A DNA stretch of 64,000 nucleotides from Candidatus Poribacteria bacterium (GTDB lineage Bacteria; Poribacteria; WGA-4E; WGA-3G). The stretch is from assembly GCA_022821725.1 (NCBI GenBank), contig JAJEDB010000079.1, forward strand, positions 1 through 64,000. Direction: 5' to 3'. This document shows, one piece after another, positions 1 to 64,000 of this stretch. A program made the position numbers and the translations under genes. Below the pieces are notes generated by a model, which had not been told where the DNA came from, did no database searches, and saw only the letters and a list, made by a program, of their open reading frames with translations. The first letter of the stretch is position 1. Every line of letters begins with the position of its first letter.

Positions 1-1022
1 AGGCTCCAAATCCTATTCATTTCGGTCAGTCTTTCATTCTGTGAAATTTGATAGTTCGTGAAGAATCCGAGGTCCGGACGGCTTCGGGTTTTCGCAATAT
101 CAATCTGTTTACGGACAGCATCCTCCGCAAATTGGGCCCGATGCACTTCTGGACGATTGTCAAGTGCCTGCTGGATGAGGGTCTCAAGGTCTAACGCTGG
201 TATTTTATGGCTTTCTGGGATTTCAAGTGTACCTTTCACCGATATAGTCCCAGAGAGAGGTATATTAAGGACGGTTTTATAGGCATTTTTAGCGGTTTGA
301 ACACCGTTCTGGGCGCGGATGCGTTGTGATTTGGCATTTGCGAGTTGGACCTTGGCACGCAGAACATCGAAATTGGTCGCAGCCCCCGCATTCAGCGACG
401 CCTCTGCGATTGTGAGTTGCTTTTCAACCAAAGAAACACTTTGTTGGGCGACTCTTACAAACTCTTGGGCGACCAATGCACCATAGAATGCCTCAGAGAC
501 ATCTAAGCGGAGTTGATTAGAAGCGGCATCAACGTCGCGTTGCACTGCCTGATAGTTGAGCTGCGCGGCTTGATACCCGTAATAATAGCGTCCCCATGCG
601 AAGACAGGTTGCGTCAAACTGACAGTGCCTTGCGCGTTGTGATGGGCACCGAATTCCAACTCAATCAGGTCGGATTCACTGTCGGCGCTGGGGGGTTCTG
701 GACCGTCCATTTCCCTACCCGGCATCGGGAATCCAAACCCGCCCTCGGCTTGAATTACGGATTTTTGTATATCTTTAAAATAGGTGTAATTCCCACTCGC
801 TGTGATTCTTGGCAAGAGTCCTGCGCGTGCGGCGCGAACTTCTGCCTCGGCAGCCTTAAGGTTTTGCTCAGCCGTCTGAAGGGTCAGATTGCTCTGTTTG
901 GCAAGCTCAATACTTTCCTCTAATGTCAAAACCTGGGGTTCTTGGGCTACAACGGAGAGATTCATCAAAAGGAAGAGAAAGGTTCCAACACATAGGAAGT
1001 GGCAGAACCGTAATGTATTCAT
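1..1022 (-). CDS. TolC-family outer membrane efflux protein (N-terminal part, runs off the window)
   Basis: I translated this by hand from the complement; no stop occurs before the window edge, so about 340 N-terminal residues are visible. It opens with a signal peptide (MNTLRFCHFLCVG..., cleavage near VVAQE) followed by LTLEESIELAKQSN, the usual start of a TolC/OEP domain. Long Ala/Gln/Glu-rich helical stretches follow (AEQNLKAAEAEVRAARAGLLPRI and a QLTIAEASLNAGAATNFDVL segment), which match the coiled-coil barrel of TolC. Family knowledge: these trimers form the outer-membrane duct of tripartite efflux or type I secretion systems. Partner genes would lie to the left, outside the window. The start ATG at 1020-1022 is chosen because it begins the signal peptide. 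Confidence 0.85.
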   Translation of the reverse strand, partial: MNTLRFCHFLCVGTFLFLLMNLSVVAQEPQVLTLEESIELAKQSNLTLQTAEQNLKAAEAEVRAARAGLLPRITASGNYTYFKDIQKSVIQAEGGFGFPMPGREMDGPEPPSADSESDLIELEFGAHHNAQGTVSLTQPVFAWGRYYYGYQAAQLNYQAVQRDVDAASNQLRLDVSEAFYGALVAQEFVRVAQQSVSLVEKQLTIAEASLNAGAATNFDVLRAKVQLANAKSQRIRAQNGVQTAKNAYKTVLNIPLSGTISVKGTLEIPESHKIPALDLETLIQQALDNRPEVHRAQFAEDAVRKQIDIAKTRSRPDLGFFTNYQISQNERLTEMNRIWS

Positions 1023-1163
1023 CGCGGTTATATCCTCCAATTTTAAGGGGTGTCGGTTGTCAGTTCAGATTTTTTATCCCGTAAAAAACCCTTTCGGTTT
1101 TCCGTTAAAAAGGGACTTGTGGCAGGTTACGTTTACTTTGAATAACCACAAGGTTTCCTTAAT

Positions 1164-1252
1164 AGGACTTACGTAAAATGACCAAATTTCACCTATTTTC
1201 ATAGGATTCGGTGCGGTTAGAAACCGCACCTACCGGGGAGTACGTAAGTCCT
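1164..1252. repeat. 89-bp repeat with AGGACTTACG terminal inverted repeats, copy 1
   Basis: The element begins AGGACTTACG and ends CGTAAGTCCT, a perfect 10-bp inverted repeat. A nearly identical 90-bp copy lies at 46559-46648. Inside is a 9-bp hairpin (GGTGCGGTT / AACCGCACC, 1210-1230) that also occurs alone at 7280-7300. No coding capacity. It looks like a MITE or other non-autonomous element; which transposase would move it is unknown. Confidence 0.75.
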
Positions 1253-1293
1253 GCTTAACTGATAACTGACAACTGACAACCGATAACTGTTCC

Positions 1294-3180
1294 TTAATAG
1301 CGGACAATCGTTGTCGAATCGCCAACTGCCCAGACCTGACCACTTGGTGTTTGGACGAGATCCCAGAGATGGCTTGTCGTCGGTGATTCCTGCATCAACC
1401 ACGTAACGCCCCCGTCAGTTGTGTGAAGAATTGTTCCACCGTCTCCAGCTGCCCAGCCCTCATTGGCATCTCGGAACAGAATAGCATTCAAGTTAGCATC
1501 CGTTGGGACTGTCTGATCGACCCATGTTGCCCCGCCATCCGCGGTTGCCATGATTGCCCCTTGTTCGCCGGCGATCCAAGCGGTTTGTTCGTTGATGGCA
1601 TAGACATCGTTCAATTTCGGTCCTTGCAAAATAGATGCCCACGTGAGTCCACCGTCCATCGTCTTTGCGATGGTTCCGGCATCCCCGACGACCCAACCGA
1701 TACTTTCATTTATGAAGTGGACGCCGTAGAGATTGTTAAAGCCTGCGCCTGTCATCATGGGATCCATATCTTGACCGATCCATGTTTGCCCGGCATCGGG
1801 CGTGTGCATAACCCTTCCGGTTTCCCCGACTGCCCACGCGTGTGTCGGGGTGCCAAAACTCAGACCGTAAGATCCCATAGCACTCCGCCAACTCATTATG
1901 CCTTCAAACTGAATTCGCTGCGCAGTGCCGTGGCCTTCATCGCCTGGATCGCTAACGCCGTGCCATGTCTTTCCACCATCAAGTGTTTCAACTAAAGCGG
2001 CGTTGCTCCCGACGATATACCCCTTATTCTCATCTACAAATCCGACTCCGAAGAGTTCAAAGACATCCCCACTACTTTGCGGTTTCCATGTTTCGCCGCC
2101 ATCGTTGGTGTGCAAAACGCTTCCCGACAAGCCGACCGCCCAACCGAGTTTATCGCCGTGGAAATAGGCTGCACGAAGTTCGCTCGTGCTGGAAACGACA
2201 TCCCAAGTGTCTCCACCATCCGTTGTATGCAGGATAGTCGCATCTTTGCCCACTATCCATGCTTCGGTTGGACTCAGCATATGGATACCTTCAAGGCGAG
2301 CAGCAACAGGTCTCGGCTCAAGCGGTTCCCAGGTGATACCCCCATCCGTTGTCCGAAGAATTACGCCGAATTCGGCGGCAGCAATACCGACGTTTTTATC
2401 AGCGAAATGGACATCCCAAACGGGTTCAGGCATACCGTTAGAATGCGGGACTTTACTCTCTTGCACGACCCACTCGGCACCGTCAACCGTTGCGACGACA
2501 GCACCTCCGGCACCGACTGCCCAACCTGCTTTGTCACTCAACATGGAAATAGCGTCGAGTGTGTTGACTGTGGCACTGGTCTGGAATTCCCAAGTCTGTC
2601 CGCCATCTTTGGTATGAAGAAGAGTGCCACCACCGCCTGCCGCCCAACCGACTGTCGCGCTTACAAAGTCGATACCCTCAATGGTATTATTCGTGCCGAT
2701 TTCCTGCTTCGCCCACGTTGTGCCACCATTTTTCGTGCTAATGATGAGTCCCCCATCTCCACTTGCCCATCCATGTTTGGCATCAGCGAAGGAGACCGCC
2801 AAAAGCGCGGTGCGGGTGCCTGTATTCTTTTTCATCCACGTCGTGCCACCATCCGTGGTTTTCAAGACTGTGCCATTGTCTCCAACAACCCACCCGGTTT
2901 GTGGGTCGATAAATCGGACTTTCTTCAACATGATGTCAAATGGCAGGGGTTGACTGGGTTGTCTGTTCCACGTTACTCCTCCGTCCGTGGTATGCAGAAT
3001 TGTTGAATTGCTACCAACGATCCAGCCATGCTGTGCGTCTACAAAAAAGACATCCGAAAAGCCCGCCTGCCACTCGGATTCGCTCACTTTCACCCACGAT
3101 TTTTGTGCAAACGCGAGCTGCAGGGTGCAAAGCAAGAGCAGTGCCACCAAAACAGAAAATATTTGCTTTCTCGATTTCAT
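1294..3180 (-). CDS. Secreted Ycf48/BNR-type beta-propeller protein
   Basis: The 628-residue product has an N-terminal signal peptide (MKSRKQIFSVLVALLLLCTLQLAFAQ) and then about a dozen repeats of roughly 45 residues. Each carries the pattern GWAVGxxGTILHTTDGGxTW, with W-x-V-G and the Asp-box-like TxDGGxTW. This is the signature of Ycf48/HCF136-like and sialidase-type BNR propellers. In cyanobacteria Ycf48 helps assemble photosystem II. In heterotrophs such proteins are exported propellers of unknown role, so no photosynthetic function is implied. The gene stands alone; a short hairpin (3202-3220) lies in its leader. I see no strong Shine-Dalgarno, so the start rests on the signal peptide. 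Confidence 0.85.
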   Translation of the reverse strand: MKSRKQIFSVLVALLLLCTLQLAFAQKSWVKVSESEWQAGFSDVFFVDAQHGWIVGSNSTILHTTDGGVTWNRQPSQPLPFDIMLKKVRFIDPQTGWVVGDNGTVLKTTDGGTTWMKKNTGTRTALLAVSFADAKHGWASGDGGLIISTKNGGTTWAKQEIGTNNTIEGIDFVSATVGWAAGGGGTLLHTKDGGQTWEFQTSATVNTLDAISMLSDKAGWAVGAGGAVVATVDGAEWVVQESKVPHSNGMPEPVWDVHFADKNVGIAAAEFGVILRTTDGGITWEPLEPRPVAARLEGIHMLSPTEAWIVGKDATILHTTDGGDTWDVVSSTSELRAAYFHGDKLGWAVGLSGSVLHTNDGGETWKPQSSGDVFELFGVGFVDENKGYIVGSNAALVETLDGGKTWHGVSDPGDEGHGTAQRIQFEGIMSWRSAMGSYGLSFGTPTHAWAVGETGRVMHTPDAGQTWIGQDMDPMMTGAGFNNLYGVHFINESIGWVVGDAGTIAKTMDGGLTWASILQGPKLNDVYAINEQTAWIAGEQGAIMATADGGATWVDQTVPTDANLNAILFRDANEGWAAGDGGTILHTTDGGVTWLMQESPTTSHLWDLVQTPSGQVWAVGDSTTIVRY

Positions 3181-3589
3181 CAGATTTCATAGCGTCGGAA
3201 CCCACACCCTTTCGGTGTGGAGCGAACGCCAACCTCCTTACTTCTCAAGATGGGCTTGTAAACAACGCCCTTCGTTTTAGGTAGTACCTTATACTATTCA
3301 AGAGCCGTGAACTAAAGCCTACGCGCTTTATTCTATGTCTATTATAATATCACGACGCAGTAATTCATGTCAATTGAAAAGTATCGGGGATTGGTTTCCA
3401 GTTTGCTGACCTTCTGTATAGAAGGAACAGCACTGTGGAGAGTGATCTTACGCTTTAGGAAATTTGGATTGACACCCATTAGATTCCGTGCCATAATAAT
3501 TTAGACTAATGTAAAGCCAAAAAGTTCTCACAAACTCGTCCAATTCGGTTTGTGCAGATGCAAACATCTAAATAGATTAGGAGATTTTC
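3181..3589. other. Intergenic region between divergent Ycf48-like gene and LamG remnant
   Basis: No open frame here resembles a gene. A hairpin CCACACC-CTTTC-GGTGTGG at 3202-3220 lies about 20 bases upstream of the minus-strand start at 3180 and would fold in that leader. Nothing else stands out until the Shine-Dalgarno AGGAG just before 3590. Confidence 0.6.
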
Positions 3590-3868
3590 ATGAAATTCAT
3601 GATTGATGGCGTGGCAGAAAGCACGATGGAAATCGATACCAATCCAATTGATGCTGACGATGGTGAGCTTTATATTGGTCGGGATACCTGTTGTGACGGT
3701 AGATTCGGCGATGCGATCATTGATGAAGTCTCTATCTTCAACGTCGCACTCAGTGCCGCTGAGATTAAGATGATAGTGGATAAAGGACTTTCGGCGTTGC
3801 TATTGACCTCGGTTGAACCCGAGGGCAAACTCTCAACGACTTGGGCGAACGTTAAACAACAGTATTAA
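3590..3868 (+). pseudogene. LamG-domain protein remnant (C-terminal half only)
   Basis: The 92-residue frame starts directly inside a LamG fold. KFMIDGVAEST matches the 'LYVNGE' strand of the full-length paralogues. It continues through the conserved IIDEVSIFNVALSAAEIKMI strand and ends in the family tail GKLSTTWANVKQQY. The signal peptide and the first ~150 residues of the domain are missing. A good Shine-Dalgarno (AGGAG, 8 bases before ATG) precedes the start, as in the intact copies. So the gene looks like an internal deletion that joined leader and start region to the C-terminal half. It could still be translated, but the product would lack an export signal. Confidence 0.6.
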
Positions 3869-3878
3869 TCGAATCAAT

Positions 3879-3911
3879 AGGCGGGTGATGCTTGCTTTGC
3901 TCGCCTTTTTT
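3879..3911 (+). terminator. Rho-independent terminator after the LamG remnant
   Basis: An imperfect 8-bp stem (AGGCGGGT / GCTCGCCT with two G-U pairs) is followed at once by TTTTTTC. It sits 10 bases after the stop of the remnant, and its retention suggests the whole cassette except the middle of the gene survived. Confidence 0.6.
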
Positions 3912-4057
3912 CAATTTATAGTAAGGTCGAAAAATAGTTGGGCACTCTTTAATACGACGGGCAATGAATGGTCTCCCTACTACGAACGGGTGTTTGTTAA
4001 GAAATAGATGTCCACTTACTGCTAAGCTCCACTATAAATATAAGGAGATGAAATTAA

Positions 4058-4846
4058 ATGTTCCTAAGAATATCAGTGTTAATCCTATCCATCGCGTGCC
4101 TCTTTGCAGTTACCGCTTTAACGCATGCGCAACTTCCATTAGACGGGGTCGTAAGCTACTGGTCTTTTGATGAAGGTACTGTCGCAGGTGGCAAGGTTGA
4201 AGATGTTTTAGGCGACAACGATGGCGAACTCGAAGGGAATCCGAAACCCGTTCCCGGAAAAGTCGGAAAGGCACTCGAATTTAATGGCGAGAATTTCGTC
4301 CATATTCCAGGCACTGCTTCATTAGAATTCGCCGGTGCGGAAGAGATGAGCGTCGTTGCTTGGGTGAATGCTGATAGCGACAGCCCAGTCAAAGGGGTTG
4401 TCGCTGGATGTTGCGGGACGATTGTCGCGCAGCGCGACATCAACGGTTGGGCATTGCGTTTTGATGGTAGAAACGGTGGGCAAGAGATGGAATTCATTGT
4501 AACGCCCGGATGGCAAGGCGATGGCGGGTTCGGCGCGGCAGCTTTCAACAAGGGCGAATGGCACCACATGGTGGGGATCGTTAACCAGAAAAAGATGGAA
4601 CTCTATGTTGATGGTGAATTAGAGAAAGAACAAAATTATAATGGACCTATGACCACCGGCGGTTCAGAAACCGAGATTGGTAAAGCAGGCGATGGCGGCT
4701 TTGTAGGCATCATCGACGAAGTCATGATTTACAGTAAAGCCCTCTCAGCAGATGAAGTTGAACAAATCTTTGAAGCGGAGGGTCTTCCGGTAGAACCTCA
4801 AGATAAACTTGCGACCCGTTGGGCGAAAATCAAAACATCATTCTAA
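4058..4846 (+). CDS. Secreted LamG (concanavalin-A-like) domain protein
   Basis: The 262-residue product has a signal peptide (about residues 1-25, ...TALTHAQ) and one LamG/laminin-G jelly roll (about 30-235). Recognisable strands are VVSYWSFDEG, GKALEFNGENFVHI, MSVVAWVNAD, GEWHHMVGI, MELYVDGELE and GIIDEVMIYSKALSADEVEQIF. This is the usual LamG_3 order; such domains bind glycans or other ligands outside the cell. The last 14 residues (DKLATRWAKIKTSF) match the tail shared by every LamG paralogue here. AAGGAGATG at about 4040 serves as ribosome-binding site. Ligand unknown. Confidence 0.85.
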   Translation: MFLRISVLILSIACLFAVTALTHAQLPLDGVVSYWSFDEGTVAGGKVEDVLGDNDGELEGNPKPVPGKVGKALEFNGENFVHIPGTASLEFAGAEEMSVVAWVNADSDSPVKGVVAGCCGTIVAQRDINGWALRFDGRNGGQEMEFIVTPGWQGDGGFGAAAFNKGEWHHMVGIVNQKKMELYVDGELEKEQNYNGPMTTGGSETEIGKAGDGGFVGIIDEVMIYSKALSADEVEQIFEAEGLPVEPQDKLATRWAKIKTSF

Positions 4847-5364
4847 AGTAACACTCTCCTTTATAGGGCGGATTATTGTAGATTCGCCCATCTCTTCCCG
4901 CGCAAATTTTGCTGTCCTGCGTGAACCCTTTCACAATTTCTTTGACATCAATTCACTTCTATGCCATACTTATGGTAGATTTTAGAATTACTTTGACACG
5001 CTGCATCGGTGTCCCTTCCCAGTAACGGGTGGGAACCCCCCTCCCCAGTAACGGGCGGGGACCCCGGTTAGAAACCGCGAAGAAATTCGCAGAAATACCC
5101 AAGCAAATACCCCCAGTAAGAACCCTACCGAGATGAGGGGTGTGTTTAGGGTTGGGGGACCTGGGGAAATCCGCAGAAATGCCCAAGCAAAAACACCCCT
5201 ACGAAAACTGTTCATATATTTTTAGGATTTACTATAAACGAATACGTTCGGACTTAATTCCGAGTGTGCATAGGGATCAGGAATTTGCTCCTGTCGCTTA
5301 GTCTTCATTTCCAGAAAGGAATCGTTCGGCATAGTTTGTCAGCCGAAAATTTGCCACCAAAATT
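4847..5364. other. 518-bp intergenic region with short direct repeats
   Basis: No gene seen. A possible weak terminator hairpin (GGGCG...CGCCC) lies at about 4866-4890. Between 5015 and 5200 there are internally repeated phrases: CCCAGTAACGGG occurs twice (about 5019 and 5044), and the phrase GCAGAAAT(A/G)CCCAAGCAAA occurs twice (about 5089 and 5173). Related words recur near 15645. This looks like decayed repeat sequence. Confidence 0.55.
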
Positions 5365-6423
5365 ATGAAACCCGTAAAAGTAGGTGTAATTGGGTGCGGT
5401 GTGATCGGAAGCAGGCATCTCAGTATCGCATCAGAGGCACCCCATATTGAGTTAGTTGCTGCAGCGGACCTCATCGAAGCAAACAGAACACATGCAGTTG
5501 AACGTTTTAACCCACCCAAAATGTATAGCAATGACGTTGACTTGCTCGACGACGATGAAATTGAAGCCGTTGTTCTTGCATTTCCGACGCAATATCGGAC
5601 CGCCGTAGCCCTGCGCGCTTATGAAAGAGGAAAACACGTCCTGATTGAGAAACCGATCGCAATGAACGCCGCTGAGGTTGAACAACTCATCGCTGCACGG
5701 GGTGACTTAATCTCAGGATGCTGTTCTTCACGAAAGCGTTTTACTGCCTCCGCTCGGCTTGCGACGCAACTTATCACAAGCGGGGGGTTGGGAGAGCTCC
5801 GGACCGTCCACTGCCGCGCTATTATCGGGGCAGGAAAAAAGCCTGACACGCCCCGTCCTGCCTGGCGGCTGATTAAGTCACTCAACGGTGGTGGTATCCT
5901 TGTTAACTGGGGATGCTACGATCTCGATTACCTACTCGGTCTTACAGGGTGGCAGCTCAAACCCCAAACTGTATTTGCGCAAACGTGGACCGTGCCGCAG
6001 GTGTTCACATCGCATATCGCCCCCGGTTCCGATGCTGAAACGCACTATACCGCAATTATCCGTTGTGAGGACGACATTGTGCTGAGCGTGGAGCGTGGTG
6101 AGTTTATGACGATGCATTCGCATGCAGATTGGGAAATTATCGGCACAGAAGGTTCCCTTAAACTGAATATGCAGGATGAAAAACCGGATAGTGTCATCCA
6201 CAATCGAACGACAACAGAAGGGGGTGTGGTGTCCACATCCCTCACAGAAGCAGACAAAACCGCCGAAACAGAACACAGCACACCGTTGTCTGATTTCGCT
6301 GCCGCTATCCGAGAGAACCGGCAGCCCTCAACGAGTTTGGAAAAAGCACTTGTTGTTCAGAAGATAACCGATGCTATTTATACTTCCGCAGCAACAGGAA
6401 ATGCTGTGGAGATAGGAGGATAA
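5365..6423 (+). CDS. Gfo/Idh/MocA-family NAD(P)-dependent oxidoreductase
   Basis: The 352-residue product begins with a Rossmann fold (VGVIGCGVIGSRHLSIA, GxGxxG at about residues 9-14). It has the family's EKPIAMNAAEVEQLI motif near residue 93, where the Lys-Pro of EKP is the conserved catalytic or binding site. The C-terminal alpha/beta domain contains GGGILVNWGCYDLDYLLGL, corresponding to the G-G-x-D/W-H-x-x-D region. These enzymes oxidise or reduce sugars, inositols or their derivatives; the substrate cannot be read from sequence. Its stop lies one base before the next ATG, and its last codons contain AGGAGG, the ribosome-binding site of the LamG gene downstream, so the two are probably coupled. 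Confidence 0.85.
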   Translation: MKPVKVGVIGCGVIGSRHLSIASEAPHIELVAAADLIEANRTHAVERFNPPKMYSNDVDLLDDDEIEAVVLAFPTQYRTAVALRAYERGKHVLIEKPIAMNAAEVEQLIAARGDLISGCCSSRKRFTASARLATQLITSGGLGELRTVHCRAIIGAGKKPDTPRPAWRLIKSLNGGGILVNWGCYDLDYLLGLTGWQLKPQTVFAQTWTVPQVFTSHIAPGSDAETHYTAIIRCEDDIVLSVERGEFMTMHSHADWEIIGTEGSLKLNMQDEKPDSVIHNRTTTEGGVVSTSLTEADKTAETEHSTPLSDFAAAIRENRQPSTSLEKALVVQKITDAIYTSAATGNAVEIGG

Positions 6424-6424
6424 C

Positions 6425-7183
6425 ATGAAATTCCGTGGATTCACAATATTATGCAGTATTTGTTTCAGCCTCATTATCATCTCGCTTGGTCATGCCGAGA
6501 TTAACATAGACGACTTTGCTGGCATCTGGCTCTTTGATGAAGGTAAAGGATCAGTTGCTAAAGATTTCACCGAGAACGGGAATGATGGGGAATTTGACGG
6601 ACCTAAATGGATAAATGGAAAGTTCGGCAAAGCATTGGAATTTGATGGAAGCCCGAAATATGTCGTTATTGAGCATAACGACCTCTTCAACTTTGAAGAT
6701 GATGACTTTACCGTCGGATGTTGGATGAACTCGGAAAATAAAGATGCATACGTCGTCATCAAACGGAACGGTGGTGCCGGATTCTGGGCGATGAGTTCCA
6801 GTATTGATAGAGACACGGGGTTCTTCATTTTTGAAGGTGGCGGAAACCACATCGACGATGGTAAAACCGACATTGTCGGAAACGGTTGGCATCACACCGT
6901 GGCTGTTCGCAAGAAAGGGGTTGTTTCTTTGTATGTGAATGGCAAAAAGGAGACAGAACGGAACGTTGGGGCGAACATGGACAATCCGGCTATTCTGAAG
7001 TTCGGCGGCTGGGGCAGCGAAAACCTCGTTGGGGGATTGGATGAGGTCTTTATCACGAAAAAGGGCGTGGCGTTAGAAGAGGAGGACATTCAACTGCTTG
7101 CGGAGGAAGGCTGGGAGACTGCGTTGGATGTCTCTGCAAAAGGTAAGTTAGCGACGACTTGGGCGACTCTGAAAGCCCGATAG
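6425..7183 (+). CDS. Secreted LamG domain protein
   Basis: The 252-residue product has a signal peptide (about 1-25, ...ISLGHAE) and one LamG fold: GIWLFDEGKGS, GKALEFDGSPKYVVI, FTVGCWMNSE, GWHHTVAVRKKG, SLYVNGKKE, GGLDEVFITKKG. The tail is GKLATTWATLKAR. It is translationally coupled to the oxidoreductase upstream (1-base gap, Shine-Dalgarno inside that gene). Coupling of a secreted lectin-like protein to a cytoplasmic sugar dehydrogenase suggests, but does not prove, a shared carbohydrate substrate. Confidence 0.85.
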   Translation: MKFRGFTILCSICFSLIIISLGHAEINIDDFAGIWLFDEGKGSVAKDFTENGNDGEFDGPKWINGKFGKALEFDGSPKYVVIEHNDLFNFEDDDFTVGCWMNSENKDAYVVIKRNGGAGFWAMSSSIDRDTGFFIFEGGGNHIDDGKTDIVGNGWHHTVAVRKKGVVSLYVNGKKETERNVGANMDNPAILKFGGWGSENLVGGLDEVFITKKGVALEEEDIQLLAEEGWETALDVSAKGKLATTWATLKAR

Positions 7184-7211
7184 ATGGCAGTCACTTTTTA
7201 ACAATAAAAAA

Positions 7212-7233
7212 GGGCGGGAACGCGTTCCCGTCC
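7212..7233. terminator. Bidirectional terminator between convergent genes
   Basis: A 10-bp stem (GGGCGGGAAC / GTTCCCGTCC, one G-U pair, 2-base loop) has an A-run on its left and TTCTTCATTT on its right. It can therefore end transcripts of the LamG gene (plus strand) and of the SGNH hydrolase operon (minus strand). Confidence 0.75.
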
Positions 7234-7279
7234 TTCTTCATTTATGGTAAACCTTAGAATTAATTGGACATTCAGAACC

Positions 7280-7300
7280 GGTGCGGTTAGAAACCGCACC
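7280..7300. repeat. Solo hairpin GGTGCGGTT-AGA-AACCGCACC
   Basis: This is the same 21-bp hairpin found inside the 89-90 bp elements (1210-1230 and 46605-46625), here without their AGGACTTACG ends. It is followed by CTACTGGG. A degenerate relative occurs at about 60118. Confidence 0.6.
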
Positions 7301-7325
7301 TACTGGGTGGTGGTAAAATGTCTGT

Positions 7326-8330
7326 TTATTTTTCTGGTTTACCATATACGAAAAATTTCTCGGCAACTTCAGTTCTGAAATTCTTGCCCATCACTCGGTA
7401 GCCCTCGGCATCTGGATGTAGGGCATCGGGGAGTAGGTGTTCGTAATCTGCTCCAAACACACGCAATCCGTCAATGTAATGGATATTCCGATCACCGTGT
7501 GATTGCAGCGCTTCAGCAGCGGCTTGCACTTCTTCACGCATCCCCTTGAGATGAAATCCTACGGCGTTTGGCGTCTCCTCCCTCGGCGGGGAATAGATAG
7601 GAGACATCAGCACGAGTGGGATATCTGGATGTTTTTCACGGACAATCTGGACTGCCCCGATAATTGCGGGACGAAACGCCCGCGGTCCCAAACTGGACGC
7701 CCCTTGGATGTTAATACCGAGACACATTGAGATATAATCGGCAGGCAGATCTCGGATCATCCGTGCCACCATGGCATCGAGATGACACTGTCCACCGTAA
7801 CCGAGACAGGTTAAATTTAGCCCATGCTGACGTGCGACAATCGCGGGCCACGTCTGCGTCGCCGATGCGGCTGTCCGACATTGCGTGATAGAACTCCCAT
7901 ACGTTACCCATCGGGGTCGAGCGTCGGCGAAGGGACGCAGCGTTGCCCCATCATCTATCGTCAAGTTGCGGAGTTGAAACTGTCCGAATTGCGGCAGCCA
8001 CAATTCAATCATTTTCTCCTCACCGGACAACCCCTCAAAAGCGAAGTTGTCTTTTTGTGTCAGGTCAAGCGAAGCCAGGACTTCACCCTCACAGCAGAGA
8101 TCGAGTATCCCGCTTTCGTTCTGTGGCACGATATTGCCCGAAACCCGCGTCGTATTGCTCCGAAAACTGATACGAACGCCTGCGGGCATTGCCGAGCGTT
8201 CCAGTAACGGCTCTGGAAATAGGACATGCATCGGATGCGGTGTGCGCCACGGCATCACCCAATTTTCGGTTTTTTGTAGGGAGACAGCTCCCTGCCAAGT
8301 TAACTGCGGCGTATCCGGCTTCAATTGCAT
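7326..8330 (-). CDS. SGNH/GDSL-family hydrolase
   Basis: The 334-residue product has no signal peptide. An N-terminal beta-rich domain (about 1-135) is followed by an SGNH hydrolase domain. Block I is VTYGSSITQC (nucleophile Ser in GSS, about residue 148), block II has Gly in GYGGQ, block III is CLGINI (oxyanion Asn), and block V is LPDALHPDAEGY (catalytic Asp and His). These enzymes remove acyl or acetyl groups from sugars or lipids. It is the last gene of a minus-strand operon, 24 bases after the TIM-barrel gene, with AAGGGGAA as Shine-Dalgarno. The substrate is unknown; a carbohydrate ester is plausible from the neighbours. Confidence 0.8.
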   Translation of the reverse strand: MQLKPDTPQLTWQGAVSLQKTENWVMPWRTPHPMHVLFPEPLLERSAMPAGVRISFRSNTTRVSGNIVPQNESGILDLCCEGEVLASLDLTQKDNFAFEGLSGEEKMIELWLPQFGQFQLRNLTIDDGATLRPFADARPRWVTYGSSITQCRTAASATQTWPAIVARQHGLNLTCLGYGGQCHLDAMVARMIRDLPADYISMCLGINIQGASSLGPRAFRPAIIGAVQIVREKHPDIPLVLMSPIYSPPREETPNAVGFHLKGMREEVQAAAEALQSHGDRNIHYIDGLRVFGADYEHLLPDALHPDAEGYRVMGKNFRTEVAEKFFVYGKPEK

Positions 8331-8354
8331 CGTGTTCCCCTTTGCGATAAACAG

Positions 8355-9167
8355 TTACATAGTATCAATCAAGGCACGCAGTTGCCGCACGCCCTTCAAC
8401 ATATCTTCCGGTTGTCCCCAATGTTCAATGCTTGCTGCGCCAGTGAATCCGTCAGCGACGAGCGTCTCCAACACCTGTTTATAGCGCAATCCTGTGTCGC
8501 CAATCGGATCAAGGTTTTTCTCACTGTTCGGTTTCACATGGAGATGCCGCACCAATCCTTTAATATGGGCGTACCCATCCGGCAAGGGATTCTCTCCGCA
8601 GTGTAGTCCATTGTTGACATCCCAGCACGAGGTGAGGGCGGGACTATTTCCGAGGGCATTGATGACGGCACGCGTCTCTTCACAAGTTCCGGCGAGACAC
8701 GCACTTTCGTTTTCAAAACAGAGTGTAACGTCGGCGCTCTCTGCAACCGGAACAACGAGCGAAAGTTTCTCGACGATACGTTCCATATAGTCGTTAATAT
8801 CCGGGCGCGGCGCGCCTTTGGTCCCACGATTGGGATTCCAAAATGTAAATCCTCGAATGACTTGGGTATCAAATGCGTGTGCCAACGTCACCATCCGATC
8901 AAAGTGTTGTCGATGCTGTTCATACTCCTGTGAATCGTCAATCGAGCATTTACCGAAGGGCGACCCGACACTCGTAACACGGACATTGTAATTGCTGAGT
9001 ACATCCTGAACACGTTTGACATCGTCCTCGTCAATCTCGGTCACATGTTTTCCCCAAACACCGCCGCGGATTTCGACGGTATTTGCCCCGGCTTCAACAC
9101 CGAGTTTAATGGCTTCCTCAAAATCGGTTTTAGAAACCTCATCAGCAAAATAGCAAACATCAATCAT
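8355..9167 (-). CDS. Sugar phosphate isomerase/epimerase-like TIM barrel
   Basis: The 270-residue product belongs to the AP-endonuclease-2-like xylose isomerase TIM-barrel family. Visible elements are ANTVEIRG, NVRVTSVGSPFGKC, LCFENESACLAGT (metal-binding Glu), CWDVNNGLHCGENP (Asp-x-x-N), HLHVKPNS (His) and AASIEHWGQPEDML (final Glu). Such enzymes isomerise or dehydrate keto-sugars with a divalent metal. Its Shine-Dalgarno AGGAGG overlaps the TAG stop of the redoxin gene upstream, so the two are translationally coupled. Confidence 0.8.
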   Translation of the reverse strand: MIDVCYFADEVSKTDFEEAIKLGVEAGANTVEIRGGVWGKHVTEIDEDDVKRVQDVLSNYNVRVTSVGSPFGKCSIDDSQEYEQHRQHFDRMVTLAHAFDTQVIRGFTFWNPNRGTKGAPRPDINDYMERIVEKLSLVVPVAESADVTLCFENESACLAGTCEETRAVINALGNSPALTSCWDVNNGLHCGENPLPDGYAHIKGLVRHLHVKPNSEKNLDPIGDTGLRYKQVLETLVADGFTGAASIEHWGQPEDMLKGVRQLRALIDTM

Positions 9168-9182
9168 TTCAAAAAACGCCTC

Positions 9183-9803
9183 CTAAAATTTCTTTAGTTG
9201 TGCAAGTATGGGTTCAGTCCCGATGCGTTTACCACTCTTAGCATCAAGGTATTTCCACGCGATGTTCCCATCTTGATTAACAATATAGACCGCTGGACGT
9301 GCTACCTCGATTTCACTCGGGTCAACGACATTATAAGCCTCTATTGTCTTCGTTTTTTCATCCGAAAGCAATAGATAGGTGATTTGGAGCGTCTGCTGCG
9401 TTGAATTAACAGTCGCTATCGGGTCGGCACTGACAGCAACGAGTTCGGCACCTTCGGCTTGAATGTCTTCATACCCCTTCTGCAACTCACCGAGTTGCGT
9501 TCGACAGTCGCCTCATGTGCCGGTGCGGTAGAAAACAATAACCAGTTTTTGCCCGCGATATTCCGAAAGACTGTGGAATTCCCCATCCCCATCTGGAAGT
9601 GAGAATTCGGGGGCAAGCGCTCCGAGGTCCAGCCCTTCGCCCATAGGGAGTTTTTCAGCGGCATCCTCCGGTGCTGTTGTAATGTGGGTCGTTCGTTCTG
9701 CATCGCCACAAGCAAAGGATAAAAAAACAGTGACGGCACACAGCGCGGAGAAAAGCAGTAAATCGGACAAGTAGACGACAATATTCGGTTTCTTTGATGC
9801 CAT
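9183..9803 (-). CDS. Predicted selenocysteine-containing redoxin (AhpC/TSA-like) lipoprotein, Sec97
   Basis: Read straight through one in-frame TGA (9513-9515), this is a 206-residue redoxin. It starts with a lipoprotein-type signal (Cys32 after LSFA). GALAPEFSLPDGDG opens the AhpC/TSA fold, and KLVIVFYRTGT-U-GDCRTQL carries the active site: Sec97 and Cys100 form a UxxC in the place of the family's peroxidatic CxxC. The fold continues with LVAVSADP and IAWKYLD to a normal TAG. Without readthrough both halves would be useless. A 7-bp hairpin with a GGT loop lies 21 nt after the TGA. Probable role: thiol- or selenol-dependent peroxide reduction or disulfide exchange outside the cytoplasm. ATG 9801-9803 lies a few bases after the PhyH stop. 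Confidence 0.85.
9482..9515 (-). promoter_or_regulatory. Candidate bacterial SECIS element of the redoxin gene
   Basis: On the coding (minus) strand, TGA at 9515-9513 is followed after 21 nt by a GGT triloop (9491-9489) closed by a perfect 7-bp stem GCAACTC / GAGTTGC. A short stem whose loop begins with G, about 20 nt 3' of the UGA, is the known layout of bacterial SECIS elements bound by SelB. Confidence 0.75.
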
Positions 9804-9807
9804 TCTG

Positions 9808-10665
9808 TTAGTCGTCCTTCGCAGGTGGGAACGGTTTCGGTTGTTCAAAGGGTTCATTTTCCGCTGGGACAACTTCCGGCGGGAATTGGGTGCAGACTTC
9901 ACCGTTCTTCATCACCCATCGGTAGTTATGCCAAGAGCGTTTGCGCGCCTTGGCGATTTCTGGATTTGTATAGACCCCTGCGACAGCAATACGGCTCTTT
10001 TCGCTCTTGTTCGGCGGACTATAGTGCCACAGACTACTGTGCCAAATGACGGCATCTCCGGTATCCAATTCAATATGATGTATACCGCGCTTTTCGATCA
10101 TCTCCTGAACGGCTTCGCGTGGGAGTTCACCGTGTATGCTATCGGGATACAAGACGTGTTCGACGATCTCGGTTTTGTGGCTACCGGGGATAAACTGCAT
10201 GCATCCATTTTCCCGAGTTGCCGGCTCAAGGGGTATCCAGAAGTTGAAAGGCTTCGTTTCACCGTCCCGCCAGAGTCCGTTGTCTTGGTGCCACGGCGTT
10301 GCGGCACCAGTCCGCGCGGGTTTGAGGAAACAACTGTTGTACTTCATGATGATATCATCGCCGAGAAAATAGCGTGCGATGTTGAGCACTCTCGGACCGG
10401 CGTGGATGTTGTGCCATATCAGCGGAGATTCGACACAGAAGTTAGCAAGTTTCCGAAAGCGTGCGATACGTCCTTGCGGTGAATCCTCCATCGGATCCAT
10501 GGGATCGTAATCGGCGAACTCGCCGGCGTTGGGTAGCATAAGGACGTTACGAATGACCCCGCGGAGTTGCGCTGCTAAGTCTTCCGAGATAACATTACGA
10601 AGGATAAAGTAGCCCTCGGTCTCATATTGCGTTTTTTGGTCAGCGTTTGGTTGCCATCGTTTCAT
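9808..10665 (-). CDS. Phytanoyl-CoA dioxygenase (PhyH) family protein
   Basis: About 285 residues. The start at 10663-10665 is chosen because AGAAGGAA lies upstream and MKRWQPNADQKTQYETEGYFILRNV begins like other PhyH proteins. The double-stranded beta-helix shows WHQDNG (His-x-Asp of the Fe(II) site, about residue 125), GCMQFIPGSHK, and the distal His in DAVIWHSSLWHYSPPNKS, with Arg in SRIAVAG for 2-oxoglutarate. These are Fe(II)/2-oxoglutarate hydroxylases of small molecules. It is the first gene of the operon PhyH - redoxin - TIM barrel - SGNH. Substrate unknown. Confidence 0.85.
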   Translation of the reverse strand: MKRWQPNADQKTQYETEGYFILRNVISEDLAAQLRGVIRNVLMLPNAGEFADYDPMDPMEDSPQGRIARFRKLANFCVESPLIWHNIHAGPRVLNIARYFLGDDIIMKYNSCFLKPARTGAATPWHQDNGLWRDGETKPFNFWIPLEPATRENGCMQFIPGSHKTEIVEHVLYPDSIHGELPREAVQEMIEKRGIHHIELDTGDAVIWHSSLWHYSPPNKSEKSRIAVAGVYTNPEIAKARKRSWHNYRWVMKNGEVCTQFPPEVVPAENEPFEQPKPFPPAKDD

Positions 10666-10700
10666 TGGAATGTTCCTTCTCCCGTTGTTGACCGGTGGAC

Positions 10701-10716
10701 GTGCGATGAATCGCAC
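10701..10716. repeat. CTACTAC-type hairpin: GTGCGAT-GA-ATCGCAC
   Basis: A perfect 7-bp stem followed by GACTACGCACCTAC. It belongs to a family with different stem sequences but a common 3' flank CTACTAC; other copies lie at 25514-25529, 26368-26383, 26433-26450 and 31356-31372. Confidence 0.6.
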
Positions 10717-10755
10717 GACTACGCACCTACCCTCAAGTTCAAAGTGGAGAAAACA

Positions 10756-11346
10756 CTACACAAAGAGGTCTTGAACCTGACATTGGAACCCTTCAACAAC
10801 ATCACCACCATCGAGCGTATCAAGTCCTCGTAAAATGGTAAAATCTGTATTGGGACAATAGACCTCTACTGTTTCCCTACGTGGATTCAGAACCCACACC
10901 ATTCTGCAACCGGCAGTTAACCACTCTTCCACCTTCTCGGCAACCTCGGCATAAGTATCACCCGGGGAAATGACTTCAACAACCAAATCGGGGGCTCCCT
11001 CCCAATAACCTCTGACAATCCCTTGCCGTTCGATTGATGCCTGACAAACAAAAGCAGCATCTGGAGCTCGCACCGTATCAGGGTTTTGGGCAATCTTAAA
11101 ACCTGTTTCGGCACCACAAACATACCCTAATTTATGCGTTTTGACGTAAACATTAAGTTTACTTCCGATTTCAGCGGCGCAGATACCATGCTCAAATCCA
11201 GCAGGTGCCATTTTTTGCAGTACTCCCTTCACGAGCTCATAGCGAGTGCCATCATCAGGCTGCTTGGCGAGGTCATCAGCTGTTAAAAGATTATGCTGCG
11301 CAGCTGACAATGCCGGTCTTGGTTGATTCAGTTGTGTGTCTGCCAT
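10756..11346 (-). CDS. Uma2-family (DUF820) putative endonuclease
   Basis: About 196 residues. The start MADTQLNQPRP at 11344-11346 is preferred over an upstream in-frame ATG. The Uma2 pattern is clear: LTADDLAKQPDDGTRYELVKGVL, AGFEHG, KTHKLGYVCGAETGFKI, VRAPDAAFV (conserved Asp), PDLVVEVISPGDTYAEV (Glu-x-Ser) and KVEEWLTAGCRMVWVLNP (Lys). This is a PD-(D/E)xK-like fold, abundant in cyanobacteria and other lineages, of uncertain biological role. A second Uma2 gene lies at 20063-20641. Single gene between a LamG gene and the PhyH operon. Confidence 0.85.
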   Translation of the reverse strand: MADTQLNQPRPALSAAQHNLLTADDLAKQPDDGTRYELVKGVLQKMAPAGFEHGICAAEIGSKLNVYVKTHKLGYVCGAETGFKIAQNPDTVRAPDAAFVCQASIERQGIVRGYWEGAPDLVVEVISPGDTYAEVAEKVEEWLTAGCRMVWVLNPRRETVEVYCPNTDFTILRGLDTLDGGDVVEGFQCQVQDLFV

Positions 11347-11424
11347 GAGGTCCACCTCAAAAGAATATTTAATAATTTTCCATTTCAGATATGATAACAC
11401 TTGCAGGCACGTCTGCCAACGATT

Positions 11425-12168
11425 TCAGCGATCCTTGAGCCGTCCCCAAGTGGTTGTTAGCAAACCGTTTGGAGAGACAGGTAGGACGGCTTCCACACCT
11501 GTCATCAACTCGGCAATCTCAGCTTCTGTGATACCGCGGTTAAAGAAGATGACCTCGTCCAATCTGCCAATAAACTTTTCACCACCAAAGGTGCCGAACA
11601 AAAGTTCACCTGCCTGGTCTACATCACCGCCCTGTTTAACGGCAGATTCAAGCGTGCCATTTACATAAAGCTTCATTTCACTGCCGTCGTAGAGCCCGAC
11701 GATATGATACCATTTTTCGGGTTCAACGACGGTTTTTCCCCAAACACCCCCAGTAAACCCACCGCCCGACCAAATACCGAAGACATAACCCCCTGGTACC
11801 CTTTCACCTCCGGACTGAACTTCCAATAGATAAGAACCGTTCCTCCGGATAGCGGTATCCGAAACGCCTTTATTCATATAGACCCAGGTTGCAATGGTCA
11901 TCTGGTCCTTGAAATTGATGCTATCGGAGGCTTCAACAGTTACAACCTGTGGTGGTTCAAATTCCAAGGCTCCCCCGAATTTGCCCTCTGCCCACTTCGC
12001 GCCGGTAATTGCCCCGTCGTTTCCGTTGCCTGATGTATCCGCTGCGACACCACCTTTGCCTTCATCAAAAAGCCAGATGCCGACTGCATCGTCCAACAGT
12101 TCTGCCGAAAGCGGACTTGTTGCTACACACAAACTGCCAATAATAACAAACCAAAATATCTGTTTCAT
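11425..12168 (-). CDS. Secreted LamG domain protein (TGA stop)
   Basis: The 247-residue product has a signal peptide (about 1-24, ...ATSPLSAE) and one LamG fold: DDAVGIWLFDEGKGG, GNGNDGAITGAKW, GGALEFEPPQVVTVE, MTIATWVYMNKG, KWYHIVGLYDG, MKLYVNGTLE, GRLDEVIFFNRGITEAEIAELM. The tail GLLTTTWGRLKDR matches the paralogues. It is one of only two genes here that end in TGA. The TGA falls exactly where the paralogues also end and is not followed by a SECIS-like hairpin, so it is a true stop. AGGGGGGAAG precedes the ATG. Confidence 0.85.
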   Translation of the reverse strand: MKQIFWFVIIGSLCVATSPLSAELLDDAVGIWLFDEGKGGVAADTSGNGNDGAITGAKWAEGKFGGALEFEPPQVVTVEASDSINFKDQMTIATWVYMNKGVSDTAIRRNGSYLLEVQSGGERVPGGYVFGIWSGGGFTGGVWGKTVVEPEKWYHIVGLYDGSEMKLYVNGTLESAVKQGGDVDQAGELLFGTFGGEKFIGRLDEVIFFNRGITEAEIAELMTGVEAVLPVSPNGLLTTTWGRLKDR

Positions 12169-12602
12169 TTTCTTCCCCCTGATATATGAGTTTAGCAGAA
12201 AGGGAAAAATGTGTCAAGGATCTGCATAGGTCTTTCTATTGCAGGACGGACGCAATTTTGGCGATAGGACGCGCCTTTAGCGGATGAAGTGTCAAAAAAC
12301 ACAGACGTTCTCAGGACACAACCTAACAGGTTATGCTACAAAAGAGTAACCTGCGTACAGGGTCATTCAGTTCTCGGTTTCTGAGTGGCTTATCGAGAGT
12401 AGATGTGACACTTTTGGCATAAATCGGGGTTGAAAACCCCTCCCACAAGAGAGATTTCGGACAATTGAATGGCCCTGAACCTGCGTAAGTCCTATATTGA
12501 ACAATTTTAGTAAATACGATAAAATGTTTTTAACGCAGGACTTACGCAATGCGGATGCTACAGTTCATACAGCATCGTTCCTCCGCAAGGTAAAATCAAA
12601 AA
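12169..12602. other. 434-bp repeat-rich intergenic region
   Basis: No gene seen. It contains CAGGTTATGCTACAAAAGAG (about 12327-12346), repeated at about 25611-25630, then a 120-bp MITE-like insertion (12358-12477). After it come GCGTAAGTCCTAT and, at about 12538, AGGACTTACGC. These are end sequences of the AGGACTTACG repeat family in inverted order. Confidence 0.65.
12358..12477. mobile_element. 120-bp MITE-like element, copy 1
   Basis: The terminal inverted repeats are CAGGGTCATTCA and TGAATGGCCCTG (one mismatch). It is flanked by the direct duplication AACCTGCGTA (12348-12357 and 12478-12487). Copy 2, also exactly 120 bp, is at 59865-59984 with a different 9-bp duplication. The duplications show both copies arrived by transposition. 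No coding capacity; a related transposase must act in trans. Confidence 0.85.
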
Positions 12603-13343
12603 ATGCTAACGCAAGAAATGGTAGCCGATGCCCCTTCGGATCCAGGCGTTTATTTTTTCCGTGGGACTTCGGGGAAAATCCTCTACATCGGCAAAGCGAA
12701 ATGTCTACGGAAGCGTGTCCGTTCCTATCTCCATAAGGTCAAAAGACGCCCAAGCAAAATCAAACGGCTTATCCGGTGGACGACAGACGTTCGGTATCAG
12801 GTGTGTCGGTCGGAACAGGAAGCACTTTTCTTAGAATCGCGCCTCATCCGAGAATACCAACCTTCCTATAATACGGCTATGAAATTCGGACGTGCCTCTT
12901 GGTATATCCGGATAGATGTCGGAGAGGCTTTTCCGCGCCTTGAAAGAGTCTCCGAGACCCAGCCGGATGGTGCGCGATATTTTGGTCCGTTGTCGAGTCG
13001 GCGATGGACAGACGAAGCGATTGACGTTTTACAGCGGATCTTTCCGGTTCGGACATGCGAAGGTGAAATTACACCGATACCGGGATTTCGTGCCTGTTTT
13101 CAATACGATCTGAAACGGTGCGACGCCCCTTGTGCGGCACGCATTACGCGCGAGCACTACGGAGAAATGATTACAGATATCGTTGATTTGCTGGATGGGG
13201 AATATGAAAAAGTGCAAACACGTCTGATTGCCAAACGGGATAGCGCCTCGGAGACTCTCCACTTTGAGCGGGCTGCTGCATTTCAGAAGCAGTTGCAACG
13301 GATTCAGAAGGTCTTTACGTTTTTAGATGTCCACCGGAGGTAA
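12603..13343 (+). CDS. UvrC-like GIY-YIG nuclease lacking the C-terminal half
   Basis: The 246-residue product has the UvrC N-terminal GIY-YIG module (PSDPGVYFFRGTSGKILYIGKAKCLRKRVRSYL, catalytic Tyr and Arg visible, then EQEALFLESRLIREYQPSYN). The cysteine cluster region follows (CEGEITPIPGFRACFQYDLKRCDAPCAARI), then a UVR helix pair (DSASETLHFERAAAFQKQLQRI) that would bind UvrB. Full UvrC is about 600 residues and has an RNase H-like 5' nuclease and HhH domains; these are absent and no second half follows. It resembles the stand-alone Cho-type nucleases, which make only the 3' incision. It ends in a clean TAA, so it is probably a real short gene. Confidence 0.8.
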   Translation: MLTQEMVADAPSDPGVYFFRGTSGKILYIGKAKCLRKRVRSYLHKVKRRPSKIKRLIRWTTDVRYQVCRSEQEALFLESRLIREYQPSYNTAMKFGRASWYIRIDVGEAFPRLERVSETQPDGARYFGPLSSRRWTDEAIDVLQRIFPVRTCEGEITPIPGFRACFQYDLKRCDAPCAARITREHYGEMITDIVDLLDGEYEKVQTRLIAKRDSASETLHFERAAAFQKQLQRIQKVFTFLDVHRR

Positions 13344-13447
13344 CCCAATAGCGAGAGAAAAAACCTAAAAAGTGGGTTATCGTCAACGATAAATATTGGA
13401 CATTTGGTGTGCAATTTGGACGGATTTGCATTAATTCGAAAAAAATC

Positions 13448-13500
13448 TTGCCTAAAAAATTAATGTGTGTTAAAATAGTCAACAATTAACTCAAGGAGGT
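13448..13500 (+). promoter_or_regulatory. Promoter and ribosome-binding site of the HMA selenoprotein pair
   Basis: A sigma70-type promoter: TTGCCT (13448-13453), 17-bp spacer, TAAAAT (13471-13476). AAGGAGGT (13493-13500), a perfect Shine-Dalgarno, lies 7 bases before the ATG at 13508. The strong signals argue that the gene is expressed despite its internal TGA. Confidence 0.65.
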
Positions 13501-13507
13501 TAACCAC

Positions 13508-13894
13508 ATGTATATTGCAAGATTATCGCTTATTTGTCTTATGACTTTCGTGTTCATGGTAGGCTGTGGTATGCTGGCGAAGAAGGCAGAGATGTCTGAA
13601 CCCACCGCCGGTGCCACCGAAGAAGCCGCAATGGAAACCGACATGGAAGCGGATAGCGACATGATGGAAGCCGCCGTTGAAGAGATTACACTAAATGTCA
13701 CGGGTATGACATGAGGCGCGTGTACCAGCAAGGTGCAGGCTGCACTCAGTAAAGTTGCCGGTGTCTCTGAAGTGGTGAGTGTCTCTGACGCGGATAATAC
13801 GGCTGTTGTGAAGGTTGAGAAAGGTAAAGTTAAGACTGCCGATCTCACTACAGCAGTTCAAGGTGCCGGCTTCAGTGCCGAAGTCGCTCAATAA
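13508..13894 (+). CDS. Predicted selenoprotein: HMA-domain lipoprotein, Sec69
   Basis: Read through the in-frame TGA at 13712-13714, this encodes 128 residues. A lipoprotein signal comes first (lipobox FMVGC, Cys20), then a Met/Glu/Ala-rich linker (about 25-58). A complete heavy-metal-associated domain follows: EITLNVTGMT-U-GACTSKVQAALSKVAGVSEV, then VVKVEKGKVKTADLTTAV and GAGFSAEVAQ before TAA. The normal HMA metal site is GMTCxxC; here Sec69 replaces the first Cys and Cys72 is the second. Domain homology continues for 60 residues after the TGA, so this is not a stop. A paralogue with TGA at the same site follows. Likely role: binding or reducing a soft metal (Hg, Cu, Ag) in the periplasm; the metal is unknown. 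Confidence 0.88.
13712..13746 (+). promoter_or_regulatory. Candidate bacterial SECIS element of HMA gene 1
   Basis: TGA (13712-13714) is followed after 23 nt by loop GGC (13738-13740), closed by GGTGCA / TGCACT (13732-13737 and 13741-13746; five Watson-Crick pairs and one G-U). The core GTGCAGG(n)TGCAC is close to my recollection of the E. coli fdhF SECIS apex. Confidence 0.75.
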
Positions 13895-13911
13895 GGCTAA
13901 TAAATTCGGAG

Positions 13912-13934
13912 AAGGGTGGGGTTCCTCACCCTTT
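13912..13934 (+). terminator. Hairpin between the two HMA genes, possible partial terminator
   Basis: AAGGGTG / CACCCTT stem with an 8-9 base loop, followed by TCTCTAT rather than a clean U-run. It may attenuate or protect the transcript between the two genes and so set their ratio. Confidence 0.45.
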
Positions 13935-14061
13935 CTCTATATGAGCAGGTTGCAAACGATATTTCTGTTGCAGTCTGAATCGAATAAAGTTTCAACCATC
14001 AGCGTTGAAGTTGAAGAGGCGCGATCGAGAGATCGTCCCTACACATAAGGGGATTAAACTT

Positions 14062-14406
14062 ATGCGTCAGTTAAATGTGAGTATGCTATTTGTTTGCTTC
14101 GCAGCACTGCTGTTTATGGTTGCATGTGCGGACACCGCAAAGAAAGAGGCAGAAGAAGCCGCCCCCGCGCAAACGGCAGAGGTAACCGTTGAAGAAGTTA
14201 CACTGACTGTGACAGGTATGACGTGAGGCGCGTGTACCAGCAAAGTGCAGGATGCACTTACGAAAGTTACGGGTGTTTCTGAGGTCGTCAGTGTTTCTAT
14301 GGAAGAAAATAAGGCTGTGGTGAAAATTGAGAAGGACAAGGTCGAGAAAGACACGCTCGTGAAAGCGGTTACAGATGTAGGTTTCAGCGCGCAAGTCGCT
14401 AACTAA
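14062..14406 (+). CDS. Predicted selenoprotein: HMA-domain lipoprotein, Sec55
   Basis: Read through TGA at 14224-14226, this encodes 114 residues: a lipoprotein signal (lipobox FMVAC, Cys22), a short Glu/Ala-rich linker, and an HMA domain. The domain reads EVTLTVTGMT-U-GACTSKVQDALTKVTGVSEV, then KAVVKIEKDKVEKDTLVKAV and VGFSAQVAN, ending at TAA. It is a diverged tandem copy of the gene at 13508. Linker and C-terminal halves differ at many positions, but the TGA, GAC-TSKV and the hairpin are kept. Conservation of the TGA through divergence is strong evidence that it is decoded. ATG 14062-14064 is chosen for the signal peptide and the AAGGGGA upstream. Confidence 0.88.
14224..14259 (+). promoter_or_regulatory. 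Candidate bacterial SECIS element of HMA gene 2
   Basis: TGA (14224-14226) is followed after 23 nt by loop GGA (14250-14252), closed by a perfect 7-bp stem AAGTGCA / TGCACTT. Compared with gene 1, the outer pairs change G-U to A-U and A/C mismatch to A-U, so pairing is kept or improved while the sequence drifts. Confidence 0.75.
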
Positions 14407-14600
14407 TTTTAATTTTACCTTGCGGTTCGGTCAGGTGGATTTGGATATTGGAAGCGCCTTCCCGTATATCCGCCCTCCACTACGCTACGGGCTGCGGCTT
14501 TGGTAAAACTTCGCTGCTACAACGGAAACCCACTCGGAATGGAGCGTAGTCGGAGGCACATCGCTTAAAAACTTTGTCAGAGAAAGCAAATTTATATTCC

Positions 14601-14635
14601 AATGCGAGGTGTAAAAACCTCGCATTTTCTATTTT
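14601..14635 (+). terminator. Rho-independent terminator of the HMA operon
   Basis: A perfect 10-bp stem AATGCGAGGT / ACCTCGCATT with loop GTAAAA, followed by TTCTATTTT. It ends the plus-strand HMA transcript just before the convergent PhyH gene. Confidence 0.75.
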
Positions 14636-14660
14636 GTCCAGAAATTACCCGATTTCCAAC

Positions 14661-15524
14661 CTACTGTCCCTTGTTAGCATAAAGCGGATCATCAAGCAGG
14701 GACTGCACCTCGTAGATGGAGCCTTTCAATTCTGCGTAGGGTTCCGGCATACGCACAGGTGCAGCGACTATACGTGGCTGATTCGTCGGCTCGCCACGGA
14801 TAATCGTGTCGTTGAAAGTCTCCCAATCTGGAATGCCTTTCAGGGGCCAGGCATCTACAGCACAGTATTGGGCAAGCATCAAGCGACGCGGTTTGTCTGA
14901 GGTATTCGGGGCAGAGCCGTGGAGTGCCCGAACGTGATGGATCGTGATGCCCCCTGCCTTCAACTCAACAGGTTCAGCACCTTCTGGAGTGAAATCGGGA
15001 TCTGTTACTGCTCCAATAAAAGCACCGTCCTGGTGATGGTCTAACGTCGGTCCCTTGTGGGAACCTGGAAGTATCATCAATGCGCCATTCTCCACAGTCA
15101 TATCGTCAATCACGACCCCGACTGCGAGCAGATCGTCGTTCGTGTGTGGGTAGAACGCCCAATCCTGATGCCATTCAACCGGACTTCCAAACTCCGGATA
15201 CTTCATGTTCAATTTATGTCCATTATACCGCACCCCCGTTCCGATGAGTTGCTCCACAATATCCAAAATCTTGGGGTGCCGTAAGGCGTAATCGTAAACG
15301 ACGTGGTGTAGTCCGGGATTTTTGATACGCCGCACGCGCGGGTTCGCCGGCGTATGTCCGGGTTCCAAGTCAAAGATGTCGGTATGTTCGGTAACCTCTC
15401 TCGATTTTTCGACGAATTCATCGGTGACGCGTTGGAGATCCGCGACCTCTTCTGCTGTTAACACTGCCTCAACACCCAGGTAACCCTTCTCGTCGTAAAA
15501 ATCACGCTGTTCATGTGTGAGCAT
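14661..15524 (-). CDS. Phytanoyl-CoA dioxygenase (PhyH) family protein
   Basis: The 287-residue product starts MLTHEQRDFYDEKGYLGVEAVLT, typical of PhyH. The iron site is WHQDWAFYPHTNDD (His and Asp), with the distal His in GGITIHHVRALHGSAPNTSDKPRR (Arg for 2-oxoglutarate). ENGALMILPGSHKGPTLDH is the conserved central segment. Predicted Fe(II)/2-oxoglutarate-dependent hydroxylase; substrate unknown. The Shine-Dalgarno AGGAGG lies 10 bases before the ATG. Single-gene unit; the repeat ACCGCAAGGTATAATTAAAA lies about 50-70 bases upstream (15573-15606). Confidence 0.85.
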   Translation of the reverse strand: MLTHEQRDFYDEKGYLGVEAVLTAEEVADLQRVTDEFVEKSREVTEHTDIFDLEPGHTPANPRVRRIKNPGLHHVVYDYALRHPKILDIVEQLIGTGVRYNGHKLNMKYPEFGSPVEWHQDWAFYPHTNDDLLAVGVVIDDMTVENGALMILPGSHKGPTLDHHQDGAFIGAVTDPDFTPEGAEPVELKAGGITIHHVRALHGSAPNTSDKPRRLMLAQYCAVDAWPLKGIPDWETFNDTIIRGEPTNQPRIVAAPVRMPEPYAELKGSIYEVQSLLDDPLYANKGQ

Positions 15525-15769
15525 TTTTCCGTTCCTCCTAAGGAAGTAATGCTGTTATTATACATCAAAACGTTTTTTAATTATACCTTGCGGTTCAGTC
15601 AGGTGAATTGAAATGAACGGCGATCCTCCGTGTAGATATGAAGAAATCCGCAGAAACGCCGGATTTAGTCTGGGGAGAGACCAAATCCATTCCTCGTATT
15701 ACATTGCAAAGACCCTATCAAAAACCTCAAGCAAAAACATCCCTCTATTTCATTACAGGCTGCTACCTA

Positions 15770-16876
15770 TTATTTGCCCGTAAAATCAGTAATTAACAAT
15801 TTCTTATAAATGTTCTCCACCATTCGGACATGCCTTTCAATACTGAACGCTTTTTCAGCGTATTTTCTTGCCCGTTGTCCCATACGTCCACTTCGGTCTG
15901 GATCTTTGGCGAGTTCAATAATCTTATCCGTAATTCCCGCTATGGGATCTAATGGCACAACGTATCCCGTTTCGCCATGAACAATCATTTCAGTCGTGCT
16001 GCCAACTGGCGTGCCAATGACAGGTTTGCCTACCGCCATCGCCTCCGCGATGACACTCCCCGCTGAAAGGGTGACGAGTAGATCGAGTTCCTGCATCGCC
16101 GTGGGCATATCGGTGCGGTGACCTGTGAAGTGAACGAATTCCTGTAACCCATATTTGGCTATCAATTGACGGACTTCCCGTTCGTAAGTGCGATGCTCCG
16201 GCGTTCTCAATGCACCACCGATAATGTGAAACCTAACCTTTTTGCATCGTGCAACAACCCGAGCGGCGATCTCAACAAACGTTTTCTGACGTTTGAAGGG
16301 TTCAATCCTACCCACAATACCGACAACATATTCCGCTGAGTGAACGGGTTCAGAAGCCGGTTGAAACGCCGATAAATCAACACAATTATGGATGACCTCA
16401 ATCTTTTTAGCATCAATCCCTGCTTGAATCAGTGGGTCACTGCTCTGCTCGGAGATAGCGATGATACTGTCCATCCGGTCGAATCTGTATTTTCGGACCT
16501 GTGTAGGCGTAAGGAGATTCCGGACGTGCGAAACGACAGGAATTTTCAGGTGTTTTCTAACCCACCACAGATACGGGTTAAACCACGAATCTGAGGTATG
16601 GACTAAGTGTGCGCCGTGTGTCTCGGCAAGCCGCACCAATTTTTTTGCGGCTCCGTATCTCGCTATTAACGATTTCACCTTACGCCACGGCGGCAGATTG
16701 AGAATCACTGTCGGCACATTGGCACGCCTCAAGTGTTCCACAAAAACACCACCATCAGGACAGACAACAAGTGGACGATAGCGCGTCCGGTCCATATTCT
16801 CGACGAGATAAGCGAGTTGCTTTTCACCACCACCGATGCTCGACCCGCAATGGCTGAGGTAAAGTATCGAAATCAT
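15770..16876 (-). CDS. Glycosyltransferase family 4
   Basis: The 368-residue product has GT-B architecture. The N-terminal acceptor domain includes the Gly-rich loop HCGSSIGGGEKQLAYLVENM. The C-terminal nucleotide-sugar domain includes VVGIVGRIEPFKRQKTFVEIAARV and VHFTGHRTDMPTAMQELDLLVTLS. The GPGTS-like stretch VIAEAMAVGKPVIGTPVGSTTEMIVHGETGYVVP holds the conserved E-x7-E. Such enzymes add sugars to cell-surface glycans; donor and acceptor cannot be read. It follows prs by 52 bases on the same strand. Confidence 0.85.
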   Translation of the reverse strand: MISILYLSHCGSSIGGGEKQLAYLVENMDRTRYRPLVVCPDGGVFVEHLRRANVPTVILNLPPWRKVKSLIARYGAAKKLVRLAETHGAHLVHTSDSWFNPYLWWVRKHLKIPVVSHVRNLLTPTQVRKYRFDRMDSIIAISEQSSDPLIQAGIDAKKIEVIHNCVDLSAFQPASEPVHSAEYVVGIVGRIEPFKRQKTFVEIAARVVARCKKVRFHIIGGALRTPEHRTYEREVRQLIAKYGLQEFVHFTGHRTDMPTAMQELDLLVTLSAGSVIAEAMAVGKPVIGTPVGSTTEMIVHGETGYVVPLDPIAGITDKIIELAKDPDRSGRMGQRARKYAEKAFSIERHVRMVENIYKKLLITDFTGK

Positions 16877-16928
16877 CCGTTCAAAGGTTCACACGTCAAA
16901 TCTGATGACATGCGTGCCTCCATAAACC

Positions 16929-17924
16929 TTACACAGGAAAATCGAGATGCTGATCCCGGAAAACCTGACTGACCGATCGATGCTGATGGACCCTCAAAAT
17001 GGCTTGAGAGAGGAGTGGCGCGATAGAAAGCACCTTAACTTTCCCATCAAGTTGTTTTTCAGCAGGCACAGGGATCGTATTGGTGGTGACCACTTCGCGA
17101 ATCGCGGGATGACTGAGCCGTTCCAACGCTGGGCCCACCAATATAGGGTGTGCGATACACACATACGCGGGTTCTGCCCCCGCCTCTGCCAAGGCGATGG
17201 CTTGTTGGCGAATCGTTCCGCCTGTTTGTATTTCATCGTCGGTAATAATTGGGGTTTTGTCTTTGACATCTCCGACAAGTTCGACGAACTTAATGCCCTG
17301 TCCATCAACCCCGGTTCGCCGCTTGTGCATGATGGCTAACGGAAGTCCAAGAATATCTGCGTATTTTTCTGCTAATTTGGCGCGCCCTGCATCAGGGGCA
17401 ACAATGACACCATTTTCAACCTGCTTCTCGCGGAAGTAATTCGTCAAGGTCGTTAGGGCGGTCAAGTGATCCATAGGAATATCAAAGAAACCTTGTATCT
17501 GTGGCACGTGCAGATCAATAGCCATGACGCGACTCGCCCCAGCAGTCGTCAAGAGATTCGCCACGAGTTTCGCGCTGATCGGTTCGCGTCCTGTTGTTTT
17601 GTGATCTTGGCGTGAGTATCCGAAGTATGGAATAATCGCGGTAATCTGCCGGGCTGATGCGCGTTTCATGGCATCAATCGTGATGAGCAGTTCCATCAGA
17701 TTTTCGTTGGCAGGTTGACTCGTTGGCTGCACAACATAGATATCGGTGCCTCGGATACTTTCCTCAATCTGAACGCGAGTCTCCAGGTTCGGAAACGGCT
17801 CGATTGTAATTTTACCGAGTTCAACACCCAAAATCGCAGCGATATCTTTTGCCAACGCCGGGTTCGCGCTGCCGGCGAATAGCCTGAAATCGTCGTTAAC
17901 TTGCTGATCAATCAGTGGGGACAT
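16929..17924 (-). CDS. prs: Ribose-phosphate pyrophosphokinase
   Basis: The 331-residue product makes PRPP from ribose 5-phosphate and ATP, feeding purine, pyrimidine, NAD, His and Trp synthesis. Visible landmarks: FRLFAGSANPALAKDIA, the flexible catalytic loop region IPYFGYSRQDHKTTGREPISAKLVANLL, the metal/ATP segment VMAIDLHVPQIQGFFDIPMDHL, and the PRPP-binding loop TPIITDDEIQTGGTIRQQA. In that loop the usual D-D-x-x-D-T-G-G-T reads DDEIQTGGT, so one Asp of the canonical VDDMIDTGGT is Gln. AAGGAGG lies before the ATG. Housekeeping gene. Confidence 0.92.
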   Translation of the reverse strand: MSPLIDQQVNDDFRLFAGSANPALAKDIAAILGVELGKITIEPFPNLETRVQIEESIRGTDIYVVQPTSQPANENLMELLITIDAMKRASARQITAIIPYFGYSRQDHKTTGREPISAKLVANLLTTAGASRVMAIDLHVPQIQGFFDIPMDHLTALTTLTNYFREKQVENGVIVAPDAGRAKLAEKYADILGLPLAIMHKRRTGVDGQGIKFVELVGDVKDKTPIITDDEIQTGGTIRQQAIALAEAGAEPAYVCIAHPILVGPALERLSHPAIREVVTTNTIPVPAEKQLDGKVKVLSIAPLLSQAILRVHQHRSVSQVFRDQHLDFPV

Positions 17925-18022
17925 GCCAAAACCTCCTTATACCCAATTATTTTAGTTCTCACATATTGCTCCGCTCGAGCATAAACCGTAAATCCTCTAC
18001 ATTTTGTCAGGTTATGTGTATC

Positions 18023-18346
18023 CTATGGAAAGAATGTACCCATCAAGATCCATATAAAGATCATGAAGCCAACCGGAACAACACAACCGATTATAGACTG
18101 CCGTATTTGAATTTTTCGACTCTTCGCTTTGTAACTATCCGTATACAAAGCCGCGTATTCAGGTGATTCCCCAAGGAGCCGTGAGGCAGACGGGGTGGGT
18201 TCATAGATAGATGCGATAATAATACCGAGTATGTTTCCCAAAAAACCGATGAAAAACCAGGTCACCTTTTTGGCATCGGATTCCGCATCTCGTTCAGCCG
18301 TTAGATCGGCTTGTGCTGTGGTGGGTTGTAGTTGTTGGTCATTCAT
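18023..18346 (-). CDS. Small two-helix membrane protein of unknown function
   Basis: 107 residues. A polar N-terminus (about 1-27) is followed by a transmembrane helix (VTWFFIGFLGNILGIIIASIY), a polar loop with the basic stretch SYKAKSRKIQIRQ, and a second helix (SIIGCVVPVGFMIFIWILMG). GGAGGC precedes the ATG. I do not recognise a family. It lies between prs and gpmI on the same strand, about 30 bases after gpmI. Confidence 0.65.
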   Translation of the reverse strand: MNDQQLQPTTAQADLTAERDAESDAKKVTWFFIGFLGNILGIIIASIYEPTPSASRLLGESPEYAALYTDSYKAKSRKIQIRQSIIGCVVPVGFMIFIWILMGTFFP

Positions 18347-18379
18347 TCAGAGCCTCCGCTTTACAATGTGTGAACACTA

Positions 18380-20002
18380 CTATGGCACTAAGGATTCACC
18401 TGTCATTTCAGAGGGTTGTGCCAAACCGAGAAGGTGGAGCGTTGTTGGTGCAATGTCGGCAAGCCGCCCCCCCTCACGGAGTTGCTGTCCTTTGCGTTGG
18501 TTATCAACAACGATGAGGTCTACATCGTATGTAGTATGTGCGGTATGAATACCACCGGTTCCGGGATCAACCATCTGCTCACAGTTCCCATGGTCGGCGG
18601 TGACGATAAGCGCACCGTCCTTTTTAAGCACGGCATCAACGATTTTTCCGACCCCTACATCAACTGCCTCAACTGCCTTGATAGCGGCTGAGAGCGAACC
18701 GGTATGCCCCACCATGTCGCCGTTGGCGTAGTTGAGCACCATCAAGTCATATTTGTTGGAAGCGATACGACGCAACATCTCCGCCGTCACACCCGGTGCG
18801 GACATCTCCGGTTTCTGATCGTAGGTCGTTACGTCACGTGGCGAGGCAATAATCTGTCGATCTTCACCTTTGTAGGGTTCATCCCGGTAGTCGTTGAAAA
18901 AGAAGGTAACGTGTGGGAATTTCTCAGTTTCCGCGCATCGGAACTGCGTGAGTCCCATCTCGCTCACATAAGCACCGAGCGCATTCGGCATCTTGGGTGG
19001 TTTTTTAACAGCCGCTTCAACAGGCATCCCGCGTTCATACTCGGTCATTGTGACAAATTTAACGTCAGGTTTGCAATTCCGTTTAAAGCCCATCTGTCGC
19101 GTGACACCGTCTTTCCCTTCCGCTTGAAACGGGAATTCATCAAGACAAAAGGCTTTCGTGAGTTCTCTGGGTCGATCCCCACGGAAGTTATAGAAGACAA
19201 CGGCATCTCCATCAGTGATACGCGGGAGCGGCTTGCCATCGCGCCCAACGACTACGGACGGACGAACGAATTCATCGCCTTTACGATTGGTGTCATCAGG
19301 GTTGTCATAATAGTCCCGATATGCATCTGCGGCGGCAGCAACACGATTGTCGGTTCCCTCGGTTAGGAGACGATATGCTACCGCAACGCGTTCCCACCGG
19401 TCATCCCGATCCATTGCGTAATAACGCCCAACAACGGAAGCTATCTGTCCAATGCCTATCTCTTTCAACTTTGCTTCAATCTGCTCACAGAATTGGATAC
19501 CCAGGTCGGGCTGGCAGTCGCGTCCATCGCTGAAATTGTGAATTAAAACCTGGTCCGCTTCGAGTCCGTTCGCCTTGGCGAGTGTGAGGAGACCATAGAG
19601 ATGTTCAAGTGCGCTGTGAACGCCCGCGTCGCTTGCCAACCCCATGAGATGGAGATGTGTTCCGTGGTTTTTGGCATGCGCGATTGCGTCTAAAAGCACT
19701 TTATTCTGAGCAAACTCGCCGGAACGGATCATAGTGCTGATACGGAGGAGTTCTTGATTCACGATGCGTCCTGCCCCGATGTTCTGATGTCCGACTTCAC
19801 TGTTGCCGATGACACCCGGGGGTAAACCGACATCTTCGCCGGAGGTATGGATTTGGACGTTTGGATAGTTCCGTCGTAGCCAGTCATCTACGGGTGTTTT
19901 TGCGAGATGAACGGCGTTCGCGTGCTGGAATTCGGGATACGGATTATTGCCCCAGCCGTCTCGAATGATGAGAACGATGGGGCGTTTCTGCTGGGATGTC
20001 AT
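18380..20002 (-). CDS. gpmI: 2,3-bisphosphoglycerate-independent phosphoglycerate mutase
   Basis: The 540-residue product interconverts 3- and 2-phosphoglycerate in glycolysis. It starts with VLIIRDGWGNN (metal-binding Asp) and has the phosphoserine nucleophile in GVIGNSEVGHQNIGAGRI (Ser68). The phosphotransferase insert (about 80-330) contains FSDGRDCQPDLG, RYYAMDRDDRWERV and FYNFRGDRPRELTKAF. Metal ligands recur in NYANGDMVGHTG and LIVTADHGNCEQM near the C-terminus. Length is normal for the family, slightly long. AAGGAA precedes the ATG. Confidence 0.93.
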   Translation of the reverse strand: MTSQQKRPIVLIIRDGWGNNPYPEFQHANAVHLAKTPVDDWLRRNYPNVQIHTSGEDVGLPPGVIGNSEVGHQNIGAGRIVNQELLRISTMIRSGEFAQNKVLLDAIAHAKNHGTHLHLMGLASDAGVHSALEHLYGLLTLAKANGLEADQVLIHNFSDGRDCQPDLGIQFCEQIEAKLKEIGIGQIASVVGRYYAMDRDDRWERVAVAYRLLTEGTDNRVAAAADAYRDYYDNPDDTNRKGDEFVRPSVVVGRDGKPLPRITDGDAVVFYNFRGDRPRELTKAFCLDEFPFQAEGKDGVTRQMGFKRNCKPDVKFVTMTEYERGMPVEAAVKKPPKMPNALGAYVSEMGLTQFRCAETEKFPHVTFFFNDYRDEPYKGEDRQIIASPRDVTTYDQKPEMSAPGVTAEMLRRIASNKYDLMVLNYANGDMVGHTGSLSAAIKAVEAVDVGVGKIVDAVLKKDGALIVTADHGNCEQMVDPGTGGIHTAHTTYDVDLIVVDNQRKGQQLREGGRLADIAPTTLHLLGLAQPSEMTGESLVP

Positions 20003-20062
20003 GTAAATTCCTTCTTAATTGCCGATGTATGTGAAATTCTGTCTTAAGGATGCCGTCCTATT

Positions 20063-20641
20063 TTATGAGGCATCGAACCTGACGCGTCTGTAGATCGCAC
20101 GCAAGGGCAGTGTGCGTTCAATTGAAGCGAGTGGTAGCATATCTTCAAGCTGTTCAAAGGTATTGTGGATCCATTGGGAACCTTGGCGACGGTAGTGTTC
20201 AACACGCACGTTGTTTTGTGAGACGAGGATATATTCTTGCAAAGATGCGATCTGCTTATAGTGTTCAAATTTTTCCCCGCGGTCAAACGCTGCGGTTGAG
20301 GGAGACAGCACTTCTATGACAAGAATCGGGTTAAGGAGTGTATCAAAGGTATCATCCTCAAAACGGGGTTCACCGCAAACAACGATCACATCTGGATAGA
20401 AGTAGGATATCTCCGGGCTGGTCCGCACACGCATCTCGCTGGCGAAGACTTCACACTCACTATTCATTAATTGGTTGCCCAGTTGGATTGTTATGTCTAC
20501 CGTAATGCGGTTATGTGAGCGACTTGCCCCAGACATCGCGATTATCTGTCCATTGTAGTATTCGTTTTTAAAGGGCTGCTTGCGTTCCCAAGTGAGGTAT
20601 TCCTCGGAAGTTAGATGTGTTTGCGCGGTAAGTGTTGACAT
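20063..20641 (-). CDS. Uma2-family (DUF820) putative endonuclease
   Basis: The 192-residue product shows the Uma2 pattern: HLTSEEYLTWERKQPFKNEYYNGQIIAMSGAS (Glu-Tyr), RITVDITIQLGNQLM, EVFASEMRVRTSPEISYFYPDVIVVCGEP (conserved Asp), NPILVIEVLSPSTAAFDRGEKFEHYKQIASLQEYILVSQN (Glu and Lys). The fold is PD-(D/E)xK-like; cellular function is not established. Single gene; GGAGAC precedes the ATG. Confidence 0.85.
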   Translation of the reverse strand: MSTLTAQTHLTSEEYLTWERKQPFKNEYYNGQIIAMSGASRSHNRITVDITIQLGNQLMNSECEVFASEMRVRTSPEISYFYPDVIVVCGEPRFEDDTFDTLLNPILVIEVLSPSTAAFDRGEKFEHYKQIASLQEYILVSQNNVRVEHYRRQGSQWIHNTFEQLEDMLPLASIERTLPLRAIYRRVRFDAS

Positions 20642-20767
20642 ACGTGTCTCCGTAAATCCACCTTTTTGTCAAATCATTTTAGCAAATTTTTGCGGAAAAA
20701 TCAAGATGTCATTCAAATCTATCTTCAGTGGACATCTGGAAACTGTCCAGCAGAAATTGAGGGGTTG

Positions 20768-21523
20768 CTATCTTAGTCCACCCTTGAGTCTACTCCACGT
20801 TGTGGCGAGTTTCCCTCGCGCTTCCACATCTTGCGGGGTTTCCATGACTTTTTGGATGTCGTCTTCACTCAGGGTTTTCTCATAGAGTCGGACTTCATCA
20901 ATTTTACCCGGGAAATGGTCGGTGGCGTTGCCGAGGTCATCGCCGCCAATCCAGAGTTCTAAGTCGGAGGGCGCGATTGGCACATCGTTGGCAGCGTCGC
21001 CTTCGAGTTCGCCGTTTATGTAAACCTTCATCGTCTTTCCATCGAACGTCCCTGCGAAGTGATACCATTCGCCGACTTTCCAATCGGTTGTTGTGGATTG
21101 TGCGAAGGTATTGTTGGGTTTGACGAGAAAGTCGATGCTATCTGCGTTGCCGAAGTCGAAGATGACGAAGATGGAGTTGTTTTTACTCATTAAGCGGTGC
21201 CCGGTGAGTGCATCGTTTGGGCTGAACCATGTCATGAGGGTGATATTTTCCTCGATTGCGAAGTCGGGATCGTCTGCGACGATGACATGGTCGTCTACGC
21301 CGTTAAATTCGAGGGCGGTCCCGAATTTTCCCTCAACCCATTTCGGCTTACCGTGAAATTCTCCGTCGTGTCCGTTGCCTGTGACATCTATGGCTTCTTT
21401 GCCCTTGCCTTCATCGAAGGGCCAATAGGCGACGAGTCCGTCTTCTGCCACGTTGGCGATACTGAGGTTGGTAATCATGAGGAGTGAGAATAGCAGTGGC
21501 AATACAAAGGTAACTTTGGACAT
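20768..21523 (-). CDS. Secreted LamG domain protein
   Basis: The 251-residue product has a signal peptide (about 1-24, ...LSIANVAE) and one LamG fold: LVAYWPFDEGKGKEAIDVTGNGHDGEF, GTALEFNGVDDHVIVADDPDF, ITLMTWFSPN, GEWYHFAGTFDGKTMKVYINGELEG, GKIDEVRLYEKTLSEDDIQKVM. The tail GKLATTWSRLKGGLR again matches the other LamG genes. AGGAGAA precedes the ATG. Ligand unknown. Confidence 0.85.
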   Translation of the reverse strand: MSKVTFVLPLLFSLLMITNLSIANVAEDGLVAYWPFDEGKGKEAIDVTGNGHDGEFHGKPKWVEGKFGTALEFNGVDDHVIVADDPDFAIEENITLMTWFSPNDALTGHRLMSKNNSIFVIFDFGNADSIDFLVKPNNTFAQSTTTDWKVGEWYHFAGTFDGKTMKVYINGELEGDAANDVPIAPSDLELWIGGDDLGNATDHFPGKIDEVRLYEKTLSEDDIQKVMETPQDVEARGKLATTWSRLKGGLR

Positions 21524-21814
21524 TGCGATTTCTCCTGTGTAAGCGTGAAATTTTGGATTTGTGATCTCTTGGGGATTTGTCCTTATTATAACATATTTTT
21601 CAAAATGAAATGTAGAAAAATATTCTCTGAATCAGGATAACCCCCTCAATCCCCCTTATCAAGGGGACAAGACTTTAAGCTGGGCAGGATAGGAAAATGT
21701 GTTAATTGTCTGAATCACGGATTATCACGGATTATACGGATTTCGCGGATAAGAGAAAGTGTTTCGTCTTAAAATTCGCATGGTGGGAGATTCAGAGGAG
21801 CTAATAAATAATTC
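21524..21814. other. Intergenic region with C-rich palindrome and ATCACGGATT words
   Basis: No gene seen. AACCCCCT(C)AATCCCCCTTATCA is repeated with small changes near 60158-60192. At 21715-21745 the word CACGGATTAT is repeated in tandem. Both look like dispersed repeat debris rather than regulatory sites. Confidence 0.5.
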
Positions 21815-24800
21815 TTACTTCAATACCACGATCCGCTGCGTTGCAGAAAAGTCACCGGCTATGAAGTGTAAGAAATAGACACCACTTGACACGGGTTCGC
21901 CTGTCGCATTCCGTCCGTCCCAATAGGCTGCACGTTCTCGTGTCAGGTAGTATCCGACAGGCTTAAATCCGACAGAAATCGTTCGGACCAAATGACCACT
22001 GACATCGTAGATGTTGACGCTTACATCCGAGGCTTTCGCCAACTGATACGGAATCCATGTCTCTGGATTGAAAGGGTTGGGGTAATTCGGCAGGAATTTC
22101 GTCTCCCTAACGCCCTGATTCGTTTCTGCCATCTGGTTTGGTGCTTTCACCGCAGCACCTTCAGCGGTAATCAGTAGATCCGCCCAATGTGCCCAGTCAC
22201 AATTTGAATTTTCCTCAGAGTCTGTTACCAATTCCAGCAACACAGTTTCACCCGCAAACTCAGAAAGCGAGATATGGGCATCTACCCAACCGGGTATATC
22301 TGTAAAGTGTTCAAATTGCTGCCGCCCGTTTAGCAGCACCTTAAAAGATACACCATCACTACAACTTTCATCTTGCAAGCCCATTGAAAAGGAAAACATT
22401 AGCTCATGCGCTTTGGGCAAAGAAAGTAAAAATTGGAGAACAGTTTGTCCGTCCAGAGGCGGATGGGCAAAGATACTCCGCTTTTGCACTCCACCGATGG
22501 TTGCAATAGTAGGTTCACCTGAATTCCAGACACTCCCAAGTCGGAACATACCTTCAAACTGCAATCCAGCAACGAAATCAGTGTCCCTCAAATTATATGG
22601 GGAAACCACTTCAGCACCGGACTGAAAGAAAAAAAGAATCTGTGCCGGTAGTTCGGTTTCAAGCGAATATTGTCCCTTTCCTTTATTCTCCACTGTATCA
22701 GGAACGTTTCTTATCGGTTGAGTGGGAAGATAGAATCCTACCTTTGTAGGCGTGTCTGATGGTTCAGAGACGATTTTAGGTTGCGCCCACCTCGCCCAAT
22801 CCCATCCTGTATTCCCTTTGGGACCTGGCGTGATAGTAAAACGGAGTTTAACACGTTGACCACGATAGGGGGTCATATCTATACTGATATGTTTCCATCT
22901 CTGGGCGTTGTGATGTTGACGAAAAATCTCATTGCCTTGCACTGAAACAATGAAGGTTACACCATCGGAGTTTTCAGAGCCATCCTGCAGCCCGATATCG
23001 TATTCCAAACGAAGGCGTGGACTCTCTGGCAACGAGAGTTCCCATTCTCCGAATGCATTACCAATAAGACCTTGCCAAGGCGGATGCGCCCCAATCGCTG
23101 GTTTACGAACACCAGAAACGGATGCCTCAATTCGCCGGAAGGTAGCTCCTTTCTGCTGCGATAATTCTTGTCCATTCACGACAATGCCTGTTCTTACAAG
23201 ATGAAACGGTGCCAATAAATCAATTTCCTGACGGACATCCGTCTTTTCCAGTCGGAAAAGAGCGGCATTTTCTGTCACACGCGCCTCTATTACAGAAACA
23301 CCTTCTGGTAAAGTGTTAATATGTACTTGAGAAAAATCGCGTGGGGTTTCGCTCAAAAAATAAGATTTCCTTGGATCCAATCCGAATATCTTCGTTTCGT
23401 TGTAAGCGCGCCAGTGTGGAAGACTCCGGTCAGTTTTCACTTGTGTTACACCAAAGACTCTTTCATATCCGACTTCGCCAAGCGGTAAGTCAAAAGTAGC
23501 CCCTCCATCTGTGGCTTTGAGCGTTGCGATTTCACCATCCTTGCCCATATACTGGAACAGTGTATCAGCCTCCCAGTCCTTTTCAAAGTCAGACTTCAAG
23601 CCAAATTCTTGCCAAGTTCTTGCAATTGAGAGTAATTTTTGTGTTTCAACCCGTTCAGGTTCCAAGTCCTGCTCTGACCAGATTCTAAGCGTTGGTAAAA
23701 CCCCCCACTTCTCATACGCATCCAGATACTTTTGGTAAAGTTGTAGACCTCCATCAGGATTAGGCAATGCCAAATAGCCGTAAGGCAATGTATAAGGAGA
23801 AAATAGAAACGCACTAATTGGGTGTGGGGTTCCCCGTGGCGTGGAATCCCAGAGTGGTGGGAGTTTCCAACGTTGCGCGAAACTCTCACGGAAGAAAGTG
23901 CCTTCATGCAGATGCTCACCGCTAAAAACAACACCCGGCATCGCCTTCACCAATTCCTCGTGCATTAGGACGTTCCCTTGACCAGCGTTTAACCCCTCAA
24001 TCAATCCATTTGCATCGTTTATTACAAAGTGACTAACGTCCAAATGGAAGGCATCCACTTCATACTTTTCCCAGACATTTTTCAGTTGTTGGACGAGGAC
24101 TTTTCTAAATGCAGAACTCGCGAGATTTATGAAAGCGTGACGTTGGGGAGCATTCGTTCGTTCCCACCACCATCCGCGCCGGGTTCCAGTCCATGGATCT
24201 TGAAATTGAAATTTCTGAAATTCCGCGTAGAGGCGATGATAGGTTGAAACCCCAACAATATTTGTGTGAAGCATCACTCGAAACCCATGCCGATGTGCAG
24301 CTTTGACGAAATTCCCCAAATTTGCCTTCGCTGTATAGTCCGGATAATTAACATCGTAATCATCCTTTCGCCAGTTACTCAAATACAGCAAGGTTTTTGC
24401 GGGGTCAACCTGATCGGCTAACTTATCTAATATACCAACATCCAAACCAGGGTTGCCATAGATAACGACCAGACCGATCTCTCCAACCCATGCTGGCATC
24501 TCATCCAATCGCCAAGGTTTGAACGTCTGTTCCATCCACTCCCGATACTGTCTCGCAGGCACACGCCAGTCACCAGTGTATGTATTCAATCTCCATACAA
24601 CAGATTTCACGGAGGTAAGCGCGTCGAAAGGTGCCTGATTTTGGGTTTGAAAACCGAGCGCAAAACTCTCTCCGAAATCTTTTTGATAGTGGAGTGTTTT
24701 AAACTGAAAGGTCGCATCTGTGCTGCGAACGAAAAAACCGCCTTGTTCCCCTTGCAGAATTGCAAGTTGGACCTCCCAACGCCCGGGATACTGAAAATCT

Positions 24801-25369
24801 TTGGCAGTGATCAGGGTTGTGGCATCAATAATTTGTCCGCCTTCTGCTGGAAGAATGAGGTCCAGATTCCTGACATTTAGATTTCCACAGCCCCACTGAA
24901 CCCCATAGACACCTGCTGTGTCAGACATGCCTGCCTGTTCAATCAGTAAATCCTCCGTATTCTCATCGACGGCTATGAAGAGGCGAACTTCGTTTTGTCC
25001 CTGCTGAAATACCAGTTCTGCTTTGAGTGGTGCCACTTTTCGTGCGGATGTTAAAGTAACGTCACTTGTCCAAACATGACCACCGTCTTTCCTTAAGAGC
25101 CCGCTACGCCCACTGATACCCGTGGACACACCGTCAACACCGAAGGGCAAGGTGTAGGTTTCTTCTGTTAGTTTGTTATGGAGTTGGGTGATAACGCCGT
25201 TTTCAAATTGGACTTCATACGCGTCGGTTTTGACGAGGATAGTGTTATCAAGGATGGTGATTTCGGCAGGTTCGGCAGGTTCAGCGTAAAGGATACAGAC
25301 TATCCCAATTAGAATTGCAGTGGTTAGAGGTCGCATGCTATTTTCTTTTGTGGGAGCGTTGCGTTTCAT
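21815..25369 (-). CDS. Large secreted glycoside-hydrolase-like protein with FlgD-like C-terminal sorting domain
   Basis: About 1,184 residues. A signal peptide (MRPLTTAILIGIVCILYAEPAEPAE) is followed by a beta-rich domain and then a TIM-barrel-like region (about 300-640) reminiscent of DUF6259 or alpha-galactosidase-like hydrolases: MLHTNIVGVSTYH, EVDAFHLDVSHFVI and VVFSGEHLHEG hold candidate acids. Two homologous ~110-residue carbohydrate-binding-like modules follow (about 800-920 and 985-1095), both with GLQDxSxxxDGVxFxV and a DWAxWA strand. The last 85 residues (PNYPNPFNPETWIPYQLAKAS...NIYDVSGHLVRTI...GVYFLHFIAGDFSATQRIVVLK) are a FlgD/T9SS-type Ig-like tail. No good Shine-Dalgarno; ATG at 25334-25336 is an alternative start, and an upstream frame start is TTG. 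Confidence 0.7.
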   Translation of the reverse strand: MKRNAPTKENSMRPLTTAILIGIVCILYAEPAEPAEITILDNTILVKTDAYEVQFENGVITQLHNKLTEETYTLPFGVDGVSTGISGRSGLLRKDGGHVWTSDVTLTSARKVAPLKAELVFQQGQNEVRLFIAVDENTEDLLIEQAGMSDTAGVYGVQWGCGNLNVRNLDLILPAEGGQIIDATTLITAKDFQYPGRWEVQLAILQGEQGGFFVRSTDATFQFKTLHYQKDFGESFALGFQTQNQAPFDALTSVKSVVWRLNTYTGDWRVPARQYREWMEQTFKPWRLDEMPAWVGEIGLVVIYGNPGLDVGILDKLADQVDPAKTLLYLSNWRKDDYDVNYPDYTAKANLGNFVKAAHRHGFRVMLHTNIVGVSTYHRLYAEFQKFQFQDPWTGTRRGWWWERTNAPQRHAFINLASSAFRKVLVQQLKNVWEKYEVDAFHLDVSHFVINDANGLIEGLNAGQGNVLMHEELVKAMPGVVFSGEHLHEGTFFRESFAQRWKLPPLWDSTPRGTPHPISAFLFSPYTLPYGYLALPNPDGGLQLYQKYLDAYEKWGVLPTLRIWSEQDLEPERVETQKLLSIARTWQEFGLKSDFEKDWEADTLFQYMGKDGEIATLKATDGGATFDLPLGEVGYERVFGVTQVKTDRSLPHWRAYNETKIFGLDPRKSYFLSETPRDFSQVHINTLPEGVSVIEARVTENAALFRLEKTDVRQEIDLLAPFHLVRTGIVVNGQELSQQKGATFRRIEASVSGVRKPAIGAHPPWQGLIGNAFGEWELSLPESPRLRLEYDIGLQDGSENSDGVTFIVSVQGNEIFRQHHNAQRWKHISIDMTPYRGQRVKLRFTITPGPKGNTGWDWARWAQPKIVSEPSDTPTKVGFYLPTQPIRNVPDTVENKGKGQYSLETELPAQILFFFQSGAEVVSPYNLRDTDFVAGLQFEGMFRLGSVWNSGEPTIATIGGVQKRSIFAHPPLDGQTVLQFLLSLPKAHELMFSFSMGLQDESCSDGVSFKVLLNGRQQFEHFTDIPGWVDAHISLSEFAGETVLLELVTDSEENSNCDWAHWADLLITAEGAAVKAPNQMAETNQGVRETKFLPNYPNPFNPETWIPYQLAKASDVSVNIYDVSGHLVRTISVGFKPVGYYLTRERAAYWDGRNATGEPVSSGVYFLHFIAGDFSATQRIVVLK

Positions 25370-25513
25370 TGTGATTTCGTTAAACAAGGTTTAATAATCA
25401 CATATTAGCATATTTCACAGTGAATGTCAAGCCATTCGGAATTCTGAAAAAACGCCAACACCCATCGCACAACCTAAATGAAGATTAATTTATTAATTCG
25501 GTAATTTCTGAAC

Positions 25514-25529
25514 GTGCGATGAATCGCAC
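25514..25529. repeat. CTACTAC-type hairpin: GTGCGAT-GA-ATCGCAC
   Basis: Same 7-bp stem as 10701-10716, here followed by TACTACGAACCAGCCC. About 80 bases further on (25611-25652) lies CAGGTTATGCTACAAAAGAG...GTAAGTCCTAT, the unoccupied relative of the site into which the MITE at 12358 inserted. Confidence 0.6.
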
Positions 25530-25655
25530 TACTACGAACCAGCCCGCTTGTAGTAGGGAAACCATTCAGGGTTTCCCGTCTATTACCGAAATATTTTCTG
25601 AAACTTCATACAGGTTATGCTACAAAAGAGCACCATGTGTAAGTCCTATGGGATA

Positions 25656-26309
25656 TTAAACCGCACGCTCAATGGACCAATGTCGATCCGTGCTTTGGAC
25701 GACAATGGCACCCGGCATGTCCATCTGCACCAGCATCTCGTTGACTTCGGCGATGGTGAACGCGGCGAGGAAGGAGTCGTAGTAAAGTTTTTGTTGGTAA
25801 GGGGTATCGCCAGCGGCATACAGGTCGACAAAGGCTTGCGCATCCGTAGGTGTTTCAGGACGGATGAGATCGCGGATGAGAACGGTGCCTTGGGGACGGG
25901 CAACTCGCCCCATCTCTTTGAGTGCCGACATCGCATCGTGGATGTGATGCACAATGCTGTTGGAGATGAGTCCGTCAAAGGTGTTGTCGGGGTAAGGTAG
26001 AGTTTTGGCATCGACGCATTCCAAGGTGATCCGATCAGCGAGACCGGCATCTGCGACGTGACGCTTCGCTATCTTTAGCATCTCCTCGGACAGGTCAATA
26101 GCGGTGATGTGGATATCGGGACACTGTTGCGCGAGGAGGATGGGAATCTGTGCGGGACCAGTGCCGACATCGAGAAAATGTCCGGTGCTCGCACCGAGCG
26201 CGACAACGCGGTCTACGAAAGCCTGGTCAACCTCACCGTGCTCCATCGCATCGTAGGCTTCGGCGGCTTCCGCTGTATCCATGACTTCTGGTTCTACAAT
26301 TCGCTCCAT
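25656..26309 (-). CDS. Class I SAM-dependent methyltransferase
   Basis: The 217-residue product has a Methyltransf_11/25-type fold: motif I GHFLDVGTGPAQIPILLAQQ (DVGTG binds SAM), motif II acid in ITAIDLSEEMLKIAKRHV, then ITLECVDAKTLPYPDNTFDGLISNSIVHHI (motifs III-IV) and QGTVLIRDLIRP. The acceptor cannot be read. Single gene with no strong Shine-Dalgarno; the sequence upstream (26310-26457) holds two CTACTAC-type hairpins. Confidence 0.8.
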   Translation of the reverse strand: MERIVEPEVMDTAEAAEAYDAMEHGEVDQAFVDRVVALGASTGHFLDVGTGPAQIPILLAQQCPDIHITAIDLSEEMLKIAKRHVADAGLADRITLECVDAKTLPYPDNTFDGLISNSIVHHIHDAMSALKEMGRVARPQGTVLIRDLIRPETPTDAQAFVDLYAAGDTPYQQKLYYDSFLAAFTIAEVNEMLVQMDMPGAIVVQSTDRHWSIERAV

Positions 26310-26367
26310 TTTGTTGTGTCTTTCTGGAGATATGTTTGTAGTCGCGTAATTTATTGCGTCTTGCGAC

Positions 26368-26450
26368 GGGCAATGAATTGCCCTACTACGAACCAGATCC
26401 CATTAATCGTTCTTTTCCAAATCCTTTGTTACGGCACAACGGCGTGTGCT
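26368..26450. repeat. Two CTACTAC-type hairpins
   Basis: GGGCAAT-GA-ATTGCCC (26368-26383) is a perfect 7-bp stem followed by CTACTACGAACC. GGCACAAC-G-GCGTGTGCT (26433-26450) is an imperfect one followed by TACTACTTTA. The stems differ wholly from GTGCGAT/ATCGCAC elsewhere, but the 3' flank is shared. Confidence 0.6.
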
Positions 26451-26457
26451 TACTACT

Positions 26458-27234
26458 TTAGTGAGACAATAATTTTGCAATAGTTCGCGCGTTTTGACGA
26501 ATTTGATCGGGTTGAAATTGCGTGTACATGCCGACCGCCATTGCGTCTGTTGGCTTGATATTTTCGAGTGCAAGTTCAAGTGCCTCATGTGGCTCGTTTC
26601 TACCGGCAGCTAATACCTTTATGGCGATTATCGGCATCGGTATTGCTTGTATCGTAGCGAATGCTGCATATCGATCGTCGGGCAGATAGAGTTCCCTGTG
26701 TCTCGTATGATTATACAATGCACAAACATAAAAGTCAACATCATAGCCTTCAGTGTAGCAGTACTTGAGGACCTGCGGATCGTGCGTGCCGAGTCCGGCT
26801 GCATAACCGAGGTCTCGGATACGTTTGAGTCCGTCGCGTAGGGAACTGAGTCGTCCTTCTGCATATAATTTATCGGTTGTGCCGCCGTGATGGTAGATGG
26901 CGATCGGTCTATAGCGTGCAATAATCTGTAGGTAGTCGTCGAGGTTGGCGTATTCTGTATCTTTCGGTGTCTGCGCGATCCACTGAAGGGTGCCGCCTGC
27001 GTTCCAGTACTCGTTGAGCGTCCGCATGATGTGCCTATCGGCGCGAGCGAGGACGGTGTTAATGCCGTTCTCTTCTGCTTGCCGGAGGTCTGCCATAATC
27101 TGGTGCGTCGTATAGTAATCCTCCATGGCCTTCGATGCCGCTGGAGAATGGTGCGAAATGCCGCTATAGGGGTTGCCACCAATGATGAGTCGTGTGATAC
27201 GATGTGATGCGATAGAAATTATGGGTAGTTTCAT
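26458..27234 (-). CDS. Aldo/keto reductase-like TIM-barrel protein
   Basis: 258 residues. RITRLIIGGNPYSGISHHSP at the N-terminus and internal segments such as NGINTVLARADRHIMRTLNEY, LQWIAQTPKDTEYAN, AGLGTHDPQVLKYCYTEGYDVDFYVCALYN and MPIIAIKVLAAGR follow the barrel strand order of aldo/keto reductases. The C-terminal cofactor half is shorter than usual and I cannot point to a clean Asp-Tyr-Lys-His tetrad. It may be a catalytically altered member. Single gene on the minus strand. Confidence 0.5.
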   Translation of the reverse strand: MKLPIISIASHRITRLIIGGNPYSGISHHSPAASKAMEDYYTTHQIMADLRQAEENGINTVLARADRHIMRTLNEYWNAGGTLQWIAQTPKDTEYANLDDYLQIIARYRPIAIYHHGGTTDKLYAEGRLSSLRDGLKRIRDLGYAAGLGTHDPQVLKYCYTEGYDVDFYVCALYNHTRHRELYLPDDRYAAFATIQAIPMPIIAIKVLAAGRNEPHEALELALENIKPTDAMAVGMYTQFQPDQIRQNARTIAKLLSH

Positions 27235-27276
27235 CGTTTATTTTCTGAAGCCTTATTTTTCTTGAGAGACTCGTCC

Positions 27277-27747
27277 CTACTTCCACTTAAATTCACTTGC
27301 AGGGTCATGATTCTTTTTTATGTCGGTTTTGTCAATTATACCGTTTGGACGCGTATAAAATGTGAGTTGATAGGTATAACCGGTGGATATGTATGTTCCA
27401 CTTACTTGCCGCATACCGCGAGCGTGGATCGGAGGGTCTTGTCGGCGTTGGGATCTCAACATACGGCTTGCTTGCTTGGGTAAGAAACCGTGGACAGGAA
27501 TTTGCCAGATATAGGTTTGCCAACCTGTTCCGTCATCGTTGACTTCCTTCGGTGATCCCCATTTTTGAATAGCCTTTGAGATGTGTATGCCTCTCCACCT
27601 ACCTATAGTTTGCTGCATTTTCTCCTCTGACGAGAGTTCTAAGGTAGAGGCATGTGGTCTATCCCTTAAATGTGCTGGTGCTGTACATCCTGCCACTAAA
27701 ATACATGCGATAAACGCTAAGTATAAAGGAAACGCAAATCTGTTCAT
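27277..27747 (-). CDS. Hypothetical lipoprotein
   Basis: 156 residues beginning MNRFAFPLYLAFIACILVAGC, a clear lipoprotein signal with lipobox LVAGC (Cys21). The mature part contains MQQTIGRWRGIHISKAIQKWGSPKEVNDDGTGWQTYIW, a pattern of small outer-membrane lipoproteins with an SmpA/DUF-like fold (a 'W-G-x-P' hinge). No firm family call. The ATG at 27745-27747 is chosen for the signal and the GGAGAC upstream; the longer upstream frame is not coding. Confidence 0.65.
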   Translation of the reverse strand: MNRFAFPLYLAFIACILVAGCTAPAHLRDRPHASTLELSSEEKMQQTIGRWRGIHISKAIQKWGSPKEVNDDGTGWQTYIWQIPVHGFLPKQASRMLRSQRRQDPPIHARGMRQVSGTYISTGYTYQLTFYTRPNGIIDKTDIKKNHDPASEFKWK

Positions 27748-28086
27748 TTTCAAAAAAGTCTCCTGGAAAATTTGGCTCACCACAATGAACACCTCCGCTT
27801 TAATCTTGTCAAGTAAATAGCAATTTCTATGCCAATTTAAAACAGTGAAAAAACAGGAGATATTACGGATTGAGTGGGTTTGAAACGTATGCTGACTGCA
27901 CAAAATGGGGCATGCAGAGAGATACCTGCACGGATTTGTGCAGGTGTGAAAAATAGGTCGGATTACTGGAGAGTAAGCGTGTCGTACAGAAAGGGTAAGT
28001 AGACGGAGCCTGAAACGAAGTGGAAGGCGGGTCTACGGAAAAGCACATTATCACCTAAACCCGCCTGAACGAACCGCAAGGAAAAT
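27748..28086. other. 339-bp intergenic region with two hairpins
   Basis: No gene seen. ACCTGCAC-GGATTT-GTGCAGGT (about 27924-27945) is a perfect 8-bp hairpin. AGGCGGGT...ACCCGCCT (about 28025-28066) is an 8-bp inverted repeat 26 bases apart. The reverse complement of the ACCGCAAGG...TTAAAAA repeat abuts the cyclase stop at 28070-28094. Confidence 0.5.
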
Positions 28087-29043
28087 TTAAAAAATTGCGA
28101 TCGGATTGCCGGGGGAGCCCGTTGCGCCTTTTAGGCGTAGCGGCGCGAAATAGAAGGCGAATTCATACACCTTCGCCGCCGCTAACTCCTCCGTGATTAT
28201 GTTCTCAAGGTTGTAAATTCCGTGTTTAACGATAAACAACTGATGCACTGGAAAGGCAAGGGTTTCATCGGGATTCGGGACGACCTCGATTCCCCAGTTA
28301 TCGGAACATAACATCACAATCTTCTGATCGACGAGGTATTGTCCCGCCTCCAATCCGATACCGGGCTCTGTGGCACCGTAGCGATCGTTATCCGTCATCC
28401 AGAACTTCCCCCACCCCGTGTGGATGATAACGACATCGCCGGGGGTAATCTGAATCCCTTGCTTTTCCAAGGCGCCCTCCAGATCGGCGCGCGTAATTTC
28501 ATAACTGTCGCCCAGGCATTCAACGCCTTTATAACCCGCGACATCAATGAGGACACCGCGCGTCACGATGGGTCCTACATTCTCAACGCCAAGCTCTGTG
28601 AGACCTTCGGCTTTGGCGAAATCGCGCTGATTTAACCCGTTGTAGTAGAGATCCCCGATACCGATGTGCCCGAGTCCGTCAAACTGTGTGCCGATCTGAC
28701 CGATCTCACCGCTGAAGATTTCCTCAAACCACGTCGTTTTGTTCTCACCGAGGGGACCCGACATCGCTGGAATTCGCAGGCTATAATGCCGCGTCCCGAA
28801 GACGGGGATACCGCTTTCGTAGACTCTACCGAGTTGAAAGACTTCCCCCGTTTTAATCAAACTCGCGGCTTGCAATACTTTCTCTGGCGTTAGGCGATTC
28901 ACGGCACCGCGCCGATCATCGGCACCCCATTCGGAAGGAAACCACGATTCTTGTGTGAGGGTAACGGTTGCTGTGAGGGCAAGTATACCGAAGATAAGCC
29001 CAAACAAAATAAAAATCTTGTATTTTTTCGGTTTTTTGAACAT
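28087..29043 (-). CDS. Cyclase family protein (kynurenine formamidase-like), exported
   Basis: The 318-residue product has a hydrophobic N-terminus (about 10-30) that is either a signal peptide or an anchor, then a PF04199-type cyclase/formamidase fold. The metal site motif HxGTHxDxPxH appears as GEIGQIGTQFDGLGHIGIGD (Gln replacing His in the usual GTHFD). VIIHTGWGKFW and the closing GATGSPGNPIAIF follow. Family members hydrolyse N-formyl or cyclic amides with Mn/Zn. The His-to-Gln change occurs in some family branches. AGGAGG lies 5 bases before the ATG, in the 11-bp gap that separates it from the divergent transporter gene. Confidence 0.75.
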   Translation of the reverse strand: MFKKPKKYKIFILFGLIFGILALTATVTLTQESWFPSEWGADDRRGAVNRLTPEKVLQAASLIKTGEVFQLGRVYESGIPVFGTRHYSLRIPAMSGPLGENKTTWFEEIFSGEIGQIGTQFDGLGHIGIGDLYYNGLNQRDFAKAEGLTELGVENVGPIVTRGVLIDVAGYKGVECLGDSYEITRADLEGALEKQGIQITPGDVVIIHTGWGKFWMTDNDRYGATEPGIGLEAGQYLVDQKIVMLCSDNWGIEVVPNPDETLAFPVHQLFIVKHGIYNLENIITEELAAAKVYEFAFYFAPLRLKGATGSPGNPIAIF

Positions 29044-29046
29044 AAT
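29018..29046 (+). promoter_or_regulatory. Candidate promoter for a leaderless EamA transcript
   Basis: TTGTAT (29018-29023), 17-bp spacer, CATAAT (29041-29046). A start about 7 bases on would fall at or just before the ATG at 29055, giving a leaderless mRNA. The promoter lies inside the first codons of the divergent cyclase gene. No Shine-Dalgarno precedes this ATG. Confidence 0.4.
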
Positions 29047-29054
29047 TACCTCCT

Positions 29055-29945
29055 ATGGCTTTCACTTCAATTGCCTTAATTCTACTATCAGCGTTTTGTC
29101 ACGCCTTATGGAATTTCTACGGCAAATCCAGCAGAGATACACGCATCCTCTTTTTTTGGTGTGGATTTTACACCATAGTCATAGCCTTTATTGCCTTTGG
29201 CATTAAGCAACCGGTAATCCCGAAACCGGTATGGGTCTATATTGTTGCCTCCGCTTTTGTGCATTTATTCTATAAGCTGTTTTTGACGCACGCGTATACC
29301 GTTGGTGAGATCTCATTCGTCTATCCGATTGCGCGTGCTGCCCCAGCGTTCCTACCGCTCTTCGCCTTTCTTTTTTTAAAGGAACGCATTTCCGTGCCAG
29401 GTTTGATAGGCATTCTCTGTGTGATGGCTTCCATACTGCTCTACCAACAACGCGAAGCACGTATACAGTTCAAAGCGTTCTTTCGCTTCTTACGCCAACA
29501 TGATGCCCTCTGGGCTTATGCCACCCTCATCAGCGTCATTGGGTACTCACTCATAGACAAACAGGGGATGTTTGAATTTCATCGCTACTCAACGGAGGTT
29601 CCTATGTGGCGCGCTGTGACCTACTATTTAATGGAGAACAGTATCTCGCAAGTTTTCTACGGGTTGTCCTGCCTCGTTCGGTTTCCGCGCCAGCAGATTC
29701 TCGAGATTGGACGCACGGAATGGAAGCGGAGCCTTGCTGTTGTGAGTCTTTCGCTGATCTCTTATTCGCTCATCCTCTACGTCTTAATGACGGAAAAGGT
29801 CAGCTACGTGACTGCGGTTCGACAGTGTTCTGTCATTTTCGTCGTCCTGCTCGGTGGGTACGCCTTGAAAGAGACCTATACAAAACGTCGTTTGATCGCA
29901 GCTGCCATGATGATATTCGGCATTTTTCTAATTGCGAATTTTTAA
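29055..29945 (+). CDS. EamA/DMT-family transporter
   Basis: 296 residues with ten predicted helices in two EamA repeats (about 1-140 and 150-296). It starts MAFTSIALILLSAFCHALWNFYGKSS, the classic DMT opening. ISFVYPIARAAPAFLPLFAFLFLKERIS and VSYVTAVRQCSVIFVVLLGGYALKETYTKRRLIAAAMMIFGIFLI are the paired 'E-x-x' helices. DMT proteins export or take up small metabolites; substrate unknown. It is divergent from the cyclase with start codons 11 bp apart. Confidence 0.85.
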   Translation: MAFTSIALILLSAFCHALWNFYGKSSRDTRILFFWCGFYTIVIAFIAFGIKQPVIPKPVWVYIVASAFVHLFYKLFLTHAYTVGEISFVYPIARAAPAFLPLFAFLFLKERISVPGLIGILCVMASILLYQQREARIQFKAFFRFLRQHDALWAYATLISVIGYSLIDKQGMFEFHRYSTEVPMWRAVTYYLMENSISQVFYGLSCLVRFPRQQILEIGRTEWKRSLAVVSLSLISYSLILYVLMTEKVSYVTAVRQCSVIFVVLLGGYALKETYTKRRLIAAAMMIFGIFLIANF

Positions 29946-30014
29946 TTATACCTTGCGGTGATGTATAACGCGACTGGACTCGAAGTTCAGAAACTTGACC
30001 CTACCAAAGGATGG

Positions 30015-30154
30015 GTGAAACCCAACGCTTTTCTCTTTCCAACGTGCCTTATCTGTTGGGTTTCGCTCTATCTCTATCAATCACCGATTCATGGAAAAGC
30101 AAGATTTCTACTATAAACAGAGTGGTTTTGGTCTTTACCGCTCAACCCAACCTA
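30015..30154. repeat. GTTGGGTTTCGCT repeat, copy 1
   Basis: Three phrases in order: GTGAAACCCAAC, GTTGGGTTTCGCT and GGTCTTT...CGCTCAACCCAACCTAC. The same three occur in the same order and orientation at 31207-31333. The two copies bracket the dehydrogenase gene 30209-31183. Confidence 0.6.
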
Positions 30155-30208
30155 CCGGAATCCTATTCGCATTTTCAACTATCAAACTCATGTTAATAAT
30201 TAAAAACC

Positions 30209-31183
30209 TTAACCGAAGGAGACCCCCAATTTGACGCTCCGTTCGGGATGATTGTCCATCTCTATGTAGGCTTCGACTGAATCTTCAAACGGCACTACTG
30301 GGTTAACGACATCTTCACAGTCAAATCGTCCTGCAGCAAGCCACTTCCAACAGGTATCAATAATCCGCTTGAAATTCCAACGCGGATGATCGCGGTTCGG
30401 ATCACTATTAGCACGTGCAAAGATGATGTTCGGAATGTTGACGTGCGCGACCGCACCGAGGTCAAGTCCGCCCGTACACGCTTTTGCGCGTCCCGCATAG
30501 ACGATTGTTCCCTCAAAAGTGACGCTGCGGAGGGCATCATCAAGTGCCTCGTAGATTGCGCTGGTTTCTACAGCCACATCAACACCAAGCCCACCGGTCG
30601 CTTCTTTGAGTACCTCCCCAACATTAGAGGCAGTTGGGTCAATAACAAGTTCCGCACCCGTCTTTTCAGCGACTTTCCGTCGTCTTTCAATCGGGTCTAC
30701 GGCAGCGACGAAATCAGCCCCCGCGATCCGTGCCATCTGCACCGTCATCAACCCGATCGCACCCAGCCCAAAGACAGCGACCCGTTCGCCGACACGCACT
30801 TTTCCATCACGAATCGCGGACATAGCGAAATGTGCTGGATCGTAGCAGACCGCCTCTTTCCACGTCATTCGCTCGGGCATCTTGAGGACACTGCCTGCGC
30901 GCCATGTGTGTGTCTCCTTGAGGTGACCGTGGCTGGCGACGCGTTCTCCAATCTCGAAATCTTCAACATCGTCTCCAATTTCAATGATTTTTCCGACACA
31001 CATATTCCCAAGTCTCAGTGGAAAACTTGGGTTGTTGTATCCGTAGTAGGCTGTCAGCTCGGTACCGCGCTTGGGCGCCCCGAATTCGACTTGAACCCGG
31101 ACGCTGTCCGCGGGGACGGGGCCGTCCTCATATTCTCTCAAAACGGGTTGCCGCGGGGCAACCGCGATTAATTCTTTTGGCAT
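30209..31183 (-). CDS. Zinc-type medium-chain dehydrogenase/reductase
   Basis: About 324 residues from ATG 31181-31183 (MPKELIAVAPRQPVL); an upstream TTG is not needed. It has a GroES-like N-terminal domain (RLGNMCVGKIIEIGDDVEDFEIGERVASHG) and a Rossmann domain with RVAVFGLGAIGLMTVQMARIAGADFVAAVDPIERRR, where GxGxxG binds NAD(P). TGGLGVDVAVETSAIYEALDDALRSV and GTIVYAGRAK follow. The catalytic Cys of classical alcohol dehydrogenases is not evident, so it may belong to a branch using other residues. Predicted oxidation of a sugar alcohol or similar. It is flanked by direct repeats. Confidence 0.82.
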   Translation of the reverse strand: MPKELIAVAPRQPVLREYEDGPVPADSVRVQVEFGAPKRGTELTAYYGYNNPSFPLRLGNMCVGKIIEIGDDVEDFEIGERVASHGHLKETHTWRAGSVLKMPERMTWKEAVCYDPAHFAMSAIRDGKVRVGERVAVFGLGAIGLMTVQMARIAGADFVAAVDPIERRRKVAEKTGAELVIDPTASNVGEVLKEATGGLGVDVAVETSAIYEALDDALRSVTFEGTIVYAGRAKACTGGLDLGAVAHVNIPNIIFARANSDPNRDHPRWNFKRIIDTCWKWLAAGRFDCEDVVNPVVPFEDSVEAYIEMDNHPERSVKLGVSFG

Positions 31184-31206
31184 TTTTTTCACCTTCAAAA
31201 ATATAA

Positions 31207-31333
31207 GTGAAACCCAACATTAAGTTGGATTGTTGGGTTTCGCTGTAGACTTTTTCATGAACAGTTCATTAGAAAACAGTATTTCCATTGAGACTTGATA
31301 GATCTCGGTCTTTCATCGCTCAACCCAACCTAC
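31207..31333. repeat. GTTGGGTTTCGCT repeat, copy 2
   Basis: Second copy of the repeat at 30015-30154, in the same orientation, ending CGCTCAACCCAACCTACGGGG. The phrase GTGAAACCCAAC is followed by ATTAAGTTGGAT, so local hairpins form. Confidence 0.6.
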
Positions 31334-31355
31334 GGGGACCACCTTACTGGTGAAC

Positions 31356-31372
31356 GGCACACGGCGTGTGCC
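31356..31372. repeat. CTACTAC-type hairpin: GGCACACG-G-CGTGTGCC
   Basis: A perfect 8-bp stem with single-base loop, followed by TACTACCTTA. It sits 8 bases from the stop codon of the minus-strand metallohydrolase gene and might serve as its 3' stabilising hairpin. Confidence 0.55.
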
Positions 31373-31379
31373 TACTACC

Positions 31380-33875
31380 TTAGTGTGGGATACCCAATTG
31401 ATGCATTCGGCGGTGAATCGCTTCTCGTGCTTCTTGGAAGGGACGAGAGAGAAATTCCAAATGGTCATCCTCGCCGTGATGGTGTGTCACAGTGCCGGGT
31501 TCATGGTGGCGTGCTGTCTGTTGAATATAGGACAACCCACCCTCAATCAAAGTCAACATATAGTTTGCAGTTTCCGGGTCAAACATCCACCACTCACCGC
31601 CGACCGCTATGTAAACGGGAGAGGTGTGGGCGATGATGCCGCGTCCCCATCCGTCGTAGTGTGGAACGGCTTGTGCGTAGTTCGGTCCACCGCATCGCGC
31701 CGCGATCCAAGAGTGTTTGTCCACTTTCAGATTCGCCTTCAGGTGTAGATGCGCTTTGCCGTCTTTGTCCTCAGTCGAAGCGACAACGCGTCCCGCCTGA
31801 AGAATCTGCAAGGTATGGATCGGGAAGATGGAATCCGCGGAGGCTTCGACTTCAACAGTGCCGCCGTTCCCGGGCAGGTTAATCGTGCTACCGATCGGTT
31901 GACCATCGACGGTTAGACGGATCATGGGACCCCCGCTGAGGAATGTATTTCCGGCACTCATGTATTTGCACCAGTTATCGTAATTGAATTCCTCGTGGTC
32001 AGGGATGTGGACATAGGTGCGATAAACGCCTACGGGGACATCGCTACTCATCTTATCCGTCCCACCAACGAGCGGCAATTTATAGCCACAATTGAGATAA
32101 CGGTAGTATTCAAGGTGTCCATACATAGCGTTGGTGAGGTATTCGACAGCATCAACACGTCCGGTAGCAATGAGTGTCGCGGGTTCACAATTCGGATTTG
32201 GGATGTGTGGTAAAACAACGGTGCCGCCCTGGGCGTGGCACGCATCTGCCCAGTGCGAAAGCGTGACCTCCATATTTCCGCCGAGTTCTGCTTCTCCAGG
32301 ACCGTCTGAACACCACGGTGCGACCTGTTCCTTTAAACCGAGGAGTGTGAGATGACCGAGGAGATGCTGACGATTTTCCTGCGTCGCATAGACAATGCTC
32401 CGTCCATCAGCAGAGGTTGTGGGTCTTCCGATGAATTCCTCTGTATTCGTAAAGAGATGTCCCCACTGCGAAAGGAGAAGGTTGACAACCCCCAAATCTT
32501 CGCCTTGTGCTTCGGTATGCGCCCCCTGCGTAGACAGGAAATGGACGTGCGTATCGCCGCTGAAATAGCGTTCGGCGTTCATATCACACCACCGTTTTAA
32601 TCGAAGCGTCAACTCGCGTTGTCCGGGTTTTATGTTGACGGTAGTTCGCAAGGGAGTGTATTCAAAGCCACGAGCGACATCAACGATAACGTCGCCACGC
32701 GGTAGCCACCCCTGACACGTCCCGTCAATGTAGGCATAACTGATCTGTCCTAACCGGACATCACCACCGACATCTACGTGCCATGTCCCCATATTTGAAT
32801 TGACGTGGGCATGGTGTCCGTGTGGCGCATACGGCACTCCGTGTGGGGAACGGAAATGGATGCGACAGGGAACCGGTTTGTTTGTATCCTCGTCAATGAC
32901 AGTGGTATGCACCCAGTTTCTGCCGGCGTCGATGACCTCTACCTTAACTCGCTCATTGGGTTGAACGATCCCCTTTTCTTCGACTTCCCCCCACTTGACA
33001 GTGCCAAGCGTTTCACCTTGATTTTTGACTTCAACACTTGCAGACGGAGTGGCGGATACTTCAACGTAAGCAGGGCTGCTTTTGTTGTTTTGGGATTCCC
33101 CCCAGCCTTTGAAATCGTCGTCGATAAAGGCATCGGGCGCGTTTTCCGGCAATGGGTACGGGTAGGTCGCAACGCCACGGTCAACATTGACTTCCATATC
33201 AAAGGGTTTGTCGGCATCCTCAGATTGCGGCAGCGTGATTTTGACTTCGCGACGGGGACGACGTGGGATCGGGTCTTCGTCAAGATAACCGAGCGTGACT
33301 GCTGCAACAATAAAACGCCGCTCTTGCGGTTGTATTTCAATTGATGCAACTTCAACACCATCTCTGGGATTCTTCCATATCCATAAATAGTAGTCGCGCG
33401 GTGTCCCTTGGCTGACTTCGGTTTGTCGGTTGCCCGCGGATCCCCAAGGTCCCTCGTGTCGCGATGCTAAACTCTCCTGTCGGTCAGGTATAGCAAGAAA
33501 CGTCTGTTGTCCCCATCCCTGTGGCACACTGCCGATCTCAAAGCGTTCACGAATCGGTACACTCACCGATTCACCATCGGTGTAATGGAAAACGTAATTA
33601 GCAATCAGTCTGCCGATCGGTTCGCCTTCAGGAATGCGTGACTCAAGCAGCCGATGCACAAAGATTACTCTCTTCGGGCTTGCACCGACAGGAACTTGGA
33701 TGGCATCAGTGTTAACGTCCTCACCGAAACCCAAGAAACAGGTTGTGCCTTCAGCGATGTCGAAAGGAAGTCCGTGGAACGTCTGTGCTCCGAGGGTGGG
33801 CGTTGCGTTCTCGCCGAGAATCTCTGTGCCGACATTGCACAAAGCGGAAAGTGAAATAGATTGGTAGTCTCTCAT
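31380..33875 (-). CDS. CehA/McbA-like PHP-type metallohydrolase
   Basis: 831 residues without an obvious signal peptide. The N-terminal half is beta-rich with a GRRPRREVKITL-type linker. The middle contains the metal motif ERYFSGDTHVHFLSTQG (Asp-x-His-x-His, about residue 455), as in the PHP-like CehA/McbA family. Further candidate ligands are HIPNPNCEP and YLNCGYKLPLVGGTDKMSSD (Asp). The C-terminus (VEVEASADSIFPIHTLQILQAGRVV) is an immunoglobulin-like strand set typical of this family. CehA and McbA hydrolyse carbaryl esters; most relatives are uncharacterised. A leader AAGGAAAATTAAAAAA precedes the ATG. Confidence 0.7.
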   Translation of the reverse strand: MRDYQSISLSALCNVGTEILGENATPTLGAQTFHGLPFDIAEGTTCFLGFGEDVNTDAIQVPVGASPKRVIFVHRLLESRIPEGEPIGRLIANYVFHYTDGESVSVPIRERFEIGSVPQGWGQQTFLAIPDRQESLASRHEGPWGSAGNRQTEVSQGTPRDYYLWIWKNPRDGVEVASIEIQPQERRFIVAAVTLGYLDEDPIPRRPRREVKITLPQSEDADKPFDMEVNVDRGVATYPYPLPENAPDAFIDDDFKGWGESQNNKSSPAYVEVSATPSASVEVKNQGETLGTVKWGEVEEKGIVQPNERVKVEVIDAGRNWVHTTVIDEDTNKPVPCRIHFRSPHGVPYAPHGHHAHVNSNMGTWHVDVGGDVRLGQISYAYIDGTCQGWLPRGDVIVDVARGFEYTPLRTTVNIKPGQRELTLRLKRWCDMNAERYFSGDTHVHFLSTQGAHTEAQGEDLGVVNLLLSQWGHLFTNTEEFIGRPTTSADGRSIVYATQENRQHLLGHLTLLGLKEQVAPWCSDGPGEAELGGNMEVTLSHWADACHAQGGTVVLPHIPNPNCEPATLIATGRVDAVEYLTNAMYGHLEYYRYLNCGYKLPLVGGTDKMSSDVPVGVYRTYVHIPDHEEFNYDNWCKYMSAGNTFLSGGPMIRLTVDGQPIGSTINLPGNGGTVEVEASADSIFPIHTLQILQAGRVVASTEDKDGKAHLHLKANLKVDKHSWIAARCGGPNYAQAVPHYDGWGRGIIAHTSPVYIAVGGEWWMFDPETANYMLTLIEGGLSYIQQTARHHEPGTVTHHHGEDDHLEFLSRPFQEAREAIHRRMHQLGIPH

Positions 33876-33916
33876 TTTTTTAATTTTCCTTGTGATTCGG
33901 TGAAGACCGATAACTA

Positions 33917-34915
33917 TTAAAGCGGAAAATCGATTGACTGTCCCTGCTCAGAGGACATATAGAACGCTTGCATGAGTTCGGTGAGGTTCCGTCCATCTTG
34001 GATGGTAATCGTCATCGGTTCATCGCGAAGAATAGCGTTAATCCACTGTTGTATCGGTTCAGGGGGTGCTGCGGGGGCATTGGCAATGTATTCCGCTTTC
34101 TCCTCATCAGAGAGTTTGCGAGTTTCAAAATGCATCTCGCCATCATGTCCCGCGGCGAACGAACCTTCTGTGCCGTAGACTTCAAGCATATTTGGACCGG
34201 AACGGTGCGTCCACGCAACGTCAATCACCCCGAGTGCCTTGTTCACAAACTCAACAACGGAAACACTGTTGTCATCAATCGGGAAGTTGCCGGTGAAGTT
34301 GTTAATCTTAGCGATAGCACTCTTCGGCTCACCCATCAACCATCGGATAACATCGACACGGTGACACCCTAAATCGAAGAGGGCTCCGCCACCGGCGCGT
34401 TCTGGATCTGCGAACCAAGCACTTGTTCCACTGAACCAGCTATCCAATGCGGCGGAATGCGCAATCCGTCCTCTACCGAACGTGATGTCGCCGAGGAGTC
34501 CATCGTCAATCGCCTTTTTCGCAAACAGAATTTCAGGATTAGCCCGGGAGGGCAGCGAAATCATGAACTTTACACCCGCCTTCTCGACAGCCTCAATAAT
34601 TGGATCGCATTCGGCAACAGTAATTGCGAGTGCCTTTTCGGTGAAGATATGTTTCCCGGCTTCAGCGGCAGCGATCATTACGCGCGGATGGTCGGACGTG
34701 ATTGCGTCAACGGCGACCGCGTCTACATCGTCGCGGCTGAGAACTTCGTCCAGATCGGTGTAGAAGGGAACATCGTATTGTTCAGCGGCATCTCTGCCAC
34801 CGTATTCCTCTTCGTCCCAGACGGCAACGAGTTCGGTTTCAGGGTTTTCGTTAATTTTTCGTGCATAGCCACCGGCGTGGACATGCGCCATACTAATCTT
34901 TGCGACTTTTATCAT
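33917..34915 (-). CDS. Gfo/Idh/MocA-family oxidoreductase
   Basis: 332 residues. Here the Rossmann start is IKVAKISMAHVHAGGYARKINENPETELVAVWDE, where the usual GxGxxG reads MAHVHAGG. FTEKALAITVAECDPIIEA supplies EKxL (Pro replaced by Ala). AGGGALFDLGCHRVDVIRWLMGEPKSA is the conserved G-G-x-D-x-G-x-H-x-x-D motif with catalytic Asp/His. The altered nucleotide loop and EKA motif mark a divergent subgroup, but the fold is clear. AAGGAGAA precedes the ATG. Substrate unknown. Confidence 0.8.
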   Translation of the reverse strand: MIKVAKISMAHVHAGGYARKINENPETELVAVWDEEEYGGRDAAEQYDVPFYTDLDEVLSRDDVDAVAVDAITSDHPRVMIAAAEAGKHIFTEKALAITVAECDPIIEAVEKAGVKFMISLPSRANPEILFAKKAIDDGLLGDITFGRGRIAHSAALDSWFSGTSAWFADPERAGGGALFDLGCHRVDVIRWLMGEPKSAIAKINNFTGNFPIDDNSVSVVEFVNKALGVIDVAWTHRSGPNMLEVYGTEGSFAAGHDGEMHFETRKLSDEEKAEYIANAPAAPPEPIQQWINAILRDEPMTITIQDGRNLTELMQAFYMSSEQGQSIDFPL

Positions 34916-35030
34916 GTAATTCTCCTTATTATTTTCGTGAGTTCGATATAACGCGGCTCTTAAACACCATCATGTATGTAGGTTGAACACACCTTAAACC
35001 CAACTCAATGCTGAAAAACATAAAATACCT

Positions 35031-35129
35031 TTGCTCCATAGGAGCAATATGTCTATAGCAATCAATCTTACTCCGCCCGCTCCGTAGGTGCGGTATGTGG
35101 CTATTACACATAGCACTCCGCTGGAGTGC
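35031..35129. repeat. Two TATAGACATA-type hairpins
   Basis: TTGCTCC-ATA-GGAGCAA (35031-35047) is followed by TATGTCTATAG, so it is the reverse-orientation form. GCACTCC-GCT-GGAGTGC (35113-35129) is preceded by ACATA. They belong to a hairpin family also found at 36119-36135, 36170-36184 and, decayed, 48631-48647. The gap 34916-35220 holds nothing else I can name. Confidence 0.6.
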
Positions 35130-35220
35130 TGAAACTTATGAAACTAACTGGTTCCCAATATGTGGGAGTCATGCTATATCGTATAGTGCTCCTCTAAATT
35201 CCTAAGTTAAACCCACGTTA

Positions 35221-35994
35221 TTATATAATTCTGCCAACAGAAGAGCGAGTGGCGAGATGGTTCCAGCCACGGAGTACCAGTTGGACATTAGTGTGGCGAT
35301 TTTCGGATTCGATTTCATCGTCACCAGCGTGCATTTGAACGAGGACACTCTTTCGCGTCCGGTTCGAGTGGTTGGGCATTGACCCGTGTAGGGTAAAATA
35401 ACTAAAGAACAACACGTCTCCGGGTTCCGCCTCTAAAACGGTTGCGTTCTCAATGGGGTATCGTTCTGTAACTTCAGCATTCTTTCCGCTGCCCATCATG
35501 CCATCAGTGCGTCCCAACTCCTTGTGGGACCCCGGATAGACGCGGACACATCCCATTTCATCCGTAGCCTCTGAAACGTAGATGATGGCAGCTATCATCG
35601 TGTCTTTGACGGACGGAAAATACTGCCAATCTTGATGCATCGGGAAGGGTGCCCCTGTTTCCGGTGGTTTGCAGAAGAGTTTGGAATGGTGAAGCATAAT
35701 ATCGGGTCCGAGGATGGCTTCGGTAACATCAAGAAACTTCTCCTGCATGAACGCCTGCAACCAGATCCCAGAGAAACTCTGGATATTGTGCGTATGGATG
35801 ATAACAGACTCACCGCCATCAAGTGCGTCCATCAATCTACCGCCCCAGCGTGCATTGACGTTCTCATCACTTTTGAGGAGTTGATCCACGACCCGATCGA
35901 AGTCACTTTCCATCGCATTGATTTCTTGAGAGGAATAGACCCCTTTGGCGAAATAGTATCCGTTCTCCTGAAAGAATTTTCCGATATCTGACAT
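35221..35994 (-). CDS. Phytanoyl-CoA dioxygenase (PhyH) family protein
   Basis: The 257-residue product shows FFQENGYYFAKGVYSSQEINAME at the start, the iron site MHQDWQYFPSVKDTMIAAIIYV (His and Asp), MGCVRVYPGSHKELG, and the distal His in LEAEPGDVLFFSYFTLHGSMPNHSNRTRKSVLVQM with Arg for 2-oxoglutarate. Predicted Fe(II)/2-oxoglutarate hydroxylase. It is the third PhyH in the window and only distantly similar to the other two, so probably not a recent duplicate. AGGAG lies 15 bases before the ATG. Confidence 0.85.
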   Translation of the reverse strand: MSDIGKFFQENGYYFAKGVYSSQEINAMESDFDRVVDQLLKSDENVNARWGGRLMDALDGGESVIIHTHNIQSFSGIWLQAFMQEKFLDVTEAILGPDIMLHHSKLFCKPPETGAPFPMHQDWQYFPSVKDTMIAAIIYVSEATDEMGCVRVYPGSHKELGRTDGMMGSGKNAEVTERYPIENATVLEAEPGDVLFFSYFTLHGSMPNHSNRTRKSVLVQMHAGDDEIESENRHTNVQLVLRGWNHLATRSSVGRII

Positions 35995-36118
35995 TTTTTT
36001 AACTATTGCTCCTGAGCGGGGTGTCCATTGTCCACCCCGAATCTAAAATTGGCAAACAATCTGTTTCAGGTTATGAAAGTTTTCTCTCCAACGCAAGCTG
36101 CCACCTATTATAGACATA

Positions 36119-36184
36119 GCACTCCGCTGGAGTGCAAGAAGTTGTAGGCCCCGGTTTCTATAGACATATCACCCCGCTGGGGTG
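36119..36184. repeat. Two TATAGACATA-type hairpins
   Basis: TAGACATA is followed by GCACTCC-GCT-GGAGTGC (36119-36135), and then TAGACATA by TCACCCC-GCT-GGGGTGA (about 36169-36185). The flank and loop are identical while three stem pairs have changed on both arms together, which shows selection for pairing. Confidence 0.65.
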
Positions 36185-36249
36185 AGGAAATGCCTGATCC
36201 GCTCGCTGAAACGTTCAGAGTTTGTTAGTAACAACTTGGGTTATCTGTA

Positions 36250-36984
36250 TTAAAGGTACATCGTTAGAAAATTTCCCTTGTTATGCTCCTCTGTAGCGTC
36301 CTGCTGCAACTTGCTAAATGTGTTGAAGGCAGCAAATTGACCGTTGTCCAGAATTCCGACGAGGTTTTCGACGTGCGAGTCAGAACCACACAACCGACGG
36401 ACATCTTCGAGACGATTGGTAGCAACCACGACGGTTTTTCCCATCGCTTGGAGTTCACCGAGAAGCTCGGCCATCTCGATCTGTCCACCCGGATCAAGCG
36501 GTGTGAGAGGCTCATCCAACAACCATAACTGTGGTTCATGTAAAAAGGTTTTGGCGAATAAAAGCCGTTGCCGTTCTCCTGTCGATAGCGTACCAATTTT
36601 AACCTCACGGAGATGCTGGATGTCCATTAATTCGAGAACTGTATCGATTGCATCCACACGCTCCCGTCTTTCCAATTTGTATGCAGCGACAAAAAAATTG
36701 AGGTAATTTACAACGGACAATTCAGGATACCCTTCAAAAGCGACGGGGATATACCCGATGCTTGGACGCACCTGTTTCAGGTTCTCAAATGCATCAATCC
36801 CATCCATAGAAACGGTCCCTGATGTCGGTTCGACCAAGGTCGCCAAAATATTGAGTAGAAGCGTTTTCCCTGAACCGTTCTTACCGAGTAGGACGAGGCA
36901 TTCCCCAGCTGCCACTTGGAACGTAAGTTCCGTCAGAATGGGTTTCTTGTCAAAGGATTTAGAGAGACTCTGCACATCAAGCAT
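36250..36984 (-). CDS. ABC transporter ATP-binding protein
   Basis: 244 residues: Walker A ECLVLLGKNGSGKTLLLN (GxxGxGKT), the Q-loop segment VRPSIGYIPVAFEGYPELS, signature IGTLSTGERQRLLFAKTF, Walker B LWLLDEPLTPLD, and the H-loop replaced by VVVATNRLEDV (Asn in place of His). Closest in style to CcmA and export-type ATPases. No permease gene lies next to it; the neighbours are a PhyH and a Gfo/Idh gene. The changed H-loop may mean reduced hydrolysis or a regulatory role. Confidence 0.82.
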   Translation of the reverse strand: MLDVQSLSKSFDKKPILTELTFQVAAGECLVLLGKNGSGKTLLLNILATLVEPTSGTVSMDGIDAFENLKQVRPSIGYIPVAFEGYPELSVVNYLNFFVAAYKLERRERVDAIDTVLELMDIQHLREVKIGTLSTGERQRLLFAKTFLHEPQLWLLDEPLTPLDPGGQIEMAELLGELQAMGKTVVVATNRLEDVRRLCGSDSHVENLVGILDNGQFAAFNTFSKLQQDATEEHNKGNFLTMYL

Positions 36985-37003
36985 TTTTAATTTTGCGACG
37001 CAT

Positions 37004-38005
37004 TTAACTCAGATCCACCTTGACGGGTGTGCCGAGTTCAGCGGATTGCCACGCGGCTTCGGTCAATTGGATGACCCGCAACCCGTTTTCAACACCGATC
37101 GGGTTCTCCGTCCGTTCACCCCGGATGAGTTCAATAAAAGCGACATCCTTGTTCGCTTGTTCCGGCATTTCAGATGTGTCAACAAGTTCTGGTGTCCCAT
37201 CCCCTGCTTGACGATAGAGTTGTCCCTCTCGGAGATGGAGCGCGCCCTCCTCCAACCAGACAGAAAAAGCTTCTCGAACGCCGCCATACGCGTGTCCAAC
37301 AATACTGATATTGCACAAGGCACCGGTATCAAACTTAATGGACATCGCAGTGAGCACATCCACCTCAATGCCTAAGTTGTCTATCATGGCAAAGACAGTA
37401 TCGGGACTGGCTTCTAATACCCAGAGGAGAATGTCAATGAGATGGCTCCCTGAGTCGTTCAGTTGCCCACCACCGCCGAGGAACGGGTCTTGCCGCCATT
37501 TGCCCTGCTGATTCCGATACCAGTTCTGTGACTGGTGTGCCGCGACGAAGTTAACGCGTCCGAGTTCACCACTCTGGACGACTTGGCGACAGTATTGATA
37601 CGTAGGACTCAAATGTCGTTGGTAACCTATCATCAGGTGCAAACCGGTCTCTTCCACCTTCGCTATTACCTGCTTGGCATGATCCACCGTGCAAACCATC
37701 GGTTTCTCGGTGTGGACATGGCACCCTCTATCAAGTGCGTCCATAATATGCTGGAAATGGAGACCGTGCGGCGAACTAATAACCACGGCATCCGGTTTGA
37801 CGGCATCTAACATCTCAACGTGGTCGGCATAAGTCGGCAGCGACTCGTCTAAACCGACGGTCTCTTTGAACGCGTCAAGCGACGCTTCACTTGGATCAGC
37901 GAGGGCAACAATTTCTACACCCTCAACACTTGAGACACTGCGTCCGTGTCCACGTGCATTGCCGCCACATCCGATGAACGCAAAATTTAATTTCTGTTTC
38001 GACAT
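37004..38005 (-). CDS. Gfo/Idh/MocA-family oxidoreductase
   Basis: The 333-residue product has the Rossmann motif LNFAFIGCGGNARGHGRSVSSVEGVEIVALADPSE, HVHTEKPMVCTVDHAKQVI (EKP, about residue 97) and LGGGGQLNDSGSHLIDILLWVL (G-G-x-D-x-G-x-H-x-x-D). This is an intact catalytic set, so it is probably an active NAD(P)-dependent sugar or polyol dehydrogenase. It ends 19 bases before the ABC ATPase start and could share its transcript. AGGAGG lies about 14 bases before the ATG. Confidence 0.85.
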   Translation of the reverse strand: MSKQKLNFAFIGCGGNARGHGRSVSSVEGVEIVALADPSEASLDAFKETVGLDESLPTYADHVEMLDAVKPDAVVISSPHGLHFQHIMDALDRGCHVHTEKPMVCTVDHAKQVIAKVEETGLHLMIGYQRHLSPTYQYCRQVVQSGELGRVNFVAAHQSQNWYRNQQGKWRQDPFLGGGGQLNDSGSHLIDILLWVLEASPDTVFAMIDNLGIEVDVLTAMSIKFDTGALCNISIVGHAYGGVREAFSVWLEEGALHLREGQLYRQAGDGTPELVDTSEMPEQANKDVAFIELIRGERTENPIGVENGLRVIQLTEAAWQSAELGTPVKVDLS

Positions 38006-38197
38006 TTTTTAATTTATGGCCTCCTGGGCTGTTCTCCACTCTGTTCATGGTTCTGACCCTGTTATTGCTTGCGATGTAACCTATCACAACCTGCAACAAA
38101 AATTCAAGTTTTTAATTATACTTTGCAGAGAAACAACGTGCATTAAAACCCTTGAGGCGTTCCTTAAATCAGCGTGTGCAGTCGCTCCAGAGAAGCA

Positions 38198-38224
38198 AAT
38201 AGTGTTCAACAAATGAACACTATT
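38198..38224. promoter_or_regulatory. 11-bp palindrome, possible operator
   Basis: AATAGTGTTCA-ACAAA-TGAACACTATT is a perfect dyad. It lies about 70 bases upstream of a sigma54-like promoter, where an activator would bind, and 160 bases before the receptor start. No U-run follows, so it is not a terminator. Confidence 0.5.
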
Positions 38225-38280
38225 GCACAAATTATGATAGAAATAGGTCGAAATTCGCCAATTTTATGCCAAATCGCGAA

Positions 38281-38295
38281 TGGCATACAACTTGC
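38281..38295 (+). promoter_or_regulatory. Candidate sigma54 promoter of the TonB-dependent receptor
   Basis: TGGCATACAACTTGC matches the sigma54 consensus TGGCAC-N5-TTGC with the correct spacing of GG and GC and one mismatch (T for C). The transcript would start near 38307. Confidence 0.35.
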
Positions 38296-38383
38296 GAGGG
38301 GTAGCACGGTAACACATAGGCATCAATTGCACCAGACATCTGACCGACACACAGCAGAATCAAGTTGAACGGAGAACACGACT

Positions 38384-40717
38384 ATGCAAAAATCAACCTA
38401 CCTTATTCTTATCATAAGCCTGAGTCTATCACTGAGTTGGATTTTCCAAGCACACGGAGAAAAAGATTGTGACATGGAAGTTGCGGAAGTAGAGGAGGTC
38501 ACAGTAACAGCAACGCGCGCCGAGAAAGAGCCTTTCAAAACGCCTAATGCTATCACCGTTCTTAACCTCAAACAATTGGAACGGACCAACGCGGAGCACG
38601 CCTCCAACCTACTTCGTGATGCCGTCGGGGTTAGCGCACAACAGACGACAGTCGGACAAGGTTCTCCATTACTCCGAGGCTTAACTGGCTACCAGACACT
38701 GATACAGGTCGATTGGGTGCGTCTGAACAATTCAACATTCCGTTCGGGACCAAACCAATATACGGCAACTATCGGACCAGAGATGTTAGATCGGGCAGAA
38801 GTGCTGCTTGGTTCAAGTTCGATGTTATACGGAAGCGGTGCTATGGGGGGTGTGGTGAGTTACTTTACGAAAGCGATCCCACTTAATCCAGCGCAGCAAA
38901 CCTGGGAGGTACATCCACGACTCCTTGCTCGGTACACGACAGCCACACAAGAACGGCTCGGTCGGCTGGAGGTAACAGGAAATAAGGGTAGACTCGGATT
39001 CATCGCTGGCGGTGGTGCCCGATTCTATGGAGATATGAACCCCGGCAGCGGTTACGATCTCCACTACAAAAACCGGAAGTTTGAAATCGTGAACGAAATG
39101 CCAAGCGGTGTGAAACTCTATAACTATGATGAGATCAATCAGTTGTCAAAAGACAATATCCCTGAGAGATGGCTCATCGACACCGAAGGTCCACTGGGTT
39201 GGAAAGCCTACGACGCCAATGCAAAATTGGGTTATCAACTCAACGACACCAGCACTATCAATGTCGCCTATCAGATGTGGCGACAACCGCAAACCCCGCG
39301 GTATGATAAAATCGCACCACAGGAATTTGACGAATTCTTTTTTGAACCGCAAAACCGTGATCTCGTCTATGCTAATTACTTCGTAACTCCAGTAGAAGGA
39401 GGCATCGACTCGTTCCGTCTGACAGCCTCTTATCACCGCCAAAAAGAGGGACGCAACGAAGTGAAACTCGATGCGACATCTCGACGACATCGATATGATA
39501 CTGTTAACACCATCGGCTTAAGCGCGCAAGCGGTTAGTTCCATCCTTCCCCGACAACGCTTGGTCGGCGGCGGTGAATTCTACTTGGACATGATCCAGAG
39601 TCGGACCGTCAATACTGACCTTAAGACGGGTAAAGAAGATATTAATGAAGACGTTGGACGTTTCATCAACGGTTCTCAGTTCTGGGATGCGAGTCTGTAT
39701 TTGCAAGATGAAATTACGGTCCATGACCGTGTTGAACTTACACTTGGTGGACGCGCGACGTTTTATCAGACCCATGCAGACCTCTCTGTCCGAGATAAGG
39801 CTTTCGATGCGTTCAATGTATTCGACAGCAGCCTGACAGGAAGTGCTGGCGTAGTGGTGAGTTTGACAGAGTACCTGAACTTTGTAAGCAACTTTGGAAC
39901 AGCGTTTCGTGCCCCCTCGTTGAACGATACAACGGCGGTGGAAGTGACCAATGAAGGTGTCACTGCCCCGAGTCCGGATCTTGGACCGGAAACTTCGTGG
40001 ACGGTTGAGAGCGGTCTCAAGGCTAAGCACACCTACTTCCGGGGTGCTTTCACACTCTTCCACAGTCGGATTAGCGGTTTAGTTGCGCGTAAACCTGTGC
40101 AAGAGGCATATACAGGTGAAACACTCCCGCAACTCCATCAAGACCTCATCAAAGAATACGAGGGTATTGACGTACTCGTGTTTGATAATGTCGATGAGGC
40201 ACAGTTCCAAGGTGTTGAATTAGCTGGGTTGGTTCCGATCAATCCTGTCTGGTCCGTCTACGGCAATGCGGCATTGATACGTGGAGAAGTCCTTAAAATT
40301 GGCGGCAAAACACCAGATCCGAAGAAACCGTGGGAAGCCCGTGTCCGTAGGGAACCCCCATTGAACGGCATCGTTGGGGTTCAGTGGGAACCGTTGAATA
40401 CGGAGTATTGGGCGACCTTTTATGTGCGCGCCGCGGCAGAACAGCGGCACCTGAACCGCAGTGATATCCGCGACCCCCGGATGCCCGGAAAAACACGCGA
40501 TCCCGCCGAAGTTGAATTCGATTCCAACGGCTATGCAGTGGATGCTGGGACCCCAGGATGGTGGACCCTTAATGTTCGCGGAGGGATTCAACTCTTCGAT
40601 TACACACACGTGACATTATCACTCGAAAACCTGCTGGATCGACGGTATCGGCCACACGGCACGGGTGTAAACGCCTCAGGTTTCAACGTGAGTCTGAGTC
40701 TGGATAATCGGTTTTAA
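38384..40717 (+). CDS. TonB-dependent outer membrane receptor
   Basis: 777 residues. A signal peptide (about 1-26) is followed by a TonB box-like segment (EEVTVTATRAEKEPF) and a plug domain (about 45-160: NAITVLNLKQLERTNAEHASNLLRDAVGV, SPLLRGLTGYQTLIQVDWVRLNN, VLLGSSSMLYGSGAMGGVVSYFTK). A 22-strand beta barrel follows and ends in VTLSLENLLDRRYRPHGTGVNASGFNVSLSLDNRF, with the terminal Phe needed for barrel assembly. Strands such as FRAPSLNDTTAVEVTNEG and GPETSWTVESGLKA match siderophore or vitamin receptors. The ligand is unknown. It stands alone and is convergent with coaD. Confidence 0.9.
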   Translation: MQKSTYLILIISLSLSLSWIFQAHGEKDCDMEVAEVEEVTVTATRAEKEPFKTPNAITVLNLKQLERTNAEHASNLLRDAVGVSAQQTTVGQGSPLLRGLTGYQTLIQVDWVRLNNSTFRSGPNQYTATIGPEMLDRAEVLLGSSSMLYGSGAMGGVVSYFTKAIPLNPAQQTWEVHPRLLARYTTATQERLGRLEVTGNKGRLGFIAGGGARFYGDMNPGSGYDLHYKNRKFEIVNEMPSGVKLYNYDEINQLSKDNIPERWLIDTEGPLGWKAYDANAKLGYQLNDTSTINVAYQMWRQPQTPRYDKIAPQEFDEFFFEPQNRDLVYANYFVTPVEGGIDSFRLTASYHRQKEGRNEVKLDATSRRHRYDTVNTIGLSAQAVSSILPRQRLVGGGEFYLDMIQSRTVNTDLKTGKEDINEDVGRFINGSQFWDASLYLQDEITVHDRVELTLGGRATFYQTHADLSVRDKAFDAFNVFDSSLTGSAGVVVSLTEYLNFVSNFGTAFRAPSLNDTTAVEVTNEGVTAPSPDLGPETSWTVESGLKAKHTYFRGAFTLFHSRISGLVARKPVQEAYTGETLPQLHQDLIKEYEGIDVLVFDNVDEAQFQGVELAGLVPINPVWSVYGNAALIRGEVLKIGGKTPDPKKPWEARVRREPPLNGIVGVQWEPLNTEYWATFYVRAAAEQRHLNRSDIRDPRMPGKTRDPAEVEFDSNGYAVDAGTPGWWTLNVRGGIQLFDYTHVTLSLENLLDRRYRPHGTGVNASGFNVSLSLDNRF

Positions 40718-40723
40718 TAGTTA

Positions 40724-40836
40724 TCAGTCGTCAGTTGTCGGTTAAGAGATTTTTCGGTAACAATTCAAGCCCCAAGCGTATGCCAAACTGTGGATAATTG
40801 TTGAAAGGTAGCCTCTTTACTGACGACTGACAATTA
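40724..40836. repeat. Inverted CAGTCGTCAGT repeat between convergent genes
   Basis: CAGTCGTCAGT (about 40726) and ACTGACGACTG (about 40818) are perfect complements 80 bases apart. Each belongs to a simple degenerate repeat (TTATCAGTCGTCAGTTGTCGG), also seen as AACTGATAACTGACAACTGAC at 1256-1278. Confidence 0.5.
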
Positions 40837-40837
40837 T

Positions 40838-41350
40838 TTATAGCACATCAAATTTCTTCTTGATAAATTCAACGACGACTGCCGGCACCATCTCCCGTAA
40901 TTTCTCCTCACTTACCCGCCGCTGCGCCATCTGCACAACCTCCATCACGAGGGTCGAACTGATATGCGCATACTGCGTGTTCGCCATCATAAAGAGGGTA
41001 TCGATGTCTGGAGCGATCTGTTGATTCATCCGCGCCATCTTGAACTCCCATTCAAAATCGGAGATTTCGCGCAGTCCACGAACAATCGCGCATGCGCCGC
41101 GTGTCTGTGCGTAATGCACCGTCAACCCGGTATACCCATCAATCGTGGCTTGCGGATACGGTTCAATGACAGTTTCAAGCATTTGGGTGCGTTCCTCAAG
41201 CGTGAAGCGCGCCGGTTTGGCAGGGTTAACACCGATAGCAACAACCAGTTCATCAAAGATGCTGAGATTGCAAATGCGATCAATGAGGTCGACGTGTCCA
41301 TTCGTGACGGGGTCGAAACTTGCGGGAAAGATAGCGATTTTCTTTGGCAT
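40838..41350 (-). CDS. coaD: Pantetheine-phosphate adenylyltransferase
   Basis: 170 residues, the normal length. It catalyses the fourth step of coenzyme A synthesis, 4'-phosphopantetheine plus ATP to dephospho-CoA. Landmarks are IAIFPASFDPVTNGHVDLIDRI (T/HxGH nucleotidyltransferase motif, here TNGH), ATIDGYTGLTVHYAQTRGACAIVRGLREISDFEWEFKMARMNQ and the second nucleotide motif YAHISSTLVMEV (ISST). Monocistronic; the leader AACCGCAAGGAATAATTAAAAAGT gives AAGGA as ribosome-binding site. Confidence 0.94.
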   Translation of the reverse strand: MPKKIAIFPASFDPVTNGHVDLIDRICNLSIFDELVVAIGVNPAKPARFTLEERTQMLETVIEPYPQATIDGYTGLTVHYAQTRGACAIVRGLREISDFEWEFKMARMNQQIAPDIDTLFMMANTQYAHISSTLVMEVVQMAQRRVSEEKLREMVPAVVVEFIKKKFDVL

Positions 41351-41457
41351 ACTTTTTAATTATTCCTTGCGGTTGGGCTATACACTTTCCATGCCAATTT
41401 TATCACAAATGCCAGCATAAAGCAAGTCCTCTTGTTTTTAGCCAAAATCAAAAAAAG

Positions 41458-41510
41458 TTGCTTGCTTTTTTGCACGCGTGGTATAATAGCACTATCATAT
41501 AGCAAGGAGG
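41458..41510 (+). promoter_or_regulatory. Promoter and ribosome-binding site of the ThuA-like gene
   Basis: TTGCTT (41458-41463), 18-bp spacer, TATAAT (41482-41487, perfect -10), and AAGGAGG (41504-41510) 6 bases before the ATG at 41517. A clean housekeeping-type promoter. Confidence 0.65.
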
Positions 41511-41516
41511 CTAATA

Positions 41517-42149
41517 ATGGCAAAAATTAACACACTTGTCTTTGCAGGCGGTGCCATCCATGACTGGAAAGGCTGTAGTGATGAAATTGTGAAGGTGCTC
41601 TCACAACGAGATGAATTTGAGATTACCCGCGTCGAGGAAGACTTGGATGCTCTCGTGTCACCGAATTTAGATCCATACGATCTCGTCGTTTTCTATTACA
41701 CAATAGGTGAGATCTCGGACGCACAGAAGAACGGTTTGCTCAACCACGTCGCTTCCGGTAAAGGCTACGTCGGTGTGCACTCGGCAGCAGATTCGTTCCG
41801 CGAGTGTCCAGAGTACCGCTCAATGGTAGGAGGTTATTTCGTCACGCATCCACGCTACCGCGACTACCAAGTCAGCATCGTTGACGGTGAGCACGAAATC
41901 ACAAAAGGGCTCGACGAGTTTGTCGTGACGGATGAACAGTATATCCTCGATTACGATCCTCGGAATCACATACTTGCGTCAGCATTATGGCAAGGTGCGG
42001 CAGCACCCGTGGCATGGACAAAGAACTGGGGCGAAGGTAAAGTGTTTTATCTCGCGCTCGGTCATGATGCAGCGGCGTGTCAGCATGAGATGTTCGGAAA
42101 GCTCTTGGAACGGGGTGCGCTCTGGGCAGGCAGTAACGGCGGCGCGTAG
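41517..42149 (+). CDS. ThuA-domain (trehalose utilisation-like) protein
   Basis: The 210-residue product has a glutamine-amidotransferase-like flavodoxin fold of the ThuA family: TLVFAGGAIHDWKGCSDEIVKVL, YDLVVFYYTIGEISDAQKNGLLNHVASGKGYVGVHSAADSF, VGGYFVTHPRYRDYQVSI, ITKGLDEFVVTDEQYILDYDP, and the closing WTKNWGEGKVFYLALGHDAAA. The VGxHSAxD segment is the family's strongest marker. ThuA proteins occur in keto-sugar pathways with Gfo/Idh enzymes, but no such gene is adjacent. No signal peptide. Confidence 0.85.
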   Translation: MAKINTLVFAGGAIHDWKGCSDEIVKVLSQRDEFEITRVEEDLDALVSPNLDPYDLVVFYYTIGEISDAQKNGLLNHVASGKGYVGVHSAADSFRECPEYRSMVGGYFVTHPRYRDYQVSIVDGEHEITKGLDEFVVTDEQYILDYDPRNHILASALWQGAAAPVAWTKNWGEGKVFYLALGHDAAACQHEMFGKLLERGALWAGSNGGA

Positions 42150-42235
42150 ATGCTTATCGGCTATCGGCTATCGGCTCTAAATTTCCGATTGCAGATAGCC
42201 ATCCTGCTTCTTCGCAGGTTGATTTCCTATTAAAC

Positions 42236-42916
42236 ATGAAACAGAAAATCACCAGTATTCAGGCGGTTCCTGAATTGCCTTCGCATCAACACCTTTTTCT
42301 GAATGACACGCCATTTGTTGTGATCCATACATCTTTGGTTGAAAAATTCGGATTACGTATCGGTTTAGAAATTGAAGCTGAGATCATCGAAAAGTTAATT
42401 GCAGCGGATGAAGTGATGCGAGCAAAAAACCATGCGCTCCGGTTACTCCGCGAAGAGAAGGATCCCCTTACAGCAGACGCTTCAGAGGATTCTCGCCCTA
42501 TAGGAAAGCCTAAAATTTATACCAAAAACGAGATGGAACAGCGACTTGCGCGAGAAGGCTTCTCAGCGAAAGCAATTGAAACAACGATCGAGGAGTTGAT
42601 TCATTCGGGACATATTCGCGACCGGAAGTATGCAGAGAATTGGATAATCCGCAGGCAGAAATCGAATCCCCGTGGAAAAACGTTGCTCAAGAAAGAACTC
42701 GTCAACAAAGGCATCGACCGAGAAATAGCGGAACAGGTTGTAGCGAACGTAGAAACCGAAGACGAAACGAAAGTCGCACTCCAGATTTCTCAAAAACGGA
42801 TGAAGCAGTATACAGGACTACCGATCCATGTCGCTAAACGTCGGTTACACGGATTTTTGGCGCGCCGCGGGTTCGGATCGGAAATTGTTCGGCATGTACT
42901 CGAGCAGATTTTTTAA
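42236..42916 (+). CDS. recX: Regulatory protein RecX
   Basis: The 226-residue product has three tandem three-helix repeats (about 65-226) typical of RecX: ALRLLREEKDP..., MEQRLAREGFSAKAIETTIEELIHSGHIRDRKYAENWIIRRQKSNPRGKTLLKKELVNKGID (the R-x-P-x-G-x-x-x-L-x-x-E-L-x-x-K-G signature), and MHVAKRRLHGFLARRGFGSEIVRHVLEQIF-like C-terminus. RecX binds RecA filaments and inhibits recombination. recA is not adjacent. It lies upstream of alaS; recX-alaS order is common in bacteria. About 120 bases and a promoter separate it from alaS. Confidence 0.85.
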   Translation: MKQKITSIQAVPELPSHQHLFLNDTPFVVIHTSLVEKFGLRIGLEIEAEIIEKLIAADEVMRAKNHALRLLREEKDPLTADASEDSRPIGKPKIYTKNEMEQRLAREGFSAKAIETTIEELIHSGHIRDRKYAENWIIRRQKSNPRGKTLLKKELVNKGIDREIAEQVVANVETEDETKVALQISQKRMKQYTGLPIHVAKRRLHGFLARRGFGSEIVRHVLEQIF

Positions 42917-42972
42917 CGCATCCGCACATCATATCAAAGTTTCCCGAACGGATCTTTGTATCCGTTTTTGTC

Positions 42973-43002
42973 TTGACTTTTCTGTAAGAAATAAACTATA
43001 AT
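42973..43002 (+). promoter_or_regulatory. Promoter of alaS
   Basis: TTGACT (42973-42978), 18-bp spacer, TATAAT (42997-43002). The Shine-Dalgarno GGAGAG follows before the ATG at 43037. Confidence 0.65.
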
Positions 43003-43036
43003 GTAGGCGTAGGATAACGGAGGAGAGCGTCCAAAA

Positions 43037-45694
43037 ATGACATCAGATGAAATCAGAACCAGCTTCTTAGAATACTTCCGTAAACACGGGCATGCCATTG
43101 TGCCGAGTGCGTCTTTGATACCAGCAGACGATCCGACACTGTTGTTCACGAACGCGGGTATGAATCAATTCAAAGATGTATTTCTCGGTATTGGGCAGCG
43201 GGAGTACACGCGCGCCGTTGACACACAAAAATGTCTGCGCGTTAGTGGTAAACACAACGATCTCGAAGAGGTCGGTTATTCGCCCAGCCACCATACTTTC
43301 TTTGAGATGCTCGGAAATTGGTCATTCGGCGATTATTACAAACAGGAAGCCATCGCCTTCGCATGGGAACTGGTGACCGAACTTTGGCAGATTCCGAAGG
43401 AGCGTCTCTGGGCGACAGTCTATCTTGAAGACGACGAAGCAGAAAAACTCTGGCTCCAAGAGACAGATCTTCCACTCTCGCGCATTCGCCGTTGCGATAA
43501 GGATAACTTTTGGGAAATGGGTGAGACGGGTCCTTGCGGTCCGTGCAGCGAACTCTTTGTTGATATGGGCGTAGAAGCCTACCCTGAAACCGCAAACGAC
43601 CCAGACGCGGGTCCCAATACGAGCGATCGTTTCAGAGAATTCTGGAATCTGGTGTTCATTCAGTATAACCGAAACGAAGACGGCACGCTCGAACCCCTGC
43701 CAGCAACACATGTTGATACAGGTATGGGTTTTGAACGGATCACCTCCATCTTGCAAGGCGTTGACACAAACTACAAGACGGATCTGTTTACACCCCTTTT
43801 GGCGACCATTGCGGATATGACAGATACCGCCTATTTCGACGATGAACGCGGGCTACCCCATCGAGTCATCGCTGACCATATTCGGTGTCTGACCTTTGCC
43901 ATCGGCGACGGTGTCATGCCCTCTAACGAGGGGCGAGGCTATGTTATCCGCAGGATCTTGCGACGGGCTGTGCTTTACGGCAAAAAATTAGAGATGGACG
44001 AAGCGTTCATCTATCGGCTCGTTGATAACGTCATCGAATTGCTTGGCGATGTATTTCCTGATGTGCGGCCGCGCCATGAGTTTATCACTCGCACGATTCA
44101 GGGTGAGGAGCACCGTTTTCATCAAACAATCGAACGGGGTTTGGAACTCCTTGATCGCTCATTCGACACGCTCAAGGCGCAGAACGACACACAAATTGAT
44201 GGAAAACGGGCGTTTGAGTTGTATGACACCTTCGGCTTTCCCCTCGATTTGACACAGATGCTGGCGCGTGAACGTGGGTTCACGGTTGACGATGCAGGCT
44301 TTGAAGACAGTATGGAAGAACAACGGGCGCGTGGACGTGCAGCATGGGAAGATAGAGGTGGCACCAAAGACGAAGAGATCTCTGTTTACGCCGAAGTCCT
44401 CAAAGAGCATGGCGAAACGGAATTCCTCGGTTACACAGAAAACAACATCGATGCAGAAGTCGTGGCTTTAATCGCCAACGCGGAATCAGTCGCCAGCGCG
44501 CAACAGGGAGATGAGGTGTTCGTCCTGCTGAACCGAACGCCTTTTTACGGTGAATCGGGCGGACAGGTCGGCGATGTCGGCACAATTGAGAATGGCAATG
44601 CCAAGTTGACTGTAGAAGATACGCTCAAACCTTCAGCAGACTTAGTTGTTCACAAGTGTAAGGTGCTTGAAGGTGAAATCACACCCTACACCGCAGTGCA
44701 AGCACAAATAGATATTGAACGCCGAAATGCTGTCGCCGTGAGCCATACAGCGACCCACCTTCTACACAGTGGACTGCGGCAGGTCCTCGGGACACACGTT
44801 GCGCAAGCCGGTTCACTTGTTGAAGCCGGTAGATTGCGATTTGATTTTTCACACTACGAATCTGTTTCACCAGAACAATTACGAGAGATTGAGGAATTCG
44901 TCAACGAAAAAATTCGTGGGAATGACGCGCTGTCCATCAATGAAATGTCGTTAGATGCGGCGAAATCGAAAGGGGCTTTGGCCTTCTTCGGCGACAAATA
45001 CGGCGACATTGTGCGCGTTGTGCAAGCGGGCAATTATAGCGTTGAACTCTGCGGTGGTACCCATGTTGACGCAACCGGTGAACTCGGTTTCGTAAAACTG
45101 ATGAGCGAAAGCAGTATCGCTGCAGGGGTCCGACGCGTTGAGGCACTGACCGGTACTGCCGCGGTAGCAACGGTTCAAGAAGATACTGTGCTTCTCGCCA
45201 ACGTGGCGAATCTGCTGAAAGCGCCCAAAACTGAGCTGCCCGAACGGGTCGAACGCCTCCTTCAGGAACAACGGGATTTAGCACAACAAATCCAACACCT
45301 CAAAAGCCAGCAAGCCCTTTCGAACGTCGGGACCTTGGTCGAAGGTGCGACGCTTGTTGAAGATGTGCGGGTCGTTGCGTCCCTCGTAACAGACGCCGAT
45401 AGGAACGGGTTACGGAAACTCGTCGATGAACTCAAAACGCGTTTAGAATCCGGTGTTGTTGCGCTTGCGGCTGTGTCAGGAAATGAAGTCGCCTTTGTGG
45501 TTGGGGTAACAGCAGACTTGGTGAAAAACCGTGATTTGCATGCGGGCAAAATCGTCTCCGAACTCACCCAACTGGCTGACGGTCGCGGTGGCGGACGTCC
45601 AGAACTTGCCCAAGGTGGCGGCAAGAATCCGAGTAAGGTGAACGCAGCGATTGCGAAAACCAGCGACATCGTTGGACAACAACTTAAAGCTTAA
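43037..45694 (+). CDS. alaS: Alanyl-tRNA synthetase
   Basis: 885 residues, full length. Catalytic class II core: IRTSFLEYFRKHGHAIVPSASLIPADDPTLLFTNAGMNQFKDVFLG (motif 1-2), GKHNDLEEVGYSPSHHTFFEMLGNWSFGDYYK, and GRGYVIRRILRRAVLYGKKL (motif 3). The editing domain has AVAVSHTATHLLHSGLRQVLGTHVAQ (HxxxH) and YSVELCGGTHVDATGELG (CxxxH), so all four zinc ligands are present. A C-Ala domain (DHAGKIVSELTQLADGRGGGRPELAQGGGKNP-like) closes the protein. It charges tRNA-Ala and clears mis-acylated Ser or Gly. Confidence 0.96.
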   Translation: MTSDEIRTSFLEYFRKHGHAIVPSASLIPADDPTLLFTNAGMNQFKDVFLGIGQREYTRAVDTQKCLRVSGKHNDLEEVGYSPSHHTFFEMLGNWSFGDYYKQEAIAFAWELVTELWQIPKERLWATVYLEDDEAEKLWLQETDLPLSRIRRCDKDNFWEMGETGPCGPCSELFVDMGVEAYPETANDPDAGPNTSDRFREFWNLVFIQYNRNEDGTLEPLPATHVDTGMGFERITSILQGVDTNYKTDLFTPLLATIADMTDTAYFDDERGLPHRVIADHIRCLTFAIGDGVMPSNEGRGYVIRRILRRAVLYGKKLEMDEAFIYRLVDNVIELLGDVFPDVRPRHEFITRTIQGEEHRFHQTIERGLELLDRSFDTLKAQNDTQIDGKRAFELYDTFGFPLDLTQMLARERGFTVDDAGFEDSMEEQRARGRAAWEDRGGTKDEEISVYAEVLKEHGETEFLGYTENNIDAEVVALIANAESVASAQQGDEVFVLLNRTPFYGESGGQVGDVGTIENGNAKLTVEDTLKPSADLVVHKCKVLEGEITPYTAVQAQIDIERRNAVAVSHTATHLLHSGLRQVLGTHVAQAGSLVEAGRLRFDFSHYESVSPEQLREIEEFVNEKIRGNDALSINEMSLDAAKSKGALAFFGDKYGDIVRVVQAGNYSVELCGGTHVDATGELGFVKLMSESSIAAGVRRVEALTGTAAVATVQEDTVLLANVANLLKAPKTELPERVERLLQEQRDLAQQIQHLKSQQALSNVGTLVEGATLVEDVRVVASLVTDADRNGLRKLVDELKTRLESGVVALAAVSGNEVAFVVGVTADLVKNRDLHAGKIVSELTQLADGRGGGRPELAQGGGKNPSKVNAAIAKTSDIVGQQLKA

Positions 45695-45781
45695 ACTTGC
45701 AGATACCCCTTCTGCAAGACAGATATGTGCGTGAAAAGCGTTTACGAGAAACGGTGTCTTATAATACACAAAGGAGAAGTC

Positions 45782-46339
45782 ATGGATTGGAGTTTGATTG
45801 CGTCACTTTTTTGGAAATTCAGTCTCGGTATTTTCCTAATTGCCCTTACAGCACTCGCGGGGTATATGTGTGCTGCTGTCGGTAGCTTCCGAAACTCTTT
45901 AAATAGCATCCGAAACACGCTGAACTCCACAGAAAACATCATTAATCAAGAGATCGGAGAATTGATTACCGACGTGGACAGGACGGTGAAAGAGGTGAAT
46001 AAGGAACTCCCGGAACTGCTGCAAAATTTGAATGGATTGACCGCCTCCTTACAAGGCATTAGTGAGTCCGAAATTCAACCCACCGTGCACAATATCCAAG
46101 AAATGAGCGGTGCCCTGAACCAAAGCATTCAAGAACTTGATGAATTGGTTCAAAAAGTGAGCAGTTTTTCTGGTCAGACGATCGAACAAGCCACGTTTTT
46201 CCGGAATCAGATAGCGGTTTCACTTACTGATATCGTAAGTTTGTGGCAAGGCATCAAAGCGGGATGGGATAGTTTCAGTGCCACACAACCCTCCGAATCG
46301 GAAGAGGACATTCCGATATCCGTGGCATCTAACGGATAA
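45782..46339 (+). CDS. DUF948-like membrane-anchored coiled-coil protein
   Basis: About 185 residues from ATG 45782, chosen for AAAGGAGA just upstream. One transmembrane helix (FWKFSLGIFLIALTALAGYMCAAVGSF) is followed by a long heptad-rich region (SFRNSLNSIRNTLNSTENIINQEIGELITDVDRTVKEVNKELPELLQNLNGL). This resembles Firmicute-type DUF948 proteins, which usually sit beside YtxH proteins; a YtxH gene indeed follows at 46670. Function unknown, possibly envelope stress related. Confidence 0.7.
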   Translation: MDWSLIASLFWKFSLGIFLIALTALAGYMCAAVGSFRNSLNSIRNTLNSTENIINQEIGELITDVDRTVKEVNKELPELLQNLNGLTASLQGISESEIQPTVHNIQEMSGALNQSIQELDELVQKVSSFSGQTIEQATFFRNQIAVSLTDIVSLWQGIKAGWDSFSATQPSESEEDIPISVASNG

Positions 46340-46669
46340 CGCACTAAGGCTAAATTGTCAGTTTCCTACATTAAAAAAAGCAACATCGTATTTTTAAATT
46401 GCAACAGATCCTGATGAAAAAGCTAAATATGATAATTGAAACTTTCCACCCTGATTTTCGTAAACTTTAACAACGTGTTTTGGAAGCTTGCAAGCTGCTT
46501 TAAAATACTCCAAATTTGGAGATATGCAAGCTGCACCAAAACAATCCCAATTTAATATAGGACTTACGCAAAATGACCAAATTTCACCTATTTTCACAGG
46601 ATTCGGTGCGGTTAGAAACCGCACCTACCGGGGGAGTGCGTAAGTCCTGTTAATAGAAAGGACAAAAAA
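46340..46669. other. 330-bp intergenic region carrying repeat copy 2
   Basis: No gene seen. GCAAGCTGC occurs twice (about 46489 and 46525) around the palindrome CTCCAAATTTGGAG (46508-46521). The AGGACTTACG element occupies 46559-46648, and its right end supplies sequence just before the YtxH ribosome-binding site, so it splits the DUF948-YtxH pair. Confidence 0.55.
46559..46648. repeat. 90-bp repeat with AGGACTTACG terminal inverted repeats, copy 2
   Basis: Differs from copy 1 (1164-1252) at only a few positions. The T/C change near the left end and A/G near the right end keep the outer stem paired: (T/C)AAAA facing (A/G)CGTAAGT. Flanking TTAAT occurs on both sides, a possible target duplication. 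Confidence 0.75.
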
Positions 46670-47065
46670 ATGAGTAACAACGGACAGAACAACGGAATCG
46701 CAATGATCTTCGCCTTTATTAGCGGCTTTATGGCAGGGGCGGTTATCAGTCTGCTCTATGCCCCGAGTTCCGGCAAGGAGACCCGACAAAAAATTCGTGA
46801 TACTTCGATTGAAGCAAAGAACCGGACAGTCGAGTTCGCAAACCAGGCGGGTGATAGCGCGCGGCAAGGCGTTCAGACTATCGTGGAACAGGGAAAAGAA
46901 AGCGTTCACCACATCGTAGACGGTGGAAAGGAACGTATCCACCAAGCTGGCGAACAGGTAAAAAGTGCTGTGGAAACAGGACGTAAAGTTTCCGCAGATG
47001 TCCGATCCAAAATCGCTGGATCTATCCCGGGCGTTGACGATGCTGAAGAAACCGAGGAAGCCTAA
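46670..47065 (+). CDS. YtxH-domain protein
   Basis: 131 residues. A glycine-rich membrane helix near the N-terminus (GIAMIFAFISGFMAGAVISLLYAPSSGKETRQKI) carries the exact YtxH signature G-x-x-x-G-a-x-x-x-L-L-x-A-P-x-S-G-x-E-x-R. A long amphipathic, Lys/Glu-rich tail follows. YtxH proteins are general-stress or gas-vesicle-like membrane proteins of unknown activity. AAAGGA lies before the ATG. Confidence 0.85.
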   Translation: MSNNGQNNGIAMIFAFISGFMAGAVISLLYAPSSGKETRQKIRDTSIEAKNRTVEFANQAGDSARQGVQTIVEQGKESVHHIVDGGKERIHQAGEQVKSAVETGRKVSADVRSKIAGSIPGVDDAEETEEA

Positions 47066-47147
47066 ACGCCTTTTCAAGGCATACGGACGGAACAAAAGAT
47101 CGTGGACCTGAGCCACATACCGACAGGTCCAATGATCCGTTAAATGA

Positions 47148-47900
47148 ATGGAAATTGAAAAGTTGAGAATCCTACTTGAACAAGTTAAGGGGGGAGAGAT
47201 GGCAGTGGATGATGCCCTGCAATCTCTCCGCACCCTTCCTTTTGAAGATTTAGGATTTTCAAAAATCGATCACCATCGGCAGCTTCGTACTGGATTTCCT
47301 GAAGTCATCTTCTGTCAAGGAAAAACAGTAGAACATGTCCAGCAGATTAGTGAACGTATCCTCGCTGCAGGACATCCTCTCCTCGCAACGCGTGCCACCC
47401 CTGACATGTATAAAGCCGTCCAAGCAGTTCAACCCACGGCACGCTATAATGAACTTGGGCGAACGATCACCGTCTCGCAATCCGCGGAAGATACAGGGGC
47501 TCCGGGTATACTTGTTGTTTCTGCAGGCACCTCCGATTTGCCTGTAGCCGAGGAAGCCGCCGAAACCGCGCTGATGATGGGAAACCAACCGGAACGTCTT
47601 TATGATGTCGGCGTGGCAGGATTACACCGACTCATGAGTAATCACGAGAAACTCCTGGAGGCGCGGGTTATTATTGTCGTTGCGGGAATGGAAGGTGCGC
47701 TCCCGAGTGTTGTCGGTGGATTGGTGGATTGCCCTGTCATCGCAGTTCCGACAAGTATCGGCTACGGTGCCAGTTTCGGTGGACTCGCCGCCCTATTAGG
47801 GATGCTAAACAGTTGTGCATCCGGTGTCACCGTCGTGAATATCGATAACGGTTTCGGGGCGGGGTATAGTGCGTCCCTTATCAATCGGCTCGACGCGTAA
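47148..47900 (+). CDS. larB: Nickel pincer cofactor synthesis protein LarB
   Basis: The 250-residue product has an N-terminal helical part ([60 protein letters not shown]) and a PurE/AIR-carboxylase-like C-terminal domain ([75 protein letters not shown]). LarB carboxylates nicotinate adenine dinucleotide, the first step to the nickel-pincer cofactor of lactate racemase. larC and larE are not in the window. No strong Shine-Dalgarno. Confidence 0.9.
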
Positions 47901-47908
47901 CTTATCGG

Positions 47909-48535
47909 TTATTCCGCACCCAGAACGTCTTCCTGCTTTTCCTCACCTGCGATTCTCAGCACAACACTTGCACTTCTTGGCGTTCCTTGCGAACTGGTCC
48001 CTGATTTAGAGAAGTTGTGTTCTGCTTTTAATTGAACCACTTCAGAATTGATGCTGAGGATAACAATATCAGTGCCAATTTTGCACCGAATTTGGTATGG
48101 AACCGATTCAGAACGATTGTGTCCATAGGAGCGCCGTTGCCATGTTACACCGGATGCCCCAGCATAGACGGTGAGGGCTGTTTCGGCAGCTTTTGCAACG
48201 TCTTCCCCCGAGTTAAGGACACGTCTTGCTGCGTTTGCGGCTTTGTTTACAGCGTTCTCCAGACGTTCCTGAACTGCTTTCGTATCACTCTCATCTGCGT
48301 CATCCATCTCTTTACTCTTTCGTAAAGCGACATAGACTATCGCTCCGAGCACACAAAGAAAAACGGAGGTACTCAGGATAACAGTGCCTCGCAACTCACG
48401 ACGGCGCGTCATGCTTTCAAAATCCTCGCGATGGTGTGGATAGAACGCATCGTGTGCAAAAATCGGTGTGATCCAGCACAATATACCGATAATTAGCAAT
48501 AGTAACGGGGAAGAGAAAAATTTTCGGAACATCAA
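47909..48535 (-). CDS. Hypothetical exported membrane protein
   Basis: 208 residues. It has a signal peptide (...LCWITPIFAHDAFYPHHREDFE), then a transmembrane helix (GTVILSTSVFLCVLGAIVYVALRKSKE) and an Ala-rich helical region (LENAVNKAANAARRVLNSGEDVAKAAETALTVYAG). A beta-rich end follows with paired strands (YQIRCKIGTDIVILSINSEVVQLKAEHNFSKSG). No family recognised. Convergent with larB (8-base gap). Confidence 0.65.
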   Translation of the reverse strand: MMFRKFFSSPLLLLIIGILCWITPIFAHDAFYPHHREDFESMTRRRELRGTVILSTSVFLCVLGAIVYVALRKSKEMDDADESDTKAVQERLENAVNKAANAARRVLNSGEDVAKAAETALTVYAGASGVTWQRRSYGHNRSESVPYQIRCKIGTDIVILSINSEVVQLKAEHNFSKSGTSSQGTPRSASVVLRIAGEEKQEDVLGAE

Positions 48536-48630
48536 TATGTACCCGCCTTGGTATCCAGTATAGCAACGAGAAACCGAAATGTCAATCCCGTATACGCCAA
48601 TGGATGTGTAAAACTTTTTCTATAGATATA

Positions 48631-48647
48631 TTGCTCTGCTGGTGCAA
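48631..48647. repeat. Decayed TATAGACATA-type hairpin
   Basis: TATAGATATA is followed by TTGCTCT-GCT-GGTGCAA. The stem has lost one pair but flank and loop match the family at 35031, 35113, 36119 and 36170. Confidence 0.5.
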
Positions 48648-48763
48648 AGAGGGCTTGCGCGTTAAGTGTCCTTGACCTTAATGCATGAAAAACTTGACCT
48701 AAAATTGTAAATTTGATAAAATATATATAAATAGATACGAATCCAGGATAAGGAGATAGACAT

Positions 48764-49441
48764 TTGCAGCAAAGAACACCAATTGAAGAACAAATTGATC
48801 TCCCGTTTGTAGAATCTTTACGCATCAGTTTTCAGAGTTTGAAAATCCGTTTTGGGCGTTCAATCATTACGACGGCTGGTATCACACTCGGTATTGCATT
48901 TTTAGTCTCAGTTTGGACAAATAACGAAATCGGTCTCGCCCTACAGGAAAGCGGACGACAATCAGCAATTAATACCTTTGAAGAGACAACGGAAAAAGGC
49001 ATTTCCACAAAAGATATCTGGTTGATTATCATGTCGTTGATTGTCTGTGTGGTAGGTATTGCGAACTCAATGCTCATGGCGGTAACAGAGCGTTTTCGCG
49101 AGATCGGCACGATGAAATGTCTCGGTGCGTTAGACGGGTTCGTGGTTAGATTGTTCCTCCTTGAATCGGGATTTCAGGGGTTTTCGGGAGCACTCATCGG
49201 CGCGCTTATTGGAACACTGGGCGCAGTGCTTTTAGGGCTTAAAGACTACGGGTTAGACTTATTCTTTTATTTTCCACTGTTACCTGCGCAGCCTGAAGAC
49301 GGAACAATGCGGCTCGGTGTTATCGTCGTCATCCTACTGGGATGTATTCTGGGTATGATTTTGGCAGTGATCGGTTCCTCGTTTCCTGCATGGCGTGCGG
49401 CGAAACTTCCGCCTGCTGAAGCAATGCGTACCGAGGTATAA
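48764..49441 (+). CDS. Short FtsX/MacB-like ABC transporter permease (TTG start)
   Basis: 225 residues from a TTG codon, chosen because AAGGAGA lies 8 bases upstream and no ATG fits. A first helix (IITTAGITLGIAFLVSVWTNN) leads almost at once to TKDIWLIIMSLIVCVVGIANSMLMAVTERFREIGTMKCLGALDGFVVRLFLLESGFQG, the FtsX core, then two more helices and the RAAKLPPAEAMRTEV end. Usual family members are about 400 residues with a ~200-residue periplasmic MacB_PCD domain between helices 1 and 2; here only ~35 residues remain. It pairs with the ATPase 15 bases downstream. Confidence 0.82.
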   Translation: MQQRTPIEEQIDLPFVESLRISFQSLKIRFGRSIITTAGITLGIAFLVSVWTNNEIGLALQESGRQSAINTFEETTEKGISTKDIWLIIMSLIVCVVGIANSMLMAVTERFREIGTMKCLGALDGFVVRLFLLESGFQGFSGALIGALIGTLGAVLLGLKDYGLDLFFYFPLLPAQPEDGTMRLGVIVVILLGCILGMILAVIGSSFPAWRAAKLPPAEAMRTEV

Positions 49442-49456
49442 GCACGGAGGACAATT

Positions 49457-50191
49457 ATGGCTGATATCGTTGTGAAAACTGAAGATGTTGTCAAAGAATA
49501 TCGCATGGGTTCAAACATTCTTCGTGCTTTGGACGGCATCAACATTGAAATTGAACGTGGAGAGTATATTTCGTTGATGGGTCCCTCGGGTTCAGGCAAA
49601 TCCACGCTTTTTAACATGATCGGTGCTCTCGATCGTCCTACGGAGGGTCAAGTTTACATCGACGGGCAAAATATGTCCCATCTTTCGCAAAGACAAATTG
49701 CGGCGTTTCGGTGTCATCGTGTGGGCTATATTTTTCAAAGTTACAATTTGCTGCACGTGCGGAGCGCGCATGGGAATGTAACGCTACCGATGATTTTCGC
49801 TGGCATACCTGAGAGACAACGCAATGAAAAAGCGGAACAGTTACTGGATATGGTAGGATTGGGGGATCGGATGTACCATCTCCCTGACGAACTTTCAGGG
49901 GGTCAGCGTCAACGTGTCGCTATCGCCAGAGCACTCGCGAACGATCCGAGTATCATCCTCGCGGACGAACCGACAGCAAACCTCGACACGATTACAGGAC
50001 GTGAGATTATCGACCTCGTCAAACGCTTGAATAAAGAACAAGGGGTTACTGTTATTTCAGCAACACACGACCTGAAGATGTTAGATGTCTCTGACCGGAT
50101 TGTGGACATCCGAGACGGGCTGGTGGAACGCATCAGGAACCGAGACGAGATTGACATCGAAGTCGGCGAAGTCGGCGGGGAGGGTCACTAA
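49457..50191 (+). CDS. LolD/MacB-type ABC transporter ATP-binding protein
   Basis: 244 residues: Walker A YISLMGPSGSGKSTLFNMIGALDRPTEG, Q-loop VGYIFQSYNLL, signature LPDELSGGQRQRVAIARALANDPSIILADEPTANLD (Walker B included) and H-loop VISATHDLKML. These ATPases power FtsX-type permeases in lipoprotein release, macrolide export or peptide export. Its partner is the short permease just upstream; no membrane fusion protein is near. All catalytic motifs are intact. Confidence 0.9.
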   Translation: MADIVVKTEDVVKEYRMGSNILRALDGINIEIERGEYISLMGPSGSGKSTLFNMIGALDRPTEGQVYIDGQNMSHLSQRQIAAFRCHRVGYIFQSYNLLHVRSAHGNVTLPMIFAGIPERQRNEKAEQLLDMVGLGDRMYHLPDELSGGQRQRVAIARALANDPSIILADEPTANLDTITGREIIDLVKRLNKEQGVTVISATHDLKMLDVSDRIVDIRDGLVERIRNRDEIDIEVGEVGGEGH

Positions 50192-50198
50192 AAAACCT

Positions 50199-51218
50199 TT
50201 AGACCTCCGACAACAGGACAGGACGGTTTTCACGAAGCGACTTCAACGCTGCGAAACCGATCGCAACAGGTGCCCGACCATCGTTCCCTGTAACCGGCGG
50301 TGGCGTGTCTTCCTGAATGCACGCGAAGAACGCTCGCAACTCTGAAAGGAACGCTGGCTTGTAGCGTTCAACAAAGAAATACGGAGGGGACGCAGCGCGT
50401 GTCCCTTCACTACCGCTGAAGGTAACGGCATCTGTCAGTGGATTCTCCGCCTTAACCATCCCTTTTGAACCGAAAACCTCAACACGCTGGTCGTAACCGT
50501 AGACAGCCTCTCTGCTGTTATCAATAGTTGCGATAACCCCGTTTCGGAACCGTAAAGTGATAACGGCGGTGTCGATGTCACCCACCTCACCGATTTTGGG
50601 ATCAACGCGCACGCCACCCACCGCATACACCTCAACAACTTCGTCCCCGATGAGATAACGCGCCATATCGAAATCATGGATGGTCATGTCAAGAAAGATC
50701 CCACCGGAGACCTTGACGTATTCGATCGGTGGTGGTGCGGGGTCTCGGCTCGTGATTCGCACGATGTGGGGCTTGCCAATCTCTCCAGAAGCGACGGCTT
50801 CGCGAACCCGCATGAAACTCGCGTCAAATCGACGGTTGAAACCGACCTGAAACTTAACCCCTGCCCTTTCTACAATCGCCAAAGTCTCATCAATTTGTTC
50901 CAAATCCAAGGAGATCGGTTTCTCACAAAAGACGTGTTTCCTTGCTTGTGCCGCGGCTTGGCTAATTTCGACGTGTGTATCGGTGGCAGATGCGACTAAC
51001 ACCGCGTGAATCTGTGGATCCGTCAAGAGAGTGTTGTAATCTGTTGTTACTTTCGGCACATTAAACTGTTTCGCGAGCGACTTAACACCGGGGGCATCCA
51101 AACTGCAAATCGAGATGAGTTCGGCTTCGGGTATGTTCTGGGCAAGGTGTTCAATGTGGAGTGCCCCGATACGTCCTGCACCGATAACGCCGACACCAAT
51201 TTTTGCGGATTTGTTCAT
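50199..51218 (-). CDS. iolG: Inositol 2-dehydrogenase-like oxidoreductase
   Basis: 339 residues from ATG 51216-51218 (the preceding in-frame TTG is less likely). KIGVGVIGAGRIGALHIEHLAQNIPEAELISICSLD is the Rossmann motif, HVFCEKPISLDLEQIDETL the EKP site, and VSGGIFLDMTIHDFDMARYLIGDEVVEVYAVGG the catalytic G-x-x-x-D-M-x-I-H-D-x-D motif typical of IolG. With the IolE-like gene 30 bases upstream this indicates myo-inositol (or related polyol) catabolism. AGGAAAGG precedes the ATG. Confidence 0.85.
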   Translation of the reverse strand: MNKSAKIGVGVIGAGRIGALHIEHLAQNIPEAELISICSLDAPGVKSLAKQFNVPKVTTDYNTLLTDPQIHAVLVASATDTHVEISQAAAQARKHVFCEKPISLDLEQIDETLAIVERAGVKFQVGFNRRFDASFMRVREAVASGEIGKPHIVRITSRDPAPPPIEYVKVSGGIFLDMTIHDFDMARYLIGDEVVEVYAVGGVRVDPKIGEVGDIDTAVITLRFRNGVIATIDNSREAVYGYDQRVEVFGSKGMVKAENPLTDAVTFSGSEGTRAASPPYFFVERYKPAFLSELRAFFACIQEDTPPPVTGNDGRAPVAIGFAALKSLRENRPVLLSEV

Positions 51219-51250
51219 CAAAAACCTTTCCTACATGGATTCTATTCGTG

Positions 51251-52144
51251 CTACACAATTGAATTCAGATACCGAAGATTCCGTTCTGCACTCTCGTAAG
51301 GACTCCCCATCCCCGGCAAGACATCCTGCTCCACGACGATCCACCCCTCGTAGTCTCGCCTGCGTAATTCCCCAAGGAACGCGGGGAAATCAACGTCTCC
51401 GTTGCCTAACTCGCAAAAAACACCGTTGCCAACGGATTCAAAATAATCCCACGCCTCCTTCCGGGAACGGGCAGCGATATCGGGATGGCAATCCTTGAAA
51501 TGGACGTGCCAGACGCGATCGGCGTGACGGGCATACGCTTCAATTGGATCACCGCCACCGAATCGGTAATGTCCTGTATCAAAACACAATCCGATGAGGC
51601 TGGGATCGGTGTGTTCCATCAACGTGTCCACTTCCGCGGCTGTCTCTACATATCCGGCGCAATGTGGATGGAAAACGGTGCGAAGTCCTGTCTCGTCTCG
51701 GACAGATCGTGCGATACGATGCGCGCCCTGTATAAACGTATCCCACTGCGCAGGTGTCAACCCGTGTTCAGGACGGATACGCCCGGCGTATCGGGTGCGT
51801 AGTTCCGTGGTGGCGTTGTCGTCCGAAAGCACGATGAAGGGTATTTTTCCGCTGACATCTGCTAACAAACGGGCGTGACGCAGTGCTGCTGCTTCACCTG
51901 CTGTGTGTGTTTTTTCGTCAGCGAGTGCGACCGCTACGAACGCGCCTAACAGTGTTAGCTCCCGTTTTTTAAGTTCGGCATGGAGGCGTTTTGGATCCGT
52001 CGGCATGAACCCCCAATCTCCTAATTCGGTGCCGAGGTAACCGATGGTGTGCATCTCGTCTAAGACTTGTGCGTAGCCGGGTGCTTCACCGTCCAACTCA
52101 AACTCAAGCACACCCCACGAACACGGGGCATTTGCAATCTTCAT
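51251..52144 (-). CDS. iolE: IolE-like sugar isomerase / inosose dehydratase
   Basis: The 297-residue TIM barrel starts MKIANAPCSWGVLEFELDG, the N-A-P-x-S-W-G opening typical of inosose dehydratase IolE. Metal ligands are visible in TVFHPHCAGYVET (His), GLCFDTGHYRFGGGDP (Asp-x-x-H), VWHVHFKDCHPD (His-x-H) and GWIVVEQDVLPG (Glu). Followed by iolG, so it probably acts second in inositol breakdown. Its ATG lies 4 bases after the stop of a restriction-enzyme-like gene, and its likely ribosome-binding site (AGGAG, about 15 bases upstream) is inside that gene. Confidence 0.78.
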   Translation of the reverse strand: MKIANAPCSWGVLEFELDGEAPGYAQVLDEMHTIGYLGTELGDWGFMPTDPKRLHAELKKRELTLLGAFVAVALADEKTHTAGEAAALRHARLLADVSGKIPFIVLSDDNATTELRTRYAGRIRPEHGLTPAQWDTFIQGAHRIARSVRDETGLRTVFHPHCAGYVETAAEVDTLMEHTDPSLIGLCFDTGHYRFGGGDPIEAYARHADRVWHVHFKDCHPDIAARSRKEAWDYFESVGNGVFCELGNGDVDFPAFLGELRRRDYEGWIVVEQDVLPGMGSPYESAERNLRYLNSIV

Positions 52145-52148
52145 TATG

Positions 52149-52832
52149 TTATTGGTTTTCTCCTATGACCTGTTTAAGATCCTCAATGAAATGTTCAAAA
52201 AGTTTGACTTTGTTGCTTTCTTCAAGTGCTTCTGCCGTTAGCACATACGTGCCATCAAGATCTGTCTCTGCAATGACTCGTTGTCTCTCTGCAGGATCCA
52301 TCCTCGTCAAGTCTTTATCCTTATCAGGTGTAATCAAATAAACCTTGATGTGCTTTGTATTCTCACCGCTTTGAAACTTTGACTTCCAGTAACTTGTTTG
52401 AACAATTCGCTCTCTCAAAGAGGTTTTACTTGAAATAACAGCAATGACTCGCGTTTTTTCAGGTTTGTAAATAACAATGTCAGCATCAGGTAAAAGCCCT
52501 CCAAATCTGCCGTAATTAATTGTCAAGTTTTGCTTAACAGCACCTAATTCCTGGGATAATCGTTTTCTATTTAATGTACTGCCGTTAATTACTTTTACTC
52601 CGTGTGATTCAATTGCCTCTGTAATAATATACTGGAGGAGTTTCTCAAAATTCTTTCCAATGAAAGAACGCCAACTCTGCCCCTTGTCTTTGTCAGGGTC
52701 ATGTGCTGCAAGATAGGCATAGCGAAGTTGCTGTGCTTCTTCCAAAAGATCATGGATGTATCTATAAGCTTCCGCACCTTTTTCCTCCACCATTTTGTCA
52801 TACAAATTCTTCAAATCTTCAAAATTTTGCAC
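52149..52832 (-). CDS. Type II restriction endonuclease-like protein, paralogue B (GTG start)
   Basis: 227 residues from GTG 52830-52832. It is a paralogue of 52964-53644, with shared landmarks in the same order: NFEDLK, QSWRxFxGKNFEKLxQxIITExIExxGxKVING, LPDADIVIYKPEK, VIAVISSKTSLRERIVQTSYWK, ETDLDGTYVLT, EESNKVKLFE. PD...(I/V)xxK with SLRER is a PD-(D/E)xK active site of the CCGG/BsaWI-like restriction enzyme kind (recognition site not readable). It lies third in a methyltransferase-led operon. No cysteine or zinc motif. Confidence 0.65.
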   Translation of the reverse strand: MQNFEDLKNLYDKMVEEKGAEAYRYIHDLLEEAQQLRYAYLAAHDPDKDKGQSWRSFIGKNFEKLLQYIITEAIESHGVKVINGSTLNRKRLSQELGAVKQNLTINYGRFGGLLPDADIVIYKPEKTRVIAVISSKTSLRERIVQTSYWKSKFQSGENTKHIKVYLITPDKDKDLTRMDPAERQRVIAETDLDGTYVLTAEALEESNKVKLFEHFIEDLKQVIGENQ

Positions 52833-52963
52833 AGTTGTTCATTCCTTTAATCAGATATAGTGAACTAAGTATAGCACTAAGCCCATTCCGTCTTGACCTG
52901 CCGTTGCAAGGCAGTAGATGTCCTATAGAAAAGCACTCCAGTGTGTTAAAAAACAGATAAGCA

Positions 52964-53644
52964 TTAGTTTGCCTCAATCAGTTTCTTGAAATCCTCAATG
53001 AAGTACTCAAAAAGTTTAACCTTGTTGCTCTCCTCCAGATCTGCTTCCGTCAGAACATAGGTTCCGTCAAGGTCAATCTCCACAATAGCGCGTCCTTTCT
53101 TTGGAACGTATGTGCTCGTCAAGGTTCCATCCTCGTCTGGCGTAATAAAATAGACCTTGATATGCTCCGTAGCCTCACTCTCCAGAAGCTTGAGTTTCCA
53201 ATAGCCCGTCTGAGCAATTCGTTCGCGCAACGTAACTTTGCTTGAAATGAGAGCAATTACTTTCCGATCCATGGGATTGTAAACCACAATATCAACATCA
53301 GGTAAATGCAAGCCAAATTCACCATAATCAATTGCCAAATTTCTCTTAACTTGGCTCAGTTCTAACGATAGGTTTCTACTTCGTTCTAATTTATTGCCAT
53401 TAATCACTTTCATACCGAGGGCTTCAATCGATTCTGTGATAATATGCTGAATTAACTTTTCAAAATTCTTTCCCTTGAAAGCCCTCCAACTCTGTTCATG
53501 GTCTCCATCGGGTTTGTCCCTCAAAAAATCTTGCTTATGACGTTCCTTAGCATCTTGCAAAAGTTGGGAAACCGTTTTGTAGGCTTCCACACCCTCTACC
53601 AATTGTACCTCATTGTACATATCTTTCAAATCTTCAAATTTCAC
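52964..53644 (-). CDS. Type II restriction endonuclease-like protein, paralogue A (GTG start)
   Basis: 226 residues from GTG 53642-53644, with AAGGAG upstream overlapping the methyltransferase TAG stop, so translation is coupled. Same architecture as its neighbour: N-terminal helices (FEDLKDMYNEVQLVEG), HLPDVDIVVYNPMDRKVIALISSKVTLRERIAQTGYWKLK (PD...SSK with LRER), and the C-terminal DLDGTYVLTEADLEESNKVKLFEYFIEDFKKL. The two paralogues are near half identical by eye and both keep the catalytic residues. They may be two subunits or two specificities. Confidence 0.65.
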   Translation of the reverse strand: MKFEDLKDMYNEVQLVEGVEAYKTVSQLLQDAKERHKQDFLRDKPDGDHEQSWRAFKGKNFEKLIQHIITESIEALGMKVINGNKLERSRNLSLELSQVKRNLAIDYGEFGLHLPDVDIVVYNPMDRKVIALISSKVTLRERIAQTGYWKLKLLESEATEHIKVYFITPDEDGTLTSTYVPKKGRAIVEIDLDGTYVLTEADLEESNKVKLFEYFIEDFKKLIEAN

Positions 53645-53650
53645 AGCTAT

Positions 53651-54964
53651 CTACTCCTTCAATCCGATAACAATATATTCCGTCGGATACGCTTCGGAAT
53701 CAGCCTTATCTTTGCTAGCAAATCGTCCAGTTTTTTCATCCCTTTTCTGTGGGAGGATTTTCAGTGGAATTTCCCGCTTTATGAGTCGATCCAACTTAAA
53801 ACCCGATTCTTGTAAAGATTCCGCGAACGCCTCAGCATTAAGTATATCAACACCCTTTAACCTCGTATTTCCGATGACATAGCAACACCTACCGCCCGGT
53901 CTCAGGATCCTGAAACTTTCGTCAAAAACTTCCTGCATGTCTATAAAGAAAGCTTCAATTTCCTTTGCCTTTTTTCTGCTTTTAGGTAGCATTTCAGTAA
54001 CGATGTCAGACGCAATTTGACTTGATAGCGGTTTGCCTTCGTACTGCTTATAGGAGGTCCCAATGAACTCTTTCCTATACTCTTTAAGGTCATCTGCTAA
54101 ATCTAACCAGAGCGTTGAGAGTTGATGCAAATCGGCGTATTCGTAACTTGTCACATATGGACTTGAACTCACAATTAAATCTACGCTGTCGTCCCGGACA
54201 GGCTGCACTTTGGCAGAACCCACTTGGATATTTAGAAAACTATTGGGTTTATCTTTAACACAAGCAGGAACAATGTCGTAAAACTGTGAGTTTCCCTTTA
54301 ACATTTTCAAAAGGTGCCTTTTGATAGCATCACACGGAAGTGTAGGACGTTTCTTCAAATCACGGGTCGGTTTAGTGCTACCTTGACTCCAAATTGAACA
54401 CGTCTTGAGGACGTGACTAAACGCAACGAGGAAAAAAGATTGAACAACCAAATCGTTTTCATGACGAATTAGAGTCAGAATTTTTCCCAATCCATCTCGA
54501 ACTGCTTCGGCAAACCAGTAATCAATCCTTTCTAAGTGTTTCTCTGGAATGTGAGGTTGTACTTGACTCACCGGAAAAAAACTGAGTTCTTCCTCAAAAC
54601 AAGAAATTTGCGATAGAAATTGCTTAACTTTTTTTTCAAGGTAATCGGGCCGAATAGCTGTCGCTTTTGCACCAGTTACCAAGTGAGCAACTTTATTAAT
54701 ATCCGTTCCACTCGCGTGAAATCCGCGCGATATGGCACTAACAACGGTCGTTCCGCATCCCATAAACGGGTCATTGACACTAGCGGTCCCGTTGTTTATG
54801 TACTCATCCATCAGACGTTCAACAAGTTGCGGAATAAATTTAGCAGGGTAACGGTGGTAACCGTGCGTCCATTTCCCTGTGTCTGAGGGCTTGCAGCCCT
54901 CAAACGACCAGGTTTTGTCAATGGACACCTGATTAAACCATTCCAAAATTTCATTCGGGGACAT
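53651..54964 (-). CDS. DNA methyltransferase (N4/N6 amino type)
   Basis: 437 residues. Order of motifs: GKWTHGYHRYPAKFIPQLVERLMDEY, motif I VNDPFMGCGTTVVSAISRGFHASGTDIN (SAM site), a long helical middle, then motif IV VDLIVSSSPYVTSYEYADLHQLSTLWLDLADD (SSPY in place of the usual SPPY), and RPGGRCCYVIGNTRLKG near the end. Gene order (MTase, then two endonuclease-like genes, gaps of 6 and about 130 bases) fits a type II restriction-modification system. The Pro-to-Ser change in motif IV is tolerated in several N4-cytosine enzymes. Confidence 0.8.
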   Translation of the reverse strand: MSPNEILEWFNQVSIDKTWSFEGCKPSDTGKWTHGYHRYPAKFIPQLVERLMDEYINNGTASVNDPFMGCGTTVVSAISRGFHASGTDINKVAHLVTGAKATAIRPDYLEKKVKQFLSQISCFEEELSFFPVSQVQPHIPEKHLERIDYWFAEAVRDGLGKILTLIRHENDLVVQSFFLVAFSHVLKTCSIWSQGSTKPTRDLKKRPTLPCDAIKRHLLKMLKGNSQFYDIVPACVKDKPNSFLNIQVGSAKVQPVRDDSVDLIVSSSPYVTSYEYADLHQLSTLWLDLADDLKEYRKEFIGTSYKQYEGKPLSSQIASDIVTEMLPKSRKKAKEIEAFFIDMQEVFDESFRILRPGGRCCYVIGNTRLKGVDILNAEAFAESLQESGFKLDRLIKREIPLKILPQKRDEKTGRFASKDKADSEAYPTEYIVIGLKE

Positions 54965-55021
54965 GAATTGAGACCTATCCTTTCCTCATACTGATAAATC
55001 AGTATATCATGTTAACTTGTC

Positions 55022-55696
55022 CTATAGGGAACCGATAGCAGCTATCCTAGACCTAATGAAATCGGCTGTATGCAAAGGCGCATCTGTTTTATTCATACGG
55101 CCGACAATTTCCATGACAGTATTTATATCAAGGTCCGAATTGAGCTCAATAACCCCCAGAGAATTGTTCTGAATTTCACAAAGTTTACGGAGAGGCATAA
55201 CTATTTCATACTTGTCCGCCCCATGGTTCCTCTCACAGTACTCATCAACTAATCGGAATAGACCAGAATTAGAATTGAAAACAGTAGAAACATCAGGAAT
55301 CCATTCTGGGTTGCCACGGATAACTTTAGTCGCTTCTGCGAAACGTTCGGTACCAGGGTGAAAAGCTATCTGAATTTGTCGTGTCTGATACTTTTTTGTC
55401 AAGACCTCTCTTCCCAACAAGGCTGCTCGGAGTGCCATTGTGCGTTGCTGTCCATCAATCAGGACCCGCTCACGGTTTGATGATTCACCACCTCGCAAGG
55501 GAACGCCGGGCTTGGACCACGTAATGAGATACCCAACTGGGTAACCGTGATAAAGCGAATCGATAAAATCCCGTACTTTCGGTGCTGACCAAACGAAAGG
55601 TCTCTGGATTTCGGGAATAACTATCTCCTCGGTCCTAATCCAATTCAACAATGTATCAACAGAATATTGGTGTAACGAGTAACGAGAATTCGGCAT
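55022..55696 (-). CDS. DUF262 (GmrSD N-terminal type) protein, short form
   Basis: 224 residues from ATG 55694-55696, with AAGGAGATAG upstream. MPNSRYSLHQYSVDTLLNWIRTEEIVIPEIQRPFVWSAPKVRDFIDSLYHGYPVGYLITW and NRERVLIDGQQRTMALRAALLGREV carry the DUF262 hallmarks IQRxFVW and DGQQR (a ParB/sulfiredoxin-like nucleotide-binding fold). Full members are often 350-600 residues with a C-terminal DUF1524 nuclease; here the frame stops after SRIAAIGSL. DUF262/DUF1524 proteins (GmrSD) restrict modified phage DNA. Confidence 0.75.
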   Translation of the reverse strand: MPNSRYSLHQYSVDTLLNWIRTEEIVIPEIQRPFVWSAPKVRDFIDSLYHGYPVGYLITWSKPGVPLRGGESSNRERVLIDGQQRTMALRAALLGREVLTKKYQTRQIQIAFHPGTERFAEATKVIRGNPEWIPDVSTVFNSNSGLFRLVDEYCERNHGADKYEIVMPLRKLCEIQNNSLGVIELNSDLDINTVMEIVGRMNKTDAPLHTADFIRSRIAAIGSL

Positions 55697-55911
55697 TCTA
55701 TCTCCTTCATAATTGGAATCATATATTGCAACTTCAGTCCTACTCACGTGAGTTTAAAAAATAAAGTTTTAAGAACCGCGTTGCGTGTATTTTTGAGAAT
55801 CAGCGGGTTTCTTGTCGCATCATCCGTGAGTTTGTATTTCTTCTGGCGCAGACTCACAGTCTACGCTACAAATACCAAACTCACGTTACGACTATCCCCT
55901 TAACATTACCG

Positions 55912-56106
55912 TTAGGATTTCTCATCTTCAAAGATGTGGTGAGACATCTTGACGTTTGGTGCGTTTTCCGGATCATGTCGGTAGTAGTGTTCTTCATAAG
56001 CGTCTAAAAAGAGTTGTTGGTCCTCTCTTTTTAGTGTCAAAATGAAACCTGCTTTTCCGACATCATTTAGACCTTCATAGTATTGGATTGCTGCTTGTAT
56101 GTTCAT
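55912..56106 (-). CDS. Small hypothetical protein downstream of the FRG-TPR gene
   Basis: 64 residues, acidic and helical (MNIQAAIQYYEGLNDVGKAGFILTLKREDQQLF...). It starts 10 bases after the stop of the FRG-TPR gene and is probably co-transcribed with it. No family recognised. It may be an accessory or antitoxin-like partner; this is only inferred from position. The 55697-55911 stretch between it and the DUF262 gene contains no gene. Confidence 0.5.
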   Translation of the reverse strand: MNIQAAIQYYEGLNDVGKAGFILTLKREDQQLFLDAYEEHYYRHDPENAPNVKMSHHIFEDEKS

Positions 56107-56116
56107 TGGTTTAGAC

Positions 56117-57481
56117 CTACTGTTGAGTTAACATCGCCCGAATGTCTTCCGGCAATTGAACACCATTTTTTTTCTCAAAGGCTTCAACGCTTTCGTAGTC
56201 GTTATGAAATGAAGCCACAATATCTATCCCCATGTCCTTTGCAGTAATTAGATCTGCTTTGGCTTTCTTCCATTCTCTTAGCTGTAACCATGCCTCGCCA
56301 CGATTGCTATAGAATCCAGCGAAACTTGGTTCCAGTTTTATCGCCATGTTATAGTTTTGGATAGCTTTGTCAACGTCGCCTTTGCGAAGGTAAGCAGTAC
56401 CGAGGTTGGAATAGGCTTTTGCATCACCGGGATCCAGTTCTATCACTGTGTTATAGTGCTGAATCGCCCGTTTATACTCGCCCTGTTTCCTGTAAGCGAT
56501 ACCGAGATTATTATATGCCGAGGCATAATTGGGTTTCAATTGTATCGCCTTGTGGTAATCTCGGATAGCTCTATCAAAATCACCTTTGCGATAGTAAGCA
56601 ATACCACGGTTATTATAGGCTGAAGCATAATCTGGTTTGAGTTTCATTGCCGTGTTATGGTCTCGGATGGCTCTGTCAAAATCACCTGCATCGGCGTAAA
56701 CAGAACCCCGATTGTTATAGCTTTCGGGAAAATCAGGCTTCAGTTCCAGTGCTTCGGTATAATGGACAATGGCCCGTTCATACCATTTCAGTTTTTCGTC
56801 CCAGTTCTGCCCCGAGTCTGCTCTCTTGCGACAGGTTTTCCCTCTATGAAATTGTGTGTAGGCACTCTTATGCATGTTCCAGTTTCTAATGAAGCCGTGG
56901 AGGTCATTGTGGATGATTTCTGTGGAGATGCCGTGGGACTTTCGAAGATATGCCAGCATGGGCAATTTGAGGTCGGCCGGGATAGTGATCACCTCGTCTG
57001 GGCTGATAAAGCCCTTAGGCGATTGAATGAATACTATTTTTTGAGCAATAATACGCTGCTTCGGCTCGTGCGGTTGTTTTAGATAGCCCACTACTGAATC
57101 TCTTTTTTGCAAAATGACCCTGCCATCTTCACTGGGTGCGCCGTCGCAAGCAAAGAAAAGCGCGATGTGGAAATCCGTTGTAAATTCAATGAGATTGGTT
57201 ATGCCTCCGTGGTAGTGGAGTTCAACCAAGATTTCAAGTTCATCCGTTTTTTCGGTATATTTCCTTGCTTCGTCCAGAATTTCTTTTTGGACGAATTCTA
57301 TGTCAAAATCGTCTGCTTCAATATCGTACTCATACTGGCGGTAGAGACTTGACACGACTTTCCCATAGAATCTGCTTTCTCCTCGGAAGATATAGTCTCC
57401 ATCAACAGATTTTTCGGCTATTTCACAGATTTTTTGCAAGACTCTACTGAGTTCATTCTGGGGGTCGGATTGAGTGTTCAT
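56117..57481 (-). CDS. FRG-domain protein with C-terminal TPR repeats
   Basis: 454 residues. The FRG domain (about 1-200) has YIFRGESRFYGKVVSSLYRQYEYD (FRG at 32-34) and LEILVELHYHGGITNLIEFTTDFHIALFFACDG with HG and an acidic pair, as in FRG proteins. About six TPR repeats follow (about 220-425): AIVHYTEALELKPDFPESYNNRGSVYADAGDFDRAIRDH and its relatives. A short C-terminal helix contains LPEDIRAMLTQQ. FRG domains occur in bacterial defence and toxin contexts and TPRs mediate protein binding. Role unknown; surrounded by restriction-type genes. Confidence 0.78.
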   Translation of the reverse strand: MNTQSDPQNELSRVLQKICEIAEKSVDGDYIFRGESRFYGKVVSSLYRQYEYDIEADDFDIEFVQKEILDEARKYTEKTDELEILVELHYHGGITNLIEFTTDFHIALFFACDGAPSEDGRVILQKRDSVVGYLKQPHEPKQRIIAQKIVFIQSPKGFISPDEVITIPADLKLPMLAYLRKSHGISTEIIHNDLHGFIRNWNMHKSAYTQFHRGKTCRKRADSGQNWDEKLKWYERAIVHYTEALELKPDFPESYNNRGSVYADAGDFDRAIRDHNTAMKLKPDYASAYNNRGIAYYRKGDFDRAIRDYHKAIQLKPNYASAYNNLGIAYRKQGEYKRAIQHYNTVIELDPGDAKAYSNLGTAYLRKGDVDKAIQNYNMAIKLEPSFAGFYSNRGEAWLQLREWKKAKADLITAKDMGIDIVASFHNDYESVEAFEKKNGVQLPEDIRAMLTQQ

Positions 57482-57563
57482 TCTTTTTCCTCCCTACGGA
57501 TACTGGTGTTCAATGTTAAAGTAATGCTCCATTTACCTAAGAATGTTAACAGAACTTTAGATA

Positions 57564-57858
57564 CTATGCATCCTCTCGTCTCAGATCTTCCGTTTCTTCA
57601 GATGAAGGTGGTTTCGGATCCCATTGGATACCTGTGCGTTCCGCAATAATCTTTTCGGCTGCTGTCTTCGCGCTACCATCTATTACCTTGGATTTGGATA
57701 GATACTTTTGAAAATTGGCAATAGCTTCCTGTTGATTCTCAAGTTCAATCGCGCAAAATCTTCTGTTTCTCCACGGGACATGGGTTTTATACGCGAAGTA
57801 GAAATCCCATCTTCTGCCATTGGTGATAACACCGAGGTCCACACCCGCTTGAAAGACT
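57564..57858 (-). pseudogene. HsdR-N-like (type I restriction) gene fragment cut by a TnpB element
   Basis: The frame enters from the transposon end (…VFQAGVDLGVITNGRRWDFYFAYKTHVPWRNRRFCAIELENQQEAIANFQKYLSK) and runs to TAG at 57564. VDLGVITNGRRWDFY is the hallmark of HsdR_N-type domains (…DxxVLTNGxxWxFY). Its N-terminal half is missing and does not reappear on the other side of the insertion. A GTG at 57840-57842 could start translation of a 92-residue relic. Confidence 0.65.
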
Positions 57859-57888
57859 TGACATACTCTCCCTGCTAAAGCAGGGAGA
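57836..57888 (-). ncRNA. Candidate omega RNA 3' end and guide of TnpB
   Basis: Just after the tnpB stop (minus strand) is a 9-bp hairpin TCTCCCTGC-TTTA-GCAGGGAGA, then GTATGTCAAG, the familiar right end of IS200/IS605 TnpB elements. Guide sequence would be the flanking DNA at about 57856-57836 (CTTTCAAGCGGGTG...). The full RNA would start inside tnpB; its 5' end cannot be placed. Confidence 0.55.
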
Positions 57889-57899
57889 TTCTGGTATCC

Positions 57900-59054
57900 T
57901 CAAGAACCGCTTGCGATCGCAAGTCTAACGTTCTCTACTCCAAAGGTTGATGCCCCAACCTGAAGGATGTTAATAGCCGCGTTAATGTCGCGGTCATGGT
58001 GAGTATTACAATGTTTGCACGTCCACGTTCTATCACTCAACTCAAGAGAAACCCGCGCCTTACAAACATGGCACACAGAGGTTGTCGGTTGCCATTGATT
58101 GATGTATTCAACGCGTTTACCACGTTTTTTCGCTTGCCACTCGACTTTTTGCAAGAATGCGTAGAATCCGATGTCAGAGACTTTACGACCCCACAGACGT
58201 TTCATACCGTCAAGGTTCAACGTCTCAAAGAACAGCACATCGAACCTACGCACAAGTTCAAGCGCAAGTTTCCAATGATGATCTTCACGTTGTCTCTGGA
58301 CCTTCCGATGCATACGCGCATGATGGTGTCGCGCCCGTTCGCGGTTGTTGCTGCCACGTTGTTTTGTGGAAAGTTGACGATTTGCTGTTCTGACTTTATC
58401 AATAGACTCGGTGTAGAAGTGAGGCGATTCATACTGTTTTCCATTGGAACACGTCAGCATTGTTTTGACCCCCATATCAAACCCTGCAGCATTACCCGTC
58501 ATTGGTTTGAGATGGGAGTGAATGTGATTCGTAACAACGGTCATATAGAAATCACCCAGTGCGTCTTCTTTGATTGTAACAGTTTTGATCTTCCCAAATA
58601 TAGGACGGCTCAGATTAAATCTGTAACTTTTACCCATGATCGTCACGCGGTCGCTGTAGATGCCGAACCCTTTATCACCGGCAACAGGCACAGCAAACTT
58701 GTATCCAGAGGGACACATTGTCAACGAGTATGGTTTCCGAACCGATCGGAACTTTGGCGGTCGTTTTGCGATTTTCTTAAAGAACCGATCATAACCGAGA
58801 TCCAAACGTTTCAGCACTTGGCGTGCTGCCCACGAATCTAACTCACGCCAGTGTGAAAAGATGTCAGGATGTGAGTTCCGCAGTATGGTAAACTCACGCG
58901 ACATCTCTTTGTAGGACATGTAAGGCAATCCAAGAGAATAGCGCGTGCGTTGCCAGCCGAGAAAGTAGTTCCATATTGTATGTGCGATCCACGTCTTTCG
59001 TTTCAGGTGCCGGTTGCGTGGCACACGAAAAAGTTTGTATTTTGTGGTATACAT
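57900..59054 (-). CDS. tnpB: TnpB RNA-guided endonuclease (IS1341 type)
   Basis: 384 residues, full length. It has the N-terminal helix-turn-helix-like segment (KRKTWIAHTIWNYFLGWQRTRYS) and a beta-barrel middle. All RuvC residues are present: Asp193 in AAGFDMGVKTM, Glu277 in VLFFETLNLDGM, and Asp in HHDRDINAAINIL (354/356). A zinc ribbon lies between (Cys328, Cys331, Cys346, Cys349). TnpB cleaves DNA guided by the element's right-end RNA and keeps the element at donor sites. The TGA stop is one of only two in the window. It has its own consensus promoter at 59143-59171. Confidence 0.9.
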   Translation of the reverse strand: MYTTKYKLFRVPRNRHLKRKTWIAHTIWNYFLGWQRTRYSLGLPYMSYKEMSREFTILRNSHPDIFSHWRELDSWAARQVLKRLDLGYDRFFKKIAKRPPKFRSVRKPYSLTMCPSGYKFAVPVAGDKGFGIYSDRVTIMGKSYRFNLSRPIFGKIKTVTIKEDALGDFYMTVVTNHIHSHLKPMTGNAAGFDMGVKTMLTCSNGKQYESPHFYTESIDKVRTANRQLSTKQRGSNNRERARHHHARMHRKVQRQREDHHWKLALELVRRFDVLFFETLNLDGMKRLWGRKVSDIGFYAFLQKVEWQAKKRGKRVEYINQWQPTTSVCHVCKARVSLELSDRTWTCKHCNTHHDRDINAAINILQVGASTFGVENVRLAIASGS

Positions 59055-59142
59055 GGTGTTCCTTTACATGGTAATACCGCTTCTAAACGGTGCGGTGGCA
59101 CTCCCAAGCGGGAGGTAGAATCCACCGCCACCATGTAAGAAT

Positions 59143-59171
59143 ATTATACCACAATTTCAAGCGATTGTCAA
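59143..59171 (-). promoter_or_regulatory. Consensus sigma70 promoter of tnpB
   Basis: On the minus strand TTGACA (59171-59166), exactly 17 bases, TATAAT (59148-59143). Both hexamers are perfect, which is rare in this window. The 90-base leader contains ACATGGT...ACCATGT that can pair. Confidence 0.75.
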
Positions 59172-59195
59172 ATGTTTTTTTGACACAAACATAGG

Positions 59196-59238
59196 CAGCG
59201 TCTACATCCCCGACCTGAAGGACGGGGTTTTGACGCTG
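59196..59238. other. Nested hairpin resembling an IS200/IS605 right end
   Basis: The outer stem CAGCGTC / GACGCTG (59196-59202, 59232-59238) encloses the inner stem CCCCG / CGGGG (59208-59212, 59223-59227) around ACCTGAAGGA. On the minus strand CCCCGTCCTTCAGG is a common hairpin of TnpB element ends. It lies about 20 bases after the stop of the gene at 59258 and may be a relic of an older insertion or simply a terminator. Confidence 0.45.
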
Positions 59239-59257
59239 AAGAATTCGATAAAGTTCA

Positions 59258-59713
59258 TTATCTGTCATTTCTATTGCGTTCATTTTCTTTTGCGCGTGCC
59301 TGTTCAGTCTTCGGGACACCAACATGGTTCTCCTGAGTCCTATTGACTTTGAAATGATACATGATAAAAGTTGCCAATCCGTAGCCATCAAGCCTATCAC
59401 TCAGGACTTTAAGGGCGAGTTCATAGATGTCGATATCAGTAAGCTCTAACAAACCTTTACGCCACAAAGCGACCCTCTCGGCTTTGATATATTCTTCTTT
59501 TTCTTCCGCTGCGCGTGCCTGTTGAATCTGCTTTACTATCGTAGGGATATCTGGATCATTAGCCAGCAATTTATGGCGTTCAGCAGTGTAATCATAGTCG
59601 CGCGGTTTACACCGTTGGAGAAACCGCTTTGTATATGTAACCCCCAGCTGTTCTGTAAGTTCTTTAATCCCAAGTTCGTAAATCTCAAGATCCGTCATCT
59701 TTAAAACGTCCAT
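59258..59713 (-). CDS. Hypothetical protein with two TD-x-E/D-IYEL repeats
   Basis: 151 residues. A first unit (LKMTDLEIYELGIKELTEQLGVTYTKRFLQRC) and a second (LLELTDIDIYELALKVLSDRLDGYGLATFIMYHF) align with each other, joined by a charged coiled stretch (IVKQIQQARAAEEKEEYIKAERVALWRKG). A third partial unit (MTDNELYRILQRQ) follows in another frame just past the stop, suggesting the gene was longer. Similar units occur in small proteins of cyanobacteria. No function known. It adjoins the TnpB element. Confidence 0.55.
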   Translation of the reverse strand: MDVLKMTDLEIYELGIKELTEQLGVTYTKRFLQRCKPRDYDYTAERHKLLANDPDIPTIVKQIQQARAAEEKEEYIKAERVALWRKGLLELTDIDIYELALKVLSDRLDGYGLATFIMYHFKVNRTQENHVGVPKTEQARAKENERNRNDR

Positions 59714-60338
59714 TTCAACTCACCTCTTGTAACCATGTAGAAGGATTTTCAACACGGGTGTAAAGCCGCGTAGAGTGATGTTTCGCCCTTCTGAGTAACC
59801 TATCATCGATTGAATTAGCATATCACGATAGGGAACCTGATGTCAAGGAAAACCTAATCACGATCAGGGTCATTCAGTTCTCGGTTTCTGAGTGACTTAT
59901 CGAGAGTAGATGTGACACTTTTGGCATAAATCGGGGTTACAAACCCCTCCCACAAGAGAGATTTCGGACAATTGAATGACCCTGAATCACGATTAGAGCC
60001 ATTCAGCCTTCAGTTTTCTGCTGTCTTCAAGCAGGAAGTCGGGATTCGGGGTGTTTTTGCAATGTAATACAAGGAACGGAATTAATTGACGATTCCTCTT
60101 AAAAGGGTCTGTTGTTTTGGTGCGGTTTGGAAACCGCCCCTACATTCCGTTTTATTTAACCCCCTAAATCCCCCTTATCAGGGGGACTTTAAGAGGAAAT
60201 GCGTAAGTCCTATCGTAAATAAAAAACGAACCTTTTCTGAACGAATCTGACTAAATAAGCAAAAGCAAGATGTAAATGCCTTTCCTAAAAAGATAATTTG
60301 GCATTCACAAAACAACAATTCAAATAGGAGAAAAAGAA
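59714..60338. other. 625-bp repeat-rich intergenic region
   Basis: No gene seen. It holds the second MITE (59865-59984), a degenerate GGTGCGGTTTGGAAACCGCCCCTAC hairpin near 60118, AACCCCCTAAATCCCCCTTATCA (60158-60180, related to about 21640) and GCGTAAGTCCTAT (about 60199), an end of the AGGACTTACG family. The upstream part of the Spy-like gene leader (AATAGGAGAAAAAG) closes it. Confidence 0.6.
59865..59984. mobile_element. 120-bp MITE-like element, copy 2
   Basis: Perfect 12-bp terminal inverted repeats CAGGGTCATTCA / TGAATGACCCTG. Flanked by the 9-bp direct duplication AATCACGAT (59856-59864 and 59985-59993). Same length as copy 1 (12358-12477) and differing at only a few positions. The inner GGGGTT...AACCCC pair makes a small hairpin. 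Confidence 0.88.
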
Positions 60339-60842
60339 ATGAAAAGGAAATGGTTGGCACTTAGCACAATCGCAGCAATCGCAATGGTCGGAATGTTCGT
60401 TTTTGAAAACACGGCAGCAGCGCATCGAGAAGTTCACAACAAACGAGAACATCGCAAAGACACTGCCCGCGCAACTCGGGGTCGGATCGCTACGCTAAAT
60501 CCGGTGGCGACGCTCAATCAGTCGTGGATAGATTTGACTTTCGGTGTGGGACTTGACACAGAGACGTTAGCGAAGGTGCATCCGATCTATCAGAAAACCC
60601 GTGAGACGCTCCAGGCACAGATTAAAGAGGCACGTGAATCCGATGAGAAGCGGGCGGCAGTGAAGAAACTCCGCGAGAATATCAAGGAAACGCAGACACA
60701 ATTCTACGCGAGTCTCAAGGAGGTCTTGACGGAAGAGCAGATGACGCAACTGACAGAACTGACGAAGAAACGGCAGACAGCAGCAAAGAAACGCGTCAAT
60801 CAATCCCATCGTAACCAGCGAGAGTCTCGTAGGCATCGTTAA
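60339..60842 (+). CDS. Spy/CpxP-like periplasmic LTxxQ protein
   Basis: 167 residues. It has a signal peptide (MKRKWLALSTIAAIAMVGMFVFENTAAAH), then helical mature sequence rich in Lys, Arg and Glu. The segment EVLTEEQMTQLTELTKKRQTAAKKR contains the LTxxQ motif of Spy/CpxP-type periplasmic chaperones and sensors. The basic tail (RVNQSHRNQRESRRHR) is unusual. Such proteins buffer envelope stress or metals. AGGAGAAAAAG precedes the ATG. Single gene, convergent with mmsA. Confidence 0.7.
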   Translation: MKRKWLALSTIAAIAMVGMFVFENTAAAHREVHNKREHRKDTARATRGRIATLNPVATLNQSWIDLTFGVGLDTETLAKVHPIYQKTRETLQAQIKEARESDEKRAAVKKLRENIKETQTQFYASLKEVLTEEQMTQLTELTKKRQTAAKKRVNQSHRNQRESRRHR

Positions 60843-60949
60843 AGTCCACCGGCAGACCGGAAAATTCTTGGTTGGAAGACTGCAAGGGTGGAAGGTTGGG
60901 GGACCATCCTTCCATCCCGCTCTTCCATCCTTCCATTCCAGTATCCACA

Positions 60950-62437
60950 CTATGCCCAGCGTTCAACGACGACCTTCTTCTGGGTGAAGAAATCTACGGC
61001 ATCCCAACTCTGACCGTGGAGGTCCCCGAAGAAGCTATCCTTCCACCCGCTGAAGGGGAAGAATGCCATCGGCGCGGCGACGCCGATGTTAATGCCGACA
61101 TTCCCGATCTCTGCTTCATAACGGAATTGACGGGCAGCCGCGCCACTGCTCGTAAAGAGACACGCCATGTTCCCGTAACGCCCGCTATTGATGAGTCGGA
61201 TTGCGTCGTCGATCGTCTCAACATGGATAAGCCCTAAAACGGGTCCGAAGATTTCGGTTTTGGCAATATCGCCCTGTGGATTCAGGTCATTGAGGATTGT
61301 TGGACGAATAAAATTGCCGTTTTCACCGCCGTTGATGCTCGGATACCTGCCATCAACGAGGAGTTGCGCCCCCTCATCAGCCCCGGCTTGAATAAGCCCC
61401 TCAATTCGGCTTTTGCTCTCGGAAGTGATGACGGGTCCCATTTCGACCCCCTCTTCCAGTCCATTTCCGACCACTCGATCCGTAGCGGTGTCGGCGATGG
61501 CTTCTGTGAACCAGGAACGCGCCTCGCCCACAGTGAACGTGAGGGAGGCAGCAAGACACCGTTGCCCGGCACATCCGAAGGCACTCTCCGCTGTCGCAGT
61601 GACAGTAAACTGCGGATCCGCATCAGGCAGGACAATCAGCGGGTTTTTCGCGCCCCCTTGACACTGAACGCGTTTGCCGTTCGCAGCAGCCTTCGCATAG
61701 ATTTCTTTAGCAGTCGCAGTCGCACCGACGAAACTGATGCCTCGGATGTCTGGATGCGTTAAGATCGCATCTACAGTTTCGCGTCCACCATTCACCAGAT
61801 TGACAACGCCTTTCGGCAGCCCCGTCTGTTCCAGTAACTGAAACACCTTTTGCATGGTGATCGGCACTTTTTCGGAAGGTTTCACGATGTAAGTGTTGCC
61901 GCAGGCAATGGCATACGGTAGAAACCAGAAAGTAATCATCCCCGGAAAGTTGAAAGGTGCGATTGCAGCACACACACCAACAGGTTGACGAATCATAAAT
62001 TCGTCGATACCGGTCGCAATATCCTCCAAGTTAGTGCCTTGCATGAGGGTCGGAATCCCGCAGGCGACTTCAACATTCTCGATCGCGCGCCGCATTTCAC
62101 CCTTCGCCTCGTCAAGCGTCTTACCGCATTCCAACGTAATCGTTCTGGCGATGTCCTCCAAGTTCTCCTCTAAAAGGGTTTTCAAAGCGAAAAGGTATTG
62201 CACCCGTTCAACAGGAGGTGTCCGCCGCCATTCGTGGAGTGCATCAGCAGCAGCTGTAGCGGCTTGATGGACCTCTTCCGCGGGCGAAAGCGGCACCTGC
62301 GTGAGAACTTCCCCAGTCGCTGGGTTTGTGACATCGATCAGCGCAGCCGCCTCGGATTTCTGCCATCTGTTATTAACGTAGTTCGATAGCGGCGTTTGTA
62401 GGTTTCCGCTTTTAAGAAGACTCACATCGGTTTCCAT
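60950..62437 (-). CDS. mmsA: Methylmalonate-semialdehyde dehydrogenase (CoA-acylating)
   Basis: 495 residues. It has the MMSDH-type opening ([29 protein letters not shown]) and the signatures [46 protein letters not shown] (NAD binding) and [40 protein letters not shown]. The catalytic Cys is in [12 protein letters not shown], followed by [12 protein letters not shown]. The enzyme converts (methyl)malonate semialdehyde to propionyl- or acetyl-CoA in valine and inositol catabolism (IolA). With iolG-iolE 10 kb away it would complete a partial inositol route. AAGGAGG precedes the ATG. Confidence 0.92.
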
Positions 62438-62449
62438 CGTATATCCTCC

Positions 62450-63889
62450 TTAGTTCTCCTTCGCGAAGAGTTCAAGTACTTTCAATTGTTCCATAGCGGC
62501 GACGATTTGCGGATCATGCTCCAGTTCATCACGAGAATTTTCTGTAATCTGGGCAAGTGCGTATTTAATGCCGATATCGCTGAGGATAATTTGTTCTTCG
62601 GTGAGTGCGTCGCTCAAGCGTTGATAACTTCGCAGCAGTTTTGCCGCCTGCCGGTCATCACGAGAGGCGTGAGAAGCAGCTGCGAGTTGTGCTAACACAT
62701 CATCCCCATTCTCTTCCATAAAAGTTTTAAGTTTCTCATGATCTCGGAGTTTCAACTGCATCTGGCGTTCAGAACGGCTAAACCATGCCGACTCAACATC
62801 AGGGATAATGCCGACCTTGTCAATATTGACCCCGTTCGGTGTAAAGTAACTCGCGACGGTCAATTTCACAGCAGCTTTTGAATTGCTCAGCGGAAACACA
62901 CGTTGAACGGAAGCTTTCCCGAAGGTCTTATTGCCCATGACAAGTCCGCGCCCGTGGTCTTTGATGGCACCAGCGACGATCTCAGAGGCACTCGCGCTCC
63001 CACCATCAACGAGGACAATCAGTGGAAAGTACTCCCTTTTTACGCCTTCCGCCTTGAAGTTCTCGCGCGTCTCAATGCCTTTACTGTAGACGACGAGTTG
63101 ACCGGGGGTAAGGAAGTCGCTCGCGATATCAACGGCTGAAGTGAGGAGTCCGCCAGGATTTAAGCGGAGGTCCAGAATGACACCCCGGACATCCTGTGCC
63201 TTGAAGTCCACAAAGGCGTTATCTACATCGTTTGCTGTCGTATCAAGAAATTGATTGATTTTGATATAGCCAATATTCTCTCCGATGATATCCTGCTCAA
63301 CGCTCGGAATCCGAATGACTTCACGCGTAACAGTAACCTCAACTGGGCGATTATCGTTCTGACGCACGACCGTAATGGAGACGGGGGTTCCCGGTTCACC
63401 CCGCAGCTGGTCAACTGCCTCGTTCAAGGTCATAACAGCTGTCGATTCACCCTCAATATGGCTAATAACATCTCCGCTTTGCAAACCCGCCAATGCAGCA
63501 GGACTCCCCTTAAAGGGTGTAACCACAGTCAACATATCTTCCCGAATTCCGATAAGCATCCCAAGACCGCCGTATTTGCCGCGGTTCTGTGTTCGGAATT
63601 CAGCGATGTCGGGAATGAATTGACTGTATGGGTCCAATTTGCGAAGCATACCATTGATGGCACCCTCTATCAGTTCTTTGGAATCCGGTGTTTCGAGATG
63701 TGCCTGTTTAATATAAGCAAGGATCTCTGAGAAAAGCGCGAGATTCTCTACCAATATATCATCGGAGGTTTCTTCTGAACTCCAACCGAACGGTAGAAAC
63801 GCGCAGATAAGAAACACTGATAACAAGAGTCGAAAACAGGTTCCGGGTGAAATTCGCGAGTTCCCGAAACCGATCGTTAAAAATTTCAT
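62450..63889 (-). CDS. S41-family C-terminal processing peptidase
   Basis: 479 residues: a signal or anchor segment (about 14-37, CFRLLLSVFLICAFLPFGWSSEE), a helical N-domain, a PDZ domain (MLIGIREDMLTVVTPFKGSPAALAGLQSGDVISHIEGEST, about 110-200) and the catalytic domain. That domain contains LDLRLNPGGLLTSAVDIASDF, LVDGGSASASEIVAGAIKDHGRGLVMG (nucleophile Ser in GSAS) and NKTFGKASVQRVFPL (general-base Lys). CtpA-type periplasmic proteases trim or degrade envelope proteins. It ends 12 bases before mmsA and may share its transcript. GGGAGGG precedes the ATG. Confidence 0.9.
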   Translation of the reverse strand: MKFLTIGFGNSRISPGTCFRLLLSVFLICAFLPFGWSSEETSDDILVENLALFSEILAYIKQAHLETPDSKELIEGAINGMLRKLDPYSQFIPDIAEFRTQNRGKYGGLGMLIGIREDMLTVVTPFKGSPAALAGLQSGDVISHIEGESTAVMTLNEAVDQLRGEPGTPVSITVVRQNDNRPVEVTVTREVIRIPSVEQDIIGENIGYIKINQFLDTTANDVDNAFVDFKAQDVRGVILDLRLNPGGLLTSAVDIASDFLTPGQLVVYSKGIETRENFKAEGVKREYFPLIVLVDGGSASASEIVAGAIKDHGRGLVMGNKTFGKASVQRVFPLSNSKAAVKLTVASYFTPNGVNIDKVGIIPDVESAWFSRSERQMQLKLRDHEKLKTFMEENGDDVLAQLAAASHASRDDRQAAKLLRSYQRLSDALTEEQIILSDIGIKYALAQITENSRDELEHDPQIVAAMEQLKVLELFAKEN

Positions 63890-63921
63890 TTTTTATTCCC
63901 TCCCGCCGACATTATAGTTTT

Positions 63922-64000
63922 TTAATAAAAGTAGTTTCGTAGCCTTTGGATGCTCGGAATCCGAAAAGCGATAAAGGCTGCGACGGCACAGTAGAGCAGA
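63922..64000 (-). CDS. C-terminal end of a membrane protein (runs off the window)
   Basis: Only the last ~25 codons are visible on the minus strand, translating to LLYCAVAAFIAFRIPSIQRLRNYFY and a TAA at 63922-63924. A hydrophobic helix followed by a basic end suggests a transporter or permease. It lies about 33 bases upstream of the S41 protease and may be in its operon. Too short to name. Confidence 0.45.
   Translation of the reverse strand, partial: LLYCAVAAFIAFRIPSIQRLRNYFY

Follow-up and report, generated by a model that had tools for sequence, protein, structure and literature searches.

It is almost certain that two neighbouring genes of a Candidatus Poribacteria bacterium code for small metal-binding proteins that are anchored to the membrane and have selenium instead of sulfur at one of their two metal ligands. 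The genes lie in a window of 64,000 nt (the whole stretch of DNA that we analysed, from contig JAJEDB010000079.1), and each contains one in-frame TGA. Support at the level of sequence comes from the selenocysteine (Sec) machinery of the genome, conservation of the TGA, a SECIS-type hairpin, the heavy-metal-associated (HMA) fold, the lipobox, purifying selection, and the spread of the unit through the phylum. For the proposal as a whole, that these are real selenoprotein genes whose products have a periplasmic role as soft-metal scavengers or chaperones, we estimate a probability of about 0.6.

Two lipoprotein genes with a TGA at the first metal ligand

The initial annotation had placed a TGA exactly at the first Cys of the GMTCxxC motif in each of two HMA lipoprotein genes, and both the coordinates and the translations agree with this (Table 1). 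The second ligand is a Cys encoded by TGT in both genes, so that the two soft ligands expected in CxxC spacing occur here as UxxC; paralogues have Cys at the Sec position. When read through the TGA, the two proteins are 57% identical in alignment and have the same layout: a lipobox, a charged linker, and an HMA domain at the C terminus. That this domain spans the TGA and runs on to a normal TAA in both genes, as had also been claimed, was borne out by profile matches across the TGA of 38.4 bits for gene 1 and 40.0 bits for gene 2 (PF00403; cut-off, 24.8 bits), with the matches also present in a six-frame search. Both proteins have a hydrophobic N terminus with a lipobox Cys, a residue that we found by eye in most orthologues. 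Since the lipobox is kept in both genes across the genus, both proteins should be exported, lipidated, and anchored on a membrane facing the periplasm.

A further claim, that the genes form an intact operon, stood only in part. The lipobox, the Shine-Dalgarno sequence, and a good terminator-like hairpin are present, whereas the claimed strong promoter comes down to a single sigma-70-like match at 9 of 12 positions, and promoter-like matches were not above chance (three found versus 1.8 expected). Moreover, the genes are separated by a gap of 167 nt with a weak hairpin at 13918-13932, and a single operon is therefore not shown.

Table 1. Positions of the gene pair, its predicted features, and a conserved neighbour in the window
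Feature	Position	Strand	Description or basis
Upstream neighbour	12603-13343	+	246 aa GIY-YIG and UVR protein, short UvrC-like; conserved
Promoter match upstream of gene 1	13448-13476	+	sigma-70-like, TTGCCT-17-TAAAAT, 9/12
Shine-Dalgarno of gene 1	13494-13499	+	AGGAGG; sequence
Gene 1, predicted lipoprotein with C-terminal Sec-HMA domain	13508-13894	+	128 aa, stop TAA
Lipobox Cys20 of gene 1	13565-13567	+	FMVG-C; sequence, orthologues keep Cys
HMA domain of gene 1	13688-13873	+	PF00403 profile match
TGA of gene 1, predicted Sec69 (U69)	13712-13714	+	first metal ligand of GMT-U-GA-C
Putative SECIS hairpin of gene 1	13733-13745	+	GUGCA-GGC-UGCAC; frozen synonymous sites, compensatory changes
Gene 2, predicted lipoprotein with C-terminal Sec-HMA domain	14062-14406	+	114 aa, stop TAA
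Lipobox Cys22 of gene 2	14125-14127	+	FMVA-C; sequence, orthologues keep Cys
HMA domain of gene 2	14200-14385	+	profile match; modelled beta-alpha-beta-beta-alpha-beta
TGA of gene 2, predicted Sec55 (U55)	14224-14226	+	first metal ligand of GMT-U-GA-C
Putative SECIS hairpin of gene 2	14245-14257	+	GUGCA-GGA-UGCAC; comparative
Terminator-like hairpin	14601-14626	+	T-rich tail; about 195 nt downstream of gene 2

Conservation and decoding of the TGA codons

Gene 2 was matched in 80 of the 85 genomes of the phylum, and nearly all of the listed matches contained exactly one TGA. Two adjacent matches were present in at least 50 genomes (counted from the listed coordinates), and a contig scan returned three independent Poribacteria records in which the pair recurs with both of its TGAs. 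Since the pair keeps its TGAs across the phylum, chance is excluded. The Sec-HMA unit recurs across most of the phylum, with up to four in one protein.

In homologues from other phyla and in paralogous domains, the Sec position is occupied by Cys, although the scan outside the phylum was run with Cys in the query and may have missed Sec-HMA relatives beyond Poribacteria. Our first motif scan within the phylum required Cys or Sec at a fixed spacing and could not show other residues. The remaining homology matches were then read at their loci without the motif filter, which gave UxxxC forms and compensatory changes in the stem described below. The TGA-less matches that we read had Cys at the site, with the sole exception of a loop deletion in one genome (G062), such that a column otherwise made up of TGA or Cys, as the initial annotation would predict, emerged from the homologous sites read.

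A short hairpin with the consensus GUGCA-GGN-UGCAC starts 18 nt past the UGA. We compared 92 distinct, aligned 60-nt Sec contexts, in which, numbered from the U of UGA, the pairs are G22-C34, U23-A33, G24-C32, C25-G31, and A26-U30. All 92 contexts have the four-pair stem, whereas across 300 synonymous recodings the number of contexts with it averaged 11.4 and never exceeded 20. At codons 7 to 10 after Sec, the residues V, Q, D, and A are always encoded by GTG, CAG, GAT, and GCA where they occur, while in sampled genes of the window GTG makes up 23% of Val codons and GCA 29% of Ala codons; synonymous sites flanking the hairpin codons vary. In the published bSECIS model, the small apical loop has a G in its first two positions and lies 16-37 nt from the UGA (PMC13188914). 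The loop of our hairpin lies 23 nt after the UGA, a position that fits this model in 92/92 contexts, and reads GGN, or GUC in 7 of the 92.

The A26-U30 pair is replaced by G-C in two contexts and by G-U in one, and it is lost in nine that have Glu in the protein. The stem was kept at all 11 of the further homology-found sites outside the 92, which we read by eye. At individual loci, G24-C32 is replaced by G24-U32 (L147) or, with both sides changed and Ala becoming Val in the protein, by A24-U32 (L148), and the stem of L159 has U25-G31. Two genomes, G025 (L157) and G026 (L158), have GMTUGISC, a UxxxC form with one extra residue, and in these the stem shifts by the extra codon. The Sec-HMA sequence at L159 (G012:C129:18763-18975) has TAG in place of CAG inside the hairpin, where the U-G pair keeps the stem, and the selA gene of the same genome has an internal TAA; these oddities are possibly pseudogenes or sequencing error.

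In a small control with ten Cys-type HMA domains from Poribacteria, seven lacked the stem and three had it. An Rfam scan of the gene-pair region gave no match. Minimum-free-energy folds of the sequence after the UGA had other, longer pairing, with z scores for fold energy of about -1.2 (60 nt) and -3.0 to -3.5 (47 nt). Because these folds disagree with the comparative hairpin, the case for a SECIS element is built on the sequence comparison, and fold energy is not relied on.

The initial annotation had tied its reading of the TGAs to the presence of selA, selB, selC, and selD, and we found all four in the source genome (4.97 Mb in 151 contigs, 91% complete). The matches to selA (597 bits) and selB (349 bits) pass their cut-offs, selD was matched with 360 bits, and the gene for tRNA-Sec (selC; 78 bits) adjoins selB. 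Across the phylum, selA was above cut-off in 72 of the 85 genomes. The selD gene of the source genome (L011) is itself a selenoprotein gene, with a TGA at its own Sec site (VKCAG-U-ASKL).

It could be argued that the TGAs are true stops, leaving decayed genes or short lipoproteins of 68 and 54 aa, and open reading frames called with translation table 11 do end at the TGA. However, this reading conflicts with the phylum-wide conservation of the TGA, with the constraint on the SECIS hairpin and its compensatory changes, with the complete Sec machinery of the genome, and with purifying selection downstream of the TGA, and we give it hardly any credence. We rejected the idea of pseudogenes on the median dN/dS 3' of the hairpin (gene 1, 0.195; gene 2, 0.107), which shows purifying selection; the HMA domain is so short that a tree of it is not well resolved. 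The machinery, the conserved TGA, and a SECIS-type hairpin under strong synonymous constraint all argue for decoding as Sec, and from this sequence evidence we have very little doubt that both TGAs would be read in that way.

Possible roles of the Sec-HMA unit

An AlphaFold2 model of the gene 2 protein, built from a 12-sequence alignment, adopts the beta-alpha-beta-beta-alpha-beta fold of HMA domains, and its metal loop precedes helix 1. The pLDDT is >90 over the HMA domain, and the N-terminal part is disordered. The best match of the model in the PDB was oxidised MerP (1osd; TM of 0.93 by target); metal domains of copper ATPases were also among the best, and there were matches to ATP7B and CopZ.

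We propose that SelB would bind the hairpin beginning 18 nt after the UGA and bring Sec-tRNA(Sec), and that the mature protein would be a lipid-anchored HMA domain of the MerP/CopZ fold, held by a flexible charged linker and exposing its Sec-x-x-Cys site to the periplasm. By general chemistry, a selenolate ligand is softer and more acidic than a thiolate, and it is re-reduced more easily. Compared with a dithiol, the selenolate-thiolate pair may hold soft metals more tightly, Cu(I) being the most likely and Hg(II) a possible one, and it could recover from oxidation. Together with the poly-domain relatives described below, the two copies would most likely constitute a periplasmic metal buffer or hand-off chaperone. 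The identity of the metal, the direction of its transfer, and the priority of metal binding over redox chemistry represent our best guess.

Genomic context bears on this proposal in both directions. Besides the pair, the source genome has two HMA matches, a 73 aa Cys-type protein and a copper-type P-type ATPase (L166:7654-9921; TIGR01511, 575 bits, cut-off 397), and the latter, which carries an HMA domain, counts in favour of the proposal. On the other hand, we found no metal operon or obvious partner beside the pair, which counts against a metal role, as does the fact that Sec in known selenoproteins serves in catalysis more often than in metal binding. The conserved neighbours, including a GIY-YIG/UVR protein whose gene directly precedes the pair in 33 loci, look like general synteny without an obvious functional link. 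A 423 aa protein without a Pfam match (L132:8445-9716, + strand) has homologues near Sec-HMA genes in seven genomes of the family (G029, G031, G037, G040, G041, G044, and G047).

The MerP match, combined with the extreme affinity of Sec for Hg known from general chemistry, raises the potential that the proteins are MerP equivalents that pass Hg(II) to a transporter in mercury resistance. Yet MerT is absent from every genome with the pair, the best MerA match in the source genome is under the cut-off, there is no mer operon, and the pair reaches only about 45 bits against the MerP model TIGR02052 (cut-off, 92.55). Mercury uptake is thus not supported, and we regard mercury resistance as quite improbable. 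Taken together, the lack of a metal operon, the absence of MerT, the sub-threshold MerA match, and the copper-type ATPase favour a scavenger or chaperone, with Cu(I) as the first candidate and Hg(II) as the second.

Some relatives encode secreted poly-HMA proteins. Each frame comprises four or five HMA domains, of which three or four have a TGA and the last is Cys-Cys. Five HMA domains are found at L124 (+ strand; Sec/Cys codons at 8508-9384), four of them with Sec, and at L133, three of them with Sec; L128, L129, and L131 have three Sec each. In other relatives the unit is C-terminal in a fusion with a PSCyt1 cytochrome and WD40 repeats (L161:6118-7713, + strand; also L137, L160, L162, and L163), with a PSCyt2/PSD1 gene near the fusion at L161. 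In frames of similar size at L164 and L165, the corresponding domain carries Cys. Outside the phylum, a Cys HMA homologue in Brocadiaceae lies among genes for thioredoxin reductase-like, thioredoxin, and DsbD-like proteins (L025:2583-7669), a hint of redox function.

The main alternative to a metal scavenger is that Sec-x-x-Cys forms a periplasmic redox couple on an HMA scaffold, acting in selenenylsulfide/thiol exchange or peroxide scavenging, with metal binding being secondary. Surveys list UxxC frequently among predicted redox selenoproteins, the best structural match is to an oxidised form of MerP, the cytochrome-WD40 fusion hints at electron transfer, and the Brocadiaceae neighbourhood points the same way. 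Against this, the GMT(U/C)xxC metal-loop signature and the HMA fold are retained, no redox partner adjoins the pair within the window, and G025 and G026 tolerate UxxxC, which is unusual for a redox pair. We consider a primarily redox role unlikely, though a serious contender.

With three to four Sec in each secreted poly-HMA protein, it is also conceivable that the multi-Sec proteins store or deliver selenium in the envelope, by a logic like that of animal selenoprotein P. However, every Sec is confined to the metal-ligand site within a folded HMA domain and none lies in a Sec-rich tail, while single-domain lipoproteins would hold little selenium, and selenium storage therefore seems a remote prospect. 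More generally, and tentatively, at somewhat less than even odds, we suggest that the Sec-HMA domain with its own in-frame SECIS may be a portable cassette, a selenium-based periplasmic module for metals or electrons that is deployed in tandem, in arrays, and fused to cytochrome and WD40 domains. If true, one domain would tie together selenium, soft metals, and envelope redox chemistry.

The deletion noted above belongs to a congener, G062 (loci L123 and L178). Exactly 30 nt, corresponding to TGMTUGACTS, are lost in frame from gene 2, so that both ligands are gone and the reading frame is intact, a finding that counts against the preferred metal role. In this genome gene 1 still has its TGA and both selB and selD are present, but the tRNA-Sec gene beside selB is truncated and no selA was found above cut-off. 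It is possible that Sec use is being lost in G062, which would make it a natural test, or that this one draft genome contains an assembly error.

Relation to known selenoproteins and HMA families

Selenoproteins are mostly seen as redox enzymes, and to our knowledge a metal-ligand role for Sec in proteins of the chaperone type has so far been a database prediction. Surveys already contain Sec proteins described as HMA-type, and list a UxxC cation ATPase and a MerP-like entry (PMC9312934, PMC13188914, PMC2398784), and two NCBIfam families, NF041115 and NF045683, make clear that Sec in HMA-type proteins is not new in principle. The earlier suggestion of novelty must be narrowed to this extent, although the tandem UxxC lipoproteins do differ from these families in motif and architecture. 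What is new is the phylum-wide occurrence of tandem UxxC lipoproteins, the secreted poly-HMA proteins with three to four Sec, and the cytochrome-WD40-Sec-HMA fusion; we found no mention of Poribacteria and selenoproteins together in the open-licence literature.

Standard annotation ends these proteins at the TGA and hence misses them. Read through, they provide a large comparative series in one clade, comprising tandem lipoproteins, Cys paralogues within the same protein, arrays with up to four Sec, a fusion, and a genome with an apparently damaged Sec system, so that the question of why Sec replaces Cys in a metal site becomes directly testable. The short, nearly invariant SECIS offers a clean model in an uncultured phylum.

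Among known systems, the CopZ chaperones (NF047957, NF033794, and NF033795) have the HMA chaperone fold in common with the pair, but these Cu(I) carriers have Cys-Cys sites and no lipobox, and the pair falls below their cut-offs (at best 58 versus 85 bits). MerP (TIGR02052; 1osd, 1afi) likewise has a periplasmic HMA fold and a GMTCxxC loop, with 41-42% identity in structural alignment, although it is a soluble Cys-Cys protein encoded with MerT in mer operons, whereas the pair consists of UxxC lipoproteins. The cation-transporting E1-E2 ATPase selenoprotein ABB15669.1 (PMC9312934, PMC13188914) resembles the pair in having UxxC in a heavy-metal transport protein, but it is a membrane ATPase and not a free lipoprotein. 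NF045683 (MerT_CopZ_Se), for which metal transport has been proposed, also has a CopZ-type HMA part in a selenoprotein; it is a MerT-type membrane fusion, while the pair has no MerT part and scores 46 bits against a cut-off of 375. NF041115 (UxxU_metal_bind) ranks first among NCBIfam models for gene 2 (61.1 bits) and second for gene 1 (47.5 bits), with both scores short of its cut-off of 95. Like the pair, this family carries Sec in the metal motif of a small HMA-type domain, but its motif is UxxU with two Sec, and our motif scan of the phylum returned no GMxUxxU site; the Poribacteria proteins have UxxC with one Sec and are tandem lipoproteins with a long linker.
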